Positions 1 through 64,000 of a stretch of 64,000 nt of DNA are shown here, piece after piece (the first letter of the stretch is position 1; each line of letters begins with the position of its first letter). Made by a program: the position numbers and the translations under genes. The notes beneath the pieces are model-generated. The model searched no databases. It was not told the DNA's origin and saw nothing but the letters and a program-made list of their open reading frames with translations. The stretch comes from Streptomyces sp. S.PB5 (lineage in GTDB: Bacteria > Actinomycetota > Actinomycetes > Streptomycetales > Streptomycetaceae), in NCBI RefSeq assembly GCF_030403745.1, contig NZ_JAQMWP010000003.1, positions 1-64,000 of the forward strand. The letters are read 5' to 3'.

Positions 1-91
1 CCCGGTTACATTCCGAACCCGGAAGCTAAGCCTTACAGCGCCGATGGTACTGCAGGGGGGACCCTGTGGGAGAGTAGGACGCCGCCGAACA
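1..91 (+). rRNA. rrf: 5S ribosomal RNA, 3' part (cut by window start)
   Basis: The first ~91 bases match the 3' three quarters of an actinobacterial 5S rRNA. Conserved strings are CCCGGTTACATTCCGAACCC near the start and GGGAGAGTAGGACGCCGCCG near the end. The 5' part lies outside the window. It is followed at once by a strong intrinsic terminator, so this is the end of an rRNA operon read to the right. The exact mature 3' end (about 90-93) is inferred. Confidence 0.95.
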
Positions 92-100
92 ATCTTTGGA

Positions 101-150
101 AGGACCCCTGGTCCCAGCGTTCAGCTGGGACCAGGGGTCCTTTTGTTTTT
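101..150 (+). terminator. rRNA operon terminator
   Basis: A perfect 18-bp inverted repeat (arms 101-118 and 124-141, loop GTTCA) is followed by TTTTGTTTTT. It is a textbook intrinsic terminator for the rRNA operon and isolates the downstream gene. Confidence 0.95.
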
Positions 151-183
151 ACAATGCTTGCAGTACCGAGACAGGAGTCACCA

Positions 184-2097
184 ATGTCCACCAACTCTCC
201 CGACGACCGACCGGAGCGCGACCAGCGGCGACGGGACAGTGGTGACCGCAACGACCGCGGTGACCGGGGCGGATACCGCGGCGGCGATCGTCCCGACCGT
301 GGTGGCTTCCGCCGGGACAACAACCGCGGCGACAACCGTGGCGGTGGCTACGGCCGGCGCGACGACCGTGGAGACCGCGGCGGCTTCCGTCGCGATGACA
401 ACCGTGGTGACAACCGCGGCGAGAACCGTGGCGGGGGCTACGGCCGACGTGACGATCGCCGCGATGACCGGCGTGAAGGCGACCGTGGGCCGCGCCCCGC
501 GTTCCGTCGTGACGACCGTCCCGCTGGGCCGCGTCGGGACGACCGCGACCGCGGCTTCCGTCGGGACGGGGACCGTCCTGCCTTCCGCCGTGACGACCGG
601 GACCGGGGAGACCGCGGGGAGCGTCGCGACGACGACCGTGGGCCTCGTCCGGCGTTCCGTCGGGACGACAACCGCGGCGAGAACCGTGGCGGTGGCTACG
701 GCCGACGTGACGACCGACGTGATGACCGTCGGGGCGACGACCGCGGAGACCGGGGCGGCTTCCGCCGGGACGACAACCGCGGTGGTGGCTACGAGCGACG
801 TGACGACCGCCGTGGCGACGACCGTGGCGGATTCCGCCGCGATGACCGGGACCGTGACCGCGACCGCGGATTCCGCAGCGACGACCGCGACCGTGGCTTC
901 CGGCGTGACGACCGTGACCGGGGCGACCGCGGGGACCGGGGTGGCTTCCGTCGCGATGACAACCGCGGCGAGAACCGCGGCGGTGGCTACGACCGGCGTG
1001 ACGATCGCCGCGATGACCGCCGTGGCGACGACCGTGGGCCGCGCCCCGCGTTCCGTCGGGACGACAACCGAGGCGACAGCCGGGGAGACAACCGCGGCGA
1101 GCGCGGTGGCTTCCGGGGCCGGGACGACCGAGGTGGCCGTGGGCCCCGCCGTGACGACCGCGGCGGACGTCCCGGAGGGTTCCGTGGGCGTGACGACCGG
1201 CGCGATGACAACCGTGGCGGCGGCTACGGCCGGCGTGACGACCAGCGCGGTGGCGGTCGTTTCCGCGACGAGCGGGACCGGGACCGGGAGCCGATCAAGC
1301 GGCTGCCGATCGCCGAGGACGTCACGGGCGACGAGATCGACGGCGACGTACGGCAGGAGCTGCTGAGTCTGCCGAAGACGCTCGCGGAGGATGTCGCGAA
1401 GAACCTGGTGATGGTCGCGCGGCTCATCGACGAGGACCCCGAGCGTGCCTACGGCTACTCCAAGGTGGCGCTGCGTCTTGCGTCGCGTGTCGCCGCCGTA
1501 CGGGAGGCCGCCGGGTTCGCCGCGTACGCCAACCAGAAGTACTCCGAGGCGCTCGCCGAGTTCCGGGCCGCTCGGCGGATGACCGGGGGCGTGGAGCTGT
1601 GGCCGCTGATGGCCGACTGTGAGCGTGGGCTCGGGCGGCCGGAGAAGGCGCTGGACATGGCCGGGGCGCCCGAGGTGGGCAAGCTGGACCGGGCCGGGCA
1701 GGTCGAGATGCGGCTCGTCGCTGCCGGTGCCCGGCGTGACATGGGGCAGCTGGACGCGGCCATCGTGACGCTGCAGAGCCCCGAGCTGGCCTCCAACTCC
1801 GTACAGCCGTGGACCGCGCGGCTGCGGTACGCGTACGCCGATGCGCTGCTCGCTGCCGGGCGTGAGGGTGAGGCGCGGGAGTGGTTCGCGAAGGCCGTGG
1901 AGTCCGACAAGGACGGCAGCACGGACGCCTCGGACCGGCTTGCCGAGCTGGACGGTGTCGAGTTCGTCGATGCGTTCGCTGAGGACGACGACGAGGACGA
2001 GAACGGCGGCGAGGCCCAGGTCGTCGAGGTCGAGCTTGAGGACGAGTCCGAGAAGGACGACGCCAAGGGCGACGGCAAGGGTGATGACAAGGACTGA
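184..2097 (+). CDS. Arg/Asp/Gly-repeat TPR protein with acidic tail
   Basis: 637 residues, function unknown. Residues ~10-370 are low-complexity tandem repeats built from blocks such as [30 protein letters not shown] and PRPAFRRDD. Residues ~380-590 are helical and TPR-like (paired helices with Ala/Gly packing, e.g. around [13 protein letters not shown]). The last ~45 residues are strongly acidic (DDDEDENGG...). The start at ATG 184 is chosen because AGGAG lies 6 nt upstream; an ATG at 154 has no such site and sits just after the rRNA terminator. RG/RD-rich disordered tails are common in RNA-binding proteins, so a role with RNA or ribosomes is a guess from composition and position. A long open frame on the same strand (44-1366) is a by-product of the repeats. 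Confidence 0.85.
220..1290 (+). repeat. Degenerate in-frame tandem repeats (RDD/RGG coding)
   Basis: About 1 kb of short imperfect repeats made of GACGACCGT, CGTGGCGGC and TTCCGTCGTGAC-type words inside the preceding gene. A larger unit encoding [15 protein letters not shown] followed by PRPAFRRDD recurs several times. Length variation between strains would be expected from slippage or recombination. Confidence 0.85.
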
Positions 2098-2110
2098 CGT
2101 CCGTGAATGA

Positions 2111-2147
2111 AAAGGGCGGGGCCTCTCAGGTGGAGGCCCTGCCCTTT
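2111..2147. terminator. Bidirectional terminator between convergent genes
   Basis: 15-bp stem (2111-2125 with 2133-2147, one G-U pair) around the loop TCAGGTG. AAA precedes it and TTTT ends the right arm, so it can stop transcription from both the TPR gene and the convergent DUF1015 gene. Confidence 0.85.
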
Positions 2148-2160
2148 TGCATGTCGTGGC

Positions 2161-3453
2161 TCAGATTCCCAGCGCGCGCAGTACCAGTCCCGATGCCGGC
2201 TTCGGGCCGAACGACGTCGACTTGCGGGGCATCGTGATGCCCTGGCGGGCCAGGTCGCGGACGACTTCCTCGCGGACGGGGTGCATCAGGACGGCCGTAC
2301 CCCCGTCGCGTTCGGCCTTGCGGACCGTGGCGGCGGTGTCGTGGATGTAGGCGATGCGGGTGGGGTCGTCCTCGGGGACGTGCCAGATGTGGTCGAGGAG
2401 GGTGGCGTGCAGGACCGTGGCGTCCAGGGTGCGCCAGGCGGCCGGGCGGTCGGCGGGGATCGTACGGGCCAGCAGGCCGGGGTCCGGGTGGTCGACCAGG
2501 TGGAAGGCGCCGTCTCCGGCGAGCAGGAAGGCGTTGCCCGCGCAGGCCGCGTCGGCGAGGGTTTCCAGTGCCTCGGCCAGCGGGACGGCCAGGCGGCGTA
2601 TGCGGAACAGGCCCTCCAGGGGGGCCAGGGCGTCGGCCACCGGGAGGCCGTGCAGGAGGCGGTGGATGGCGCGTACGCGCAGAGGGTAGCGGGCGGTGTC
2701 GACGAGGAGGACCAGGCCGTAGTCCCAGGGGCTGGGGGAGGGGTGCTCCGCGCGTAGACGGCGGTACGTCGCCCAGCGGTGGTGGCCGTCGGCGATGAGG
2801 GCCTGGTGGCGGGAGAGGTCGGTCTGGATCGCGGCCACGTCGGCGGCGTCGGTGATCGACCAGAGGCGGTGACTGTAGCCGTCCTCGGTCGTGGTGGAGA
2901 GAAGGGGCTCCTGTGCGGCCGTACGGTCCACGACTGCCGTGGTGTCCGCCGCCGAGCCGTTGCCGCGGTAGGTGAGGAGCAGCGGCTCCAGGTTCGCGTT
3001 GGTCGCGCGCATGAGGGCCGCGCGGTCGGCGATCACATGGGGCATGACGTCCTCGTGCGGCAGGACCACGCCCTCCGACGGGTCCGACAGGCGGAGGGTG
3101 CCGATGATGCCGCGCTGGAGCATGCCGTCGTCGCCGCGTTGCTCGTAGACGTAGAAGCCGGGTTCGGGGTCGGCGGCCAGGACGCCTTCCGCGAGCCAGT
3201 GGTGCAGGGTGTCGGCCGCTTGTTCGTTGCGGGCGTTCGGGGTGGTCGCCTGGGGCAGGATCAGCCGGACGATGTTGTGCGGGTCCGCGGACTGGAGGTG
3301 GACCACGCCGTCGGGGCGTACGACGACGTCGTACGGCGGAGACGTCACAGCCGCGAGGCTGCCGACCCGGTCGGGGTCGTAGCGAAGGCCTCGGAACGGC
3401 GTGAGTTCCAGGCCCCGGCGCGCCATTGCTTCCGAGTGACCTGCGGTGTTCAT
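2161..3453 (-). CDS. DUF1015 family protein
   Basis: 430 residues. The N-terminal string LTPFRGLRYDPDRVG...TSPPYDVV and later IADGHHRWATYRRL are typical of the DUF1015 family (SerC-like region), whose biochemical role is not established. No signal peptide or membrane segment is visible. The family's conserved part starts at about residue 17, so a second in-frame ATG at 3426 (GGAAG about 3 nt upstream) is an equally possible start. It is divergent from the HAD phosphatase gene, with 72 bp between the chosen starts. Confidence 0.85.
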   Translation of the reverse strand: MNTAGHSEAMARRGLELTPFRGLRYDPDRVGSLAAVTSPPYDVVVRPDGVVHLQSADPHNIVRLILPQATTPNARNEQAADTLHHWLAEGVLAADPEPGFYVYEQRGDDGMLQRGIIGTLRLSDPSEGVVLPHEDVMPHVIADRAALMRATNANLEPLLLTYRGNGSAADTTAVVDRTAAQEPLLSTTTEDGYSHRLWSITDAADVAAIQTDLSRHQALIADGHHRWATYRRLRAEHPSPSPWDYGLVLLVDTARYPLRVRAIHRLLHGLPVADALAPLEGLFRIRRLAVPLAEALETLADAACAGNAFLLAGDGAFHLVDHPDPGLLARTIPADRPAAWRTLDATVLHATLLDHIWHVPEDDPTRIAYIHDTAATVRKAERDGGTAVLMHPVREEVVRDLARQGITMPRKSTSFGPKPASGLVLRALGI

Positions 3454-3525
3454 CCCGGCATCGTACGTGTGTCAGTGGCGTGAGGGATGATCGGGGGAAA
3501 GCCGTCGAGCGAGGAGCGATGTGTA

Positions 3526-4554
3526 ATGAGCCAGAGCGTCAGGACGAGGCCCGAGGGCAGTGGGCAGGCCCTGAGCGAGGCGTACGACACCGCGCTGCTC
3601 GACCTCGACGGAGTGGTGTACGCGGGTGGGAACGCGATCGTGCACGCCGTCGAGTCGCTGGCCACGGCTCGGGCGGGCGGGATGCATCTCGCGTACGTCA
3701 CCAACAACGCGCTGCGGACGCCGGACACCGTCGCCGGGCATCTGACCGAGCTGGGGATACCGACGGAGGCCGGTGACGTCATCACCTCGGCGCAGGCGGT
3801 CGCGCGGCTCATCAGTGAGCAGGTGCCCGCGGGTTCGCGGGTGCTCGTGATCGGTGGGGAGGGGCTGCGGGTCGCGTTGCGGGAGCGGGGTCTTGAGCCC
3901 GTCGAGTCCGCCGACGACGATCCGGCGGCCGTCGTGCAGGGGTTCGGGGGGCCCGATCTGCCCTGGGGGCGGTTCGCCGAGGCTTCGTACGCCGTCGCGC
4001 GCGGGGTGCCGTGGTTCGCGTCCAACACCGATCTCACCATTCCGAGCGGGCGGGGGATCGCGCCGGGGAACGGGGCGGCCGTCGAGGTGGTGCGGATCGC
4101 CACGGGAGCCGAACCGCAGGTCGCGGGCAAGCCGTTGCCTCCCATGCACCGCGAGACCATTCTGCGGACCGGGGCCGAGCGGCCGCTGGTCGTCGGGGAC
4201 CGGCTGGACACCGACATCGAGGGCGCGTTCAACGGGGAGGTCGACTCGCTGCTCGTGCTGACCGGCGTGACCGACGGTGTCCAGTTGCTGGCCGCGCCGC
4301 CGCAGCACCGGCCCACCTATGTCGACGCCGATCTGCGCGGCATGCTCACCGGGCAGCCGGAGGTCACCGAGGTGGACGGCGGCTTCCGGTGCGGGGGTTG
4401 GACGGCGACCGCGGGTGCCGAGCGGCTGGAACTGGACGGTGAGGGGGCGGCCCTGGACGGTCTGCGGGCGCTGTGCGCGGCGGCATGGACGGCGGCCGGC
4501 TCGGGAGCGTGCGAGCTGGACGGAGGGAAGGCGCTCGCTCGGCTGGGCCTGTGA
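3526..4554 (+). CDS. HAD-superfamily phosphatase, NagD-like (class IIA)
   Basis: 342 residues. The first HAD motif is LLDLDGVVYAGG near residue 20 (nucleophile and acid/base Asp); TNNALRTP gives motif II, GKPLPPMHRE the Lys region, and VVGDRLDTDIEGA the metal-binding motif. The large cap between motifs II and III fits subclass IIA (NagD, 4-nitrophenylphosphatase, glycerol-phosphate phosphatase). ATG 3526 is preceded by GAGGAG at 9-nt spacing; an upstream in-frame ATG at 3487 is less likely. Substrate is not predictable. Its end lies about 75 bp before the iron-regulated transporter. Confidence 0.88.
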   Translation: MSQSVRTRPEGSGQALSEAYDTALLDLDGVVYAGGNAIVHAVESLATARAGGMHLAYVTNNALRTPDTVAGHLTELGIPTEAGDVITSAQAVARLISEQVPAGSRVLVIGGEGLRVALRERGLEPVESADDDPAAVVQGFGGPDLPWGRFAEASYAVARGVPWFASNTDLTIPSGRGIAPGNGAAVEVVRIATGAEPQVAGKPLPPMHRETILRTGAERPLVVGDRLDTDIEGAFNGEVDSLLVLTGVTDGVQLLAAPPQHRPTYVDADLRGMLTGQPEVTEVDGGFRCGGWTATAGAERLELDGEGAALDGLRALCAAAWTAAGSGACELDGGKALARLGL

Positions 4555-4607
4555 CGCCTCTCGGAGGGGGTGCCTGTGAACCCGTACAGCGGGAGCGTGG
4601 CCGAATC

Positions 4608-4626
4608 CGAGGGTAGGCTAACCTAA
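4608..4626 (+). promoter_or_regulatory. Iron box (DmdR/IdeR-type) over the transporter promoter
   Basis: The 19 bases fit the actinobacterial iron-repressor palindrome TTAGGTTAGGCTAACCTAA at 16 of 19 positions; the mismatches are all in the left half. A TANNNT -10 box (TAACCT, 4619-4624) lies inside it and ends 6 nt before the GTG start at 4631. Iron-loaded DmdR would block this promoter, so the importer should be made in iron starvation. Confidence 0.82.
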
Positions 4627-4630
4627 CTGC

Positions 4631-5674
4631 GTGTTGGTCGACAGTCCTCCCGAACAGCGCGCGGAGACCGCCCCCGCGCCCCCGACCCGCCGGGCGATAC
4701 GCGCCCTCGGGTTGCTCGTGTCCGTCGTGATCCTGGTGCTCGTGGCCTTGGCCAGCATCGCGATCGGGGCGAAAGAGCTGTCGATGGGGCAGGTGTGGCA
4801 CGGGCTGTTCGAGGACTCGGGGACGTACGGCGATGTCGTCGTCGGCGAGCGGTTGTGGCGGACCCTGCTGGGGCTGCTGGCCGGTGCCGCGCTCGGCCTG
4901 TCGGGGGCCGTGCTGCAGGCGCTCACCCGTAATCCGCTGGCCGACCCCGGGCTGCTCGGTATCAACGCCGGTGCCTCCGCAGCCGTCGTCACCGCCATGA
5001 CGTTCTTCGGGGTCACCAGCCTGAGCGGCTATGTCTGGTTCGCCTTCCTGGGGGCGGCCGCGGTCGGGGCGCTCGTGTGGTTCCTCGGCGGGAGCCGCGG
5101 GGCGACGCCCGTGCGGCTCGCGCTCGCCGGTACCGCGATCAGTGCCGCGCTGTACGGCTATCTCCAGGCCGTGATGATCAGCGACCAGGCGGCGCTCGGC
5201 AAGATGCGCTTCTGGACCGTGGGTTCGCTGTCCTCGGCGAGCGAGTCGACCATCACGCAGGTGCTGCCGTTCCTCGTGGCGGGCACCCTGCTCGCCCTCG
5301 CGCTCGCCCGGCCGCTGAACGCCATGGAGATGGGCGACGACACCGCGAAGGCCCTCGGCGCCGACCTCAACCGCACCCGGGCCCTGTCGATGCTCGCCGC
5401 CACCGTGCTGTGCGGGGCCGCGACCGCCGCCTGCGGACCGATCGTGTTCGTCGGCCTGATGGTGCCGCACGTCGTGCGCTCCTTCACCGGGCCCGACCTG
5501 CGCTGGATCATGCCGTACGCGACCGTCCTGTCGCCCGTGCTGCTGCTCGGCGCCGATGTCATCGGCCGGGTCGTCGCCCGGCCCTCGGAGGTCCAGGTCG
5601 GCATCGTCACCGCGATCATCGGCGGCCCGGTCTTCATCTTTCTCGTACGACGGCGGAGGACGGCACAGCTGTGA
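4631..5674 (+). CDS. Iron-siderophore ABC transporter permease 1 (FecCD family)
   Basis: 347 residues with about ten hydrophobic segments. The family hallmark RNPLADPGLLGINAGAS sits near residue 100, and the EAA-like cytoplasmic segment with MEMGDDTAKALGADL lies near residue 235. The GTG start at 4631 is 4 nt behind the iron box and has no ribosome binding site, so a leaderless message is the simplest reading. It overlaps the next permease by 4 bp (GTGA), which implies translational coupling. It forms a heterodimeric channel with the next gene product. No substrate-binding lipoprotein gene lies alongside. Confidence 0.92.
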   Translation: MLVDSPPEQRAETAPAPPTRRAIRALGLLVSVVILVLVALASIAIGAKELSMGQVWHGLFEDSGTYGDVVVGERLWRTLLGLLAGAALGLSGAVLQALTRNPLADPGLLGINAGASAAVVTAMTFFGVTSLSGYVWFAFLGAAAVGALVWFLGGSRGATPVRLALAGTAISAALYGYLQAVMISDQAALGKMRFWTVGSLSSASESTITQVLPFLVAGTLLALALARPLNAMEMGDDTAKALGADLNRTRALSMLAATVLCGAATAACGPIVFVGLMVPHVVRSFTGPDLRWIMPYATVLSPVLLLGADVIGRVVARPSEVQVGIVTAIIGGPVFIFLVRRRRTAQL

Positions 5675-6708
5675 AGACCAACCGTGCCATCAGGACGCCG
5701 GGCGGACTCTCGGTCCGGCTCGACGTCCGCGCCCTCACCGTCGTACTCCTGCTGCTGGCCGCAGCACTCGCCGCGAGTGTGGTGCTGATCGGTACCGGCG
5801 ACTTCCCGATCCCCGCCGGGGATGTGCTCAAGACGCTGCTCGGGGACGGGAACGCGGGGCAGGAGTTCATCGTCAACGAGCTGCGGCTGCCGCGGGTGCT
5901 CGTCGGGCTGCTGGTCGGGGCCTCCCTGGGCCTCGGTGGGGCGCTGTTCCAGGCCGTGTCCCGGAATCCGCTGGGCAGTCCGGACATTCTCGGGCTCGGG
6001 CAGGGGGCCACGGCCGGGGCGCTCGTGGTGATCGTGGTGTTCTCCGGGAACGCGGCCGAGGTCACCGCCGGGGCGCTGGTGGGCGGTCTGGTGACCGGGG
6101 CGGCCATCTATCTGCTCGCCTGGAAGCAGGGTGTGCACGGGTACCGGCTGGTGCTGGTCGGCGTCGGGGTGTCCGCGATCGTCACGGCGGTCAACGGCTA
6201 TCTGCTGACCAAGTCGACCATCACCGAGGCCTCCCAGGCCGTGGTCTGGATGACCGGCTCGCTCAGCGGCCGTGACTGGGACCAGGTCTGGCCGCTGCTG
6301 TGGCTGTGCGTGGTCCTGGTGCCCTATGTCCTCGGCAGTGCGCGGGCGCTGCGGATGATGGAGATGGGCGATGACGTGTCGAACGCCCTCGGGGTGCGGG
6401 TCGAGCGGACGCGGGGGCTGCTGCTGGTGGCCGCCGTCCTGCTCACCGCGACCGCCACCGCCGCCGCCGGCCCGGTCAGCTTCGTGGCGCTCACCGCGCC
6501 GCAGCTCGCCCGCCGCCTGACCCGCTCGCCCGGACCGAACCTGCTGCCGTCGCTGTGCATGGGCGCCGCCCTGCTGGTCACCGCCGACTGGGTCTCGCAG
6601 CAGGTCTTCGGCGCCGACCAGATGCCGGTGGGCGTGGTGACCGGTGTCCTCGGTGGCGTCTATCTGCTGTGGCTGCTGGTCACCGAGCGGAAGGCCGGCC
6701 GGATATGA
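5671..6708 (+). CDS. Iron-siderophore ABC transporter permease 2 (FecCD family)
   Basis: 345 residues, same family as the preceding permease: RNPLGSPDILGLGQGA near residue 100 and MEMGDDVSNALGVRVERTRG in the coupling-helix region. The GTG start at 5671 overlaps the upstream stop as GTGA. It pairs with the preceding permease, with the ATPase following. Substrate is most likely a ferric siderophore, as the shared iron box suggests. Confidence 0.92.
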   Translation: MKTNRAIRTPGGLSVRLDVRALTVVLLLLAAALAASVVLIGTGDFPIPAGDVLKTLLGDGNAGQEFIVNELRLPRVLVGLLVGASLGLGGALFQAVSRNPLGSPDILGLGQGATAGALVVIVVFSGNAAEVTAGALVGGLVTGAAIYLLAWKQGVHGYRLVLVGVGVSAIVTAVNGYLLTKSTITEASQAVVWMTGSLSGRDWDQVWPLLWLCVVLVPYVLGSARALRMMEMGDDVSNALGVRVERTRGLLLVAAVLLTATATAAAGPVSFVALTAPQLARRLTRSPGPNLLPSLCMGAALLVTADWVSQQVFGADQMPVGVVTGVLGGVYLLWLLVTERKAGRI

Positions 6709-6741
6709 GCAGGCCGGATATGAGCGGGCCGGACATGAGCG
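6697..6741 (+). repeat. Three tandem 15-bp units at the ATPase 5' end
   Basis: Units at 6697-6711, 6712-6726 and 6727-6741 read GGCCGGATATGAGC(A/G), with one T-to-C change in the third. Each unit carries an ATG in the ATPase frame, so a start can be proposed in any of them. Confidence 0.85.
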
Positions 6742-6797
6742 CCGCCACCGAACCGGACCAGCGCGGTTCAGAGAACCAGAACACCCGAAGGAGCCCC

Positions 6798-7646
6798 GTG
6801 AACCGCCTCTCCGCCGAGAACGTAACCCTCGCCTACGACCAGCGCGTCATCGCCGAGCAGCTGTCGGTGGAGATCCCCGACAAGTCCTTCACGGTGATCG
6901 TCGGCCCGAACGCGTGCGGCAAGTCGACGCTGCTGCGGGCGCTGTCACGGATGCTGAAGCCGAGCCAGGGGCGGGTGCTGCTCGACGGGGCGGTCATCCA
7001 GTCGATGCCCGCCAAGAAGGTCGCGCGGACGCTGGGCCTGTTGCCGCAGTCCTCCATCGCACCCGACGGGATCACCGTCGCCGACCTGGTCGGCCGAGGC
7101 CGCTACCCGCATCAGGGCATCCTGCGCCAGTGGTCGACCGAGGACGAGCGGGTCGTGCAGGAGTCGATGGCGCAGACGGGCGTCGCCGAGCTGGCCGACC
7201 GGTACGTCGACGAGCTCTCCGGCGGTCAGCGGCAGCGCGTGTGGATCGCGATGGCGCTCGCCCAGCAGACCCCGCTGCTGCTCCTCGACGAGCCGACCAC
7301 CTACCTCGACATCCAGCACCAGATCGACGTCCTCGACCTGTGCGCCGAGCTGCACGAGGAGCAGGGGCGCACGCTGGTGGCCGTCCTGCACGACCTCAAC
7401 CACGCCGCCCGGTACGCGACCCACCTGATCGCGCTCAAGAACGGCTCGGTCATCGCCGAGGGCGCGCCGAACGACATCGTCACGGCCGAGCTGGTCGAGG
7501 AGGTCTTCGGGCTGCGCTGCCAGGTCATCGACGACCCGGAGACGGGGACGCCGCTGGTGGTTCCGGCGGCGCGGAAGGCACGCGCGCGGGACGAGGCCAG
7601 GGTCGTGGCTGATGAGGCCAGGGTCGTAGCTAAAGAAGCTTCCTGA
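6798..7646 (+). CDS. Iron-siderophore ABC transporter ATPase (FecE/FepC type)
   Basis: 282 residues from the GTG at 6798, which has GAAGGAG 4 nt upstream; an ATG at 6705 overlapping the permease stop is the alternative (31 extra residues, no recognisable domain). Walker A GPNACGKSTLL, Q-loop LLPQSS, signature LSGGQRQRV, Walker B LLLLDEPTTYLD and the switch His in VLHDLNHA are all intact. The C-terminus carries a small duplication (DEARVVADEARVVAKEAS). It powers import through the two FecCD permeases. The 3' end overlaps the convergent SCP2 gene by 17 bp. Confidence 0.93.
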   Translation: MNRLSAENVTLAYDQRVIAEQLSVEIPDKSFTVIVGPNACGKSTLLRALSRMLKPSQGRVLLDGAVIQSMPAKKVARTLGLLPQSSIAPDGITVADLVGRGRYPHQGILRQWSTEDERVVQESMAQTGVAELADRYVDELSGGQRQRVWIAMALAQQTPLLLLDEPTTYLDIQHQIDVLDLCAELHEEQGRTLVAVLHDLNHAARYATHLIALKNGSVIAEGAPNDIVTAELVEEVFGLRCQVIDDPETGTPLVVPAARKARARDEARVVADEARVVAKEAS

Positions 7647-7977
7647 GCTGGAAAAGGTCCCGCAGCCCGGCCTCCAGCTTCACCCGGCCCGAACCCCAGG
7701 CCTTGGCGAAGTTCAGCTCTCCGTTGACCAGGGCCACCAGGTCGTCGCCCTGCATGGTCAGTCTGATCTGGGCCTTCTCCTTGGGAGGGCCCTGGATCGT
7801 GTCGTGCACGACGATCCGCCCGTCCGTCATCCTGCCGACGAACGTCACGTCCAGGTCGGTGATCCGGCAGCTCACCGAGCGGTCCAGGGCCGCCGCCGTG
7901 GCGACGTCGCCTTCGGCGTGCTGCATGTTGTCCGAGAGCTTTTCGAGTGCGGCGCGGCACTCCTCGATCGTGGCCAT
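7630..7977 (-). CDS. SCP2 sterol-binding domain protein
   Basis: 115 residues that form essentially one SCP2 (sterol carrier protein 2) fold: an N-terminal helix, then strands with VHDTIQGPPKEKAQIRLTMQGDDLVALVNGELNFAKAW, and a closing amphipathic helix. The family binds lipids in a hydrophobic tunnel; the ligand is unknown. A TACCGT -10 element on the minus strand (7986-7991) ends 8 nt before the ATG, so this may be a leaderless message. It is divergent from the small gene at 8039. Confidence 0.85.
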   Translation of the reverse strand: MATIEECRAALEKLSDNMQHAEGDVATAAALDRSVSCRITDLDVTFVGRMTDGRIVVHDTIQGPPKEKAQIRLTMQGDDLVALVNGELNFAKAWGSGRVKLEAGLRDLFQLRKLL

Positions 7978-7982
7978 CGAGA

Positions 7983-8020
7983 TCGACGGTACACCGGCCC
8001 TTCGACGGTACACGGGCCCT
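7983..8020. repeat. Two 19-bp tandem units in a divergent promoter
   Basis: TCGACGGTACAC(C/G)GGCCCT occurs at 7983-8001 and again at 8002-8020. The 61-bp divergent spacer also contains TAGCGT (8027-8032), 6 nt before the ATG at 8039. The duplication copies the minus-strand TACCGT -10 element, or a regulator site. Confidence 0.7.
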
Positions 8021-8038
8021 TCGGGGTAGCGTCTGGGC

Positions 8039-8341
8039 ATGAGCGACGCAGTACCCCAGAGCCCGGAGGCCTTTGCGGAGGCGGTGGAGCAGGACCCGGC
8101 CGCCCCGGCGCCCCTGAACGTCCCCCGCACCCCCACCGGCAACGCCGAGGTCGACGCCCATCTGGACCGGCTCGGCGACGCCGACCACCTCGCCACGGAC
8201 GGACACGTCGAGGTGTACGAGGATGTACACCGGGGGCTGCGCGACGCGCTCACCGCGCTCGACGCCCGCCCGGGACCTCCGGCGCCCTCACCGTCGTATG
8301 ACCAGAGGGCGCCTTCACCCTCGTATGGCAATAGGAGCTGA
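8039..8341 (+). CDS. Small conserved-type hypothetical protein before tlyA
   Basis: 100 residues, no recognised domain. It is Ala/Pro-rich at the start, with a likely helical centre (NAEVDAHLDRLGDADHLATDGHVEVYEDVHRGLRDALTALD) and a Pro/Ser tail. TAGCGT at 8027-8032 ends 6 nt before the ATG and there is no Shine-Dalgarno, so translation is probably leaderless. The stop is 7 nt before the tlyA start, so both are likely on one message. Confidence 0.7.
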   Translation: MSDAVPQSPEAFAEAVEQDPAAPAPLNVPRTPTGNAEVDAHLDRLGDADHLATDGHVEVYEDVHRGLRDALTALDARPGPPAPSPSYDQRAPSPSYGNRS

Positions 8342-8348
8342 ACCGAAC

Positions 8349-9164
8349 GTGGCAGGAGTCGCACGCCGTCGTCTGGACGCGGAGCTGGTACGGCGGAAGC
8401 TCGCGCGGTCGCGTGAGCACGCCAGCCAGTTGATCGCCGCGGGGCGGGTCACCGTCGGGAAGACCGTCGCGACCAAGCCGGCCACACAGGTGGAGACCGC
8501 GGCGGCGATCGTCGTGCAGGACGACGACGGCGATCCCGACTACGTGTCCCGGGGCGGGCACAAGCTTGCGGGGGCGCTGGCGGCTTTCGTGCCGGAGGGG
8601 CTTGTCGTCGAGGGGCGGCGGGCGCTGGACGCCGGGGCTTCGACCGGTGGGTTCACGGATGTGCTGCTGCGGTCGGGGGCCGCGCATGTCGTCGCCGTCG
8701 ACGTCGGGTACGGACAACTCGCATGGACTCTGCAGAGCGATGAACGCGTCACCGTCAAGGACCGTACGAACGTACGCGAGTTGACGCTTGAGGCGATTGA
8801 TGGGGAGCCCGTGGATCTTGTCGTGGGGGATCTGTCCTTCATCCCGCTCGGGCTGGTGCTGCCCGCCCTGGCGCGGTGCGTGAAGCCGGACGCCGACCTG
8901 GTGATGATGGTCAAGCCGCAGTTCGAGGTGGGGAAGGAACGGCTGGGCAGTGGGGGAGTCGTACGGAGTCCGCAGCTGCGGGCGGAGGCCGTGCGGGGAG
9001 TCGCCGAGAAGGCGTGGGAGCTGGGGCTCGGGGTGAAGGGCGTCACGGCCAGTCCGTTGCCCGGGCCCTCGGGCAATGTCGAATACTTTCTGTGGCTGCG
9101 TGCCGGGGCGCCCGCCCTGGACCCGGCCGACGTTGACCGTGCAGTGGCGGAGGGGCCTCGTTGA
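8349..9164 (+). CDS. tlyA: TlyA-type rRNA (cytidine-2'-O)-methyltransferase
   Basis: 271 residues. An S4 RNA-binding domain covers residues ~6-50 (RRLDAELVRRKLARSREHAS...), followed by an FtsJ-type methyltransferase fold with SAM-binding ALDAGASTGGFTDVLLRSGA and catalytic-region strings VVGDLSFIPL and MVKPQFEVGKE. In mycobacteria TlyA 2'-O-methylates C1409 of 16S and C1920 of 23S rRNA, which gives capreomycin sensitivity. The GTG at 8349 has AGGAG 12 nt upstream. The stop overlaps the nadK start (TTGA). Confidence 0.93.
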   Translation: MAGVARRRLDAELVRRKLARSREHASQLIAAGRVTVGKTVATKPATQVETAAAIVVQDDDGDPDYVSRGGHKLAGALAAFVPEGLVVEGRRALDAGASTGGFTDVLLRSGAAHVVAVDVGYGQLAWTLQSDERVTVKDRTNVRELTLEAIDGEPVDLVVGDLSFIPLGLVLPALARCVKPDADLVMMVKPQFEVGKERLGSGGVVRSPQLRAEAVRGVAEKAWELGLGVKGVTASPLPGPSGNVEYFLWLRAGAPALDPADVDRAVAEGPR

Positions 9165-10066
9165 CACAGAACCGAGCTCGTACTGTTTTCCTGCTCGCCC
9201 ACACGGGGCGGCCTGCGGCGATCCGCAGCGCCGAGCTCGTGGTGAAGGGGCTGCTGCGTGAGGGCATCGGCGTGCGGGTGCTGGAGTACGAGGCCGCGGA
9301 CTTGCCGCTTCCGGAGGAAGTGGAGCTCGTCAAGGAGGCGACTCCGCAGTGCCTCGACGGGTGCGAGCTGCTGATCGTGCTGGGCGGGGACGGAACCTTG
9401 CTGCGCGGCGCCGAGTTCGCTCGGGCCTCCGGGGTGCCCATGCTGGGCGTCAACCTCGGGCGGGTCGGGTTCCTCGCCGAGGCCGAGCGGGATGATCTCG
9501 ACAAGGTCGTCGACCGGGTGGTGACGAAGGCGTACGAGGTCGAGGAGCGGATGACCGTTGATGTGGTGGTCCACAGCAACGGGGACATCGTGCACACCGA
9601 CTGGGCGCTGAACGAGGCGGCCGTGCAGAAGGCCGGCGCCGAGAAGCTGCTCGAGGTCGTCCTTGAGATCGACGGGCGGCCGGTGACCGGGTTCGGGTGC
9701 GACGGGATCGTGCTGTCGACTCCTACGGGGTCCACCGCGTACGCGTTCTCCGCCGGCGGGCCTGTGGTGTGGCCTGAGGTCGAGGCGTTGTTGATGGTGC
9801 CGATCAGTGCGCATGCGTTGTTCGCGAAGCCGTTGGTGACGTCGCCGGATTCTGTGCTTGCCGTGGAGGTTCTGCCTCACATTCCGCCGGGTGTGCTGTG
9901 GTGCGACGGGCGGCGGACTGTTGAGCTGCCGGCGGGGGCGCGGGTCGAGGTGCGGCGGGGGGCTGTGCCGGTGCGGCTCGCTCGGCTGCATCATGCGTCC
10001 TTCACGGACCGGCTTGTGGCGAAGTTCGCGTTGCCTGTCTCCGGGTGGCGGGGGGCGCCTCACTAG
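9161..10066 (+). CDS. nadK: NAD kinase
   Basis: 301 residues. The GGDGT ATP-binding motif is at residues 75-79, with the NAD-binding NE pair in WALNEAAVQK and the glycine-rich stretch FGCDGIVLSTPTGSTAYAFS. It makes NADP from NAD. The TTG start overlaps the tlyA stop by 4 bp and has a GGAGGGG site a few bases upstream. The tlyA-nadK-recN order is the usual actinobacterial arrangement. Confidence 0.95.
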   Translation: MTQNRARTVFLLAHTGRPAAIRSAELVVKGLLREGIGVRVLEYEAADLPLPEEVELVKEATPQCLDGCELLIVLGGDGTLLRGAEFARASGVPMLGVNLGRVGFLAEAERDDLDKVVDRVVTKAYEVEERMTVDVVVHSNGDIVHTDWALNEAAVQKAGAEKLLEVVLEIDGRPVTGFGCDGIVLSTPTGSTAYAFSAGGPVVWPEVEALLMVPISAHALFAKPLVTSPDSVLAVEVLPHIPPGVLWCDGRRTVELPAGARVEVRRGAVPVRLARLHHASFTDRLVAKFALPVSGWRGAPH

Positions 10067-10154
10067 CCGGTCCCGCGCCCCTCAACAAACCTCCACTCGC
10101 CCGAGTGACAGGGGGCCTCGCATCTCGTCCGCTCGACCTCGTAAGGTCTTCACC

Positions 10155-11885
10155 GTGCTGGAAGAGATGCGGATACGGTCGCTCGGAGTCATCGACGACG
10201 CCGTCGTCGAGTTGTCGCCCGGGTTCACCGCTGTCACGGGTGAGACGGGTGCGGGCAAGACCATGGTGGTCACCAGCCTGGGGCTGTTGCTCGGTGGGCG
10301 GGCGGACCCGGCGCTCGTGCGGATCGGGGCCGAGAAGGCGGTCGTCGAGGGGCGCATCAGTGTGCCTGCCGGCGCGTCCGTCGTCGTGCGTGCCGAGGAG
10401 GCCGGTGCCGAGCTCGACGACGGGGCTCTGCTCATCAGTCGTACCGTTTCCGCCGAAGGGCGGTCGCGGGCGCATGTGGGTGGGCGGAGTGTGCCGGTCG
10501 GAGTGCTGGCCGAGCTTGCCGACGAGCTGGTGGCCGTCCACGGGCAGACCGATCAGCAGGGGCTGCTGAAGCTGTCCCGGCAGCGGCAGGCGCTCGACCG
10601 GTATGCCGGGGACGCCGTCGCCGTGCCGCTCGCCAAGTACACCGAGGCCTATCGGCGGCTGCGGGCTGTCTCCGTGGAGCTCGACGAGATCACCACGCGC
10701 GCGCGTGAGCGGGCTCAGGAAGCCGACATGCTGCGGTACGGGCTCGACGAGATCGCCGGGGTCGAGCCGCGGGCCGGGGAGGATGTCGAGCTGGCCGAGG
10801 AGGCCGAGCGGCTCGGGCATGCCGAGGCGCTGTCCTCGGCTGCTACGGCCGCACACGCGGCCCTCGCCGGGAACCCCGAGGATCCCGAGGGCATCGACGC
10901 CGCCACGCTCGTCGCGGGCGCTCAGCGGGCCCTGGACGCCGTACGGTCGCACGACCCGGCGCTGGCCGCGCTTGCCGAACGGCTCGGGGAGATCGGGATC
11001 CTGCTGGGCGACGTCGCGGGGGAGCTGGCGGGATACGCCGACGATCTCGACGCGGATCCCTTGCGGCTGGCGGCTGTCGAGGAGCGCAGGGCGGCTCTGA
11101 CGGGGCTCACGCGGAAGTACGGCGAGGACATCGCCGCCGTTCTCGCGTGGGCCGAGCAGGGGGCCGCGCGGCTCACCGAGCTCGACGGCGACGACGAGCG
11201 GATCGGCGAGCTGACCGCCGAGCGGGATGCGCTGCGGGTCGAACTGGGCGGGCTGGCGCAGGCGTTGACCGATGCGCGGGCGGAGGCCGCCTCGCGGTTC
11301 GCCGCCGCGGTGACCGCCGAGCTGGCCTCGCTCGCGATGCCGCACGCGCGGGTGTCCTTCGACATTCGGCAGACCGAGGACGCGGACGGTGTCGAGGTCG
11401 GGGGGCGGGCCGTCGCGTACGGGCCGTCGGGTGCGGACGAGGTCGAGCTGCTGCTCGCCCCGCATCCCGGTGCGCCGCCGCGGCCCATCGCCAAGGGTGC
11501 GTCGGGTGGTGAGCTCTCGCGCGTGATGCTGGCCGTCGAGGTCGTGTTCGCCGGGACCGACCCTGTGCCGACCTATCTCTTCGACGAGGTCGACGCCGGT
11601 GTCGGTGGCAAGGCGGCTGTCGAGATCGGACGGCGGCTCGCGAAGCTGGCGAAGTCCGCGCAGGTCGTGGTCGTCACGCATCTGCCGCAGGTCGCGGCCT
11701 TCGCCGACCGGCAGCTGCTCGTCGAGAAGACCAACGACGGGTCCGTCACGCGGTCCGGAGTGAAGGTGCTCGAAGGCGAGGAGAGGGTACGGGAGTTGTC
11801 CCGGATGCTGGCCGGCCAGGAGGACTCGGAGACGGCGCGGGCGCATGCGGAGGAGTTGCTGGAGGCGGCGCGGCTGGACGCGTAG
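10155..11885 (+). CDS. recN: DNA repair protein RecN
   Basis: 576 residues, SMC-like. Walker A GETGAGKT is at residues 29-36, then long coiled-coil arms, then the C-terminal signature SGGELSRVMLAVE and Walker B YLFDEVDAGVGG. It acts in double-strand break repair. TAAGGT (10142-10147) ends 7 nt before the GTG at 10155, which suggests a leaderless message; an ATG four codons later is the alternative. No LexA-type GAAC-N4-GTTC box is seen in the 88-bp spacer after nadK. Confidence 0.94.
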   Translation: MLEEMRIRSLGVIDDAVVELSPGFTAVTGETGAGKTMVVTSLGLLLGGRADPALVRIGAEKAVVEGRISVPAGASVVVRAEEAGAELDDGALLISRTVSAEGRSRAHVGGRSVPVGVLAELADELVAVHGQTDQQGLLKLSRQRQALDRYAGDAVAVPLAKYTEAYRRLRAVSVELDEITTRARERAQEADMLRYGLDEIAGVEPRAGEDVELAEEAERLGHAEALSSAATAAHAALAGNPEDPEGIDAATLVAGAQRALDAVRSHDPALAALAERLGEIGILLGDVAGELAGYADDLDADPLRLAAVEERRAALTGLTRKYGEDIAAVLAWAEQGAARLTELDGDDERIGELTAERDALRVELGGLAQALTDARAEAASRFAAAVTAELASLAMPHARVSFDIRQTEDADGVEVGGRAVAYGPSGADEVELLLAPHPGAPPRPIAKGASGGELSRVMLAVEVVFAGTDPVPTYLFDEVDAGVGGKAAVEIGRRLAKLAKSAQVVVVTHLPQVAAFADRQLLVEKTNDGSVTRSGVKVLEGEERVRELSRMLAGQEDSETARAHAEELLEAARLDA

Positions 11886-11893
11886 GTCCTTTG

Positions 11894-11969
11894 AGAGGCG
11901 TGCGGGTTCGCGTTGCGGTGGGCGGATCGACGTCGAGGCGTGCGGATCGGCGTGGCGATGGGCGGATTA
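11894..11969 (+). repeat. Direct repeat of ~35 bp (period 41) after recN
   Basis: The stretches 11894-11928 and 11935-11969 share GAGGCGTGCGG, GCG and TGGGCGGAT in the same order with a few differences. The second copy runs into the -10 element TAGGGT (11968-11973). Confidence 0.65.
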
Positions 11970-11979
11970 GGGTGGGCGG

Positions 11980-12744
11980 ATGATCAGCCGTCCCGCCTCC
12001 CTCGCCCTGGCCGCCGCCGTCACCCGTACCGCCGTCACCGCCCTCCGGGCCAAGGCCTCTGGCGGGCGTGACCGTTGGGAGCGGAAGAACTACGCCGGGC
12101 GCACGGTCGAGTTGTACGCCGGGCCCGCCTCCGCGGCCGTCGTCGCGCTCGCTGCGGCCCGCGTCCACCCGGCCGCCGGGTTCGCCGTGGCCGCCGCCGG
12201 CTCATGTGGGGCGTACGACGACGTCGCCGGCGTCGGTGACTCGCGGCGCGGGTTCCGGGCGCATCTCTCGGCCCTGCGTGACGGTGAAGTCACCAGTGGC
12301 GCCGTCAAGTTGTTCGGGGTCTCGGCCGCCGGGCTCGTCGCCGGGGCGTTCCTCAAGGAGCGGATCGTCGACAAGGTGCTCGCCGGGGTCGTCATCGCCG
12401 GGGCCGCGCACTTCGTCAATCTCGTGGATGTGGCGCCGGGGCGGGCCGCCGGTGCCGTGGTGGCTCTCGGGGTACCGGGGATGGTGCGGAAAGGACCGGC
12501 GGGCGAGTTGGCCGCGGCGACCGTGGGGGCCGCCGGCGCCGTACTGCCGGACGACCTCGGTGAGCGCGCGATGCTCGGCGACACGGGGGCGCACGCGCTG
12601 GGCGCGGCTCTGGGGGCGGCCGTTGTGGCGGGCAACGGGCGGGCGGGGCTGGTGGCCCACGCTGCCGCTGTCGTGGCCGCGGCGGTGTACGGGGACAGGG
12701 TCAGCGAGGTCGCGCGGGCGCTGCCGCCGGGGGTTTCGCGGTGA
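11980..12744 (+). CDS. Divergent MraY/WecA-like (polyprenyl-phosphate sugar-1-phosphate transferase) membrane protein
   Basis: 254 residues and strongly hydrophobic. Features shared with the MraY/WecA superfamily in order are YDDVAGVGDSRRG (Asp pair), HFVNLVDVAPGRA (compare NLxDGLDG) and MLGDTGAHALGAALG (compare FMGDTGSLALG). It is shorter than typical members (~350 residues), so it may have fewer membrane segments or a changed activity. TAGGGT ends 6 nt before the ATG, so it is probably leaderless. It sits between recN and a GT4 glycosyltransferase and may supply a lipid-linked sugar acceptor. Confidence 0.7.
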   Translation: MISRPASLALAAAVTRTAVTALRAKASGGRDRWERKNYAGRTVELYAGPASAAVVALAAARVHPAAGFAVAAAGSCGAYDDVAGVGDSRRGFRAHLSALRDGEVTSGAVKLFGVSAAGLVAGAFLKERIVDKVLAGVVIAGAAHFVNLVDVAPGRAAGAVVALGVPGMVRKGPAGELAAATVGAAGAVLPDDLGERAMLGDTGAHALGAALGAAVVAGNGRAGLVAHAAAVVAAAVYGDRVSEVARALPPGVSR

Positions 12745-13220
12745 TGCCGCCTGCGTCGGGCGGGTACGCGCGCTTCCGGTGATCGCGCTCGCGGGGCGCG
12801 GCTTCGTGCGTTCCGCGGAGGTCTCGATTGCGGGGGGCTTGGCACAGGCCGAGCGGACCTGCTCGCGGGGACGGCCTCGGAACGCTCTCGATCTCCCCGA
12901 GTGATCTCGCACACCCCCTGACGTCCCCCTCGCACTGAGCCCCCGCCCACGCCAGGTGACCCCACGCGCTTCAAGTGACTCCACTGGCCCCGAGTGACCC
13001 CGTCCGCCCCGAACGCGCCCCATTTCTCACCCGTGTGAGTGACCCGCGCCCTTTCCTTGCCGAGCCCGCACACCCCCGGCGTTCCCGGAACACCCGTACG
13101 TACTGGCATCCTTGGCCTTTGACGCAGTACGCGTAGGAAGCGCGCGGTACACCCCTCCGCTCGATACCTTCTGTACGTTTCCTCGTGACCGCCCGACGCC
13201 GAACCAGGAGCCCCGGCCAC
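12745..13220. other. 476-bp spacer, no convincing gene
   Basis: Open frames here lack credible protein character. Between 12898 and 13045 a degenerate word (A/G)GTGACCCC recurs about five times (near 12901, 12955, 12975, 12992 and 13037). The remainder should hold the promoter of the glycosyltransferase. No terminator-like hairpin with a T-tract is obvious. Confidence 0.55.
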
Positions 13221-14357
13221 GTGACCCCCGTGAGCAGCCACTCACCGCACGGCCAGTCATCGTTGCGCACCGTCCAGGTGCTCGGCGGCGGCAACGCCCG
13301 CAGCAGCGCGCATGTGCGGTCCCTGGCCTCCGGGCTGGTCGCCAGGGGCGTGCGGGTGACCGTGTGCGCTCCTGTCGAGGCCGATCGCACCTATGACTTC
13401 AGCGGGGCCGGTGCCGAACATGTGCATGTGCCGCGCAGCAGTGACCCGGGGTCCGTCGCCGCGTTGCGGGCGGCCTGCGCGGACGCCGACCTCGTCCATG
13501 CGCACGGGCTGCACGCCTCGTTCCGCGCGGTGCTCGCGCTCAGCGGCCGGCGCACCCCGCTCGTCGTGACGTGGCACGACCGGGCGCAGGCCGAGGGCGC
13601 GCGGGCCCATCTCGTACGTCTGTTGGAGCGGCGGGTCGTGAAGGCCGCCTCCGTGGTGCTGGGGGCCAGTTCGGCTCTGGTCGACCGGGCGCGGACCACG
13701 GGCGCGAGGGACGCGCGGCTCGCCGCCGTCGCCCTGCCCGGGGCCCGCAAGGCCGTACGGCTGGAGGACCCCGACCGGCTGCGGCCCAAGGTGCGGGCCG
13801 AACTCGGCGCCACCGGACGTTCGTTGCTGATGGCGGTCGGCTCGCTCGACCGGCATCGGGGGTACGACGTCCTGCTGGACGCCGCGCGCGCGTGGCGGGG
13901 CCTCGACCCCGTGCCGCTCGTCGTGGTCGCGGGGGAGGGGCCGCTGCGGACGGAGTTTCAGCGCAGGATCGAGAACGAGGGGCTGCCGGTACGGCTCATC
14001 GGGCGGCGCGACGATGTGAGCGAGCTGCTCGCGGCCGCCGACCTCGCTCTGCTGCCGAGCAGTTGGGAGGCGCGCTCCGTCCTCGCCCAGGAAGCCCTCC
14101 ACGCGCGCGTGCCGCTCGTCGCGACCGACGTCGGCAGCATGCCCGAACTCGTGGGCGACGCCGCCGAACTCGTGCCCTACGGAGACGCGGAGGCCCTCGC
14201 CGACGCCGTCGTACGGCTGCTCGGTGATCCCGAGCGGTGCGAGGAGCTGCGGGAGAAGGGTGTGCGGCAGGCGGCGACCTGGCCGACCGAGGACGAGACC
14301 GTCGCCCAAGTGCTCAGCGTCTACGACGAGTTGACCCAGCCCCGGCCGCTCATCTAA
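13221..14357 (+). CDS. Glycosyltransferase family 4 (GT-B fold)
   Basis: 378 residues. The N-terminal half begins with a nucleotide-fold strand and the GGGNARSSAHVRSLASGL loop. The C-terminal half carries the donor-site pattern LLPSSWEARSVLAQEAL (E-x7-E) and VPLVATDVGSMPELVG. No signal peptide. The GTG at 13221 has AGGAG at 10-nt spacing; an in-frame GTG at 13185 is the alternative. Sugar donor and acceptor are unknown; the lipid-carrier-like enzyme upstream is a plausible partner. The stop is 7 bp from the convergent pucR-type gene. Confidence 0.85.
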   Translation: MTPVSSHSPHGQSSLRTVQVLGGGNARSSAHVRSLASGLVARGVRVTVCAPVEADRTYDFSGAGAEHVHVPRSSDPGSVAALRAACADADLVHAHGLHASFRAVLALSGRRTPLVVTWHDRAQAEGARAHLVRLLERRVVKAASVVLGASSALVDRARTTGARDARLAAVALPGARKAVRLEDPDRLRPKVRAELGATGRSLLMAVGSLDRHRGYDVLLDAARAWRGLDPVPLVVVAGEGPLRTEFQRRIENEGLPVRLIGRRDDVSELLAAADLALLPSSWEARSVLAQEALHARVPLVATDVGSMPELVGDAAELVPYGDAEALADAVVRLLGDPERCEELREKGVRQAATWPTEDETVAQVLSVYDELTQPRPLI

Positions 14358-14364
14358 GCGGCGT

Positions 14365-15993
14365 TCAGGCCACGTGCCTGCGCGCCCGCAGGGCGAGGCT
14401 CAACGCCAGTACCGTCTGCGGGTCGTCCAGGTCCGTACCCAGCAAGTCGCCGATCCGTGCGAGGCGGTTGTACAGGGTCTGCCGGTTGAGGTGCAGTTCG
14501 CGTGCCGTCTCCGCCTTGCGGCCCGCATGCGCCAGATATGTCTCCAGGGTGGGCAGCAGGGGCGGCCTGGAGCGGTGGTCGTGGTCCCGGACCGGGCCGA
14601 TCGCGCGGTCCACGAAGGCCGCCAGGTCGGGGTGGTCGCGCAGTCGCCACAGCAGCAGGTCGATGTCGAGGCGGCGGGCGTCGTACCAGGGGCGGTCCGA
14701 CAGGCCCTGGGCCGCGGTCGCCGTCTCCGCCGCGTGCCGCAGCCCCGCCGAGGCCGCCGCCCAGCCGCCCGCGACGCCGACCACGACCACCGGGGGCTGT
14801 GCGCCGGGCCGTTGCATCCCGGCCCGCTCCACACCGGCGCGCAGTGCCGCCGCGACCCGGTCCGCGACCGCCGACCGCTCCGACTCCGAACGCAGGCCCA
14901 GCAGGACCAGGACGCGGCCTTCGAGTGGTCGTACGCCCAGGAGGACCGGAACCCCCACTGAGGCCAGCTCCTCCGAGACCGCCCGTGCCAGTACCGCCCA
15001 GCCGCCGCCCGGGGACAGGGTGTCGCCGAGCCGCATCACCACCGGGAGCAGGGGGCTGCTGCCCGGCTTGAAGCCGAGGACGCGCGCCTGTGCGGGGGCG
15101 TCCTCGGCGGTGATACGGCCCTCGGCGAGGTCGGTCAGGAAGTCGCCGCGGCCGCGCGCGGCCAGCTCCTCCTCCTGCCGTGCCTGCATCAGCACCACGG
15201 CGAGGATGCCCGCGGCCCGCTCGGCGGCCATCCGGTGCACCGGGACGAGGGGAGCGCGTACGGGGAGCAGGACCAGGCGGGCTCGTACCGACCCCGTGCC
15301 CGGGCCGCCCCCGGGCACGTCCACCAGTACCGAACCGGTCGGCGGGGCGTCCTTGTGCTGACCCCGCAGCCCCTCCCACACCTGGAGCGGGTCAGCGCCC
15401 TCGGGGCCCGCACCGGCGGCGTACAGCAGCTGGCCGTCGGTCGTCTCCAGGAACACCGGGTTGTCGCTGAAGCCGGCCAGGATGCCCAGCACCTGGGGCA
15501 CCCCGCCGCCGCCCAACAAGGCCTCGGTGCATCGGCGGTGCACTTCCTCGGCCCGCTGGAGCAGGGCGTAGTGGCCGTTGACGATCTCGGTGTGGATCTC
15601 CTCCGTCACCGTCACGAACGGCACCTCGCGGTGCAGTTGGACCAGCGGCAGCCCCGCCGCGCGGGCCGTGTCGACGAGGGCCGCCGGGAGGCGGGTGAAA
15701 CGCGGGCCGAGTTCGACGACGAGGGCCGCGATGCCCCGCTCGGCCAGGGTGCGGACGAACGCCCGCTGTTCGGCCGGACGGGTGCCGAGTCCGTAGCCCG
15801 TGGTCAGCAGGAGCTCGCCGCCCTTGAGGAGGGAGGCGATGTTCGGTACCTCGCCCGCGTGCACCCAGCGCACGGGCCGCTGCAGCCGGTCGGCGCCCGC
15901 GAGGATCTCGGGGAGGCCGCTGCGCAGGCCGGGCAGCTCCAGTGCCCGCTGAACCGTGATGCCCGCACCCTGGCTGTCGAATCTGCTGTCCAT
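14365..15993 (-). CDS. PucR family transcriptional regulator
   Basis: 542 residues. The N-terminal PucR domain (ALELPGLRSGLPEILAGADRLQRPVRWVHAGEVPN...) is followed by a middle GGDEF-like/CdaR region and a C-terminal helix-turn-helix (KAETARELHLNRQTLYNRLARI). PucR proteins usually sense a nitrogen compound and control adjacent catabolic genes, here most likely the divergent permease/amine oxidase pair. The minus-strand -10 TAGCGT (16001-16006) ends 7 nt before the ATG, so it is probably leaderless. Confidence 0.9.
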   Translation of the reverse strand: MDSRFDSQGAGITVQRALELPGLRSGLPEILAGADRLQRPVRWVHAGEVPNIASLLKGGELLLTTGYGLGTRPAEQRAFVRTLAERGIAALVVELGPRFTRLPAALVDTARAAGLPLVQLHREVPFVTVTEEIHTEIVNGHYALLQRAEEVHRRCTEALLGGGGVPQVLGILAGFSDNPVFLETTDGQLLYAAGAGPEGADPLQVWEGLRGQHKDAPPTGSVLVDVPGGGPGTGSVRARLVLLPVRAPLVPVHRMAAERAAGILAVVLMQARQEEELAARGRGDFLTDLAEGRITAEDAPAQARVLGFKPGSSPLLPVVMRLGDTLSPGGGWAVLARAVSEELASVGVPVLLGVRPLEGRVLVLLGLRSESERSAVADRVAAALRAGVERAGMQRPGAQPPVVVVGVAGGWAAASAGLRHAAETATAAQGLSDRPWYDARRLDIDLLLWRLRDHPDLAAFVDRAIGPVRDHDHRSRPPLLPTLETYLAHAGRKAETARELHLNRQTLYNRLARIGDLLGTDLDDPQTVLALSLALRARRHVA

Positions 15994-16123
15994 GAGCCGG
16001 ACGCTACCCGCGCGCATGCTTCGGGGACATCTCCGGACGATTACGGGGACGATCACCGGGCCCTCGCGCACGACAATCCGTCGCGCCCATGGCCGAATTG
16101 CACGACCGCGTGTCGCTTGTGGC

Positions 16124-16153
16124 ATGCGTCACTCCGCCGCCACACTGACGCAT
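16124..16153. promoter_or_regulatory. Inverted repeat, candidate PucR operator
   Basis: Perfect 8-bp arms ATGCGTCA (16124-16131) and TGACGCAT (16146-16153) with a 14-bp spacer lie in the 223-bp divergent region between the PucR gene and the permease. Placement and symmetry suit a dimeric regulator. The assignment to this PucR protein is inferred. Confidence 0.55.
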
Positions 16154-16216
16154 CCGAAAGGGAAGAGCTCTTTGATCTTCGGATTTCGTTGTCACATGAC
16201 ACTGATGGGGGCGGGA

Positions 16217-17713
16217 ATGACAGAAAAGCCCACGCGAGAGGTACACCGGCTCAAGGCGAATTCCGTAGGCCTGGTCGGCGTCGTGTTCATGGCGGTCGCC
16301 ACCGCCGCGCCGATCACCGCGATGACCGGCAACCTGCCGATCGCGGTCGGCTTCGGCAACGGCACGGGCGCGCCCGCGGGCTACCTCTTCGCGACGCTGG
16401 TCCTGACGGTGTTCTCCGTCGGATACGTCGCCATGGCCCGGCGGATCACCGCCGCCGGCGCCTTCTACGGCTACATCTCGCACGGCCTGGGCCGGATCGC
16501 GGGCATGGCCTCGGGGATGCTCGCCGTGCTGGCGTACATCGTCTTCGAGGCGTCCATCGTCGGCGTCTTCTCCTACTTCGCGAAGACCACCGTCCACGAC
16601 CAGCTGGGCGTGGACCTCCCGTGGATCGTCTACGCGGCCGCCATGCTCCTGGTCACCGCGGTCCTGGCGTTCTTCGACATCAACCTCACCGCGAAGGCCC
16701 TCGGCGTGATGCTGATCGCCGAGATCGCCGTCCTCTTCGCGGTCGCCACCGCCGTACTCCTCCAGGGCGGCGGCCCCGACGGCATCCCGATGGAGCCGAT
16801 CAACCCGAAGAACGCCTTCACCGGCACCTCCGCCGGGCTCGGTCTGTTCTTCGCGTTCTGGTCGTGGGTGGGCTTCGAGTCGACCGCGATGTACGGCGAG
16901 GAGTCCCGCGACCCCAAGCGCGTCATCCCGCGCGCGACCCTGATCTCGGTCATCGGTGTCGGCATCTTCTACATCTACGTGTCCTGGATGACCATCGCGG
17001 GCAACGGGCTCTCCGGATCGGTGAAGGTCTCCTCCTCCACCAGCCCCCTCGACCTGTTCTTCGACCCGGCACACTCCTTCATCGGCGCCTGGGCCGTCGA
17101 CACCTTCCAGTGGCTGCTGATCACCGGCTCCTTCGCCTGCGGCATGGCCTTCCACCAGTGCGCGGCCCGCTACCTCTACGCGATCGGCCGTGAGGGCTTC
17201 CTGCACCCCGCCCTCGGCCGGACGCACACCAAGCACGGCTCCCCGCACATCGCCTCGTTCGTCCAGTCGGTCATCGCGGTCGCGCTCGTGGCGGCCTTCT
17301 GGCTGACCGGCCAGGACCCCTACATCCACCTCTACACGCTGCTCGCGATCCTCGGCACGATGGCGATCCTCATCGTGCAGACCCTGTGCTCCTTCGCGGT
17401 CATCGGCTACTTCCGCAAGAACCACCCCGAGGACCGCCACTGGTTCAGGACCCTCACCGCCCCGCTGCTCGGCGGCATCGGCATGATCGCCGTCGTCGGG
17501 CTGCTGGTGACCAACCTCGACACCGCGGCCGGCACGGCGGCCGACTCGCTCTTCTTCAAGGCCATCCCGTGGATCGTGGGCCTGGTCTTCTTCGGCGGCC
17601 TGGGCCTCGGCCTCTACCTCAGGACCAGGCACCCGGAGCGCTACGACATCATCGGCCGGATCGTCCTGGAGGACGCGGCGGAGCGTACCGAGGAAGCCCC
17701 CGTCAACGCCTGA
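16217..17713 (+). CDS. APC superfamily amino acid/amine permease
   Basis: 498 residues, about 12 membrane helices. The first-helix region LVGVVFMAVATAAPITAMTGNLP and the GAFYGYISHGLG segment in helix 2-3 are typical of the APC superfamily. ATG 16217 follows GGGGGCGGGA; an in-frame ATG at 16196 is possible. The next gene, an amine oxidase, begins 11 bp later, so uptake and oxidation of an amine or aromatic amino acid is the likely joint task. Confidence 0.88.
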   Translation: MTEKPTREVHRLKANSVGLVGVVFMAVATAAPITAMTGNLPIAVGFGNGTGAPAGYLFATLVLTVFSVGYVAMARRITAAGAFYGYISHGLGRIAGMASGMLAVLAYIVFEASIVGVFSYFAKTTVHDQLGVDLPWIVYAAAMLLVTAVLAFFDINLTAKALGVMLIAEIAVLFAVATAVLLQGGGPDGIPMEPINPKNAFTGTSAGLGLFFAFWSWVGFESTAMYGEESRDPKRVIPRATLISVIGVGIFYIYVSWMTIAGNGLSGSVKVSSSTSPLDLFFDPAHSFIGAWAVDTFQWLLITGSFACGMAFHQCAARYLYAIGREGFLHPALGRTHTKHGSPHIASFVQSVIAVALVAAFWLTGQDPYIHLYTLLAILGTMAILIVQTLCSFAVIGYFRKNHPEDRHWFRTLTAPLLGGIGMIAVVGLLVTNLDTAAGTAADSLFFKAIPWIVGLVFFGGLGLGLYLRTRHPERYDIIGRIVLEDAAERTEEAPVNA

Positions 17714-17724
17714 GGAGCAGCACA

Positions 17725-19320
17725 GTGTCCCGAACCCACTCGATGCACGTACTGCGTTCCCTCTTCGCCGACCACGCCGCCGCCGAGCGGCTCGTCCTGC
17801 CCGTCGCCGACGCCCGTGTGCGCCGCCGTACGGTCCTCAAGGGCGCCGCGGTCGCCACGGCGGCCGTCGCCACCACCACCGCGGCCGGACCCGCCGCGGC
17901 CGCCACGCCCCGAATCGCCGTCGTGGGCGCGGGAATCGCCGGTCTGACGGCGGCGCTCACGCTCCACGACGCCGGGTACGGCTGTACGGTCTACGAGGCC
18001 GACCCCGACCGTGTCGGCGGCCGTATGTACTCCCAGCGCGACCACTGGGCGTACGGCCAGGTCTCGGAGATCGGCGGCGAGCTGATCGACACCAGCCACA
18101 AGAAGATGCTGGAACTCTGCCGCCGCTTCTCGCTGCCCACCGAGGACTTCCTCGGCGGCGGACCCAACGGGGCCGAGGAAGTCCTGTGGTTCGACGGCGG
18201 CTACTACCCGCGCGACCGGGCCGACGAGGACTTCAAGGGCGTCTACCAGGCACTGAAGAAGGACCTCCAGGCCTCCGGCGAGGTCTTCTGGAACCAGACC
18301 ACCGCGACCGGCACCGCCCTCGACACCATGTCCCTGTACGACTGGATCGAGTCACGCGTCCCGGGCGGCCACGACTCGCCGCTCGGGCAGTTCTTCGACG
18401 TCGCCTACAACGTCGAATACGGCGCCGACACGACCGAACAGTCGTCCCTGGCCCTCGTGCTGCTCATGGGCTACCAGACCAATCCCGGCAACTTCAACAT
18501 CTGGGGGCTGTCCAACGAGCGCTACCACATCGTCGGCGGCAACGACCAACTCCCGTACGCCATGGCCGACCACCTTCCCGACGGCACGATCCGGCAGGGC
18601 TGGGCGCTGCGGGCGGTCAAGGCCAACAGTGACGGCACCCAGACCCTGACCTTCGAGGAGGCGGGGGCGACGCGGACCGTCACCGCCGACCACACCGTCC
18701 TCTGTGTCCCGCTGTCCGTCCTCAAGCAACTCGACCTCACCCGGGCCGGGTTCGACACCCGGATGACCAACCTCCTCCGGGACGCCCGCATGGGCCACTG
18801 CACCAAGCTCAACATGCAGTTCTCCAACCGCCCTTGGCGCGGCACCGGCCCCTGGCCCGGCGTCTCGGCGGGCGACTGCTTCACCGACGGCCAGGTGCAG
18901 CAGACCTGGGACACCACCAAGGTCCAGCCCGGCACGGGCGGCATCCTCATCCAGTACGGCGGCGGCAGCCTGGCCCGGTCGCTGACGCCCGCGGCGCCCT
19001 TCTCGTACGAGAGCGATCCGTATGTGAAGAGGCTCGCGACGAGGTATCTCGCCGACATCGACGCCTTCTTCCCGGGGACGTCGGCGGCCTGGACCGGCGC
19101 GGCACAGCTGTCGGCGTGGCACCTCAACCCGTATGCGCAGGGCGCGTACTCGTACTGGCCGGTGGGTTACCTGCATCGGTACGCCGGCTACGAGGGTGTC
19201 GCGCAGGGCAACGTCCACATCGGCGGCGAGCACTGTTCGTACGACTTCCAGGGGTTCATGGAGGGCGGGGCGACCGAGGGCGAGCGGGCGGCCAGGGAGG
19301 TGATCGCCGCGGTGAGTTGA
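17725..19320 (+). CDS. Tat-exported flavin monoamine oxidase
   Basis: 531 residues. The N-terminus carries a twin-arginine signal (VRRRTVLKG, residues 32-40) and an Ala-rich hydrophobic stretch ending near AAAA. The FAD dinucleotide fold is GAGIAGL (68-74), followed by EADPDRVGGRM. The C-terminal FAD-contact region is GEHCSYDFQGFMEGG. GTG 17725 has GAGGAG at 7-nt spacing. Export means oxidation would occur outside the membrane, so the partner permease may import the product or another substrate. The substrate may be a polyamine or tyramine-like compound; the sequence does not decide. Confidence 0.9.
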   Translation: MSRTHSMHVLRSLFADHAAAERLVLPVADARVRRRTVLKGAAVATAAVATTTAAGPAAAATPRIAVVGAGIAGLTAALTLHDAGYGCTVYEADPDRVGGRMYSQRDHWAYGQVSEIGGELIDTSHKKMLELCRRFSLPTEDFLGGGPNGAEEVLWFDGGYYPRDRADEDFKGVYQALKKDLQASGEVFWNQTTATGTALDTMSLYDWIESRVPGGHDSPLGQFFDVAYNVEYGADTTEQSSLALVLLMGYQTNPGNFNIWGLSNERYHIVGGNDQLPYAMADHLPDGTIRQGWALRAVKANSDGTQTLTFEEAGATRTVTADHTVLCVPLSVLKQLDLTRAGFDTRMTNLLRDARMGHCTKLNMQFSNRPWRGTGPWPGVSAGDCFTDGQVQQTWDTTKVQPGTGGILIQYGGGSLARSLTPAAPFSYESDPYVKRLATRYLADIDAFFPGTSAAWTGAAQLSAWHLNPYAQGAYSYWPVGYLHRYAGYEGVAQGNVHIGGEHCSYDFQGFMEGGATEGERAAREVIAAVS

Positions 19321-19354
19321 CCTGTCTCGAGCGAGGTCTTCGCCGACGCCGCGC

Positions 19355-20737
19355 TCACTCCGGTTTGATGTTGTGGTTGAAGCGGAAGACGTTGTCGGGG
19401 TCGAACTCCCGTTTGACCGCGGCCAGTCGGCGCGCGTTCTCGGGGCCGAGGCCCGCCGTGACGCGCTCGGTGCCCTCGTCGCCGATGAAGTTGAGGTAGA
19501 CCGCGCCGGTGCTCCACGGCCGGGAGTCGGCGCGGACGTCCCGGACCCACTGGATGACCCGCTCGTCGTCCGCCGGGTCCTCCCACATCGCGAACGGGTG
19601 CACGGCCCAGGGCGCGTCCCGGTACGGGACCGGGTACTCGTGCGGTCCGGCGGAGATCGCCCCGCCCAGGGGGAACAGGACGTGGATGGAGCCGGTCGGC
19701 ACCGGCATGGACGCGGCGCGGGCGCAGAAGACGTCCAGGAAGTCGTCGGGGGCGCCGGTCAGATACTCCGCCGACCAGTAGTTCCGCATGCCGGGCGGAT
19801 CGTCGAGCATGCACTGGACGTCGGCGTACGGCATCGCCCCGACGATCTCCGACTCGTGCGGCAGCGCGAGCAGCGGCTCGGCCAGCTTGCGCATGTCCTC
19901 CTCGGGCCCGGCGTACGTCAGCAGCGCGCCGCACAGCAGGGTGCCCTGGAGGTGGGGCGGGCAGAACTCCTCGGGCGGGCCGGTGAGGTAGATGACGCCG
20001 CCGCTCGCCTCGTCCGGGGCCACGGAGATCAGGTCGCGGTAGGTGCGGGCGACCTCGGGGCCGTACTCCGGGAGGTACAGCAGCAGCGCGATGGAGAACT
20101 CGGGCAGCTCGTGCAGTTTCAGGGTGATCGCGGTGGCGATGCCGAAGTTGCCTCCGCCGCCGTGCAGGGCCCAGAACAGCTCCGGGTTCTCGTCGGCGCT
20201 CGCGTGGACCTCGGAGCCGTCCGCGGTGACCAGTTCGACGCCGAGCAGATTGTCGACGGCGAGCCCGCACCAGCGGTCCAGCCAGCCCGAGCCGCCGCCG
20301 AGGACGAAGCCGCCGACACCGGTGGTGGAAGCGCGGCCGCCCGTGGTCGCGAGACCGTGCGGCTCACAGGCCCGGTCCAGGTCGCTCATGGTGGCCCCGC
20401 CCGCGATCCGTACCGCCCCGGCGGCCGGGTGGACGGTGACCGCGCGTATATGGCGCAGGTCGACGACGAGACCGCCGTCGTTGAGCGCACTGCCCGCCAC
20501 GCTGTGTCCACCGCCGCGTACCGCGATCGGCAGATCGAGATCACGTCCGAAGCGCACGGCCCGTACGACGTCGGTCTCGTCCACGCACTGGGCGATCACC
20601 GCGGGACGGCGGTCGATCATGGCGTTGAAGACGATCCGGGCCTCGTCATAGCCCGGGTCTCCCGGAGCGAACACGTCGCCGACCAGATCCTCGCGGAGCG
20701 CGGCGAGGGCCGCGCCCGCCTTCGACGGGGATGCCAT
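19355..20737 (-). CDS. FAD-linked oxidoreductase, berberine-bridge type
   Basis: 460 residues. PCMH-type FAD domain with RGGGHSVAG, whose His78 is the usual site of covalent FAD attachment, then GGRASTTGVGGFVLGGGSGWL. The C-terminal BBE segment ends FDPDNVFRFNHNIKPE. No signal peptide. These enzymes oxidise sugars, alcohols or alkaloid-like substrates; the substrate here is unknown. An AAGGGGGC site precedes the ATG. It converges on the amine oxidase with a 34-bp gap. Confidence 0.88.
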   Translation of the reverse strand: MASPSKAGAALAALREDLVGDVFAPGDPGYDEARIVFNAMIDRRPAVIAQCVDETDVVRAVRFGRDLDLPIAVRGGGHSVAGSALNDGGLVVDLRHIRAVTVHPAAGAVRIAGGATMSDLDRACEPHGLATTGGRASTTGVGGFVLGGGSGWLDRWCGLAVDNLLGVELVTADGSEVHASADENPELFWALHGGGGNFGIATAITLKLHELPEFSIALLLYLPEYGPEVARTYRDLISVAPDEASGGVIYLTGPPEEFCPPHLQGTLLCGALLTYAGPEEDMRKLAEPLLALPHESEIVGAMPYADVQCMLDDPPGMRNYWSAEYLTGAPDDFLDVFCARAASMPVPTGSIHVLFPLGGAISAGPHEYPVPYRDAPWAVHPFAMWEDPADDERVIQWVRDVRADSRPWSTGAVYLNFIGDEGTERVTAGLGPENARRLAAVKREFDPDNVFRFNHNIKPE

Positions 20738-20846
20738 GGGGCGCCCCCTTTCGTGCAGGGGCTGATGGCTCCAGCGTAGGCGGGCCCGGCTCTCCGGTCC
20801 TGTTCAGCCGACGTGCGTCATCGATCCGTAAGGTTCGGCCGAAGAC

Positions 20847-22649
20847 TCAGCCGCCGTACGCCCCGGACGCCGTCAGCCGCAGCGCGGTGTCGATGAGCGG
20901 GACGTGGCTGAAGGCCTGCGGGAAGTTGCCGACCTGGCGCTGGAGGCGCGGGTCCCACTCCTCGGCGAGGAGCCCGAGGTCGTTGCGCAGGGCGAGCAGC
21001 TTCTCGAACAGCTTGCGGGCCTCGTCCACGCGGCCGATCATCGCGAGGTCGTCCGCCATCCAGAACGAGCAGGCCAGGAACGCGCCTTCGTCACCGGGGA
21101 GGCCGTCGACACCCTCGCTGTCGCCCTCGGTCGGGTAGCGCAGGATGAAGCCGTCCTCGGTGGACAGCTCGCGCTGGATGGCCTCGATGGTGCCGATGAC
21201 CCGCTTGTCGTCCGGCGGCAGGAAGCCCATCTGCGGGATCAGCAGCAGCGAGGCGTCCAGCTCCTTGGAGCCGTACGACTGCGTGAAGGTGTTGCGCTCC
21301 TTGTCGTAGCCCTTCTCGCACACGTCCCGGTGGATGTCGTCGCGCAGTTCGCGCCAGCGCTCCAGCGGGCCGTCCGCGTCCCCGGACTCGATGAGCTTGA
21401 TCGTGCGGTCGACCGCGACCCAGGCCATCACCTTCGAGTGCACGAAGTGCCGGCGCGGGCCGCGCACCTCCCAGATGCCCTCGTCGGGCTCGTCCCAGTG
21501 GTCCTCCAGGTAGCGGATGAGCTTGAGCTGGAGCAGGGAGGCGTAGTCGTTGCGGGCCAGGCCCGTCATGTGCGCCAGGTGCAGGGCCTCGGTGACCTCG
21601 CCGTACACATCCAGCTGGAGCTGGTGCGCGGCGCCGTTGCCGACCCGGACCGGGGCGGAGTTCTCGTAGCCGGGCAGCCAGTCCAGCTCGGCCTCGCCCA
21701 GCTCCCGTTCGCCTGCGATGCCGTACATGATCTGCAGGTTCTCGGGGTCGCCCGCGACCGCGCGCAGCAGCCACTCGCGCCAGGCGCGGGCCTCCTCGCG
21801 GTAGCCGGTGCGCAGCAGCGACGAGAGGGTGATCGCGGCGTCGCGGAGCCAGGTGTAGCGGTAGTCCCAGTTGCGGACGCCGCCGATGTCCTCCGGTAGA
21901 GAGGTCGTCGGCGCGGCGACGATGCCGCCGGTCGGGGCGTACGTCAGGGCCTTCAGCGTGATGAGGGAGCGGACGACGGCCTCGCGGTAGGGGCCGTGGT
22001 ACGTACAGTGCTCCACCCACTCGCGCCAGAAGGTCTCCGTCGCCTCCAGCGACTGCTCCGGCTCCGGCAGCGGCGGCGGCTGCTTGTGCGAGGGCTCCCA
22101 GGAGATCGTGAACGCGATCCGGTCACCGGGGGCGACGGTGAAGTCCGAGTATGTCGTCAGGGACTTGCCGTAGGTCTCGCAGTCGGTGTCGAACCACACC
22201 GAGTCCGGGCCCGCGACGGCGACCGTGCGCCCGTCGTGCTTGTGGACCCACGGGACGACCCGGCCGTAGGAGAACCGCATACGCAGTGCGGAGCGCATCG
22301 GGACGCGGCCGGAGACACCCTCGACGATCCGGATGAGCTGCGGCGCGCCGTCACGTGGGGGCATGAAGTCGGTGACCCGGACCGTGCCGCGCGGGGTGTC
22401 CCACTCGGACTCCAGGATCAGCGAGTCGCCGCGGTAGGTGCGCCGGGCCGCGGTCGGCGGCTGCGCGTCGGCGGCGTGCGCGGGCCCCAGGCGCCAGAAG
22501 CCGTGCTCCTCGGTGCCCAGCAGGCCGGCGAAGATGGCGTGCGAGTCGAAGCGGGGCAGGCACAGCCAGTCCACTGTGCCGTCCCGGCAGACCAGAGCGG
22601 CGGTCTGCATGTCTCCGATGAGTGCGTAGTCTTCGATGCGCCCGGCCAC
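20847..22649 (-). CDS. Glycoside hydrolase family 15 (glucoamylase/trehalase-like)
   Basis: About 600 residues, cytoplasmic. The N-terminal beta-sandwich domain starts AGRIEDYALIGDMQTAALVCRDGTVDWLCLPRFDS; the (alpha/alpha)6 barrel follows with GGVRNWDYRYTWLRDAA. Candidate catalytic acids are the Glu in DEGIWE (about residue 393) and in LLAEEWDP (about 563). Actinobacterial GH15 proteins of this type include trehalases as well as glucoamylases, so the substrate is open. GTG 22649 has GGAG 6 nt upstream and begins at the conserved domain; GTG 22673 (8 more residues) is the alternative. Confidence 0.88.
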   Translation of the reverse strand: MAGRIEDYALIGDMQTAALVCRDGTVDWLCLPRFDSHAIFAGLLGTEEHGFWRLGPAHAADAQPPTAARRTYRGDSLILESEWDTPRGTVRVTDFMPPRDGAPQLIRIVEGVSGRVPMRSALRMRFSYGRVVPWVHKHDGRTVAVAGPDSVWFDTDCETYGKSLTTYSDFTVAPGDRIAFTISWEPSHKQPPPLPEPEQSLEATETFWREWVEHCTYHGPYREAVVRSLITLKALTYAPTGGIVAAPTTSLPEDIGGVRNWDYRYTWLRDAAITLSSLLRTGYREEARAWREWLLRAVAGDPENLQIMYGIAGERELGEAELDWLPGYENSAPVRVGNGAAHQLQLDVYGEVTEALHLAHMTGLARNDYASLLQLKLIRYLEDHWDEPDEGIWEVRGPRRHFVHSKVMAWVAVDRTIKLIESGDADGPLERWRELRDDIHRDVCEKGYDKERNTFTQSYGSKELDASLLLIPQMGFLPPDDKRVIGTIEAIQRELSTEDGFILRYPTEGDSEGVDGLPGDEGAFLACSFWMADDLAMIGRVDEARKLFEKLLALRNDLGLLAEEWDPRLQRQVGNFPQAFSHVPLIDTALRLTASGAYGG

Positions 22650-23160
22650 GTGCAACTCCAGTCGAACGGCCACGTCACCCCCCGAGCAAAAAGGGGGCTG
22701 TCGCTATTGCGGTCAAGGGGTCGTTGTAATGCGTCGTTGAGCGGTGAAGCAAAGCAGTCGATCGGCTGGGAGGCAAAACGACGATTTCTGCTCAACGAAC
22801 TGACGAGCTCACGTTGTTCCGGTGCTTACGGGCGGGGGGTGGTGCCGTGTTGCCGGCCGGGCTCGGCAGCGAATGTCCGAGCAGGATACGACGCACGTAG
22901 ATGATCTGTGTGCCGCTCCGGCCAATGCGGATGGGCCGATCGGGTGAGCAATGGGTGAGGAACACGAGGCGCGTACGCATATGTGTCGACGCGTGCGCGG
23001 AGCGTGGCCGGAAGCCATCCCGTCGAGGCGCTGATACCCTGGTAGCCCGTGGACCGGTGGTGGATAAAACCCCCGACCGCAGCGACGGCAACCCCGGAGA
23101 TCTCCGGTCGTGAAGCCGCCCAGCACCTCAGACCGAGACCACGGGAGCCCCCCTTTGGCC
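22650..23160. other. 511-bp intergenic region with a pyrG promoter candidate
   Basis: No credible gene. A 9-bp inverted repeat TCGTTGAGC (22734-22742) / GCTCAACGA (22790-22798) lies in the A+T-richer part, possibly serving the GH15 gene. TACCCT at 23035-23040 is the best -10 for pyrG and predicts a leader of about 115 nt. No pyrimidine-type attenuator with a T-tract is visible. Confidence 0.5.
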
Positions 23161-24831
<1,671 letters not shown>

Positions 24832-24850
24832 CACGTCAGTTGTACGGTTG

Positions 24851-24889
24851 CCGGGGTGCGTACCTTCAAGGTCGCACCCCGGTTTTTTT
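24851..24889 (+). terminator. Terminator after pyrG
   Basis: 10-bp arms CCGGGGTGCG (24851-24860) and CGCACCCCGG (24873-24882) enclose a smaller ACCT/AGGT stem and are followed by seven T residues. Confidence 0.93.
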
Positions 24890-24929
24890 CTTGTACACGG
24901 TTTTTCTTGTACGTCTGGAAGGACACGGC

Positions 24930-25556
24930 ATGACGATCAAGGACACCCCCGAGGAGTGGGAGATCCGGGCGACGGAGACCCCCTTCGTGGGCAACAAGAC
25001 CTCCGTCCGCACGGACGACGTGGTCATGCCCGACGGCAAGGTCGTCCGCCGTGACTACCAGGTCCACCCCGGCTCGGTCGGCGTCCTCGCCCTGGACGAC
25101 GAGGGCCGTGTCCTGCTCATCAGGCAGTACCGCCACCCCGTGCGCCAGAAGCTCTGGGAGATCCCGGCCGGCCTGCTCGACGTGCCCGGCGAGAACCCGC
25201 TGCACGCCGCCCAGCGCGAGCTGTACGAGGAGGCCCACGTCAAGGCCGAGGACTGGCGGGTGCTGACCGACGTCTACACCACGGCCGGCGGCTGCGACGA
25301 GGCCGTACGGATCTTCCTGGCCCGCGATCTGTCGGAGGCCGAGGGCGAGCGTTTCGAGGTCGAGCACGAGGAGATCGACCTGGAGTACGCGCGCGTGCCG
25401 GTCGAGGAGCTCGTACGGGGCGTGCTCGCGGGCGAACTGCACAACAACTGCCTGGTGGTGGGCGTGCTTTCGCTGGTCGCCGCGCAGAACGGCGACGGCC
25501 TCGACGCCCTGCGCCCCGCGGACGCGCCCTGGCCGGCCCGTCCCTTCGAGTCCTGA
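24930..25556 (+). CDS. Nudix hydrolase, ADP-ribose pyrophosphatase type
   Basis: 208 residues. The Nudix box runs from GENPLHAAQRELYEEAHV with the catalytic RELYEE core; the usual Gly near its end is His here. The position after pyrG and the length match the actinobacterial ADP-ribose/sugar-nucleotide pyrophosphatase group. GGAAGGA lies 6 nt before the ATG. It probably has its own promoter because a terminator separates it from pyrG. Confidence 0.88.
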   Translation: MTIKDTPEEWEIRATETPFVGNKTSVRTDDVVMPDGKVVRRDYQVHPGSVGVLALDDEGRVLLIRQYRHPVRQKLWEIPAGLLDVPGENPLHAAQRELYEEAHVKAEDWRVLTDVYTTAGGCDEAVRIFLARDLSEAEGERFEVEHEEIDLEYARVPVEELVRGVLAGELHNNCLVVGVLSLVAAQNGDGLDALRPADAPWPARPFES

Positions 25557-25742
25557 ACAGAGTCCTGAACCGTGTCCTCGGCACACGAAGATCACTTACG
25601 GTGTGACCATCGGCTGATCCGATCGGGCGACGTGTCCGCCGCGCTCCTCACAGAACGTTGCAGAGCGTGAACTAGGCTCTGAAAATGCCCGAACCGGAGT
25701 CCCGGCGGGCTTTGCGCGTGCGGTGGGACGGGAGTGTGGCCC

Positions 25743-27806
25743 GTGACGGATCAGGCGGTGGAGACAGGCGGCGTCCGGCTGTCGGCCGAGGACCATTTCC
25801 TGGGCCGGACGCGGGAGCTGAAGGAGCTCCTCGCCGACATCGAGCGAGCGGGCCTCGACACCATCTCCGGCAAGAAGGCCCCCCGCGCGCGGGTGCTCCT
25901 CATCGCGGGCAGGCCCGGCTCCGGCCGCACCGCGCTCGCCGAGGAGCTCGTACGACAGGTCGCGGAGCGTTACGACGACGGAGTGCTGCGCGTCCGGCTG
26001 AGCGAGCCCGACGGCACCCCCGTCCCCGTCGAGCGAGCCGCCCGTGAACTCCTCGTCGCCCTGGACCGGCCGACCCCGGCAGGCGCCGCCGAGGACGACC
26101 TCTCGGAGGCGCTCCGCGAGGCCCTCGCCGACCGGCGCGCCCTGCTCCTGCTCGACGACGCGGTGAGCGCGGAGCAGGTCGACGCGCTGCTCCCGGACAC
26201 CCCGGAGTGCCTGGTCGTGGCCGTCTCCGGCGGTCCGCTCACCGGTATCTCCGACGTCCGCCCGTGCACGCTGGGCGGTCTCGACACCAAGTCCGCCCTG
26301 GAACTGCTGACCCGGTACACCGGCTCGGTCCGCATCACCGTCGACCCGCGGGCCGCCGAGGGTCTCGTCGAGGAGTGCCAGGCCCAGCCCGCCGCCCTGA
26401 GGCTGGCCGGCGGCTGGCTCGCCGCCCGCCCGAAGGCCGCCGTCGCCGACCTCGCCAAGCATCTACGCACGGAGGGTGACGAAGGGACCCCGCTCAGCCG
26501 GGTCTTCCGCCTCGCCTACGGCTCCCTGCCCAGCCCCGCCGCCCGGATACTGCGACTGCTCGCCCTCGCCCCGGCCGGCCTGGTCGACCCGCACACCGCC
26601 TCCGCGCTCGTCGGCTGCTCGGTGGGCGGCGCCCGCACCACCCTGGACGACTTCGTCGCCCTGGGCCTGCTGCACGCCGTGGAGTCGCCGCTGCCCGAGT
26701 ACGAGGTGCCCGGCTGTCTGCACCCCCTGCTGAAGGCCCTCACCGAGACCCAGGACCGCCCCGGCGAGCTCCAGCTGGCCCGCGCCCGGATGCTGGAGCG
26801 GACGGTACGGCTGCTCCAGTCGTCCCGGGCCATCACCGAGACGGACAACCCCGAGGCCCGCGAGAAGCTCCAGGGCCTGCCCCGCTCCCTGCGCTTTCCC
26901 AGCCCCCGGGCCGCCGAGGACTGGCTGCGCCTCCGCAAGCCCGCCCTGCTGGCCTCCGCCCGCCTCGCCGTCGCCGACGGGGAGCTCGACACCCTCGCCC
27001 GCCGACTGATGTCCCAGCTGGTCAGGGCGATGGTCGCGCACTTCGGCACCCAGGCCGCCGCCCCTGACCTGTACGGCGTCCACCGGCTCGTCCTGGACGT
27101 GGCCGAGCGCCGGGAGCTGCCCCGGGAGAAGGCGGCGGCACTGCTGAACCTCGGCGACCTGGACGCGCAGACCGGGCGGACACAGGACGCGCTGGCGCGG
27201 TATCGGGCCGCGCTGGACTCCGGACGCCAGGCGAATGACCCGTACGCGACCGGTCGCGCGATGGAATCCGTAGGCGGTGCGCATCTGGAGCTCGGGGACT
27301 ACGACCGGGCCGCCGACTGGTTCGGCCGCGCCCTCGCCCAGCGGCTGGCCCGGGACGAGCGCGTGGACGCTGCCCGGTTGCACGGCCGTATCGCCGCGGC
27401 CCAGACCTACGCGGGCCGCTACGGCGAGGCGCTGCGGGGCTGGCGGGCCGCGGTCGCGGGACACCGCAAGAACGGTGATGTCGCGGCCCACGCAAGGGCG
27501 TTGAGCGAACTCGCGCGGGTCCAGGAGTACGCGGGCCGCCCCGAGGAGTCGCTGCACACCTGCGAGGAGGCCGTGGAGTGGGCGCGGCGCGCCGAGGACG
27601 TGCGGCTGCAGGCGGCGCTGCAGCTGCGGCTCGCGGACACGCTGGAGCACCTGGGCGATCCCGCCGCGGCCCGGCTGCACCGGGGGGCCGCCGAGCGGCT
27701 GCTGGGGGAGGAGGTTTCGGAGGAAGAAGCGGGGGTCGAACAGAGTGATGACCCGAAACAAGCCGCTGACGCCTGCGAAATCCGTAGTACATCCACAGAA
27801 GATTGA
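25743..27806 (+). CDS. STAND-type ATPase-like protein with TPR domain
   Basis: 687 residues. A P-loop domain starts near residue 15 with the phosphate-binding loop GRPGSGRTALAEELV, where Arg replaces the invariant Lys; Walker B is RALLLLDDA. A winged-helix-like middle follows, then C-terminal TPR repeats (~450-640, e.g. DYDRAADWFGRALAQRLA, YGEALRGWRAAVAGHRKNGD). It resembles AfsR without the N-terminal DNA-binding domain. GTG 25743 has GGAG 8 nt upstream. TAGGCT (25673-25678) is the likely -10. Role unknown; probably a signalling scaffold. Confidence 0.8.
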   Translation: MTDQAVETGGVRLSAEDHFLGRTRELKELLADIERAGLDTISGKKAPRARVLLIAGRPGSGRTALAEELVRQVAERYDDGVLRVRLSEPDGTPVPVERAARELLVALDRPTPAGAAEDDLSEALREALADRRALLLLDDAVSAEQVDALLPDTPECLVVAVSGGPLTGISDVRPCTLGGLDTKSALELLTRYTGSVRITVDPRAAEGLVEECQAQPAALRLAGGWLAARPKAAVADLAKHLRTEGDEGTPLSRVFRLAYGSLPSPAARILRLLALAPAGLVDPHTASALVGCSVGGARTTLDDFVALGLLHAVESPLPEYEVPGCLHPLLKALTETQDRPGELQLARARMLERTVRLLQSSRAITETDNPEAREKLQGLPRSLRFPSPRAAEDWLRLRKPALLASARLAVADGELDTLARRLMSQLVRAMVAHFGTQAAAPDLYGVHRLVLDVAERRELPREKAAALLNLGDLDAQTGRTQDALARYRAALDSGRQANDPYATGRAMESVGGAHLELGDYDRAADWFGRALAQRLARDERVDAARLHGRIAAAQTYAGRYGEALRGWRAAVAGHRKNGDVAAHARALSELARVQEYAGRPEESLHTCEEAVEWARRAEDVRLQAALQLRLADTLEHLGDPAAARLHRGAAERLLGEEVSEEEAGVEQSDDPKQAADACEIRSTSTED

Positions 27807-27963
27807 TGCAATGAAAGGCTAGACAGCGGGAACGCCTTCATTAGACTGGCTCTGCCGCACCTTCTCCTGCGGTGCATCCTGGTGTGCTCATGCATGGCCG
27901 GGTATGTGTTGGATTAACCCCGTGTGTTACCCCACACCCTCTGAGCCAAGGACCGTGATCGAC

Positions 27964-29079
27964 GTGAAGGTCGGCATCCCCCGCGAGGTCAAGAACAACG
28001 AGTTCCGGGTGGCCATCACCCCCGCCGGTGTGCATGAGCTGGTGCGCCACGGCCACCAGGTCTTCATCGAGCACAACGCCGGTGTCGGCTCGTCGATCCC
28101 GGACGGCGAGTACGTCGCCGCGGGCGCCCGGATCCTGGACACGGCCGACGAGGTGTGGGCCACCGCCGATCTGCTGCTCAAGGTCAAGGAGCCCATCGCC
28201 GAGGAGTACCACCGCCTCCGCAAGGACCAGACGCTCTTCACCTACCTGCACCTGGCCGCCTCCAAGGAGTGCACCGACGCGCTCATCGAGTCCGGCACCA
28301 CCGCGATCGCCTACGAGACGGTCGAGCTGCCCTCCCGCGCGCTGCCGCTGCTCGCCCCGATGTCCGAGGTCGCGGGTCGGCTCGCCCCGCAGGTCGGCGC
28401 CTACCACCTGATGCGCTCGGTCGGCGGCCGCGGTGTGCTGCCCGGCGGTGTCCCCGGCACCCAGCCCGCGCGTGCCGTCGTCATCGGCGGCGGTGTCTCC
28501 GGCTGGAACGCCACCCAGATCGCCGTCGGCATGGGCTTCCACGTCACGCTGCTCGACCGCGACATCAACAAGCTGCGCGAGGCCGACAAGGTCTTCGGCA
28601 CCAAGGTCCGGGCGATCATGTCCAACTCCTTCGAGCTGGAGAAGGCCGTCCTGGACGCCGACCTCGTCATCGGCGCGGTGCTCATCCCGGGCGCCAAGGC
28701 CCCGAAGCTGGTCACCAACGAGCTGGTCGCCCGGATGAAGCCGGGAAGTGTCCTTGTCGACATCGCGATCGACCAGGGCGGCTGCTTCGAGGACTCCCGT
28801 CCCACCACGCACGCCGAGCCGACCTTCCAGGTCCACGACTCGGTCTTCTACTGCGTCGCCAACATGCCCGGCGCGGTGCCCAACACCTCCACCTACGCGC
28901 TCACCAACGCGACGCTGCCGTACATCGTGGAGCTGGCCAACCGGGGCTGGGTCGAGGCGCTGCGCCGTGACCCCGCGCTCGCCAAGGGCCTCAACACCCA
29001 TGACGGCAAGGTCGTTTACAAGGAGGTCGCGGAGGCGCACGGCCTGGAGCACATCGAGCTGGAGACGCTCCTCGGCTGA
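27964..29079 (+). CDS. ald: Alanine dehydrogenase
   Basis: 371 residues, the usual family length. It begins VKVGIPREVKNNEFRVAITPAGV and has the NAD-binding loop VVIGGGVSGWNA near residue 175. It interconverts alanine and pyruvate plus ammonia. GTG 27964 aligns with the family start and has AAGGA 11 nt upstream; GTG 27955 is too close to that site. TAGACT (27842-27847) is a possible -10, which predicts a leader of ~110 nt. Confidence 0.95.
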   Translation: MKVGIPREVKNNEFRVAITPAGVHELVRHGHQVFIEHNAGVGSSIPDGEYVAAGARILDTADEVWATADLLLKVKEPIAEEYHRLRKDQTLFTYLHLAASKECTDALIESGTTAIAYETVELPSRALPLLAPMSEVAGRLAPQVGAYHLMRSVGGRGVLPGGVPGTQPARAVVIGGGVSGWNATQIAVGMGFHVTLLDRDINKLREADKVFGTKVRAIMSNSFELEKAVLDADLVIGAVLIPGAKAPKLVTNELVARMKPGSVLVDIAIDQGGCFEDSRPTTHAEPTFQVHDSVFYCVANMPGAVPNTSTYALTNATLPYIVELANRGWVEALRRDPALAKGLNTHDGKVVYKEVAEAHGLEHIELETLLG

Positions 29080-29449
29080 GCCTGAGGACGACCGGAGGGT
29101 TAAGTCACCTTTTCGTAAAGGCGATACGTCAACAAGGCGTGTCAACCACTCGCACACGGCCGGACCTTGCCCGACAAGGTCCGGCCAGATGTGTGTATGG
29201 TCACTTTGCGACGCTCGGTCAACTCGCCTCGAACGTAACCCTTTGGTCGATTCGCACACCGGTGAAACCTGCCGTGCGACGGCCGTACGCCCTTGACAGC
29301 GCGATGTTTGATTGCCGACACATCCTGCCGGGTCCGGCGGATTGTGTTGCTGTGAACACCCGACACGCCATAGAGTCGCCAACCGTCGGCATGGTGCCAC
29401 GCTGACCTTGTCTAGAAGTTTCCTGGTCACCAAGGAGGTAAGACGACTT
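29080..29449. other. 370-bp spacer between ald and parA
   Basis: Contains a perfect 12-bp hairpin listed separately as the ald terminator. A TTGACA-like -35 at 29293-29298 lies upstream of parA, but no matching -10 is clear. No parS-like GTTTCACGTGAAAC site is seen. No gene. Confidence 0.6.
29158..29186 (+). terminator. Hairpin terminator after ald
   Basis: GGCCGGACCTTG (29158-29169) and CAAGGTCCGGCC (29175-29186) form a perfect 12-bp stem with a 5-nt loop. There is no T-tract, which is common in Streptomyces terminators. Confidence 0.7.
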
Positions 29450-30628
29450 GTGAATGAGTCGACATTTACTCCCGGGGGTGGTCAACCAGGAATGCCTGCA
29501 CGGGCCGAGGGCCCCGCGGGGTTCGAGGCTGTCGGCTCCGTCGCGGTGCGCACCTTCGCAGCCCACCAGAGTCACCAGAACTCCCGAGTGACTCTGTCAG
29601 CACACCAGAGCATGGATGGCCATCACGTGAACGCCATGGCCGGCGACGGAAGTGGCGCGCCCCACAACCAGTTCGCCGACTACGACGAACTGCCCGAGGG
29701 GCACTTCTACGACCCCGACGCCGAGTACGAGCCCGACCCCGAATACGCGGCCACGCTCGCTCCCGACGCTGCCCGCCAGCGCCGTGAGCGCATCGGCCCT
29801 ACCGGTCGCCCGCTGCCGTACTTCCCGATCCCGGGTCCGCTGACCGATCACGGACCCGCGAAGATCATCGCGATGTGCAACCAGAAGGGCGGCGTCGGCA
29901 AGACCACGTCGACCATCAACCTGGGTGCCGCGCTCGCGGAGTACGGCCGTCGTGTGCTGCTCGTGGACTTCGACCCGCAGGGCGCGCTGTCGGTGGGTCT
30001 CGGTGTCAACCCGATGGAGCTCGACCTCACCGTCTACAACCTGCTCATGGAGCGGGGCATGGCGGCCGACGAGGTCCTGCTGAAGACCGCGGTCCCCAAC
30101 ATGGACCTGCTGCCGAGCAACATCGACCTGTCGGCGGCGGAGGTCCAGCTGGTCTCCGAGGTCGCGCGCGAGTCGACGCTGCAGCGGGCGCTCAAGCCGC
30201 TGATGGCCGACTACGACTACATCGTGATCGACTGCCAGCCCTCGCTGGGCCTGCTCACCGTCAACGCGCTGACGGCCGCGCACAAGGTGATAGTGCCTCT
30301 GGAGTGTGAGTTCTTCGCGCTGCGCGGTGTCGCCCTGCTGACGGAGACCATCGAGAAGGTCCAGGAGCGGCTCAACCCGGAGCTGGAGCTCGACGGGATC
30401 CTCGCCACGATGTACGACTCGCGCACGGTCCACAGCCGCGAGGTGCTGGCCCGTGTGGTCGAGGCGTTCGACGACCACGTCTACCACACGGTCATCGGCC
30501 GCACGGTCCGCTTCCCGGAGACCACGGTCGCCGGTGAGCCGATCACCACGTACGCCTCCAACTCCGTCGGCGCCGCCGCCTACCGCCAGCTCGCCAGGGA
30601 GGTGCTCGCCCGGTGTCACGCCGAGTGA
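29450..30628 (+). CDS. ParA/Soj-family ATPase (second-type, beside scpAB)
   Basis: 392 residues. A ~140-residue N-terminal extension (acidic, Pro- and Tyr-rich) precedes the ParA core: deviant Walker A KGGVGKTTS (K146 to T152 and after), VLLVDFDPQGALS, and DYIVIDCQPSLGLLTVNAL. GTG 29450 has a full AAGGAGGT site at 10-nt spacing. This is the ParA paralogue that actinobacteria carry next to scpAB, distinct from the oriC parAB pair; no parB follows. Its stop overlaps the next start as GTGA. Confidence 0.88.
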   Translation: MNESTFTPGGGQPGMPARAEGPAGFEAVGSVAVRTFAAHQSHQNSRVTLSAHQSMDGHHVNAMAGDGSGAPHNQFADYDELPEGHFYDPDAEYEPDPEYAATLAPDAARQRRERIGPTGRPLPYFPIPGPLTDHGPAKIIAMCNQKGGVGKTTSTINLGAALAEYGRRVLLVDFDPQGALSVGLGVNPMELDLTVYNLLMERGMAADEVLLKTAVPNMDLLPSNIDLSAAEVQLVSEVARESTLQRALKPLMADYDYIVIDCQPSLGLLTVNALTAAHKVIVPLECEFFALRGVALLTETIEKVQERLNPELELDGILATMYDSRTVHSREVLARVVEAFDDHVYHTVIGRTVRFPETTVAGEPITTYASNSVGAAAYRQLAREVLARCHAE

Positions 30629-31194
30629 GTCTGCCGGGGGCCGACGAACTCTTCCGTACGACAGGGGGAATGGCGCTCCAGCCGTCCACTCCGCGACGGG
30701 GGGCCAACGGCGAAGCCCGGGTCCCCGCGCCGGCCGGAGAGAGCGACGGGGCCGCGGCCGTGTCGCCCGAGGACGCGCCGCAGTCGGTGCCCGCACAGGG
30801 CGGCGACGGCGACGGGGCGGAGCATGTGGCGACGGAGCCCGCCGCGGCCGGTGAGTCCCGCAGCCGGGACGCGGCGGCGGAGCGCTCCGGGCGACGTCAG
30901 GACGCGCAGGAAGGTTCTGCCGCGACCGGGGCCGCGCCGCGTAAGCAGCGTGGTGGTGGCAGGGCCGCTTCCCGGCGGCCCAGCGGGCGTGAGCGGCACG
31001 ACGAGAAGATCACCGTGTACGTCTCCGCCGAGGAGCTCATGGATCTGGAGCACGCGCGTCTGGTGCTCCGGGGTGAGCACGGGCTGGCCGTCGACCGCGG
31101 GCGGATCGTCCGTGAGGCGGTCGCCGTGGTGCTGGCCGATCTGGAGTCCCGGGGAGACGCGAGCATCCTCGTACGCCGGCTGCGCGGGCGGTAG
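30625..31194 (+). CDS. Putative ribbon-helix-helix DNA-binding protein with disordered N-terminus
   Basis: 189 residues. Residues ~1-125 are Ala/Gly/Glu-rich and disordered with a basic patch (PRKQRGGGRAASRRPSGR). The C-terminal ~65 residues read KITVYVSAEELMDLEHARL...GLAVDRGRIVREAVAVVLADLE, which looks like a beta strand and two helices of an RHH (MetJ/Arc) fold; this is a pattern judgement. The GTG at 30625 overlaps the parA stop by 4 bp. Lying between parA and scpA, it may be the DNA-binding partner of this ParA. Confidence 0.72.
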   Translation: MSLPGADELFRTTGGMALQPSTPRRGANGEARVPAPAGESDGAAAVSPEDAPQSVPAQGGDGDGAEHVATEPAAAGESRSRDAAAERSGRRQDAQEGSAATGAAPRKQRGGGRAASRRPSGRERHDEKITVYVSAEELMDLEHARLVLRGEHGLAVDRGRIVREAVAVVLADLESRGDASILVRRLRGR

Positions 31195-31212
31195 CGGTAG
31201 CCTGCGGGGGCC

Positions 31213-32217
31213 ATGACCTCGAACGACGTTCCCCTCTCCGGCGCAGCTGCCGGTCGTCGGCGTGCGCTGGGCCGGGGGCCGGGGGCTGAGCCGGTGGCCG
31301 AGGTCGTGGCTCCGGCTGAGGCCGGTGGGCACAACGGCGGCCAGTCGAACGAAGAGCCGCCGGCTGCAGAACCGCCGGAGCCCGCGCCCGCCGAGCCGCA
31401 GGAACCCGACGACGGTGTCTTCAAGGTTCGGCTCGCCAACTTCGAAGGGCCCTTCGATCTTCTCCTCCAGCTGATCTCCAAGCACAAGCTGGACGTCACC
31501 GAGGTCGCCCTCTCCAAGGTCACCGACGAGTTCATGGCGCACATCAGGGCCATGGGACCGGACTGGGACCTCGACCAGACGACCGAGTTCCTCGTCGTCG
31601 CCGCGACTCTCCTCGACCTCAAGGCCGCCCGGCTCCTGCCCTCCGCCGAGGTCGAGGACGAAGCCGACCTCGCCCTTCTCGAAGCACGCGACCTGCTCTT
31701 CGCGCGGCTGCTCCAGTACCGCGCGTACAAACAGATCGCGGACATCTTCAACCAGCGGCTCGACGAAGAGGCCCGCCGCTATCCCCGTACCGTCGGGCTC
31801 GAACCGCATCACGCCGAGCTGCTGCCCGAGGTCGTCATCAGCATCGGCCCGGAGGGGTTCGCGAAGCTCGCCGTCAAGGCGATGCAGCCGAAGCCCAAGC
31901 CGCAGGTGTACGTCGATCACATCCACGCGCCGCTCGTCAGTGTGCAGGAGCAGGCCGGGATCGTCGTCGCGCGGCTGAAGGAGCTCGGCGAGGCCAGCTT
32001 CCGGGCGCTGGTCGAGGACACCGACGACACCCTGACCGTCGTGGCGCGCTTCCTGGCGCTGTTGGAGCTGTACCGGGAGAAGGCCGTCGCCCTCGACCAG
32101 GAGACCGCCCTCGGGGATCTCATCGTGCGGTGGACCGGCGGAGAGGGCGACGCCGAGCCGATGGTGACCGACGAGTTCGACCGACCGCCCGAGCCGCCCA
32201 AGGAGGACAAGGCGTGA
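31213..32217 (+). CDS. scpA: Segregation and condensation protein A
   Basis: 334 residues. The kleisin N-domain VRLANFEGPFDLLLQLISKHKLDVTEVALSKVTDEFM begins near residue 75 after an Ala/Glu/Pro-rich leader. The C-terminal winged helix binds the SMC head. A TAGCCT element (31198-31203) could give an additional promoter just before the ATG. The stop overlaps scpB (GTGA). Confidence 0.95.
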   Translation: MTSNDVPLSGAAAGRRRALGRGPGAEPVAEVVAPAEAGGHNGGQSNEEPPAAEPPEPAPAEPQEPDDGVFKVRLANFEGPFDLLLQLISKHKLDVTEVALSKVTDEFMAHIRAMGPDWDLDQTTEFLVVAATLLDLKAARLLPSAEVEDEADLALLEARDLLFARLLQYRAYKQIADIFNQRLDEEARRYPRTVGLEPHHAELLPEVVISIGPEGFAKLAVKAMQPKPKPQVYVDHIHAPLVSVQEQAGIVVARLKELGEASFRALVEDTDDTLTVVARFLALLELYREKAVALDQETALGDLIVRWTGGEGDAEPMVTDEFDRPPEPPKEDKA

Positions 32218-32879
32218 GCGAGGAGACCACCGACGTCCCGGCCGGGCTGCGTACCGTCGCCGACCTCGATCTCAAGCCCGCCCTGGAAGCCGTGCTCATG
32301 GTCGTGGACGAGCCGGCGACCGAGGAGCATCTCTCCAAGATCCTCCAGCGGCCCAAGCGGCAGATCGCGGACGCGCTGCGGGAGCTGGCCGACGAGTACA
32401 CCGTGCAGGGGCGCGGATTCGAGCTGCGGCTCATCGCGGGCGGGTGGCGGTTCTACAGCCGGCCCGAGTTCGCGGCGGCCGTCGAGGGCTTCGTCCTGGA
32501 CGGGCAGCAGGCCCGGCTCACGCAGGCCGCGCTGGAGACGCTCGCGGTCGTCGCCTACCGGCAGCCGGTGAGCCGCAGCCGGGTCTCGGCCGTCCGCGGA
32601 GTCAACTGTGACGGGGTCATGCGGACCCTGCTGCAGCGCGGTCTGGTCCAGGAGACGGGCACGGAACCCGAAACAGGTGCGATCCTGTACACGACGACGA
32701 ACTATTTCCTGGAGCGGATGGGCCTGCGCGGTCTGGACGAGCTCCCGGAGCTCGCGCCCTTTCTCCCGGAGGCGGAGGCGATCGAGGCCGAGACCCAGGA
32801 AGGGGTTCCGTCGTTCGACCCGGACGCCCCCGATGACGGCCCGGGCGCCCACGACGGACATACGACGACGGAAATGTGA
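32214..32879 (+). CDS. scpB: Segregation and condensation protein B
   Basis: 221 residues. Two winged-helix domains with LKPALEAVLMVVDEPATEEHL, LTQAALETLAVVAYRQPVSRSRVSAVRG and TTTNYFLERMGLRGLDELPEL, all typical of ScpB. It completes the SMC-ScpAB condensin. GTG 32214 has AAGGAGG upstream inside scpA. The acidic C-terminal tail is not part of the core. The stop TGA shares its A with the rluB ATG. Confidence 0.95.
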   Translation: MSEETTDVPAGLRTVADLDLKPALEAVLMVVDEPATEEHLSKILQRPKRQIADALRELADEYTVQGRGFELRLIAGGWRFYSRPEFAAAVEGFVLDGQQARLTQAALETLAVVAYRQPVSRSRVSAVRGVNCDGVMRTLLQRGLVQETGTEPETGAILYTTTNYFLERMGLRGLDELPELAPFLPEAEAIEAETQEGVPSFDPDAPDDGPGAHDGHTTTEM

Positions 32880-34000
32880 TGCGAAGCAGCAGCGGCAGGA
32901 ACAGCAGCGGAAACAACGGCGGGAGCCGTGGTGGCAACAGCGGCGGCCGCGGCGGGAGCAGCGGTGGCCGCGGTAATTACCGCGGCGCCGGTAACTCCCG
33001 TGACGACAAGCAGGGCGGCCGGCCGAAGAAGCCGCGCCCCGAGGAGCGCCAGTACGACGTGGGCCCCGGCGCCTCTCCGCAGGGCCCGAAGTCGGGGCGC
33101 GGCGCCTCGGCGCGAGGCGGTGCCAAGGGCGGACCCAAGCAGGGCCAGAACACCGGGCGCGGCCGTTGGGTCCCGGCGACCTCCCGTGAGTACGAGGCCC
33201 GGGCCGAGGAGCGCAACCGCGAGCGGTACGCGAACAAGAAGGACGTGAAGCTGCCCAAGACCTTCCCGGGCGCCGAGCAGGAGGGCGAGCGGCTGCAGAA
33301 GATCCTCGCGCGCGCGGGCTACGGTTCGCGGCGGGCCTGCGAGGAGCTCATCGAGCAGGCGCGGGTCGAGGTCAACGGCGAGATCGTCCTGGAGCAGGGC
33401 AAGCGCGTCGACCCCGAGAAGGACGAGGTCAAGGTCGACGGTCTGACGGTCGCGACCCAGTCGTACCAGTTCTTCTCGCTGAACAAGCCGGCCGGTGTCG
33501 TCTCCACCATGGAGGACAACGAGGGCCGGCAGTGCCTCGGCGACTACGTCACCAACCGTGAGACGCGGCTCTTCCACGTCGGGCGGCTCGACACCGAGAC
33601 CGAGGGCGTCATCCTGCTCACCAACCACGGCGAGCTGGCCCACCGGCTGACCCACCCCAAGTACGGCGTGAAGAAGGTCTACCTCGCGCACATCGTGGGC
33701 CCGATCCCGCGCGACCTGGGCAAGCGGCTCAAGGACGGCATCCAGCTGGACGACGGGTACGCGCGCGCGGACCACTTCCGGGTCGTCGAGCAGACCGGCA
33801 AGAACTACCTGGTCGAGGTCACCCTCCACGAGGGCCGCAAGCACATCGTGCGCCGGATGCTGGCCGAGGCCGGCTTCCCCGTCGACAAGCTGGTCCGGGT
33901 CGCCTTCGGGCCGATCACCCTGGGCGACCAGAAGTCGGGCTGGCTGCGGCGGCTGTCCAACACCGAGGTCGGCATGCTGATGCAGGAAGTCGACCTGTAG
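32879..34000 (+). CDS. rluB: 23S rRNA pseudouridine synthase with RGG-rich N-terminal tail
   Basis: 373 residues. The first ~120 residues are a Ser/Gly/Arg/Asn-rich disordered tail; then an S4 domain (RLQKILARAGYGSRRACEELI) and the RsuA/RluB catalytic domain with GRLDTETEG (Asp238 is the nucleophile). The likely target is U2605-equivalent in 23S rRNA. E. coli RluB lacks this N-terminal tail, which is a possible RNA-binding add-on. The start ATG overlaps the scpB stop (TGATG). A hairpin terminator follows. Confidence 0.92.
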   Translation: MRSSSGRNSSGNNGGSRGGNSGGRGGSSGGRGNYRGAGNSRDDKQGGRPKKPRPEERQYDVGPGASPQGPKSGRGASARGGAKGGPKQGQNTGRGRWVPATSREYEARAEERNRERYANKKDVKLPKTFPGAEQEGERLQKILARAGYGSRRACEELIEQARVEVNGEIVLEQGKRVDPEKDEVKVDGLTVATQSYQFFSLNKPAGVVSTMEDNEGRQCLGDYVTNRETRLFHVGRLDTETEGVILLTNHGELAHRLTHPKYGVKKVYLAHIVGPIPRDLGKRLKDGIQLDDGYARADHFRVVEQTGKNYLVEVTLHEGRKHIVRRMLAEAGFPVDKLVRVAFGPITLGDQKSGWLRRLSNTEVGMLMQEVDL

Positions 34001-34016
34001 GTCCCGCTCGTACGAC

Positions 34017-34048
34017 GGCCGGTTCCGGAACTTTCTCCGGGACCGGCC
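34017..34048 (+). terminator. Terminator after rluB
   Basis: GGCCGGTTCCGG (34017-34028) and CCGGGACCGGCC (34037-34048) form a 12-bp stem with one G-U pair; GATTCGTTTTCG follows. Confidence 0.8.
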
Positions 34049-34127
34049 GATTCGTTTTCGCCCTCCCGCCGGTCTGTACCTCACATGGGCACCTCACATG
34101 GGCCTCACACAGGTGATGGGAGTGGGC

Positions 34128-35093
34128 ATGACCGCCACGACGACGGACCGCGAGGAGTTCGTACGGCTGACGGATCCGTACCGGCGTGAGCTGCTCGCGC
34201 ACTGCTACCGCATGGTCGGCTCGGTCGACGAGGCCGAGGACCTGGTGCAGGAGACGTATCTGCGGGCCTGGCGGGCCTACGACGGCTACGAGGGTCGGGC
34301 CTCGCTGCGGACCTGGCTGCACCGGATCGCCACCAACACGTGTCTGACGGCCCTGGAGGGCCGCGCGCGGCGTCCGCTGCCCTCCGGGCTCGGGGGGCCC
34401 TCAGAGGCGCCTGAGGAGCCGCTGAGGGCCCCTGCGACGGATGTTCCGTGGCTCCAGCCGCTGCCGGACTCGCTGCTCGACCCCGCGACGGTCGTGGCCG
34501 CACGGGGGAGCCTGCGGCTCGCGCTGGTCGCCGCTCTGCAGCATCTGCCCGCGCGCCAGCGAGCCGTGCTGATCCTGCGGGAGGTGCTGGCCTGGCGGGC
34601 CCCCGAGGTCGCCGTCCTCCTCGGCACCTCCACGGCGGCCGTGAAGAGCAGCCTCCAACGCGCGCGTGCCCGCCTCGACGAGATCGCCCCGGACGAGGAC
34701 CTCGTCGTCGAACCGGACGGCGCGGCGGACCGAGCGGTGCTCGACCGGTACATGGCCGCCTTCGAGAACGCCGACCTGGACGCCCTCCTCGGGCTGTTGC
34801 GGGACGGGGTCTCGCTGGAGATGCCGCCGCACCTGGAGTGGTTCGCCGGGAAGAAGGCCGTGCTGCGGTTCTTCGAGGCACGCGTGCGTGCCCCGGGCGC
34901 GCTGCGGATGGTGCCCACGCACGCGAACGGGCAACCGGCCGTGGCGATGTACGAGCGGGGCGCGGACGGCGTCCTGCGCGCGCACTCCGTGCAGGTGATC
35001 ACCCGGGAGGGGAGCGAGATCGCGCGTATCACCGCCTTCCTGGACCACGGGCGGTCGTTCACCCGCTTCGGCCTGCCCCTGGTGCTGTCGTGA
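34128..35093 (+). CDS. ECF sigma factor with SnoaL-like C-terminal domain
   Basis: 321 residues. Sigma region 2 (YRRELLAHCYRMVGSVDEAEDLVQETYLRAW) and region 4 (LPARQRAVLILREVLAWRAPEVAVLLGTSTAAVKSSLQRARARL) are followed by ~130 residues of SnoaL-like fold (RYMAAFENADLDALLGLLRDGVSLEMPPHLEW). In ECF groups with this tail (SigG/SigJ-like) the extra domain replaces a classical anti-sigma factor. ATG 34128 has GGGAG at 5-nt spacing; ATG 34098 is the alternative. A direct repeat CCTCACATGGGC lies just upstream. It is coupled to the next gene (GTGA). Confidence 0.9.
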   Translation: MTATTTDREEFVRLTDPYRRELLAHCYRMVGSVDEAEDLVQETYLRAWRAYDGYEGRASLRTWLHRIATNTCLTALEGRARRPLPSGLGGPSEAPEEPLRAPATDVPWLQPLPDSLLDPATVVAARGSLRLALVAALQHLPARQRAVLILREVLAWRAPEVAVLLGTSTAAVKSSLQRARARLDEIAPDEDLVVEPDGAADRAVLDRYMAAFENADLDALLGLLRDGVSLEMPPHLEWFAGKKAVLRFFEARVRAPGALRMVPTHANGQPAVAMYERGADGVLRAHSVQVITREGSEIARITAFLDHGRSFTRFGLPLVLS

Positions 35094-35635
35094 ACCCCGG
35101 GGAGCTGCTGGAGCGATCGCTCGCGTACGCCCTGGGGAGCGTCGCCGTGGTGGGGCCCGCCGGACTGGGGCGGGCCACGCCCTGCGCCGAGTGGGATCTG
35201 GGGGACCTGCTCGGGCATCTCGACGACTCCCTGGACGCCTTGCACGAAGGGCTGACCGGCGGACGTATCGGACTGCTGCCGCAGACCGACCGTGTCTGCG
35301 GCTTCCGCACGCGCGCGTGTGCCGTGCTCGGCGCCTGGGCGGCCGGAGCCGAGGGCACGGTGCTGGTCGGTGAACGGCCGCTGGACGTACGGGTGATGGG
35401 CGCGGTCGGAGCCGTCGAGATCGCCGTGCACGGGTGGGACGTGGCGCAGGCGTGCGGGCGGCCGCGGCCCTTCCCGGTCGCCCTCGCGGCCGAGCTGCTG
35501 CCGATCGCGCGGTGCGTGGTGACGGAGGAGGACCGGGGGGTGCGGTTCGGGGAGCCGGTCGCGGTGCCGCCCGGCGCGCCGCCCGACGCCCGGCTGCTGG
35601 CCTTCCTGGGGCGCCGCGATTCCTTTCCGGAGTGA
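35090..35635 (+). CDS. TIGR03086-type protein (mycothiol-dependent isomerase/DinB-like N-domain)
   Basis: 181 residues. The pattern CAEWDLGDLLGHLDDSLDALHEGL and later GAVEIAVHGWDVAQACGRP, with the His residues that bind metal in the mycothiol maleylpyruvate isomerase/DinB_2 fold, places it in the TIGR03086 group. Function is not known. It starts with a GTG overlapping the sigma factor stop, so the two are made together; a regulatory or thiol-sensing link is conjecture. Confidence 0.82.
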   Translation: MNPGELLERSLAYALGSVAVVGPAGLGRATPCAEWDLGDLLGHLDDSLDALHEGLTGGRIGLLPQTDRVCGFRTRACAVLGAWAAGAEGTVLVGERPLDVRVMGAVGAVEIAVHGWDVAQACGRPRPFPVALAAELLPIARCVVTEEDRGVRFGEPVAVPPGAPPDARLLAFLGRRDSFPE

Positions 35636-35679
35636 GCCTGGTCTGCCTTGCGTGAACGACTTTCACGGAAGGCATCCTG

Positions 35680-37113
35680 ATGACCGAAGCGATCAAAGCC
35701 ACCGGAGCTCCAGAAGTCCCCCTGGGGACGACCCCCGCTCCACCCGCACCACCCCACCGCACCTGGACCGTCATCCTCTCCGGGCTCGGAGCCCTGCTCT
35801 GCGCCCTGGACGTCGTGGTCGTCTCCACCGCCCTGCCCGCCCTCCAGGCCGACTTCGGGGCGAGCCTGTCCGAGCTCGAATGGACGATCAACGCCTACAA
35901 CCTCGTCTTCGCCTGCCTGACCCTGACCGGCGCCGCACTCGGCGACCGGTTCGGGCGGCGGCGGATGTACGTCGTCGGACTCGCCGTCTTCACCCTCGCC
36001 TCGGCCGCCGCGGGCCTCGCCGGGAACTCGGGCCAGCTCATCACCGCGCGCGTGGTGCAGGGCGCCGGGGCCGCCGTCCTGCTGCCGCTCACCCTCACCC
36101 TGATCAGTGAGGCGTTCCCGGCCGAGAAGCGGGGCGTGGCGATCGGCGTGTGGGGCGGGGTGACCGGGCTCGGGGTGGCCGCCGGACCGGTGCTGGGCGG
36201 GGCCGTGACCGAGGGCATGTCCTGGCAGTGGATCTTCTGGCTGAACGTGCCGATCGGGCTCGTGATGCTGCCGCTCGCCGCCCGCAAACTCACCGAGAGC
36301 CATGGACCGCGCCCCCAACTCGACATCGTCGGCCTGGTGCTGGCGGCCGTCGGTCTGACCGGGCTGGCCTGGGCGCCCGTACGCGCCCCCGAGGCCGGCT
36401 GGGGGAGCACCGAGGTGCTCACCGCGCTGGTGGCCGGGGTCGTGTTCGTGGCGGGATTCCTGGCATGGGAGCGCAAGGGCGCCCGGTATCCGATGCTGAC
36501 GCTCGGCCTCTTCCGGCGGCGCGGTTTCTCCGCCGCCAACATCGTCGGATTCGCGGGGTTCGCCTCGCTGATCGGCGCCCTGTTCATGATCACGCAGTTC
36601 TTCCAGACCGGGCTCGGCTACGACCCGCTGGAGGCCGGGGTGCGCATCCTCGTCTGGAACGCCACGCCCCTGCTGGTCTCCCCGGTCGCCGGTGCCCTCG
36701 CCGACCGCTTCGGTACCCGTCCGTTCATGCTGTGGGGCCTGCTGCTGCAAGGGGCGGGCCTGGCCTGGCTCGCCGCGCAGGTCGAACCCGGGGTCGGCTA
36801 CGGCAGTCTCGTCGGTCCGCTGATCGTCGCGGGCGTCGGCATCTCCATGGTCTTCCCGAGCGTGGCCAACGCCGTGACCTCCTCCGTGCCGCTCGGCGAA
36901 GCGGGTGTGGCGGCCGGCGTGAACAACGCGCTGCGTGAGCTCGGCGGGGTCTTCGGCATCGCCGTCGCCGCGGCGGTCTTCACGACGTACGGCGGTTACG
37001 CCTCCCGGGACGCCTTCCTCGACGGCTGCGGGCCCGCGCTGTGGGTCTCGGCGGGCATCGCCGCGGCCGGTGCGCTGGCGGCGGTGTTCGCGCCGTCCCG
37101 CGCCAAGGTCTGA
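35680..37113 (+). CDS. MFS drug exporter, DHA2 (14-TMS) family
   Basis: 477 residues. Motif A variant GDRFGRRRMYVVGL, motif B region ARVVQGAGAAVLLPLTLTLISEAFP and motif C GPVLGGAVTE are visible. The first helix carries the DHA2-type LDVVVVSTALP. GGAAGG lies 7 nt before the ATG. Drug or metabolite export by proton antiport is the family role; the substrate is unknown. Its 3' end overlaps the convergent DUF72 gene by 118 bp. Confidence 0.9.
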   Translation: MTEAIKATGAPEVPLGTTPAPPAPPHRTWTVILSGLGALLCALDVVVVSTALPALQADFGASLSELEWTINAYNLVFACLTLTGAALGDRFGRRRMYVVGLAVFTLASAAAGLAGNSGQLITARVVQGAGAAVLLPLTLTLISEAFPAEKRGVAIGVWGGVTGLGVAAGPVLGGAVTEGMSWQWIFWLNVPIGLVMLPLAARKLTESHGPRPQLDIVGLVLAAVGLTGLAWAPVRAPEAGWGSTEVLTALVAGVVFVAGFLAWERKGARYPMLTLGLFRRRGFSAANIVGFAGFASLIGALFMITQFFQTGLGYDPLEAGVRILVWNATPLLVSPVAGALADRFGTRPFMLWGLLLQGAGLAWLAAQVEPGVGYGSLVGPLIVAGVGISMVFPSVANAVTSSVPLGEAGVAAGVNNALRELGGVFGIAVAAAVFTTYGGYASRDAFLDGCGPALWVSAGIAAAGALAAVFAPSRAKV

Positions 37114-38000
37114 TCGGCGCCCGAGTGTGACAGGAGGCGCTGCATCGTCTCGGCGGCACGGACGGCCGCGGTGCCGCAGCAGTTGTTGAACAGCACGTGC
37201 AGCTGCTCGACCCGTCCGGCGAGCGAGTGCAACCGGGGCAGCCACTCGGCGAGTTCGTCCTCGCCGTACTCGTAGCGGAACCGGTCCTCCTTGCTCCCCG
37301 AACCCCAGGCGGCGCTGCGTCCGTGGAACCGGACGACGGACAGCCGTGGCGAGGTGACGGGAGCGACGGGCGGGATCGAGACGGGGAGTGTCTGTGTCAT
37401 GTCGACGGCCACCGCGGCCATGCCGTACCGGGCGAGCAGCGCACAGGTCACGTCCGCCCACTCGCTGCGCCACCAGCCGGGGTGCCGGAACTCCACGGCG
37501 ACCGGCCACCCGGCGGTCCGCGCGGCGCACTCCCGCAGGAACGCCCCGGCCCGCTGCCCCGGCCGGAACCACGGCGGGAACTGGAACAGCACACTGCCGA
37601 GCCGCCCGGCCGCCCGCAGGGGCTCGATCCCCTCGGCGAACCGCCGCCACACCGCGTTCAGCACCTTCGCGTCCCCGGGATCGGCGGGCAGCCCGCCCGG
37701 CATCGTGGACCCCCGGGTCGGATGCCCGGTGAGCAGCGAGAACGCCTTCACGTCGAACACGAACCCCGGCGGCGTCCGCTCAGCCCACAGCAGGCTCGTG
37801 CGCGGGCTCGGCAGCGCGTAGTACGACGAGTCGACCTCGACGACCGGGAACCGCCCGGCGTAGTGCCGCAGCCGCCCCTCGGCGTCCCGCCGCCCCGGCG
37901 GATACCAGCCGCTGCCGGTCAGCGCCCGGTCGGTCCATGAACACGTGCCCACGCGGATCTCGCCCATGCGGATGCGGTTACCCGGGTTGTGCGATCCCAT
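36996..38000 (-). CDS. DUF72 family protein
   Basis: 334 residues. VGTCSWTD near residue 17, VEVDSSYYALPS, FQFPPWF, VEFRHPGWW and VLFNNCCGTAAV are hallmarks of DUF72 (TIM-barrel-like, function unknown). The last ~40 residues form an Ala-rich tail lying in the overlap with the MFS gene. A minus-strand TAAAGT (38007-38012) ends 6 nt before ATG 38000, so it is probably leaderless; ATG 37967 is the alternative. Its promoter abuts the NrtR-type box shared with the divergent regulator. Confidence 0.85.
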   Translation of the reverse strand: MGSHNPGNRIRMGEIRVGTCSWTDRALTGSGWYPPGRRDAEGRLRHYAGRFPVVEVDSSYYALPSPRTSLLWAERTPPGFVFDVKAFSLLTGHPTRGSTMPGGLPADPGDAKVLNAVWRRFAEGIEPLRAAGRLGSVLFQFPPWFRPGQRAGAFLRECAARTAGWPVAVEFRHPGWWRSEWADVTCALLARYGMAAVAVDMTQTLPVSIPPVAPVTSPRLSVVRFHGRSAAWGSGSKEDRFRYEYGEDELAEWLPRLHSLAGRVEQLHVLFNNCCGTAAVRAAETMQRLLSHSGADQTLARDGANTAASAPAAAMPAETHSAGPQPSRKASREA

Positions 38001-38011
38001 CCGGCGACTTT

Positions 38012-38028
38012 ATAGTCGTAGTGACTAT
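38012..38028. promoter_or_regulatory. Palindromic operator, NrtR-type (GT-N7-AC core)
   Basis: ATAGTC-GTAGT-GACTAT is a perfect 6-bp inverted repeat with a 5-bp centre. It contains GT-N7-AC, the core I recall for NrtR-family sites. It overlaps a plus-strand TATAGT (38011-38016) and shares A38012 with the minus-strand -10 TAAAGT, so one bound dimer could block both divergent promoters. Confidence 0.7.
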
Positions 38029-38045
38029 TAAGGGGGTGGGTGCGT

Positions 38046-38777
38046 ATGGAATCCCGGAGCGACGCTTACGACAAGTACGCCTACGAGCCCTTCGCCGTCA
38101 CCGTCGATCTCGCGGTCCTCACCGTCACCGAGGGCGCCCTGCACGTTCTGCTCGTCGAGCGCGGACAGGAGCCGTACGCCGGGTGCTGGGCGCTGCCCGG
38201 CGGCTTCGTGCAGCCGGACGAGTCCGCCGAGACGGCCGCCCGGCGTGAACTCGCCGAGGAGACCGGCCTGTCGGACGTCTCCGGGCTGCACCTGGAGCAA
38301 CTGCGCACCTACAGCGAGCCCGACCGCGACCCCCGGATGCGGGTCGTGTCCGTCGCGTTCGCAGCGCTGCTGCCCGACCCGCCCGAGCCGCACGGCGGCA
38401 GCGACGCGGCCGACGCCCGCTGGATGCCGTACGACAAGGCCCGGCCGCTCGCCTTCGACCACGACCGGATCCTCGCCGACGCGCAGGAACGCGTGGGCGC
38501 CAAGCTGGAGTACACCTGCCTCGCCACCGCTTTCTGTGGGACGGCGTTCACCCTCGGCGAGCTCCAGCAGGTCTACGAGGCCGTGTGGGGCACCGCCCTC
38601 GACCGGCCCAACTTCCGCCGCAAGGTGCTCGCCACGCCGGGGTTCGTCGAACCGGTGCCGGGCGCCGCGCGGTTGACCGGCGGCCGCGGCAAACCGGCCG
38701 CGCTGTACCGCGCGGGTACGGCGACGACACTTCATCCGCCTCTGCTCCGACCGTCCCGGGAAGGACGTCCCGTATGA
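38046..38777 (+). CDS. nrtR: NrtR-type regulator: Nudix domain plus winged helix
   Basis: 243 residues. An N-terminal Nudix-like domain (WALPGGFVQPDESAETAARRELAEETGL) is followed by a C-terminal winged helix (FTLGELQQVYEAVWG...NFRRKVLATPGFVEPV), the architecture of NrtR, a repressor that senses ADP-ribose or NAD-related ligands. ATG 38046 has AAGGGGG 9 nt upstream. The stop overlaps the ADP-ribosylglycohydrolase start (ATGA), so sensor and ADP-ribose-releasing enzyme are co-translated. The Nudix box looks intact, so residual hydrolase activity is possible. Confidence 0.87.
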   Translation: MESRSDAYDKYAYEPFAVTVDLAVLTVTEGALHVLLVERGQEPYAGCWALPGGFVQPDESAETAARRELAEETGLSDVSGLHLEQLRTYSEPDRDPRMRVVSVAFAALLPDPPEPHGGSDAADARWMPYDKARPLAFDHDRILADAQERVGAKLEYTCLATAFCGTAFTLGELQQVYEAVWGTALDRPNFRRKVLATPGFVEPVPGAARLTGGRGKPAALYRAGTATTLHPPLLRPSREGRPV

Positions 38778-39790
38778 CCGCCACCACTGTCAGGAAGCGC
38801 GCTGCCACCGGGGCCCTGGTGGGGCTCGCGCTGGGGGACGCGCTCGGTTTCCCGACCGAGTTCAACGACGTGCCGTCGATCCTCGCGAAGTGCGGGCCGT
38901 GGCGGGAGATGGGGCTGCCGAGGCCGGCGATCGTCACGGACGACACGCAGATGACGCTGGCCGTCGGGCGCGCGTTGAGGACGGCGACGGACCGGGGTGT
39001 GCTCTCGCCCCAGGAGCTGGTGGAGCCCCTCCGGGAGGAGTTCATCGCCTGGAACCGCTCGCCGGAGAACAACCGTGCTCCGGGCAACACCTGCCTGAGG
39101 GCTTGCGAGTTGCTGGAGCGCACCACGCTGTGGCAGGACGCCAGCCAGATCCACTCCAAGGGCTGCGGCGCCAACATGCGCGTCGCCCCCGTCGGCCTCG
39201 TCCCCGGACTCAGCGACGAACAGCGCGCCGGCGCCGCCCAGTTGCAGTCCGCCCTCACCCACGGCCACCCGACCGCGCTCGCCGCGTCCGACCTCACCGC
39301 GCACGCCGTCCGGCTGCTCGCACAGGGGGCCGAACCGACCGGGCTGGTCGGGCAGTTGCGGTCGTACGCCGTCGAGAACCGCACCCGGTACCACGAGCGC
39401 TGGCTCGGTGATCTGTGGACGCGGAGCCAGGATCCGACGCCCGAGCACTTCATCGCGCGGGGGTGGGACGAGTGCATGGAGGTACTCAACCGGCTGCAGG
39501 AAGCGGTCCGTTCGGTGTCGCCGGAGACCGATCCGTGCCAGGCGACCGGTGCGGGCTGGATCGCGGAGGAGGCGCTGGCGACCGGGCTGCTGTGCTTCCT
39601 GCTGTTCGTCGACGAGCCGGTGACGGCCCTGCGGAGGGCCGCCTGCACGTCGGGTGACTCCGACTCGATCGCATGTCTCGCGGGTGCCTTCGCGGGGGCG
39701 TACCACGGGGCCGACGTATGGCCCGTGGAGTGGGCCGACCGGATCGAGTACCAGAGCGAGTTGGTGACGCTGGGCGCGCTCTGGGACTAG
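38774..39790 (+). CDS. ADP-ribosylglycohydrolase (DraG-like)
   Basis: 338 residues. GALVGLALGDALGFPTEF, TDDTQMTLAVGRAL (metal-binding) and SGDSDSIACLAGAFAGAYHG (second metal site) are the family hallmarks. It removes ADP-ribose from proteins or other acceptors. GGAAGGA lies 8 nt before the ATG. It is coupled to the NrtR-type regulator, which fits control by ADP-ribose/NAD status. The stop TAG overlaps the convergent Rieske stop in CTAG. Confidence 0.9.
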   Translation: MTATTVRKRAATGALVGLALGDALGFPTEFNDVPSILAKCGPWREMGLPRPAIVTDDTQMTLAVGRALRTATDRGVLSPQELVEPLREEFIAWNRSPENNRAPGNTCLRACELLERTTLWQDASQIHSKGCGANMRVAPVGLVPGLSDEQRAGAAQLQSALTHGHPTALAASDLTAHAVRLLAQGAEPTGLVGQLRSYAVENRTRYHERWLGDLWTRSQDPTPEHFIARGWDECMEVLNRLQEAVRSVSPETDPCQATGAGWIAEEALATGLLCFLLFVDEPVTALRRAACTSGDSDSIACLAGAFAGAYHGADVWPVEWADRIEYQSELVTLGALWD

Positions 39791-40200
39791 GCCAGCCGGA
39801 TCGAGTCGCCCTGGACCGCGATCTTCTTCTCGGCGAGCGGCTGGGTCGCGGGCGGGTTCTCGACCGAGCCGTCCGTGATGCTGAACTTGCTGCCGTGGCA
39901 GGTGCAGTTGATGGTGCCGCCCTCGACGCTCGCGACCGGGCACTGCTGGTGGGTGCAGATGTTGGTGAAGGCCTTGAACTCGCCTTCCTTCGGCTGGGTG
40001 ACGACGATCTTCTCGTCCTTGAAGATCTTGCCGCCGCCGACCGGGATGTCGCTGGTCTTCGCCAGTTCCTGACCGGCGGAGGCCTCGACCGTGTCGGAAC
40101 CGGAGTCGCCTTCGTTGCCGTACTCGCCGCAGCCGACGGTGAACGCCGCCGCGCCCGTCGCGAGGAGGACCGAGCGTCGCGTCGGGCCTTGCATCGTCAT
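39787..40200 (-). CDS. Tat-exported Rieske [2Fe-2S] lipoprotein
   Basis: 137 residues. The signal PTRRSVLLATGAAAFTVGC has a twin Arg and a lipobox ending at Cys24. Rieske ligands are C82-x-H84 and C99-x2-H102, with C87 and C101 placed for the disulfide. It is a small membrane-anchored electron carrier of the arsenite-oxidase/cytochrome-b-independent type. ATG 40200 overlaps the upstream stop (ATGA) and has GGAG 8 nt upstream. Confidence 0.9.
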   Translation of the reverse strand: MTMQGPTRRSVLLATGAAAFTVGCGEYGNEGDSGSDTVEASAGQELAKTSDIPVGGGKIFKDEKIVVTQPKEGEFKAFTNICTHQQCPVASVEGGTINCTCHGSKFSITDGSVENPPATQPLAEKKIAVQGDSIRLA

Positions 40201-40781
40201 GTCGTAACTCCGAAGGTGCGGAAGAACCAGAGGGCGGAGGTCAGCCAGACGATCGTGAGCGCGGTGAAGACGAGCCCGCCGACGATCGGCAGCAGCCAGT
40301 TGGGAAGGCGCTCCGAACGGAGCAGCAGCATCTTGGCACTGAATGCACCGAAGAAGAAACAACCCAGGAGGGAGTGCCAGAAAACGCGCGTTTCGTACGT
40401 CTGATAGCCGAGCGCGTACAGACAGTGCACCGCCACCGGGACCGATACGAGGAAGGCGGCGCGGCCCGACCAGCGGTGCAGGGTGCCCGACCAGCCCGGG
40501 CCGGGCAGCCTGCCGTACATCATGAGCGCCGAGAAGAACTGGACGACCGCGAAGAAGACCGCGACCGTGGCCATCCACGACTTCACCGCGCCGGTGCTGC
40601 TGAAGCCGGCGAGGTTGAAGGCGGTGCCCGCCGGGTCGTGGACCTTGCCGTAGACGCCGAGGGCGACGGCCACCGCCGCGGCCACCAGCGCCGGGACCAG
40701 ATAGCGGGCCGGGTGCGGGCGTGGCTCGGGGGGCCGGGGGGACGGGAATCCCTGGGTGGCGGCGTTCGGGTCGACGGTCAT
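40197..40781 (-). CDS. Cytochrome b561-like / DUF6529-type membrane protein
   Basis: 194 residues with about five membrane segments. His residues in LHRWSGRAAF, HCLYAL and FWHSLLGC are spaced across helices as in haem-binding b561/ferric reductase-like proteins; haem binding is inferred. GAGGGAG lies 6 nt before the ATG. The stop overlaps the Rieske start. It is probably the membrane partner that passes electrons to or from the Rieske lipoprotein. Confidence 0.75.
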   Translation of the reverse strand: MTVDPNAATQGFPSPRPPEPRPHPARYLVPALVAAAVAVALGVYGKVHDPAGTAFNLAGFSSTGAVKSWMATVAVFFAVVQFFSALMMYGRLPGPGWSGTLHRWSGRAAFLVSVPVAVHCLYALGYQTYETRVFWHSLLGCFFFGAFSAKMLLLRSERLPNWLLPIVGGLVFTALTIVWLTSALWFFRTFGVTT

Positions 40782-40807
40782 GTCGGCTCCCTCGTACGGA
40801 CTGGAGT

Positions 40808-41470
40808 TCAGGGGGTGACGGGGCGGGCCGTGAGCTGCTGTCCGTCGACCGTCACCACGCCGGTCTCCGGGTCGATCTCGGGTGCGGGGGAGGGCTTGCC
40901 GTCCTTCTTGAGGATGCCGACCTGGGTGCCGTCCTTCAGCACGATCCAGCCGCCGTCGAACTTCGCGTCCCGCACGGTGGCGGTCGCCCGGTACAGCCCG
41001 GACGGCTTGATCGCCTTGTCGGCGGTGAAGGTGTAGTGCCCGCCGCCGATGTCGACCGTGCCGCTGATCCGCTTGCCCTCCTTGAGGGTCCCGTTCAGCA
41101 CGGCGCCGCCCTTGGCGGTGAGCTTCATCGTGCCGTCGTCCTCGACATCGCCCTTGAGCCAGGACTCCTTGTCGCGGCCGTCGCAGAAGTACGCGATCGC
41201 CCGGCCGTCGCGCAGGGAGACGGCGATCGCGGAGGAGTCGTCGTCGGTGCGGCCCGCGTAGTCGGCGTCCGGGATCGGCGACTTCGACGGGGAGGGAGAG
41301 GGGGACGGCGACTGTGCCGTCGGGGTGGGGCTCGGACTCGCCTTGGTGCTGGGCGATTCCCGTACGGCCGTGGATGCCGTCTTCTCACCCGTCGTCGCGT
41401 TGAGCGACAGCATGAACAGGCCTACCAGCAGACCCGCGAGAAGGGTGAACAGCGGTCCGGAACGCTTCAT
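40808..41470 (-). CDS. Membrane-anchored secreted hypothetical protein
   Basis: 220 residues. An N-terminal signal anchor (GPLFTLLAGLLVGLFMLSL) is followed by a Ser/Pro/Thr-rich linker (~35-65) and a beta-rich extracytoplasmic domain (SAIAVSLRDGRAIAYFCDGRDKESWLKGDV...) with regular short strands. The start ATG 41470 follows GGGGGAGG. It is first in the redox cluster, 26 bp before the b561-like gene. Function unknown. Confidence 0.8.
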   Translation of the reverse strand: MKRSGPLFTLLAGLLVGLFMLSLNATTGEKTASTAVRESPSTKASPSPTPTAQSPSPSPSPSKSPIPDADYAGRTDDDSSAIAVSLRDGRAIAYFCDGRDKESWLKGDVEDDGTMKLTAKGGAVLNGTLKEGKRISGTVDIGGGHYTFTADKAIKPSGLYRATATVRDAKFDGGWIVLKDGTQVGILKKDGKPSPAPEIDPETGVVTVDGQQLTARPVTP

Positions 41471-41623
41471 GAAAGGGCCTCCCCCGAGGCGAGCTTCCTG
41501 CCATGAGAGCGGACCTTGGGCCATGAGTCCAGAGGCGCACGGGCGCGTTCCCACCTCAAGTAGCGGATTAGGGCAATCTGGGTGACATTGGCAAAGATCC
41601 GACCCCTCGCGAAAGGCGTGACC

Positions 41624-42043
41624 ATGGCGGGCAACGACATAGGGGGTTTGCTCGGCGGCCTCCTCGGGGGCGGCAAGGGAGGCGGCGGCGCCGACATGCT
41701 CGGTGCGCTGCTCTCGGCCCTCGGCGGCAGCCAGGGCGGTCAGGGCGGTGGCTCCCTGGGCGGGTCCCTCGGCGGGCTGCTCGACATCCTCGCCAAGTCC
41801 GGTCTTGCCGCGCAGAAGGACTCCTGGGTCGGCAGCGGCGCCAATCAGCCCGTGACCGGCGCGCAGATCCAGCAGGCGCTGCCCGACGACACCCTCCAGC
41901 AGGTCGCCAAGGACGCGGGCGTCTCCACGGACCAGGCCGCCGACGAGCTCGCGCAGGTGCTGCCGCAGGCCGTCGACAAGCTGACCCCGAACGGCCGGGT
42001 GCCGGCCAGCCTCGACGAGCTCGTCAGGCAGCAGAAGCTGTAG
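41624..42043 (+). CDS. YidB/DUF937-like protein
   Basis: 139 residues. A Gly-rich N-terminal half (GGLLGGLLGGGKGGGGADML) is followed by a helical domain DSWVGSGANQPVTGAQIQQALPDDTLQQVAKDAGVSTDQAADELAQVLPQAVDKLTPNGRVP, typical of YidB. Function unknown. AAAGG lies about 9 nt before the ATG. A 21-bp-period direct repeat (ACGCGCAGG...) lies just after the stop. Confidence 0.85.
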   Translation: MAGNDIGGLLGGLLGGGKGGGGADMLGALLSALGGSQGGQGGGSLGGSLGGLLDILAKSGLAAQKDSWVGSGANQPVTGAQIQQALPDDTLQQVAKDAGVSTDQAADELAQVLPQAVDKLTPNGRVPASLDELVRQQKL

Positions 42044-42125
42044 GCCTCTCCACGCGCAGGTGTCTGAGCTCGACGCGCAGGCGTCTCAGCGATCGGGCGG
42101 CGCACACCGGTCCGACGCGGGCTGA

Positions 42126-42131
42126 CTAGGC
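42126..42131 (+). promoter_or_regulatory. -10 element of the aroH-tyrA operon
   Basis: TAGGCT fits TANNNT and predicts a start near 42138. That leaves a leader of about 35 nt containing GAGGAG for the GTG at 42172. Confidence 0.55.
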
Positions 42132-42171
42132 TGGATGGACCAAGAGCCGTACATCAGCGAGGAGCAGAGCC

Positions 42172-42534
42172 GTGGCGGTACGAGCGGTCCGGGGCGCCGT
42201 CCAACTCGAACGGGACGAAGCCGGCCACATGGACGAGCAGGTCGGAGCCCTGCTCACCGCCGTCCTGGAGCGCAACGAGCTCAACACGGACGACCTGATC
42301 AGCATCTGGTTCACGGCCACGCCGGACCTGCACAGCGACTTCCCGGCCGCCGCGGCCCGCAAGCTCGGCATCGTCGACGTACCCCTGATCTGCGCCCAGG
42401 AGCTGGACATCGAGGGCGCCATGCCCCGGGTCGTGCGGATCCTCGCGCACATAGAGTCCGACCGGCCCCGTGCCGAGATCAACCACGTCTACCTGGGTGC
42501 CGCGGGCGCTCTGCGCAAGGACATCGCCCAGTGA
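42172..42534 (+). CDS. aroH: Chorismate mutase, AroH type
   Basis: 120 residues, full length for the AroH class. VRAVRGAVQLERDEAGHM starts the fold, and SIWFTATPDLHSDFPAAAARKLG and EINHVYLGAAGALRKDI carry the active-site residues. It converts chorismate to prephenate. GTG 42172 has GAGGAG at 7-nt spacing. The stop overlaps tyrA (GTGA), so chorismate is channelled to tyrosine within one operon. Confidence 0.93.
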   Translation: MAVRAVRGAVQLERDEAGHMDEQVGALLTAVLERNELNTDDLISIWFTATPDLHSDFPAAAARKLGIVDVPLICAQELDIEGAMPRVVRILAHIESDRPRAEINHVYLGAAGALRKDIAQ

Positions 42535-43616
42535 GAACCGCACTCGTCATCGGCACCGGCCTCATCGGTACGTCCGCCGCGCTGGCGCTGGCCGGCCGGG
42601 GCGTCCAGGTCCACCTCGCCGACCACGACCCCGAGCAGGCCCGCACCGCCGCCGCGCTCGGCGCCGGGACCGACGAGGCGCCCGAGGGGCCCGTCGACCT
42701 CGCGATCGTCGCCGCCCCGCCCGCCCATGTCGCCGGAGTGCTCGCCGACGCCATGCGCCGGGGCGTGGCCCGCGGCTACATCGACGTGGCCAGCGTCAAG
42801 GGCGGCCCGCGGCGCGAGCTGGAGGCGATGGGCCTGGACCTGGCCTCGTACATCGGCACGCATCCCATGTCGGGCCGCGAGAAGTCCGGCCCGCTGGCCG
42901 CGACCGGCGACCTCTTCGAGGGCCGCCCCTGGGTGCTGACCCCGACCCGGGACACCGACACCGAGGTCCTGAACCTGGCCCTGGAGCTGGTCTCGCACTG
43001 TCGTGCCGTACCGGTCGTCATGGACGCGGACGCCCACGACCGTGCCGTGGCGCTCGTCTCCCACATGCCCCACCTGGTGTCCAGCATGGTCGCCGCGCGC
43101 CTGGAGAACGCCGAGGAGGCCGCCGTACGACTGTGCGGGCAGGGCATCCGGGACGTCACCCGGATCGCCGCCTCCGACCCCCGGATGTGGATCGACATCC
43201 TCTCCGCCAACCCCGGGCCGGTCGCCGACCTGCTCACCGACGTCGCCGCCGACCTGGAGGAGACGGTGCAGGCACTGCGGGCGCTGCAGTCCTCCGACGA
43301 GGCCAAGCGCGGTGAGGGCGCCGTCGGCATCGAGGATGTGCTGCGGCGTGGGAACGCGGGCCAGGTGCGGGTACCCGGCAAGCACGGGTCCGCCCCGCGG
43401 ACGTACGAGGTCGTGGCCGTGCTCATCGACGACCAGCCCGGCCAGCTGGCCCGGATCTTCGCGGACGCGGGACGGGCCGGGGTCAACATCGAGGACGTCC
43501 GCATCGAGCACGCGACCGGGCAGCAGGCGGGTCTGGTGCAGCTGATGGTGGAGCCGCAGGCGGCGCCTGTGCTGAGCGCGGCGCTGCGGGAGCGGGGCTG
43601 GGCCATCCGGCAGTAG
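42531..43616 (+). CDS. tyrA: Prephenate dehydrogenase with C-terminal ACT domain
   Basis: 361 residues. The NAD-binding GTGLIGTSAALALAGRG is at the N-terminus; ASVKGG and THPMSGREKSGPLAA carry the substrate pocket. The C-terminal ~75 residues (VVAVLIDDQPGQLARIFADAGRAGVNIEDVRIEHA) are an ACT domain, the likely site of tyrosine feedback. GTG overlaps the aroH stop. Confidence 0.94.
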   Translation: MRTALVIGTGLIGTSAALALAGRGVQVHLADHDPEQARTAAALGAGTDEAPEGPVDLAIVAAPPAHVAGVLADAMRRGVARGYIDVASVKGGPRRELEAMGLDLASYIGTHPMSGREKSGPLAATGDLFEGRPWVLTPTRDTDTEVLNLALELVSHCRAVPVVMDADAHDRAVALVSHMPHLVSSMVAARLENAEEAAVRLCGQGIRDVTRIAASDPRMWIDILSANPGPVADLLTDVAADLEETVQALRALQSSDEAKRGEGAVGIEDVLRRGNAGQVRVPGKHGSAPRTYEVVAVLIDDQPGQLARIFADAGRAGVNIEDVRIEHATGQQAGLVQLMVEPQAAPVLSAALRERGWAIRQ

Positions 43617-43727
43617 CCGTCCGCGGCCCTCCGGCCGTAAGGAGGCCTCTGGCGAGCCAGTACCCTTGTGCGGGGCCCCATCGCGCCCCGCACTCCCCAC
43701 CACACCGCACCAGGAAGGTGTCCCCCC

Positions 43728-44414
43728 GTGGAAAACGGCGCCGCCCAGCCCGTGATCGTCGCCATCGACGGTCCCTCCGGCACCGGCAAGTCGAGCACGT
43801 CGAAGGCCGTCGCGGCGCAGCTCGGTCTGGCCTACCTGGACACCGGCGCCCAGTACCGGGCGATCACGTGGTGGATGGTGACCAACGGGATCGACATCGA
43901 GGACCCGAGCGCGATCGCCGCGGTGGCGGGCAAGCCCGAGATCGTCTCAGGGAACGACCCGGCCGACCCGACGATCACCGTCGACGGCACCGACGTGGCC
44001 GCAGCGATCCGCACCCAGGAGGTCACCTCCAAGGTCAGCGCCGTGAGCGCGGTGCCCGAGGTGCGGGCGCGGATCACCGAGCTGCAGCGGTCCATCGCGG
44101 CCTCCGCGGAGCAGGGCATCGTCGTCGAGGGCCGGGACATCGGTACGACCGTGCTGCCCGACGCCGACCTCAAGATCTTCCTCACCGCCTCCCCGGAGGC
44201 CCGTGCCGCCCGCCGCAGCGGCGAGCTCAAGGGCGCGGACGTCAACGCCACCCGCGAGGCCCTGATCAAGCGGGACGCGGCCGACTCCACGCGTAAGACC
44301 TCGCCGCTCGCCAAGGCGGACGACGCGGTCGAGGTGGACACCACCGAGCTCACGCTCGCGCAGGTCATCGAGTGCGTCGTCACCCTCGTCGAGGAGAAGC
44401 GGGCCGGGAAGTGA
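43728..44414 (+). CDS. cmk: Cytidylate kinase
   Basis: 228 residues. P-loop GPSGTGKS is at 15-22, LDTGAQYRAITWW gives the nucleotide monophosphate site and VVEGRDIGTTVLPDA the NMP/LID region. It phosphorylates CMP and dCMP. GTG 43728 has GGAAGG 9 nt upstream; TACCCT (43661-43666) is the probable -10. It is coupled to the acyltransferase (GTGA). Confidence 0.95.
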   Translation: MENGAAQPVIVAIDGPSGTGKSSTSKAVAAQLGLAYLDTGAQYRAITWWMVTNGIDIEDPSAIAAVAGKPEIVSGNDPADPTITVDGTDVAAAIRTQEVTSKVSAVSAVPEVRARITELQRSIAASAEQGIVVEGRDIGTTVLPDADLKIFLTASPEARAARRSGELKGADVNATREALIKRDAADSTRKTSPLAKADDAVEVDTTELTLAQVIECVVTLVEEKRAGK

Positions 44415-45073
44415 CCGCGGGCACCACGGCGAAGGCGCCCTCCCTGCGGGGCGCCGAGGTCGGGCGGCGGATCGGCGTCGGCCTGATGTACGGGCTGTGG
44501 AAGCCGCGCGTCCTCGGCGCCTGGAAGGTCCCCGCGACCGGCCCGGTGATCCTCGCCGTCAACCACTCCCACAACATCGACGGTCCGATGGTCATGGGCG
44601 TCGCGCCCCGGCCGACACACTTCCTGATCAAGAAGGAAGCGTTCATCGGCCCGCTCGACCCCTTCCTGCTCGGCATCGGGCAGGTCAAGGTCGACCGCTC
44701 GGGCACCGACCGCACGGCCATCACCCAGGCGCTCGACGTGCTGTCGGCCGGCGGTGTCCTCGGGATCTTCCCGGAGGGCACCCGCGGCGAGGGCGACTTC
44801 GCCGCGCTGCGGGCCGGGCTCGCGTACTTCGCCGTGCGCGGCGGCGCCCCGATCGTCCCGGTCGCCGTGCTGGGAAGTTCCGAGCAGCGGGGACGGTTGA
44901 TAAAGGGGCTGCCTCCGCTGCGCAGCCGCGTCGACGTGGTCTTCGGAGACCCGTTCGAGGCGGGCGACGGAAGCGGGCGGCGCACCCGCAAGGCGCTCGA
45001 CGAGGCGACCGAGCGCATCCAGAAGCAGCTCACCGCGCACCTGGAAAACGCCAGGCGGCTGACCGGCCGCTAG
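44411..45073 (+). CDS. 1-acylglycerol-3-phosphate acyltransferase (PlsC family)
   Basis: 220 residues. The catalytic H-x4-D is in NHSHNIDGP, block III FPEGTRGEGDF, and block IV IVPVAV. It makes phosphatidic acid or acylates a related acceptor. GTG overlaps the cmk stop. The cmk-plsC-der order is common in high-GC Gram-positives. Confidence 0.92.
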   Translation: MTAGTTAKAPSLRGAEVGRRIGVGLMYGLWKPRVLGAWKVPATGPVILAVNHSHNIDGPMVMGVAPRPTHFLIKKEAFIGPLDPFLLGIGQVKVDRSGTDRTAITQALDVLSAGGVLGIFPEGTRGEGDFAALRAGLAYFAVRGGAPIVPVAVLGSSEQRGRLIKGLPPLRSRVDVVFGDPFEAGDGSGRRTRKALDEATERIQKQLTAHLENARRLTGR

Positions 45074-45153
45074 GCGACACTGAGTAGTGGATCAGCCGGA
45101 CAGAAACCGACCGGTCCACCGATCACCACGATGAACGACGAGGTACGGACTTC

Positions 45154-46635
45154 ATGAACGACCACATCCACTCCGAGGGCTCTGCCGCAGAGCACGACCA
45201 CGGAGCGCTTGGCGACGCCGAGTACGCGGAGTTCATGGAGCTCGCCGCGGAAGAGGGCTTCGACCTCGAGGACGTCGAGGGCGCGATCGAGGAGGCCGGT
45301 CACGGACCGCTGCCCGTCCTCGCCGTCGTCGGCCGCCCGAACGTCGGCAAGTCGACCCTGGTCAACCGCATCATCGGCCGCCGCGAGGCCGTCGTGGAGG
45401 ACAAGCCGGGCGTCACCCGCGACCGCGTCACCTACGAGGCCGAGTGGGCGGGCCGCCGTTTCAAGGTCGTCGACACCGGCGGCTGGGAGCAGGACGTCTT
45501 CGGCATCGACGCCTCCGTGGCCGCGCAGGCCGAGTTCGCCATCGAGGCCGCCGACGCCGTCGTGTTCGTCGTCGACGCCAAGGTGGGCGCCACCGACACC
45601 GACGAGGCCGTCGTACGGCTGCTGCGCAAGGCCGGCAAGCCCGTCGTGCTGTGCGCCAACAAGGTCGACGGGCCGAGCGGGGAGGCGGACGCCACCTATC
45701 TGTGGTCGCTGGGCCTCGGCGAGCCGCACCCCGTCTCCGCGCTGCACGGCCGCGGCACCGGCGACATGCTCGACGCCGTCCTGGAGGCGCTGCCGGAGGC
45801 GCCCGAGCAGAGCTTCGGCGGCGCCGGGATCGGCGGCCCCCGCCGTATCGCGCTCATCGGCCGCCCGAACGTCGGCAAGTCCTCCCTGCTGAACAAGGTG
45901 GCGGGCGAGGAGCGCGTCGTCGTCAACGAGATGGCCGGCACCACCCGTGACCCGGTCGACGAGCTGATCGAGCTCGGCGGCGTCACCTGGAAGTTCGTCG
46001 ACACCGCCGGTATCCGCAAGCGCGTCCACCTCCAGCAGGGCGCCGACTACTACGCCTCGCTGCGCACCGCCGCCGCCGTCGAGAAGGCCGAGGTGGCGGT
46101 CATCCTGATCGACGCCTCCGAGTCCATCTCGGTGCAGGACCAGCGGATCGTGACGATGGCCGTCGAGGCCGGGCGCGCGATGGTCATCGCCTACAACAAG
46201 TGGGACACCCTCGACGAGGAGCGCCGCTACTACCTGGAGCGGGAGATCGAGACCGAGTTCGGCCAGGTCGCCTGGGCGCCCCGGGTCAACGTCTCGGCGC
46301 GCACCGGCCGTCACATGGAGAAGCTGGTCCCGGCGATCGAGACCGCGCTGGCCGGCTGGGAGACCCGGGTCCCGACGGGCCGCCTCAACGCCTTCCTCGG
46401 CGAGCTCGTCGCCGCCCACCCGCACCCGATCCGCGGCGGCAAGCAGCCGCGCATCCTCTTCGGCACCCAGGCCGGCACCAAGCCCCCGCGCTTCGTCCTC
46501 TTCGCCTCCGGCTTCATCGAGGCGGGCTACCGCCGCTTCATCGAACGCCGGCTGCGTGAGGAGTTCGGCTTCGAGGGCACCCCGATCCACATCTCGGTGC
46601 GGGTGCGCGAGAAGCGCGGCGCGAAGAAGAAGTAG
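45154..46635 (+). CDS. der: Ribosome-assembly GTPase Der (EngA)
   Basis: 493 residues. Two Era-like GTPase domains with GRPNVGKS at 60-67 and 236-243, DTGGW and DTAGI switch II motifs, NKVD and NKWD G4 motifs, then a KH-like C-terminal domain ending KRGAKKK. It acts in 50S subunit assembly. The first ~50 residues (acidic, His-containing) extend beyond the E. coli protein, as often in actinobacteria. A 20-bp perfect hairpin terminator follows. Confidence 0.96.
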
Positions 46636-46642
46636 CCGTCGA

Positions 46643-46686
46643 GACATCGGAAGGGCGGTCCCGCTCGGGACCGCCCTTCCGATGTC
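46643..46686. terminator. Strong hairpin after der
   Basis: A perfect 20-bp stem (46643-46662 with 46667-46686) closes a GCTC loop. No T-tract, but the stability and its place between convergent genes make it a bidirectional terminator. Confidence 0.88.
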
Positions 46687-46691
46687 TTACG

Positions 46692-47117
46692 TCAGTACCC
46701 GCGCCGTTGGCCGGGCGGCAGCGCGGCGGGCACATGCTGCACCATCGTCCCGTGCTGTCCGATCTGCCCGACCCGCTGCCACTGCGACTGCTGCTGCCCG
46801 GCCCGGGCACTGTGCGCCCCCGCGCTGTAGGCGCTGTACGAGCTGCTGAACGACCCCGGCCGGTACCCGCCCCCGTACGAGTCGGACCGGTACGGGACGC
46901 TCCCGAACGCGGTGAACCCCAGCTCCTCCTCGCCGCTCCGGTCACCCGGAAGGGACCGGAACGACCTGACGTACTCCGCGTAGAGCGCGTTGTAGATCGG
47001 CGTGGCCGATGGGCCGTCAAGAGGGTCCGGGGCGGTCCGGGAGGCCGGAACTGAGGCGAAGGACTGGCGGCGGGGAACGTCGTAGGTGTGCACGTATGTC
47101 CAAACGACCCCGGGCAT
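46692..47117 (-). CDS. Hypothetical protein, Ser/Tyr/Gly-rich
   Basis: About 141 residues. A conserved-looking core TPIYNALYAEYVRSFRSLPGDRSGEEELGF is followed by a Ser/Tyr/Gln-rich tail ending PPGQRRGY. No domain recognised. The start is uncertain: ATG 47117 has no clear ribosome binding site, and GTG 47093 is possible. Codon use and the lack of better overlapping frames support a real gene. Confidence 0.6.
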   Translation of the reverse strand: MPGVVWTYVHTYDVPRRQSFASVPASRTAPDPLDGPSATPIYNALYAEYVRSFRSLPGDRSGEEELGFTAFGSVPYRSDSYGGGYRPGSFSSSYSAYSAGAHSARAGQQQSQWQRVGQIGQHGTMVQHVPAALPPGQRRGY

Positions 47118-47250
47118 CTTGGGATGCGGTTCGGTGGTCGCTTTCAGGGGCGCGGGGCTGCATCGATTTGCGGCTCCGCCGCGCGGGCGCGAGCAACCGC
47201 GAACCACCCGCAGTCGCCGACAGTCGCGCAGTCCCCTTCGGCCAGGCGTC

Positions 47251-48033
47251 TCACGTCCCGGCAAGAGGCAGTGCCGAAGCGACCAACTTTCCATTCGCCG
47301 CGGCCTTGTCGATCGCGTCCCGCAGCAGATCCTCACGAGGCTGACGCCCGATCGACCCCACCGGCGCCGCGAACATGAGCACCTGCTGGTGCTTGTTCGC
47401 GGCGGCCCGCCAGCTCTCCGTCACCTGCAGCGGCTGATGCGCCTGCCACCAGGCGACCGGCTGCCCGCCCGAGCTGCCCGGCTGGAGCACCGCGTGCAGC
47501 TGGCCCATCGCCAGCAGCACCGACCACCCGTGCAGCACCGGCGGCACCTCGGTCAGCTCCGTCACCGGCATGAATCCCTGCTCGATGAGCAGCGGCAGGA
47601 AGTCGTCGCCGGCTCCGGCCGAACCGGGCCGCACGATGGGCGCCGTCGGCTCGACCACCAGCGCCGGGTGCAACTCCCCGGCGATCAGGACGAGTCCGCT
47701 GGTGACACCGAGGACCGCCTGCTCGGGTACGGCCTTCTCGGCGGACAGGTCGGAGCTGTCGCCGTTGATGGAGCGGACGGCGCCCTGAAGCTGCTCCTCG
47801 GTGACCTGGACGACCTGCGAGGGCAGGCAGGTGGCGTGGGCGAAGGCGAGGACGGCGGTCTCGTCGCCGATGAACAGCACGGTGCTGGTGCGCTCCGCCT
47901 CGGAGTCACCCGGGGTGCGGCAGGACGTGCAGTCGTAACTGCCGGGGGCGTTGTCGCCGGCGAGCAGCCGGTCGGCCTCATCGTCGCCGATCTCGGCGCG
48001 AACCTCGTCGCTGACGTCGAGCATGCGCGGCAC
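47251..48033 (-). CDS. Conserved-type hypothetical protein with CxxC motif
   Basis: 260 residues, no signal peptide. A CTSC pair near residue 36 lies in an N-terminal alpha/beta region; the rest is mixed with repeated hydrophobic strands (SVLLAMGQLHAVLQPG) and ends LPLAGT. No known family recognised. The GTG start has GGGAG at 6-nt spacing. It is divergent from the wall-hydrolase gene across a 506-bp region. Confidence 0.75.
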   Translation of the reverse strand: MPRMLDVSDEVRAEIGDDEADRLLAGDNAPGSYDCTSCRTPGDSEAERTSTVLFIGDETAVLAFAHATCLPSQVVQVTEEQLQGAVRSINGDSSDLSAEKAVPEQAVLGVTSGLVLIAGELHPALVVEPTAPIVRPGSAGAGDDFLPLLIEQGFMPVTELTEVPPVLHGWSVLLAMGQLHAVLQPGSSGGQPVAWWQAHQPLQVTESWRAAANKHQQVLMFAAPVGSIGRQPREDLLRDAIDKAAANGKLVASALPLAGT

Positions 48034-48320
48034 GGGTGACTCCCTCGGGAAGCGGTGCCCGGGTGGGTCCCGGGCTCATGAAGAAGACAACGGGCGATCT
48101 GTGGCGGGAGTCACGCTCCAGGGCGAACGGAATCGAACCATCCGGCGCGCAGGGTCACGCCAGGTCCGGAATCGGGCACTCATCGTCAATTGCTAGGAAA
48201 TCCAAGGAAGTTGGTTGCGTGAAGTGGGTCACAGATCACCGAGGCGAGTGGTCGATAAATCAGGAAATCGGCGAATGAAGTGGGTGGCCGAAAAAAGCCG
48301 ATACCCACGGTAACGTCTAA

Positions 48321-49178
<858 letters not shown>

Positions 49179-49203
49179 GCAGCACCCCCCTCCCGGGTAC
49201 GGA

Positions 49204-49237
49204 GCCCCACCCGGTCGGTCCGCCGACCGGGTGGGGC
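49204..49237 (+). terminator. Terminator between the two Rpf-like genes
   Basis: GCCCCACCCGGTCGG (49204-49218) and CCGACCGGGTGGGGC (49223-49237) form a perfect 15-bp stem with a TCCG loop. Confidence 0.85.
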
Positions 49238-49275
49238 CCTGAGCGCTCTCGCCGCGTCTCGACGGCCGCACGTGA

Positions 49276-50520
<1,245 letters not shown>

Positions 50521-50524
<4 letters not shown>

Positions 50525-53370
50525 GGGGCGGCCGTCCTCAGGGAGTCCAGGACGTGGTCGGGCGGGCCCGAGGCGACGATGCGGCCGGCCGTCATGACGT
50601 GCACGACGTCCGCCAGGTCGGCCACCAGGTCGAGGTCGTGCTCCACGACGAGGAGCGCCGTGCCGTCGGCCGCCAGGGCCTTCAGGACGCGGGTCAGTGC
50701 GGTCACCTCCATCGTGTCCAGGCCGGCGGCGGGTTCGTCGAGGAGGAGGGCGCGAGGGTCGGCGGCGAGGGCTCTGGCGAGTTCCACGCGGCGCAGGGTT
50801 CCGGTGGGGAGGCCGGCGGCGGGGAGGTCCCGGAGCGGGCCGTCCAGGCCGAGGAGCCTGAGGGCGCGCTCTGTTGCCGTCGGATCGGGGGTGCGTCCCT
50901 GCTCGGCGCCGATGCGAACGTTTTCGGCCACGGTCAATGACGGGAAGATCGCCAGTTGCTGGAAGGTGCGGGCGATGCCGAGACGGGTGCGGGCGTGGGC
51001 GGGGAGACGGGTGATGTCACGGTTGCCGAGGTGGATGGAGCCGGTGGTGGGGCGGAGGGTTCCGGCCAGACAGTGGAAGAGGGTGCTCTTGCCGGCGCCG
51101 TTGGGGCCGATGATCGCGGTGACCCGGCCTGGGGGGATGTCGAGGTCGATGTGGTCCAGGGCGGTGAAGCCGTCGTAGCGGGCCTTGAGACGGCGGACCT
51201 TGAGCACCACCCGTACTTCGGCCGGGTTTGTGTGCCCACCCGCACCGCCCGCACCGCCCGTACTGGCCGTACTGCCTTCGTCGTCGGGTGCGGGTGACCC
51301 TGGTGAGGGGTGAGCGCCGTCGGCGGCTGCGGCGCGCGCCGCGGGTGCAGCGGGTGTGTTGGCGGGCGCCGGGCGACCTGCCTGCGCCGGTTGCTGTACC
51401 CGGCTCGGCTGCGACGCCTGTGCCGGCTGCCCGGCCTGCGCTGTCGGTCCCGGCTGCGTCGTCGTGTCCTGTCCCGTCGCCTCTGTCGAGCCCGGTACGC
51501 GCGCGTGCCTTTGCGCGAGCGGCCGCAGGCTGAGCCGTACCCGCTCGCCGAGCGGTGTCAGCTCCGCGTTCCGCCGTAGCCGCAGTCTCTCCGTCGCCGC
51601 CCGTAGCGCCTCGTACGGGCCGCCCGGGAAGCGGCCCACCAGTACCGCCAGTACGCCGATCAGCGCCGCCGCCACGCCTCCCCGTGCCCCCGCGTCCAGG
51701 CCCACCAGAAGTGCCGCTGCCGCCAGTGCCCCCAGGGTGCTGTCCGCGCCGAGGACCACCACCGCCGCGAACCACAGGAGCCCGCGGACGGGGTCGTAGG
51801 CGCCCGGGTCGAAGGCGCGCAGGCCCATGCCGAGCATGCCGCCGCCCAGGGCGGCCAGGGCGGCGCCCGCCACGAAGGCGAGGAGTTTCAGGGACGGGAC
51901 CTGGACGCCGGCCGCCGAGGCGCCGGCCTCGTGGTCGCGCATCGCTGCCAGGGCTCTGCCCGTGCGGCCTCGGCGGAGCAGGCGCGTGGCGAGCAGAGCC
52001 ACGGTCAGCAGCGCCAGCTCCAGGACGTAGTAGGCCCGGTCGCCGTCGAAGCCCGGCGGACGGCTCAGGGTCAGACCCGACGTGGCGTACGGCTGGGCGA
52101 AGACGAAGCGGCTCACGCCGACGCCGACCGCGAAGGTGGCCAGGGCCAGTGCCAGGCCCTGGCGGGTGATGGCCGGCCAGCCGGTCAGGAGGCCCAGCGG
52201 GGCGACCAGGACCACCGCCACCGCCAGTGCGGCCAGTTCCGGCAGCCGCGGCAGGCCGGGGAAGCGGCCCGCCGCCAGCAATGCCGTGAACAGGGCGCCC
52301 AGGCCCGCGTACGCAGCCTGGCCGAGTGAGATCTGGCCGCCTCTGCCCGTCACCACGACCAGGGACAGCAGGATCACCCCCAGCGCCGGTACCTGGACCG
52401 CTGTGTGCAGGTCCGAGCCCGCGAAGCCCAGCGGGAGGAGGAACAGGACGGTTGCCACGATCCACGCGCCGGGGGGTGTCGGCACGCGGGCCGTCGCCGT
52501 GCGGGGGAGGGCGTCCCGGGTGCCGATCCTCGGCAGGGCGAGCGCCGCGATCAGCAGGGCGACCACGAAGAGGTTCGCGCCGACCGCCTGCAGCAGCGGT
52601 TCTCCCCAGCCCGACGGGTGCAGCCGCGTCAACTGGCTCTGTGCCACCCCGATCGCCAGGGCCACCAGCACCGCCACGGGCAGGCTGCGCATCCGGGCCG
52701 CGACCGCCACCGCCACGACCTCCATGACCAGCAGCGGCAGGCCGTACGGGTCCAGGCGCACGTACGGCGCCAGCAGCACCCCCGTCAGGCCCGCAGTGAA
52801 CGAACCGAACGCCCAGCCCGCCGCGGCCACCCGGTCCGCGTCGATGCCGCCCAGGACGGCCAGTTGGCGGTCGTCCACCACGGCCCGCAGCTCCCGGCCG
52901 AAGCGGGTCCAGTGGGTCAGCGCTCCGACGGCCGCCGCAAGCACCAGGACGACCGCCAACTGGCCCCACGGGTCCGACGACACCAGCTCCGGCGCGTCGT
53001 CCCGCGCCCCCTGCCCCCACACCAGCGCCGCCCCGCCCACCAGCAGCACGAACACCCCGATGGACGCGACCAGGGTCTGCGCCGGGTCGCTGCCCAGCAC
53101 CGAGAGGGGACGGAAGACGAAACGCTCCAGCAGCACGCCAAGGCCTGGCGCCAGGACCAGCAGCGTCACCGTCGCGCCCGCCCACAGCGGCCAGCCCCAC
53201 TCCACCACGCACTGCCGCAGCACGAACGCGCACACCATCGCGATCGCCCCGTGCGCGAAGTTCAGTACACCCGTCGCGCGGTACGTCACGATCAGGCCGA
53301 TTCCGGTGAGCGCGGCGGCGCTGCCGACCGAGAGCCCGGCGAGGGTGAGGTCGTAGGTGAGGGACGACAT
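50521..53370 (-). CDS. Three-part fused transporter: LivH-LivM-LivG
   Basis: 949 residues. Residues ~1-290 are a LivH-type permease (TYRATGVLNFAHGAIAM), ~300-605 a LivM-type permease (GRGGQISLGQAAYAGLGA), ~605-710 a Pro/Ala/Gln-rich linker, and ~715-949 a LivG-type ATPase. Walker A GPNGAGKST and Walker B ALLLDEPAAGLD are normal, but the ABC signature reads LPTGTLRRVELA instead of LSxGxxRR. Such genes are normally separate, so the fusion is unusual. The cognate binding lipoprotein is probably the divergent gene at 54534. Confidence 0.9.
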
Positions 53371-53843
53371 CAGTCGGTTTCTTCGGCGGGCTCACAGATG
53401 GGGCAGGGACCGAGTTCGCCGCTCGCGACCAGCTTGGTGTCCACCGGCACGGCCTCGGCCTTCCCGGAGACCAGGGGACAGTCCGCGCGATGCCACAGCG
53501 TGCCGCCCGGCACCATCAGCAGGTCGCCGCTGACGGCGATCGGTGCGGTCACCGGCCCCGACTCCTCGGCGTCGGCGGGCTCGGCGGCCACCAGGAGGCC
53601 GTACAGCTCCTCCACCCGCAGGGCGGCGATCGTGTTGCGGCCATGGGTGAGGAGGACCGCCCCGGCGATGATCAGCGCGGCGCCCGGGACCGTGCAGGAG
53701 GCCAGGTAGGGGAGCTGGCGTTCCGCGAAGCGCTCGCCGGAGACGCCGTACCAGCCGATGACGCACAGCACCGCGCCCGCGGCCAGCGCGGCCCAGCCGG
53801 CCCACAGAACGGGGTGCACGGTCCGCAGTCGGGCTGTCCGCAT
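53370..53843 (-). CDS. Small membrane protein with C-terminal Cys motif
   Basis: 157 residues. Two membrane helices (HPVLWAGWAALAAGAVLCVIGW and PGAALIIAGAVLLTHG) are followed by a cytoplasmic tail with WHRADCPLVSG and GPCPICEP, a pattern that could bind a metal. ATG 53843 has GGGAG at 6-nt spacing; an upstream in-frame ATG at 53858 lacks one. The stop overlaps the fused permease start (TGATG), so it belongs to the transporter operon. Function unknown. Confidence 0.75.
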   Translation of the reverse strand: MRTARLRTVHPVLWAGWAALAAGAVLCVIGWYGVSGERFAERQLPYLASCTVPGAALIIAGAVLLTHGRNTIAALRVEELYGLLVAAEPADAEESGPVTAPIAVSGDLLMVPGGTLWHRADCPLVSGKAEAVPVDTKLVASGELGPCPICEPAEETD

Positions 53844-53974
53844 CTCTGGCTCCCACATGTCGCGTGCCTGGCTGTCTGTCCAAGTCCGCCAATCGCTTGC
53901 ACTATGCCTTCTGGAAGCTGACCCTGAAAGCACCGGGCGCACACGGCCCGGACCGACACCCGGTGGTGAGCCAG

Positions 53975-54565
53975 ATGGTTCTCGGGAGCGACCTCAGGCG
54001 GGGGAACGCACGGCGGGGCCGCGGCCCACGGCCGGCGGGACGGGGTACGGCGGCGCTGGCCGCCCTGGTGCTCCTCCTCGCCCCGGCCTTCGTGGCCTGC
54101 AGCGACGACAGCGGTGGCGGGAGCGAGAGCACGCCTCCCACTCCGACCCCCGAGATGACGAGCAGCGCGCCGGAGACGAGCGCACCGGCCAGTGGGCCGG
54201 CCGACCGGGCGGCGGCCGAGAAGGAGGTCAAGGAGAACTGGGAGAAGTTCTTCGACCCGAAGACCTCCACGAAGCAGAAGCAGGCCGTCCTGGAGAACGG
54301 CGAGGCGATGGGCCCGGTCATGGCGGCCTTCAGCGGTGACGAGCGCGGCGCGCAGGTGCAGGCGGAGGTCACCGAGGTCGAGTTCACCGCGCCGACCAAG
54401 GCGACCGTGACGTACGCGCTGCTCATGAACGGCGCCACCGCCCTGCCGAACACCACCGGGACCGCGGTCGAGGACGACGGCACCTGGAAGGTGTCCGTCA
54501 GCACGCTGTGCGCCCTGGTCGCGCTGAGCGGCAATGCGTCGGCGTCGGCCCTCCCGGGCTGCTGA
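53975..54565 (+). CDS. Secreted lipoprotein, MTB12-like domain
   Basis: 196 residues. The signal ends in a lipobox (PAFVAC, Cys42). A Ser/Thr/Pro linker follows, then an alpha/beta domain AAAEKEVKENWEKFFDPKTSTKQKQAVLENG...VTEVEFTAPTKATVTYALLMNG, similar to the low-molecular-weight antigen MTB12 fold. GTG 53966 is an alternative start. It overlaps the binding-protein gene by 32 bp and is divergent from the transporter operon, so it may be an accessory. Confidence 0.8.
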   Translation: MVLGSDLRRGNARRGRGPRPAGRGTAALAALVLLLAPAFVACSDDSGGGSESTPPTPTPEMTSSAPETSAPASGPADRAAAEKEVKENWEKFFDPKTSTKQKQAVLENGEAMGPVMAAFSGDERGAQVQAEVTEVEFTAPTKATVTYALLMNGATALPNTTGTAVEDDGTWKVSVSTLCALVALSGNASASALPGC

Positions 54566-55829
54566 GGCCGTCGCCGCGGTGCTGTTGCTCGCCCTGAGCG
54601 CGGCCTGCGGGAGCCGGCTGCCGGAGAGCGACTTCGAGGGGCGGGGGCGTGCCAGTCCCGCGCCGAGCAACGGCACACCGATCCGCGTCGGCATCATCAC
54701 CAGCGCCACCAGTCCGGTCGGCGGCGACACCTTCGTAGGCCCCCGTGACGGCGCCAAGGCCTACTTCGAGCGCCTCAACGCGCGCGGGGGCATCGGCGGG
54801 CGGCCGGTCGAGGTGCGGGAGTGCGACGACGGCGGCAGCGGCGTCGGCAACAACACCTGTGTGCACCAACTGCTCGACGAGGACGAGGTGGTGGCCCTCG
54901 TCGCCACCACCGCCCTCGACTACGCGGGCGCCTCCCGCGTCTCCCGCGCGCGCGTGCCCGACGTCGGCGGCCAGCCCATCGGCAACGCCTACGACACCTG
55001 GCCGCACCTGTACGGCATCTACGGCAGCCTCGCGCCCCGCGACGGCACCACCGGATGGGACGGCAAGCAGTACGGCGGCACGGAGGTCTACCGCTACTTC
55101 AAGCGCGAGCACGGGGCCCGTACCGCGGCCGTCGTCTCGTACAACCAGGCATCCTCCGCCGCCTACGCCCGGCTCGTCGAGCGGGGGCTCAAGGCCGAGG
55201 GATACCGGGTCGTCAGCGAGCAGGTCGACTTCGCGCTGCCCAACTTCCGCGCCGTCGCCGCCGACCTGAAGGAGCAGGGCGCCGACCTGGTCTTCGACGC
55301 GATCGACGCGCACGGCAACGCCCAGCTGTGCAAGGCGATGGACGACGTCGGCGCCCGGGTCACCGCCAAGGTCACCAACGTGCAGAACTGGACCTCGGCC
55401 GTCCCCGACGACTACAGGGACTCCCCGGCCTGCCGCAACGCCCTGTGGGCGACCGGGTCCAGCCGGAACTTCGAGGACACGGACCAGGAGGCCGTAGGGG
55501 AGTTCCGGGACGCCACGAAGGGGCTCGAGACGCACTCCCAGTGGCAGTTGGAGGGGTGGGCGGCCGCCATGTGGTTCACGGAGGCCGCCCAGGACTGTGC
55601 CGAGGGCGGGCGCGGCGTCACGCGCGCGTGCGTGGACGCGTACCTGAATCGCAGCGAGGGCTACACCGCCGACGGGCTGCTCGTCCCCGTCCGGTTCGAG
55701 CGGCTGGCCGAGCCACCGACGACCCGCAGGACGTGTCTGTCGGTGGCCCGGTGGCAGGACGGTACGGGATGGGTGTCACAGGGCGACATGGACGACACCT
55801 GCTTCGACGTCCCCCAACTGCCCTACTGA
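54534..55829 (+). CDS. Branched-chain-amino-acid-type ABC substrate-binding lipoprotein
   Basis: 431 residues. Lipobox LSAAC (Cys25), then a type I periplasmic binding fold starting IRVGIITSATSPVGGDTFVGPRDGAKAYFERLNARGGIGGRPVEV, with two lobes and several Cys (e.g. ECDDGG, CVHQL) that could form disulfides. It would deliver ligand to the LivHMG-LivF importer encoded on the other strand. Ligand unknown. The ATG lies inside the preceding gene, so translation is probably coupled. Confidence 0.88.
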   Translation: MRRRRPSRAAEAVAAVLLLALSAACGSRLPESDFEGRGRASPAPSNGTPIRVGIITSATSPVGGDTFVGPRDGAKAYFERLNARGGIGGRPVEVRECDDGGSGVGNNTCVHQLLDEDEVVALVATTALDYAGASRVSRARVPDVGGQPIGNAYDTWPHLYGIYGSLAPRDGTTGWDGKQYGGTEVYRYFKREHGARTAAVVSYNQASSAAYARLVERGLKAEGYRVVSEQVDFALPNFRAVAADLKEQGADLVFDAIDAHGNAQLCKAMDDVGARVTAKVTNVQNWTSAVPDDYRDSPACRNALWATGSSRNFEDTDQEAVGEFRDATKGLETHSQWQLEGWAAAMWFTEAAQDCAEGGRGVTRACVDAYLNRSEGYTADGLLVPVRFERLAEPPTTRRTCLSVARWQDGTGWVSQGDMDDTCFDVPQLPY

Positions 55830-55839
55830 CGGCCCCGGT

Positions 55840-56970
55840 TCACCGCAGCGAGGCGAAGAACTCCCTGACGTCGCCGGCCAGCAGCTCCGGGACCTCCAGG
55901 GCCGCGAAGTGGCCGCCGCGCTCGAACTCCGTCCAGCGGACGAGGGTGTTGGCCTGCTCGGCCCAGCGGCGGATCGCCACGTCCTCGCCGAAGTTGGCCA
56001 CGGCGGTCGGCACACCGGAGTTCGTGACCGGGAACCAGTCGCCGACATGGCTGTTCTCGTAGTACATCCGGGCCGCCGAACCGGCTGTCCCCGTCAGCCA
56101 GTACAGCATCACGTTGGTCAGCAGCGTGTCCCGGTCGACCGCGTCCTCGGGCAGCGCGGCCGAGGAGTGCGTCCACGCCTGGAACTTCTCCATGATCCAG
56201 GCGAGCTGGCCGACGGGGGAGTCGGTCAGGGCGTACGACAGGGTCTGCGGGCGGGTGGACTGCAGGGCGTTGTAGCCGAAGCCGTCGGTGGTGAACTCCG
56301 CGATGGCCGCGAGGCTCTGCCGCTCCTTGCCGGTGAGCTCGGCCTGTTCCTCGTCGCTGACCGGGCCGAGCGGGATGAAGCCGACCGACGCGGCGTTCAC
56401 ATGGATGCCCACGACCGACTCGGGGGCGATCCGGCCGAGCGCGGGCGAGATCAGCGCGCCGAGGTCGCCGCCCTGGGCGCCGTACCGCTCGTAGCCGAGC
56501 CTGTGCATCAGCTCGGCCCAGGCGCGGGCGACCCGGTTGACGTTCCAGCCCTTCTCGCGGGTCGGGCCGGAGAAGCCGAAGCCGGGGATGGCGGGGATGA
56601 CGAGGTGGAAGTCGCTGAGCCGCTCGATCACGCCGAGGAACTCCACGATCGAGCCCGGCCAGCCGTGCGTGAGGATCAGCGGCAGGGCGTCCGGGTTCGC
56701 GGAGCGGATGTGCAGGAAGTGGACCTGGGCGCCGTCGATCTCCGTGACGAACTGCGGGAGTTCGTTGAGGGCGGCCTCGTGCTTGCGCCAGTCGTAACCG
56801 CTGCGCCAGTGGGTCGCGAGGTCGCGGAGGTACGGCAGCGAGGCGCCGTACTCCCAGCCCGCGTCCGGCAGTTCGTCAGGCCAGCGGGTCAGGTCCAGGC
56901 GGGTGTGGAGGTCGTCCAGCTGGGCCTGGGGGATGTCGATCCGGTAGCTGTGCACGCTGTTGTCTGCCAT
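55840..56970 (-). CDS. Epoxide hydrolase (EHN-type alpha/beta hydrolase)
   Basis: 376 residues. The N-terminal EHN domain (DIPQAQLDDLHTRLDLTRWPDEL) precedes an alpha/beta hydrolase with LTHGWPGSIVEF, the nucleophile region GAQGGDLGALIS (Asp), and a late His in ERGGHFAALE. It opens epoxides to diols, often for detoxification. The minus-strand TACCTT (56977-56982) ends 6 nt before the ATG, suggesting a leaderless message controlled by the divergent WYL regulator. Confidence 0.9.
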   Translation of the reverse strand: MADNSVHSYRIDIPQAQLDDLHTRLDLTRWPDELPDAGWEYGASLPYLRDLATHWRSGYDWRKHEAALNELPQFVTEIDGAQVHFLHIRSANPDALPLILTHGWPGSIVEFLGVIERLSDFHLVIPAIPGFGFSGPTREKGWNVNRVARAWAELMHRLGYERYGAQGGDLGALISPALGRIAPESVVGIHVNAASVGFIPLGPVSDEEQAELTGKERQSLAAIAEFTTDGFGYNALQSTRPQTLSYALTDSPVGQLAWIMEKFQAWTHSSAALPEDAVDRDTLLTNVMLYWLTGTAGSAARMYYENSHVGDWFPVTNSGVPTAVANFGEDVAIRRWAEQANTLVRWTEFERGGHFAALEVPELLAGDVREFFASLR

Positions 56971-56989
56971 GAGTCCAAGGTAAGAATCC

Positions 56990-57012
56990 TTGCGGACAGC
57001 GACGGTCCGCAA
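56990..57012. promoter_or_regulatory. Inverted repeat in the epoxide hydrolase/WYL spacer
   Basis: TTGCGGAC (56990-56997) and GTCCGCAA (57005-57012) form a perfect 8-bp palindrome with a 7-bp centre, located between the two divergent start codons. Likely operator of the adjacent WYL/DeoR-type regulator. Confidence 0.65.
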
Positions 57013-57032
57013 TTGCTGCGAGACTCGGATTC

Positions 57033-58109
57033 ATGTTGGAGACCTCGGCACGACTCCTGCGTTTGCTCTCGCTCCTCCAGGCCCACCGCGAATGGTCCGG
57101 CGCCGACCTCGCCGACCGCCTCGGCGTCACCCCGCGCACCGTGCGCCGGGACGTGGACCGGCTGCGCGGACTGGGCTACCCGGTCAACGCCAGCCCCGGC
57201 ACCGGCGGCGGCTACCAGCTGGGCGCGGGCGCCGAGCTGCCGCCGCTGCTGCTGGACGACGACGAGGCCGTCGCCGTGGCCGTAGGGCTGCGCACGGCCG
57301 CCGGGCAGGGCATCGAGGGCATCGGCGAGACCTCGGTGCGGGCCCTCGCCAAGCTGGAGCAGGTGCTGCCGCACCGGCTGCGCCGCCGGGTGGGCGCCCT
57401 CAACGCGTTCACCGTGCCGATGCTGCGCGGCCCGCAGGCGGGCGCCGTCGACCCGGCCGTGCTGACCGAACTCGCCAACCTCTGCCGGGACGCCGAGCGG
57501 CTGCGCTTCGAGTACCGCAGCCGCCCCCACTCTCGAACAGACCCGAGCGGGGGGACCCCCATCGGCGACCTGACCCGCCGTACCGTCGAACCGCACCGCC
57601 TGGTCTGCACCGAGCGCCGCTGGTACCTGGTCGCCTGGGACCTCGACCGCGACGACTGGCGGACCTTCCGCGTCGACCGCATCACCCCCAGGCCGCCGCA
57701 CGGCCCGCGCTTCACCCCGCGCACGCCCCCGGCGGAGGATCTCGCCGCATTCGTCTCCGAGGGCGTCTCCACGCGCGCGTACGCCGCGCATGCCGTCGTA
57801 CGGCTCCTGGTGCCCCTCGAAGAGGCCATCGAGCGGATCTCACCGAGCGCGGGGCAGCTGGAGCCCGACGGGCCCGACGCCTGCATCCTGCGCACCGGGG
57901 CCGCGAGCCTCGACGTGATGGTCATTCACGTCATGCTGATGGGCTTCGAGTTCGAGGTGCTGGAACCCGCCGAGCTGACCGAGGCGATCAGGACCGCTCG
58001 GGATCGGCTTGCTCGCTCTCTGGCTCGGGCTGAGGAGCCAGCGCCGCGTACTCGGGGTGGTGCAGATCGAACGCCGGGGACTCGGAGCGGATCTTCGGCA
58101 GCGTGTTGA
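57033..58109 (+). CDS. WYL-domain transcriptional regulator
   Basis: 358 residues. DeoR-type helix-turn-helix ([31 protein letters not shown]) at the N-terminus, then a WYL domain ([33 protein letters not shown]) and a C-terminal WCX extension. Between residues ~164 and 178 a Ser/Pro/Gly insertion ([16 protein letters not shown]) comes from a palindromic DNA element. The last ~40 residues lie in the 122-bp overlap with the convergent ctaD gene. It likely represses or activates the epoxide hydrolase. Confidence 0.9.
57523..57566. repeat. Palindromic Streptomyces-type element inside the WYL gene
   Basis: GCCCCCACTCTCG, then a short centre, then CCGAGCGGGGGGACCCCC form a near-palindrome. Strings of this type (CACTCTCG...CGAGCGGGGGGACCCC) recur in Streptomyces genomes, mostly between genes. 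Here it sits in frame and adds about 12 residues. Confidence 0.6.
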
Positions 58110-59679
58110 AGTTGTGCCGGGGCGGCGGGCAGGAGGTCGCCCACTCCAGGGAACGGCCGTATCCCCAGGGGTCGTCGGTCTCGACCTTCTCGCCGTACTT
58201 GGCGGTCTTCCAGACGTTGTAGAGGAACGGCAGGGTCGAGGCGCCGAGCAGGAACGCGCCGATCGTCGAGATCATGTTGAGCGCGGTGAACCCGTCGGCG
58301 GCCAGATAGTCGGCGTACCGGCGCGGCATGCCCTCCGCGCCCAGCCAGTGCTGCACCAGGAACGTGGTGTGGAAGCCCACGAACAGCGTCCAGAACTGGA
58401 TCTTGCCGAGCCGTTCGTCGAGCATCTTGCCGGTGAACTTGGGCCACCAGAAGAAGAAGCCGCCGAAGACCGCGAAGACGACCGTGCCGAAGACGACGTA
58501 GTGGAAGTGCGCGACGACGAAGTACGAGTCGGAGACATGGAAGTCCAGCGGCGGCGACGCCAGGATCACCCCGGTCAGCCCGCCGAACAGGAACGTCACC
58601 AGGAAGCCGCACGCCCACAGCATCGGCGTCTCGAAGGACAGCGAGCCCTTCATCATGGTGCCGATCCAGTTGAAGAACTTCACGCCCGTGGGGACCGCGA
58701 TCAGGAAGGTCATGAACGAGAAGAACGGCAGCAGCACCGCGCCGGTGACGAACATGTGGTGCGCCCACACCACGATCGACAGACCGGTGATCGCCATCGT
58801 CGCGCCGACCAGCGTCAGATAGCCGAAGAGCGGCTTGCGGCTGAAGACCGGCAGGATCTCCGTGATGATCCCGAAGAACGGCAGGGCGATGATGTAGACC
58901 TCGGGATGGCCGAAGAACCAGAACAGGTGCTGCCACAGCAGCGCCCCGCCGTTCGCCGAGTCGAAGATCATGCTGCCGAACCGGCGGTCCGCCTCCAGAC
59001 ACAGCAGCGCGGCCGCGAGGACCGGGAACGCCATCAGGATCAGGATCGACGTGAACAGCGTGTTCCAGGTGAAGATCGGCATCCGGAACATCGTCATGCC
59101 GGGGCAGCGCATCCCGATGATGGTGGTGATGAAGTTGACCGCGCCGAGGATCGTGCCGAAGCCGGCCAGCGCGAGGCCCATGATCCACAGGTCGGGGCCG
59201 ACGCCGGGCGAGCGCTCCATGCTGTTCAGCGGCGCATAGGCGAACCAGCCGAACGCGGCGGGCCCCGACGGCACGATCAGCGACCCCATCACGATCAGGC
59301 CGCCGAACAGGAAGAACCAGTACGAGAGCATGTTCAGCCGCGGGAACGCCACGTCGGGCGCGCCGATCTGCAACGGCATCAGCTCATTGGCGAAGCCCGC
59401 GAACATCGGCGTCGCGAACAGCAGCAGCATGATCGTGCCGTGCATGGTGAACAGCTGGTTGAACTGCTGATTGTCCAGCAGCTGCATACCGGGCCGGGCG
59501 AGTTCGGCGCGCATGATCAGCGCCATGACCCCGCCGATCAGGAAGAACACGAACGACGTGATCAGGTAGAGATGCCCGATCTTCTTGTGGTCGGTGGTGG
59601 TCAGCCAGTCGACGATCACCCTGCCGTGACTCCTGCTCCGCACGGTTGGCGCCGTCGTCTGCACGGTCTGGGTCCCCAT
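57988..59679 (-). CDS. ctaD: Cytochrome c oxidase subunit I (stand-alone copy)
   Basis: 563 residues, 12-helix haem-copper oxidase subunit. Ligands are visible: low-spin haem His in TMHGTIM, CuB His with cross-linked Tyr in HPEVY, the HH pair in WAHHMF, and the HFHYV pair. It reduces oxygen with subunits II and III, but neither ctaC nor ctaE is nearby. ATG 59679 has AAGGGCG at 9-nt spacing. A second copy elsewhere in the chromosome is likely, as in other Streptomyces. The 3' end overlaps the WYL gene by 122 bp. Confidence 0.93.
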
Positions 59680-60075
59680 CGCTCGCTCGCCCTTCGCTCG
59701 TCGCGTGCCGGGTCCGCCGTCATGATGCTCGCGTCGCCGCGCACAGCGACAGGGGGCGTACGGGGGTTCTGTGCGGGAAGCGTGCATTTCCTATGTGGCG
59801 TCAGCTTCCGCGAGCCCGCGCCGAATCGGAATGGAAAGGCTCCGGCGGTACATCTCCCGGAACCTTTCCGCCTGATTATTCGAGGAGTGATCGCGACACG
59901 CGGGAATTACGTTCGATTGCGCGCGGAAGGCGTACGGAACCGCTCGTAGGAGTGACAAAGCGGCGCTGAAACGGCTGTCGTGATCCTGTGACAGAAGCGT
60001 GACCGCAGGGGGATCAGTGACCCACAGTGGCCTGATCCCTGGCCCCGCCCCGTGGACAGGGCCTAGCGTGGCCGT
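59680..60075. other. 396-bp divergent spacer
   Basis: No gene. Contains an interrupted hairpin (59833-59845 with 59857-59869: GGAAAGG-C-TCCGG / CCGGA-A-CCTTTCC, 11-nt loop), which may be regulatory. The leaderless promoter of the I78-type gene lies at its right end. Confidence 0.6.
60064..60069 (+). promoter_or_regulatory. Leaderless -10 of the I78-type gene
   Basis: TAGCGT ends 6 nt before the ATG at 60076 and no Shine-Dalgarno is present. Confidence 0.6.
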
Positions 60076-60291
60076 ATGGCACCGATACCGAAACCCTCCG
60101 CCGAACCCAACGACAGCCCGGACACGTACGTCGGCCTGGACTCGGCGCGCGCCGAACGGCTCGCCCGCGAGAAGGGCTGGTCGACGGTCCGTTCGCTGCC
60201 GCCGGGGGCGATCATCACGATGGAGTACCGCGTGGGACGGCTGAACTTCGAGGTGCGCGACGGCCTGGTGGCCCGCGCCTGGAAGGGCTGA
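60076..60291 (+). CDS. Small I78-type peptidase inhibitor-like protein
   Basis: 71 residues. GLDSARAERLAREKGWSTVRSLPPGAIITMEYRVGRLNFEVRDGLVARAWKG follows the inhibitor I78 pattern, including PG...ITMEYR and RLNFEV; the usual Cys pair is absent and no signal peptide is seen, so it would act inside the cell. A bidirectional terminator separates it from the PAP2 gene. Confidence 0.75.
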   Translation: MAPIPKPSAEPNDSPDTYVGLDSARAERLAREKGWSTVRSLPPGAIITMEYRVGRLNFEVRDGLVARAWKG

Positions 60292-60335
60292 GACCCCCCT
60301 CGGGCGCACCTTGGACACCGCTCCTGATCCATGAC

Positions 60336-60371
60336 GACGGCCCCGGCTCCTGGGAAGGAACCGGGGCCGTC
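60336..60371. terminator. Bidirectional terminator
   Basis: GACGGCCCCGG (60336-60346) and CCGGGGCCGTC (60361-60371) form an 11-bp stem with an inner TCC/GGA pair, between convergent genes. Confidence 0.85.
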
Positions 60372-60414
60372 GCTGCGGGGTGGGTGTGTGCGTACCGTCC
60401 CCGCTGTCCGCCGG

Positions 60415-61410
60415 CTAGCCGCCTGTCAGGGGGCGGGCCGCCGAGGCCGTGCCGCGTGCGACGCGGTCGGAATGGGGCGGCCGGCGAGGGCCGACCGGGG
60501 TGACCGGGGTGCGCTCCGAGCGGGTCGTGTGCGGGCCCGGTGCCAGATAGGCGGGCGTCCGGGCCGAACGGGCCGCGGGCTCGCTCTGGGGAGCGGTGCG
60601 CGGCTTGAGCGGGACCGGGACCTCGACGGGCTGCACGGCCGCGGGAGCGGTACGGCGGGCCCGCCAGCGGTCGCGCAGGTCGAAGATCGCGGTCTCGGTG
60701 CGGGCGATCAGCGGCTCGCACCACGGCAGGGCCAGCAGGATCAGCAGCCCCGCGGCCCACCCGAGAAGGACGTCGCTCAGCCAGTGCGTACCGAGATAGA
60801 CGGTGGCGAGGCCGACACCGAGGGAGGTCACCGCGGAGACGGCGGACAGCCATCTGCGGGCTCTCGGGGTGGAGGCCAGATAGGCCAGGATGCCCCAGGT
60901 CACCACGGCGTTCGCGGTGTGGCCGCTGGGAAATATATCGCCGCCCAGGCCCATCTCGTTCGAGCCGATGGTGGTCGCGTAGTGCGGGCCGAGCCGGCCC
61001 ATGCCGATCTTCGCGGCGCCGACCGTGATGTTCAGCAGGAGCAGCGAGGTGGCCAGGGTGAGCAGCGGACGGATGGTGTGCTGCCGCCAGGAGCGCCAGC
61101 CCAGCCAGGCCGCGATCATCACCGCGGTGGGACCGCGCTGGCCGAGGACGACGTAGTAGTCCACGAACCAGTGGATCTCCGACCACTGCTGGTACGGCCG
61201 GAAGAACATGACCTGCCAGTCCAGGCGGACCAGCCATGACGTGTCGACGACGAGCCACACGATCGCCAGGTAGAACACCAGGGTTCCGGCGAGCAGCGCG
61301 ACCCGGTGCCGGGACATCCTCGGCACGTCGAGATGAGCCGGTCGTTCCGGCTCACGGTCCAGCCTGGCGAACACCCGGTCCAGACGGGTGAGCTTTCGTT
61401 CGGTACGCAC
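60415..61410 (-). CDS. PAP2-family membrane phosphatase
   Basis: 331 residues, about six membrane segments. PAP2 motifs are KIGMGRLGP, FPSGHTANAVVTWG and YLGTHWLSDVLLGW. It dephosphorylates a lipid phosphate such as phosphatidate or undecaprenyl diphosphate. The C-terminal ~90 residues are a Pro/Arg/Thr-rich cytoplasmic tail. GTG start at 61410 with a weak site. Confidence 0.88.
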   Translation of the reverse strand: MRTERKLTRLDRVFARLDREPERPAHLDVPRMSRHRVALLAGTLVFYLAIVWLVVDTSWLVRLDWQVMFFRPYQQWSEIHWFVDYYVVLGQRGPTAVMIAAWLGWRSWRQHTIRPLLTLATSLLLLNITVGAAKIGMGRLGPHYATTIGSNEMGLGGDIFPSGHTANAVVTWGILAYLASTPRARRWLSAVSAVTSLGVGLATVYLGTHWLSDVLLGWAAGLLILLALPWCEPLIARTETAIFDLRDRWRARRTAPAAVQPVEVPVPLKPRTAPQSEPAARSARTPAYLAPGPHTTRSERTPVTPVGPRRPPHSDRVARGTASAARPLTGG

Positions 61411-61648
61411 TCAATCGACGTTACAGCGAGTGAGCTCGGAACCCCCTCGAATCCACGGCTTTGTGATGACGATGTGATGTGGGATTCCTCTCAGGAAGAG
61501 GTTTATTTCCGAGGAATCCACTATCCGGCCGCGCTGCCCCCTTCAATTCCTTTGATCATTTCAGGTTCCGGTTTATTGCCGCTTATGAATTCGTTCACCG
61601 AATCATGGGGTGGAATTCTCCGCTCGCTCATGGACGCCCGCGAGTCGA
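61411..61648. other. 238-bp spacer
   Basis: A+T-richer than its surroundings. It probably holds the PAP2 promoter and the end region of the mannosyltransferase transcript. No gene or clear hairpin identified. Confidence 0.5.
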
Positions 61649-63010
61649 TCATGGCGGGCCCGAGCCGTTCAGCCAGAACGCCCCGTACACGGCCGACGCG
61701 ACGGCGATACCGCCCACCACCAGCGCGGATCTGGACGTACGCAGCCTCGCGAGCGCCAGGGCCAGGGGAAACAGGAGGGGGAAGGCGGGCAGCAACAGGC
61801 GCGGTTTCGAGCCGAAGTAGCTCGACGCGCACAGCGCGAGCGCGGTGACGACCCCCGCGTACACCAGAAGCGGCAACGGCTGACGCTGCCGTACGCCGAT
61901 GACGTACAGCCACACGACGAGGCCGACCCCGACGATCAGTCCCACGCCCGCCAGGGCCGACGGGAACGACGTGAACTTCTCGCCGACGAAGCGGGCGAAG
62001 GCGTAGCCGCCGTCGAAGCCGTTGCGCCAGCCGGCCTGGACGTCGAGATAGCCGAGGGGGCCCTTGCCGGTGTGACGGCCGACCCAGAGGACGTAGCCGG
62101 CGGCGCCGAGGGGGGCGATGAGCATGCCGACGACGCGGGGGAGGAGAGGGGGCCGCGGGGCCAGGGTGCCGGTCGCCGGCTGTGGGGCGTGCGGTGAGGA
62201 GCGGGCGCTGCTCGGTGTCCCGTCGCGCCGGTGACGGCTCGCTGCCGCCGGTTCAGGGGCGCGTTCCCCGGCGCTCGCGCCGGCTGCCCGGGCCGCGCTT
62301 CTCTCCCGCTCGGACGAGGGAGCCCCCGTAGCGGCCCGGTCCCGTCCGGATGAGGGAGAAGCCGGCACGGCCCGGTCCCGGAGGTGCGAGGCGATCGCCG
62401 CCGCCCACACCGCCGCGACGACCGCGAGTCCCACCGGCCGGGTCAGGCCCGCCAGGGAGGCGAGGGTGCCCGCGAGCACCCAGCGGCCCGTCAGGACCGC
62501 GTACAGGGACCACGCGGCGAGCGCGGTGAACAGGGACTCGCTGTACGCCATCGACTGGACGACACCGACCGGCAGCACCGCCCAGACCAGCACCGCGCAG
62601 ACCCCGGCCCTGCGGCCGTACACATGATCCGCGACGGCGAAGATGCCCCACGCCGCCGCGAGCGAGGCGACCAGGCTGACGGCGAAGCCCGCGTCGGCGT
62701 AGGACAGGGGAGAGACCGCCGCGATGCCGCGCTCCAGCCAGGGCAGCAGCGGAAAGAAGGCCAGGTTCGAGTGGACGTCGCCGTTGGGGAGGCGGACCTC
62801 GTAGCCGTATCCCAGCTCGGCGACCCTCGTGTACCAGAGGGAGTCCCAGCGGGCCGTCAGCAAGGTGTACGCGCTCTTGTCGCGCGCGGCGCTCCACAGG
62901 GCCAGGGTGAGCAGGCCCAGGGCGCGGACGGCCGCGTACCCGAGGAGGGCCGGGGCCGCCCGGCGCAGGGCGTTCGCCACCGGCGTCGCGCGCGTTTCAA
63001 GATCGGTCAC
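61649..63010 (-). CDS. PIG-V-like mannosyltransferase (GT-C), with disordered insert
   Basis: 453 residues. A GT-C fold with about 10 helices: LLTARWDSLWYTRVAELGYG, NLAFFPLLPWLERG and AYSESLFTALAAWSLYAVL are typical of PIG-V-type polyprenyl-phosphate mannose-dependent transferases. Residues ~205-280 form a Ser/Ala/Arg/Pro-rich insert in a loop. A minus-strand GATAAT (63018-63023) ends 7 nt before the GTG, suggesting a leaderless message. Confidence 0.85.
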   Translation of the reverse strand: MTDLETRATPVANALRRAAPALLGYAAVRALGLLTLALWSAARDKSAYTLLTARWDSLWYTRVAELGYGYEVRLPNGDVHSNLAFFPLLPWLERGIAAVSPLSYADAGFAVSLVASLAAAWGIFAVADHVYGRRAGVCAVLVWAVLPVGVVQSMAYSESLFTALAAWSLYAVLTGRWVLAGTLASLAGLTRPVGLAVVAAVWAAAIASHLRDRAVPASPSSGRDRAATGAPSSERERSAARAAGASAGERAPEPAAASRHRRDGTPSSARSSPHAPQPATGTLAPRPPLLPRVVGMLIAPLGAAGYVLWVGRHTGKGPLGYLDVQAGWRNGFDGGYAFARFVGEKFTSFPSALAGVGLIVGVGLVVWLYVIGVRQRQPLPLLVYAGVVTALALCASSYFGSKPRLLLPAFPLLFPLALALARLRTSRSALVVGGIAVASAVYGAFWLNGSGPP

Positions 63011-63283
63011 GGGTCCGATTATCGACCGTGCGCTGAACCGCGCGGCCCGGCGGGGCGTGTTGGCAGGGGGACGGCAAAGAGGGGAGCGTGGCGTACGCCA
63101 CACGTGTTCTCGGCGGAGTCTGAGAGGTCCACCACTTGGCCGAGGCGTGAACTCGCGTACGCTGACGTGTCACTCGCCTTCGTTGCGCGGGCCGGAGACG
63201 ACCGCTCCACTCCGGCCGAGATCATGGGGAGTCCCCACCCCGTGTGCCCGCCGAACGCGAGGGAACATCTGGGAGGTACGTAC

Positions 63284-64000
63284 ATGTCCGGGACGACCAC
63301 GGCCGCCGCTGAGCTGCGCCGTCGGGCGGCCGGGGCCGGTGCCAACCGCTGGGTCGTCCTCGTCGTCCTCTGTGTGAGCCTGCTGCTGGTCGCGGTCGAC
63401 GCGACCGTGCTGCACGTGGCGGTCCCCGCCGTCACCGAGGACCTCAAGCCCGGCGCGATAGAGCTGCTCTGGATCGTCGACGTCTACCCGCTGGTCTGCG
63501 CCTCGCTGCTGATCCTCTTCGGCACGCTCGGCGACCGCGTCGGCCGCAGACGCATCCTCCTGCTCGGCTACGCCCTCTTCGGCGTCGCCTCAGGCATGGC
63601 CGCCCTCGCCGACAACGCCCAGGTCCTGATCGTCTCGCGCGCCCTCCTCGGCGTCGGCGGCGCGATGATCATGCCCGCCACCCTCTCGATCCTCCGCCAG
63701 GTCTTCCCCGACCGGCGCGAGCGCGCGCTCGCCATCGGCATCTGGAGCGCCGTGGCCGCCGTGGGCGCCGCGGTCGGCCCGCTCCTCGGCGGCTTCCTCC
63801 TCGAACACTTCTGGTGGGGCTCCGTCTTCCTCGTCAACATCCCGCTGATGCTGGTCAGCCTGCCGGTGGGCCGCCTCCTGCTCCCCGAGTCGAAGGGCAG
63901 CGGCGAAGGCCCCTGGGACGTCGTCGGCGCGCTGATGGCCGCGGCCGGCCTGTTCGGCCTGGTGCTGGGCGTGAAGCGGCTCGGCGGCGGCGAACTCGAC
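63284..64000 (+). CDS. MFS exporter, DHA2 (14-TMS) family (cut by window end)
   Basis: The first 239 residues are visible. LLLVAVDATVLHVAVPAV in helix 1, motif A GDRVGRRRILLLGYALFG, motif B region RALLGVGGAMIMPATLSILRQVFP and motif C GPLLGGFLLEHFWWG identify a DHA2/SmvA-like drug exporter. ATG 63284 has GGGAGG at 7-nt spacing. The remainder is outside the window. Confidence 0.9.
   Translation, partial: MSGTTTAAAELRRRAAGAGANRWVVLVVLCVSLLLVAVDATVLHVAVPAVTEDLKPGAIELLWIVDVYPLVCASLLILFGTLGDRVGRRRILLLGYALFGVASGMAALADNAQVLIVSRALLGVGGAMIMPATLSILRQVFPDRRERALAIGIWSAVAAVGAAVGPLLGGFLLEHFWWGSVFLVNIPLMLVSLPVGRLLLPESKGSGEGPWDVVGALMAAAGLFGLVLGVKRLGGGELD

Follow-up and report, generated by a model that had tools for sequence, protein, structure and literature searches.

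A conserved small gene behind parA2 probably encodes a DNA-binding, ribbon-helix-helix-like partner of the PldP/ParA2 ATPase

We analysed a window of 64,000 nucleotides from Streptomyces sp. S.PB5 (contig NZ_JAQMWP010000003.1, positions 1 to 64,000, forward strand), in which the gene for an additional ParA-type ATPase, parA2, is followed by a small gene that we call rhh. The small protein is probably the partner of ParA2 and probably controls the parA2-rhh pair through TGTCGACA, a short palindrome at the parA2 start. The parA2 family is already known; what is new is the small gene. The gene pair, its conservation, two conserved blocks in the small protein and a palindrome with codon signs of constraint at the DNA level can be read directly from the sequences. 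Given a conserved partner gene and a predicted DNA site, what drives or localises PldP/ParA2 becomes testable in Streptomyces, and the bearers of this ATPase include the tuberculosis bacteria and antibiotic producers.

Table 1. Coordinates of the genes and putative elements of the parA2 locus
Feature	Position	Strand	Evidence
Putative O2, Streptomyces-only, inside ald; exact TGTCGACA at 28755-28762	28744..28764	+	Conserved bin, codons
parA2 (SCO1772/PldP/Rv1708 family), 392 aa	29450..30628	+	Pfam AAA_31; start and ribosome-binding site; name from the literature
Putative RHH operator O1, AGTCGACA (TGTCGACA with one mismatch), over parA2 codons 3-5	29457..29464	+	Palindrome enrichment, rare-codon conservation
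rhh gene, 193 aa, proposed ParA2 partner	30613..31194	+	ORF, conservation, adjacency to parA2
N-terminal peptide MSRRVSLPGADELFRTT, proposed to contact ParA2	30613..30663	+	Phylum-wide conservation, with exceptions
Putative RHH domain, residues 125-193: strand KITVYVS, helix A, helix B	30985..31191	+	Invariant residues, RHH_1 profile match
scpA	31213..32217	+	PF02616, E 3.5e-56; 18 nt behind rhh
scpB	32214..32879	+	PF04079, E 5.1e-51
rluB-like pseudouridine synthase	32876..34000	+	TIGR00093 above cut-off
Terminator-like hairpin 3' of the last gene	34016..34049	+	Consensus match

The five genes parA2, rhh, scpA, scpB and the rluB-like gene are tightly packed on the plus strand (Table 1). Pfam matches confirmed the preliminary description of a ParA-type ATPase followed by a small ORF, ScpA and ScpB, and, as it had also stated, no ParB family match was found among the five proteins. 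The parA2 start is sound, since AAGGAGG lies 5' of the GTG at 29450 and the VNEST-type start is GTG in 81 of 81 Streptomyces (rows chosen by VNEST). For rhh, which we take to occupy the position of locus tag SCO1771, the most likely start is the GTG at 30613 rather than 30625, because it has GGAGG about 10 nt upstream and the extra residues S-R-R are kept in lineages whose rhh genes start with a 4-nt overlap. This start gives a product of 193 aa and an overlap of 16 nt with parA2, instead of 189 aa and the 4 nt proposed earlier. The scpB start, GTG 32214, was placed by the 4-nt overlap with scpA, within an ORF that opens at 32130. The hairpin behind the last gene is a weak candidate, two such hairpins having been found against 1.7 expected.

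ParA2 belongs to a known family. PldP of C. glutamicum (cg1610), ParA2/SCO1772 and Rv1708/MSMEG_3743 form one family, described in the accessible parts of the papers as an orphan ParA that has no partner (PMC4255298, PMC3989709, PMC10482377) and reported across all actinobacteria (PMC4255298). Our protein has a variable N-terminal extension followed by a Walker-type ParA core (AAA_31, E 1.4e-62); it lacks an N-terminal winged helix, and no helix-turn-helix family matched at E up to 1. In several loci of other classes (L233-L237) the Walker box stands at the very beginning of the predicted ParA2. The genome itself carries two more ParA-like genes (43% and 34% identical). As for PldP/ParA2 of Actinobacteria, the additional ParA is chromosomal and adjoins scpA; unlike the published picture, an rhh-like partner gene lies behind parA2 in this genome and in almost half of the genomes sampled from the class. 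At the limits used, no ParA2 column distinguished RHH+ from RHH- genomes, so ParA2 also functions in the absence of an RHH partner.

A profile of the small protein matched in 137 of 296 genomes of the class, and further matches came from other classes of the phylum. In all 91 loci that were read, rhh lies behind parA2 on the same strand; a fixed distance rule recovers 90 of them and misses L233 solely because the profile alignment begins ahead of the ParA2 stop. The link of the pair to scpAB is looser, the latter being divergent, kilobases away or absent. They are divergent in 5 loci, scpA lies outside the examined stretch in 7 of 20 other-class loci (in 3 of these 7 the contig ends within about 2.3 kb), and genome G263 has the pair while ScpA was not found in it; many genomes, on the other hand, have parA2-scpA and no rhh gene. 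The coupling to ScpA and ScpB that had been suggested is thus weak, and direct coupling of the ParA2-RHH pair to condensin is not supported. With tblastn (E 1e-3), 72,556 records from plasmids and 50,697 from phages yielded no relative, and viral contigs contained none either; plasmid carriage, typical of type Ib systems, was therefore not seen.

The small protein is conserved in an N-terminal RRxSLPGADELFR peptide and in a C-terminal domain, joined by a variable linker; both blocks persist throughout the phylum. The long variable low-complexity stretch sits in the middle of the protein and not behind the RHH domain, where a basic disordered tail had been placed. The N-terminal block, RRVSLPGADELFR, had escaped the preliminary description; it contains a short helix (residues 10-16) in a low-confidence model, is missing in family f9 (L034, L044, L063, L064, L070) and L242, and is degenerate in L050. 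In the C-terminal domain, K132, T134, Y136, D161, R162, G163, R164 and R167 are invariant in protein set A1, and the strand residues K, T and Y in 46 of 46 rhh proteins. Between families of the class this domain shares about 46-83% identity, and it hardly varies across 80 Streptomyces.

Is this domain a ribbon-helix-helix fold? Sequence searches of Pfam, NCBIfam and the PDB gave no family or structure match for the protein: RHH_3 reached E 0.13 for one of 46 proteins, PHROGs matches had E 0.017 or worse, and two AlphaFold models were poor (pLDDT 47 and 54). The only PDB profile match, a designed TIM barrel with internal repeats, was dismissed as chance. Compared with genuine RHH_1 domains, the C-terminal profile scored 23.3, and none of 200 column shuffles scored as high (maximum 18.1). 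The reference consisted of 20 domains from 9 of 40 genomes, of which 19 were used after one near-copy was dropped; RHH_3 domains for a reference were not found in 41 genomes. The earlier proposal of an RHH-like C-terminus gains support from the profile score and finds no counterpart in the databases. We regard this as good profile evidence for a predicted RHH fold, and the small protein probably binds DNA.

The putative DNA site emerged from the region at the parA2 start. Exact TGTCGACA occurs there in 28 of 65 RHH+ loci and 1 of 34 RHH- loci, 1.0 being expected from resampling, and it is the most enriched of the 256 8-bp palindromes (z 23.7, runner-up 6.1). This set leaves out L029, L031 and L064 (truncated ParA2, wrong stretches), L198 (diverged) and L211 (truncated); with them the counts are 29/68 and 1/36, L198 and L211 belonging to the 36. 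For a 520-bp interval we obtained 27/66 against 1/34 (Fisher p 3e-5), and an ancestry-controlled comparison yielded only 5 independent pairs, which is too few. Of 25 RHH+ families that could be tested, 14 have the exact site. Measured from the predicted parA2 start, 41 of 69 loci carry the palindrome between -100 and +30, and the six Streptomyces in this set have it at +7. In other families it precedes the start, with an extension to GATTTGTCGACAAATC in L231 and L235. Sites with one mismatch are not uncommon by chance (20/65 when resampled, 14/34 RHH- loci).

The association has exceptions. No site with up to one mismatch was found in L042, L068, L069, L055, L061, L052 and L032; six of these proteins are in set A1 with K-T-Y kept, and L032 keeps K-T-Y as well. 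Families f39 and f42 have the site in none of their loci, 4 of 5 loci of family f25 match only at two mismatches, and L225, which is RHH-, retains an exact copy. In line with the association, the diverged protein of L198, the one without K-T-Y, goes together with a missing site.

Codon use at the site argues for selection at the DNA level. Where the site encodes Ser-Thr, threonine is ACA in 116 of 117 RHH+ loci (11/12 outside Streptomyces), compared with 1 of 4 RHH- loci having the same peptide and a baseline of 34 ACA among 2171 Thr codons elsewhere in the same ORFs. Among 17 hand-picked non-Streptomyces loci with the peptide there are 15 ACA and 2 ACT (L049, L065). The codon test disfavours the peptide alone as the explanation of the coding sites. 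At the second, Streptomyces-only site O2, a CTT codon is kept in 79 of 81 Streptomyces; of 355 ald codons examined, 5 are conserved AT-ending codons, and 3 of these fall within O2.

We favour, somewhat above even chances, a ParF-ParG-like pair whose RHH protein binds TGTCGACA, autoregulates the operon and contacts ParA2 by its N-terminal peptide. The RHH fold, recognition of the palindrome by this protein, its contact with ParA2 and the pair's role in the cell are what we infer here. A C-terminal RHH dimer would bind TGTCGACA-type palindromes at the parA2 start and so control parA2, rhh and, where they lie downstream, scpA, scpB and rluB. The RRVSLPGADELFR peptide, on its long flexible linker, would dock on the ParA2-ATP dimer and stimulate ATP hydrolysis, as ParG does on ParF. 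The pair would then work as a self-regulated switch of a ParA and its activator that is tied to one or a few places on the chromosome, and its most likely task would be the known PldP role of coordinating division site and nucleoid. The type Ib view, in which an RHH protein is the cognate partner of a ParA, gains support from the adjacency in 91 loci, the ParG-like placement of the peptide and the RHH profile. More tentatively, the pair might be a chromosomal ParA-RHH system that is ancient and spread throughout the phylum. A ParB equivalent would then mark its own gene with TGTCGACA and turn the locus into a small site for anchoring or segregation, which ParA2 would read and pass on to condensin or the divisome.

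The RHH protein could instead be an operon repressor only, which binds TGTCGACA, uses its N-terminal peptide otherwise and leaves ParA2 untouched. Its site at the operon start, the one or two conserved sites without an array, and family f9, which keeps the domain and the site (exact or with one mismatch, 4 checkable loci) without the peptide, fit this reading; we nevertheless judge it rather improbable, as the peptide is conserved phylum-wide and a mere repressor need not stay by parA2 when the neighbours change. It is still less probable that the block is a translation-start element or belongs to another regulator, the RHH protein acting elsewhere. AT-rich codons are often favoured among the first codons of genes, the block lies in the first parA2 codons in many Actinomycetes, the codons flanking it are AT-ending too, and some RHH+ lineages lack it. 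However, other families have the palindrome ahead of the predicted start, and both exact sites and the ACA codon track RHH presence.

We give the lowest probability to a genuine second segregation module for the chromosome, the proposal of the preliminary description, with an RHH-bound centromere moved by ParA2 and feeding condensin via ScpA/ScpB. The layout is that of plasmid type Ib systems, Streptomyces and many others have the pair closely packed with scpAB, and a mycobacterial ParA2 homologue binds ScpA and ParB according to the accessible part of the report (PMC10482377); as given there, the ScpA contact belongs to ParA2 itself. Against the module, the scpAB neighbourhood is loose or missing and the repeated target that had been envisaged came down to one conserved site at the parA2 start, with a second in Streptomyces alone. 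Since no centromere-like array of this palindrome was found, the idea stays a proposal. Nor is there a genome-wide excess: with a narrower site pattern the median count was 7 in 42 RHH+ and 9 in 38 RHH- genomes. In the S.PB5 genome, a wider pattern gave 300 sites against 115 for the reversed control.

How does the ParA2-RHH pair compare with known systems? MetJ and other RHH repressors recognise a short palindromic site, with K and T of the strand pointing towards the bases, and the protein here may resemble them in this; unlike the pair here, they have no link to a ParA ATPase. The RHH protein of delta-omega binds sites in promoter regions, which are arrays of heptad repeats. Delta-omega of plasmid pSM19035, likened here by description only, likewise combines a ParA with an RHH protein, as far as the accessible text goes (PMC9499535). 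It is plasmid-borne, unlike our locus. For CdbA of Myxococcus xanthus we know of no pairing with a ParA. CdbA, again likened by description, is presented in the accessible part of its report as an RHH nucleoid protein tied to chromosome organisation (PMC7156744). In the open-access literature, titles and the beginnings of abstracts gave no report of an RHH partner of PldP/ParA2 or of TGTCGACA, and we found no mention of SCO1771.

The closest likeness is ParF-ParG of plasmid TP228. According to the accessible text, ParG has an RHH domain at its C-terminus and, in its flexible N-terminal part, a motif resembling an arginine finger; it also binds an operator upstream of its own genes (PMC7308502, PMC5393062). 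In both systems the ATPase has a partner with an N-terminal peptide and a C-terminal RHH domain, the domain and the partnership being putative in our case, and the basic, conserved peptide, followed by the variable linker, is placed like the ParA-contact region of ParG. Unlike ParF-ParG, the pair is chromosomal, phylum-wide and often adjoins scpAB; it has one palindrome where TP228 has arrayed tetramer boxes, and it shows a long variable linker, a longer helix A and no PDB sequence match. If the proposed reading is true, it would be a chromosomal counterpart of the plasmid ParA-RHH pairs.

The ATPase gene parA2, a member of the SCO1772/PldP/Rv1708 family, is followed by the putative ribbon-helix-helix (RHH) partner gene rhh, by scpA and scpB and by an rluB-like gene, all on the forward strand; neighbours overlap by 16, 4 and 4 nt, and a single gap measures 18 nt. 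The preliminary description, with parA2, the small gene, scpA and scpB in this series, holds, but the start, the overlap and the disorder needed correction: parA2 and the small gene most likely share 16 nt (30613-30628) rather than 4, and what had been taken for a disordered tail is a variable linker between an N-terminal block and a C-terminal domain. The scan for terminator-like hairpins found none between these genes (2 found in all, 1.7 expected). The genome is Streptomyces-like (10.85 Mb) and has two further ParA-like genes, with 43% and 34% identity. A sigma-70 scan found no promoter. At 29371-29379, upstream of parA2, lies TAGAGTCGC (found as GCGACTCTA), which resembles a GTCGC-extended promoter -10 element; it occurs in 19/68 loci with rhh (RHH+) and 0/36 without (RHH-), counts that include five rows later judged unsuitable.

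Features at the parA2 locus
Feature	Position	Remark
ald	27904-29079	precedes parA2
second conserved site, inside ald	28744-28764 (TGTCGACA at 28755-28762)	Streptomyces only; about 700 bp upstream of the parA2 site
parA2	29450-30628	
AGTCGACA	29457-29464	the window's version of the TGTCGACA palindrome
small gene (rhh)	30613-31194	
scpA	31213-32217	
scpB	32214-32879	
rluB-like gene	32876-34000	
terminator-like hairpin	34016-34049	3' of the rluB-like gene; weak

The small protein has no sequence match in Pfam, NCBIfam or PDB, and our search of open-access papers found no mention of SCO1771, which we take to be the locus tag at this position. Relatives were found in 142 of 296 Actinomycetes genomes with a single-protein search (at least six of the 142 are weak, E above 1e-4) and in 137 of 296 with a profile of 46 sequences (E up to 0.01); in a sample of the phylum, 41 of 296 genomes carry the gene, 31 of them outside this class. 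The linker, variable in length and sequence, joins two conserved blocks, the N-terminal M(S/P)RR(V/A)SLPGADELFR and a domain of roughly 65 residues at the C-terminus, the latter almost identical across 80 Streptomyces. R126, H129, K132, T134, V135, Y136, E141, D161, R162, G163, R164 and R167 are invariant in all 46 aligned sequences.

In RHH proteins, alternate residues of the strand face the DNA; in the strand KITVYVS these would be K, T and Y. We tested the fold by profile-profile alignment to 19 genuine RHH_1 domains from genomes of the class. The first profile of the small protein reached 16.6, against 15.5 for the best of 40 shuffles; a wider one, with other classes added, scored 23.3 over 38 columns (hhalign probability 55%), a value reached by none of 200 column shuffles (maximum 18.1). 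The alignment pairs strand with strand and helix B with helix B, helix A being six residues longer in the small protein; in a diverged member (L198), PVTRSEVVTAALALLL resembles helix B of typical RHH proteins. AlphaFold models are weakly compatible with this fold, both for the domain alone (pLDDT 47) and for the full-length protein modelled from 16 Streptomyces sequences (pLDDT 54; helices 10-16, 139-152, 162-180 and 183-191). The profile score favours the RHH-like C-terminus claimed earlier, and the domain is likely to have an RHH fold.

The small gene lies 3' of parA2 on the same strand in all 91 loci read (70 and 21 from two locus sets), including L048, where tblastn missed it and the single-protein and profile searches place it. 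A fixed distance rule gives 90/91; at the sole exception, L233, the domain profile alignment begins 59 nt before the ParA2 stop. The gene scpA keeps to this pair less strictly: in L041, L051, L052, L065 and L072 it is divergent from parA2-rhh. Of the 20 loci fetched from other classes, 13 have scpA 0.1-3.8 kb downstream and seven do not contain it; for these seven, it is 7-12 kb off in four genomes (G303, G342, G364, G380; genome search) and on another contig in three. One locus (L061) reads parA2-rhh-rluB, without scpAB, and ScpA gave no match at E up to 1e-6 in its 99% complete assembly (G263). Conversely, among 80 genomes in which RHH gave no clear match, 74 have ScpA. Among 40 loci fetched from such genomes, parA2 is directly followed by scpA in 28, one (L198) proved to carry a diverged RHH gene, and parA2 adjoining scpA was not found in four (L207, L216, L217, L220). 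In the other seven (L199, L204, L205, L206, L212, L219, L225), a membrane-protein gene, judged by eye to be M50 (site-2)-protease-like, sits between the two. A ParA2 tree with 100 rows shows 10 changes of the RHH state, at least five of these forced by supported branches, and at the limits used we were not able to find ParA2 columns separating RHH+ from RHH-. Hence the unit is ParA2-RHH, and ParA2 can also exist without the partner. The proposed coupling to scpAB is not supported.

Of the 256 8-bp palindromes before or over the parA2 start, TGTCGACA is foremost (z 23.7; runner-up 6.1). Repeating the scan without five unsuitable rows, we found it exactly in 28/65 RHH+ loci (first-order resampling predicts 1.0) vs 1/34 RHH-, and with at most one mismatch in 55/65 (resampled 20/65) vs 14/34. 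In a 520-bp window, with five rows dropped and L198 classed as RHH+, the counts are 27/66 vs 1/34 (Fisher p 3e-5) and 54/66 vs 12/34 (p 6e-6), both tests ignoring ancestry. Controlling for ancestry leaves five independent pairs, too few to reach significance, with the one-mismatch site going with RHH in 3.2 and against it in 0.1. Of 25 testable RHH+ families, 14 have the exact site, nine one mismatch at best and two (f39, f42) neither. The site falls within -100 to +30 of the predicted start in 41/69 loci, and at +7 in six further Streptomyces whose start the prediction rule missed; upstream sites may extend to GATTTGTCGACAAATC (L231, L235). Cases against the association with RHH are L042, L068, L069, L055, L061, L052 and L032, which lack the site although K-T-Y is kept, four of five f25 loci, which match only with two mismatches, and RHH- L225, which retains it exactly. 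The diverged partner in L198 (1337-1873) retains the N-terminal peptide, has changed strand residues without K-T-Y, and has no site at parA2.

Since the +7 sites encode Ser-Thr, we made a codon test. In 117 RHH+ loci with this peptide (105 Streptomyces), Ser is TCG in 117 and Thr is ACA in 116 (11/12 outside Streptomyces), compared with ACA for 34/2171 Thr codons elsewhere in those ORFs; four RHH- loci with the same peptide use ACG, ACC, ACG and ACA. Across 81 Streptomyces parA2 genes, many AT-ending codons are conserved among the first 14 and none among 210 core codons. These observations point to selection at the DNA level. The site inside ald contains 3 of the 5 conserved AT-ending codons among 355 examined, and its Leu is CTT in 79/81 Streptomyces vs 52/3213 other Leu codons there; none of 27 other RHH+ loci that have ald carries it. 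Looping or a remote operator is possible.

The possible second segregation module of the preliminary description is not borne out. WTGTCGACAW occurs 0-39 times per genome, with a median of 7 in 42 RHH+ and 9 in 38 RHH- genomes; the conserved sites number one or two and RHH+ genomes show no excess, which speaks against a plasmid-like centromere and against a protein acting across the nucleoid. The ATPase family is already known (PMC3989709), and its mycobacterial form, Rv1708/MSMEG_3743, is described as binding ScpA and ParB and affecting division (PMC10482377; see also PMC3834876). Judging from such work, on lineages that may or may not carry rhh, the most likely role is the positioning of division or nucleoid events, as for PldP.

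A ParA with an RHH partner, as proposed earlier, is a likely reading, given the adjacency in the 91 loci read, the conserved N-terminal peptide and the RHH_1 score. Family f9 (L034, L044, L063, L064, L070) and L242 lack the N-terminal block, and L050 has a degenerate one. In f9 the RHH domain persists, as does a site in four checkable loci; this is a natural separation of the two functions proposed below, one for the DNA site and one for the N-terminal peptide. Our literature searches of open-access papers found no report of a chromosomal ParA-RHH pair of the PldP family. In ParG, according to PMC7308502 and PMC5393062, the C-terminal RHH domain binds operator and centromere, and the flexible, Arg-bearing N-terminal region is helical when docked at the interface of the ParA dimer and stimulates the ParA ATPase. 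The small protein has the same layout, an N-terminal region and a C-terminal putative RHH domain, which suggests that it would repress its own operon at the putative site TGTCGACA and activate ParA2 turnover via its N-terminal RRVSLPGADELFR peptide. Among known systems, it is likely a chromosomal form of the ParA-RHH pair, with an ATPase of the PldP family.
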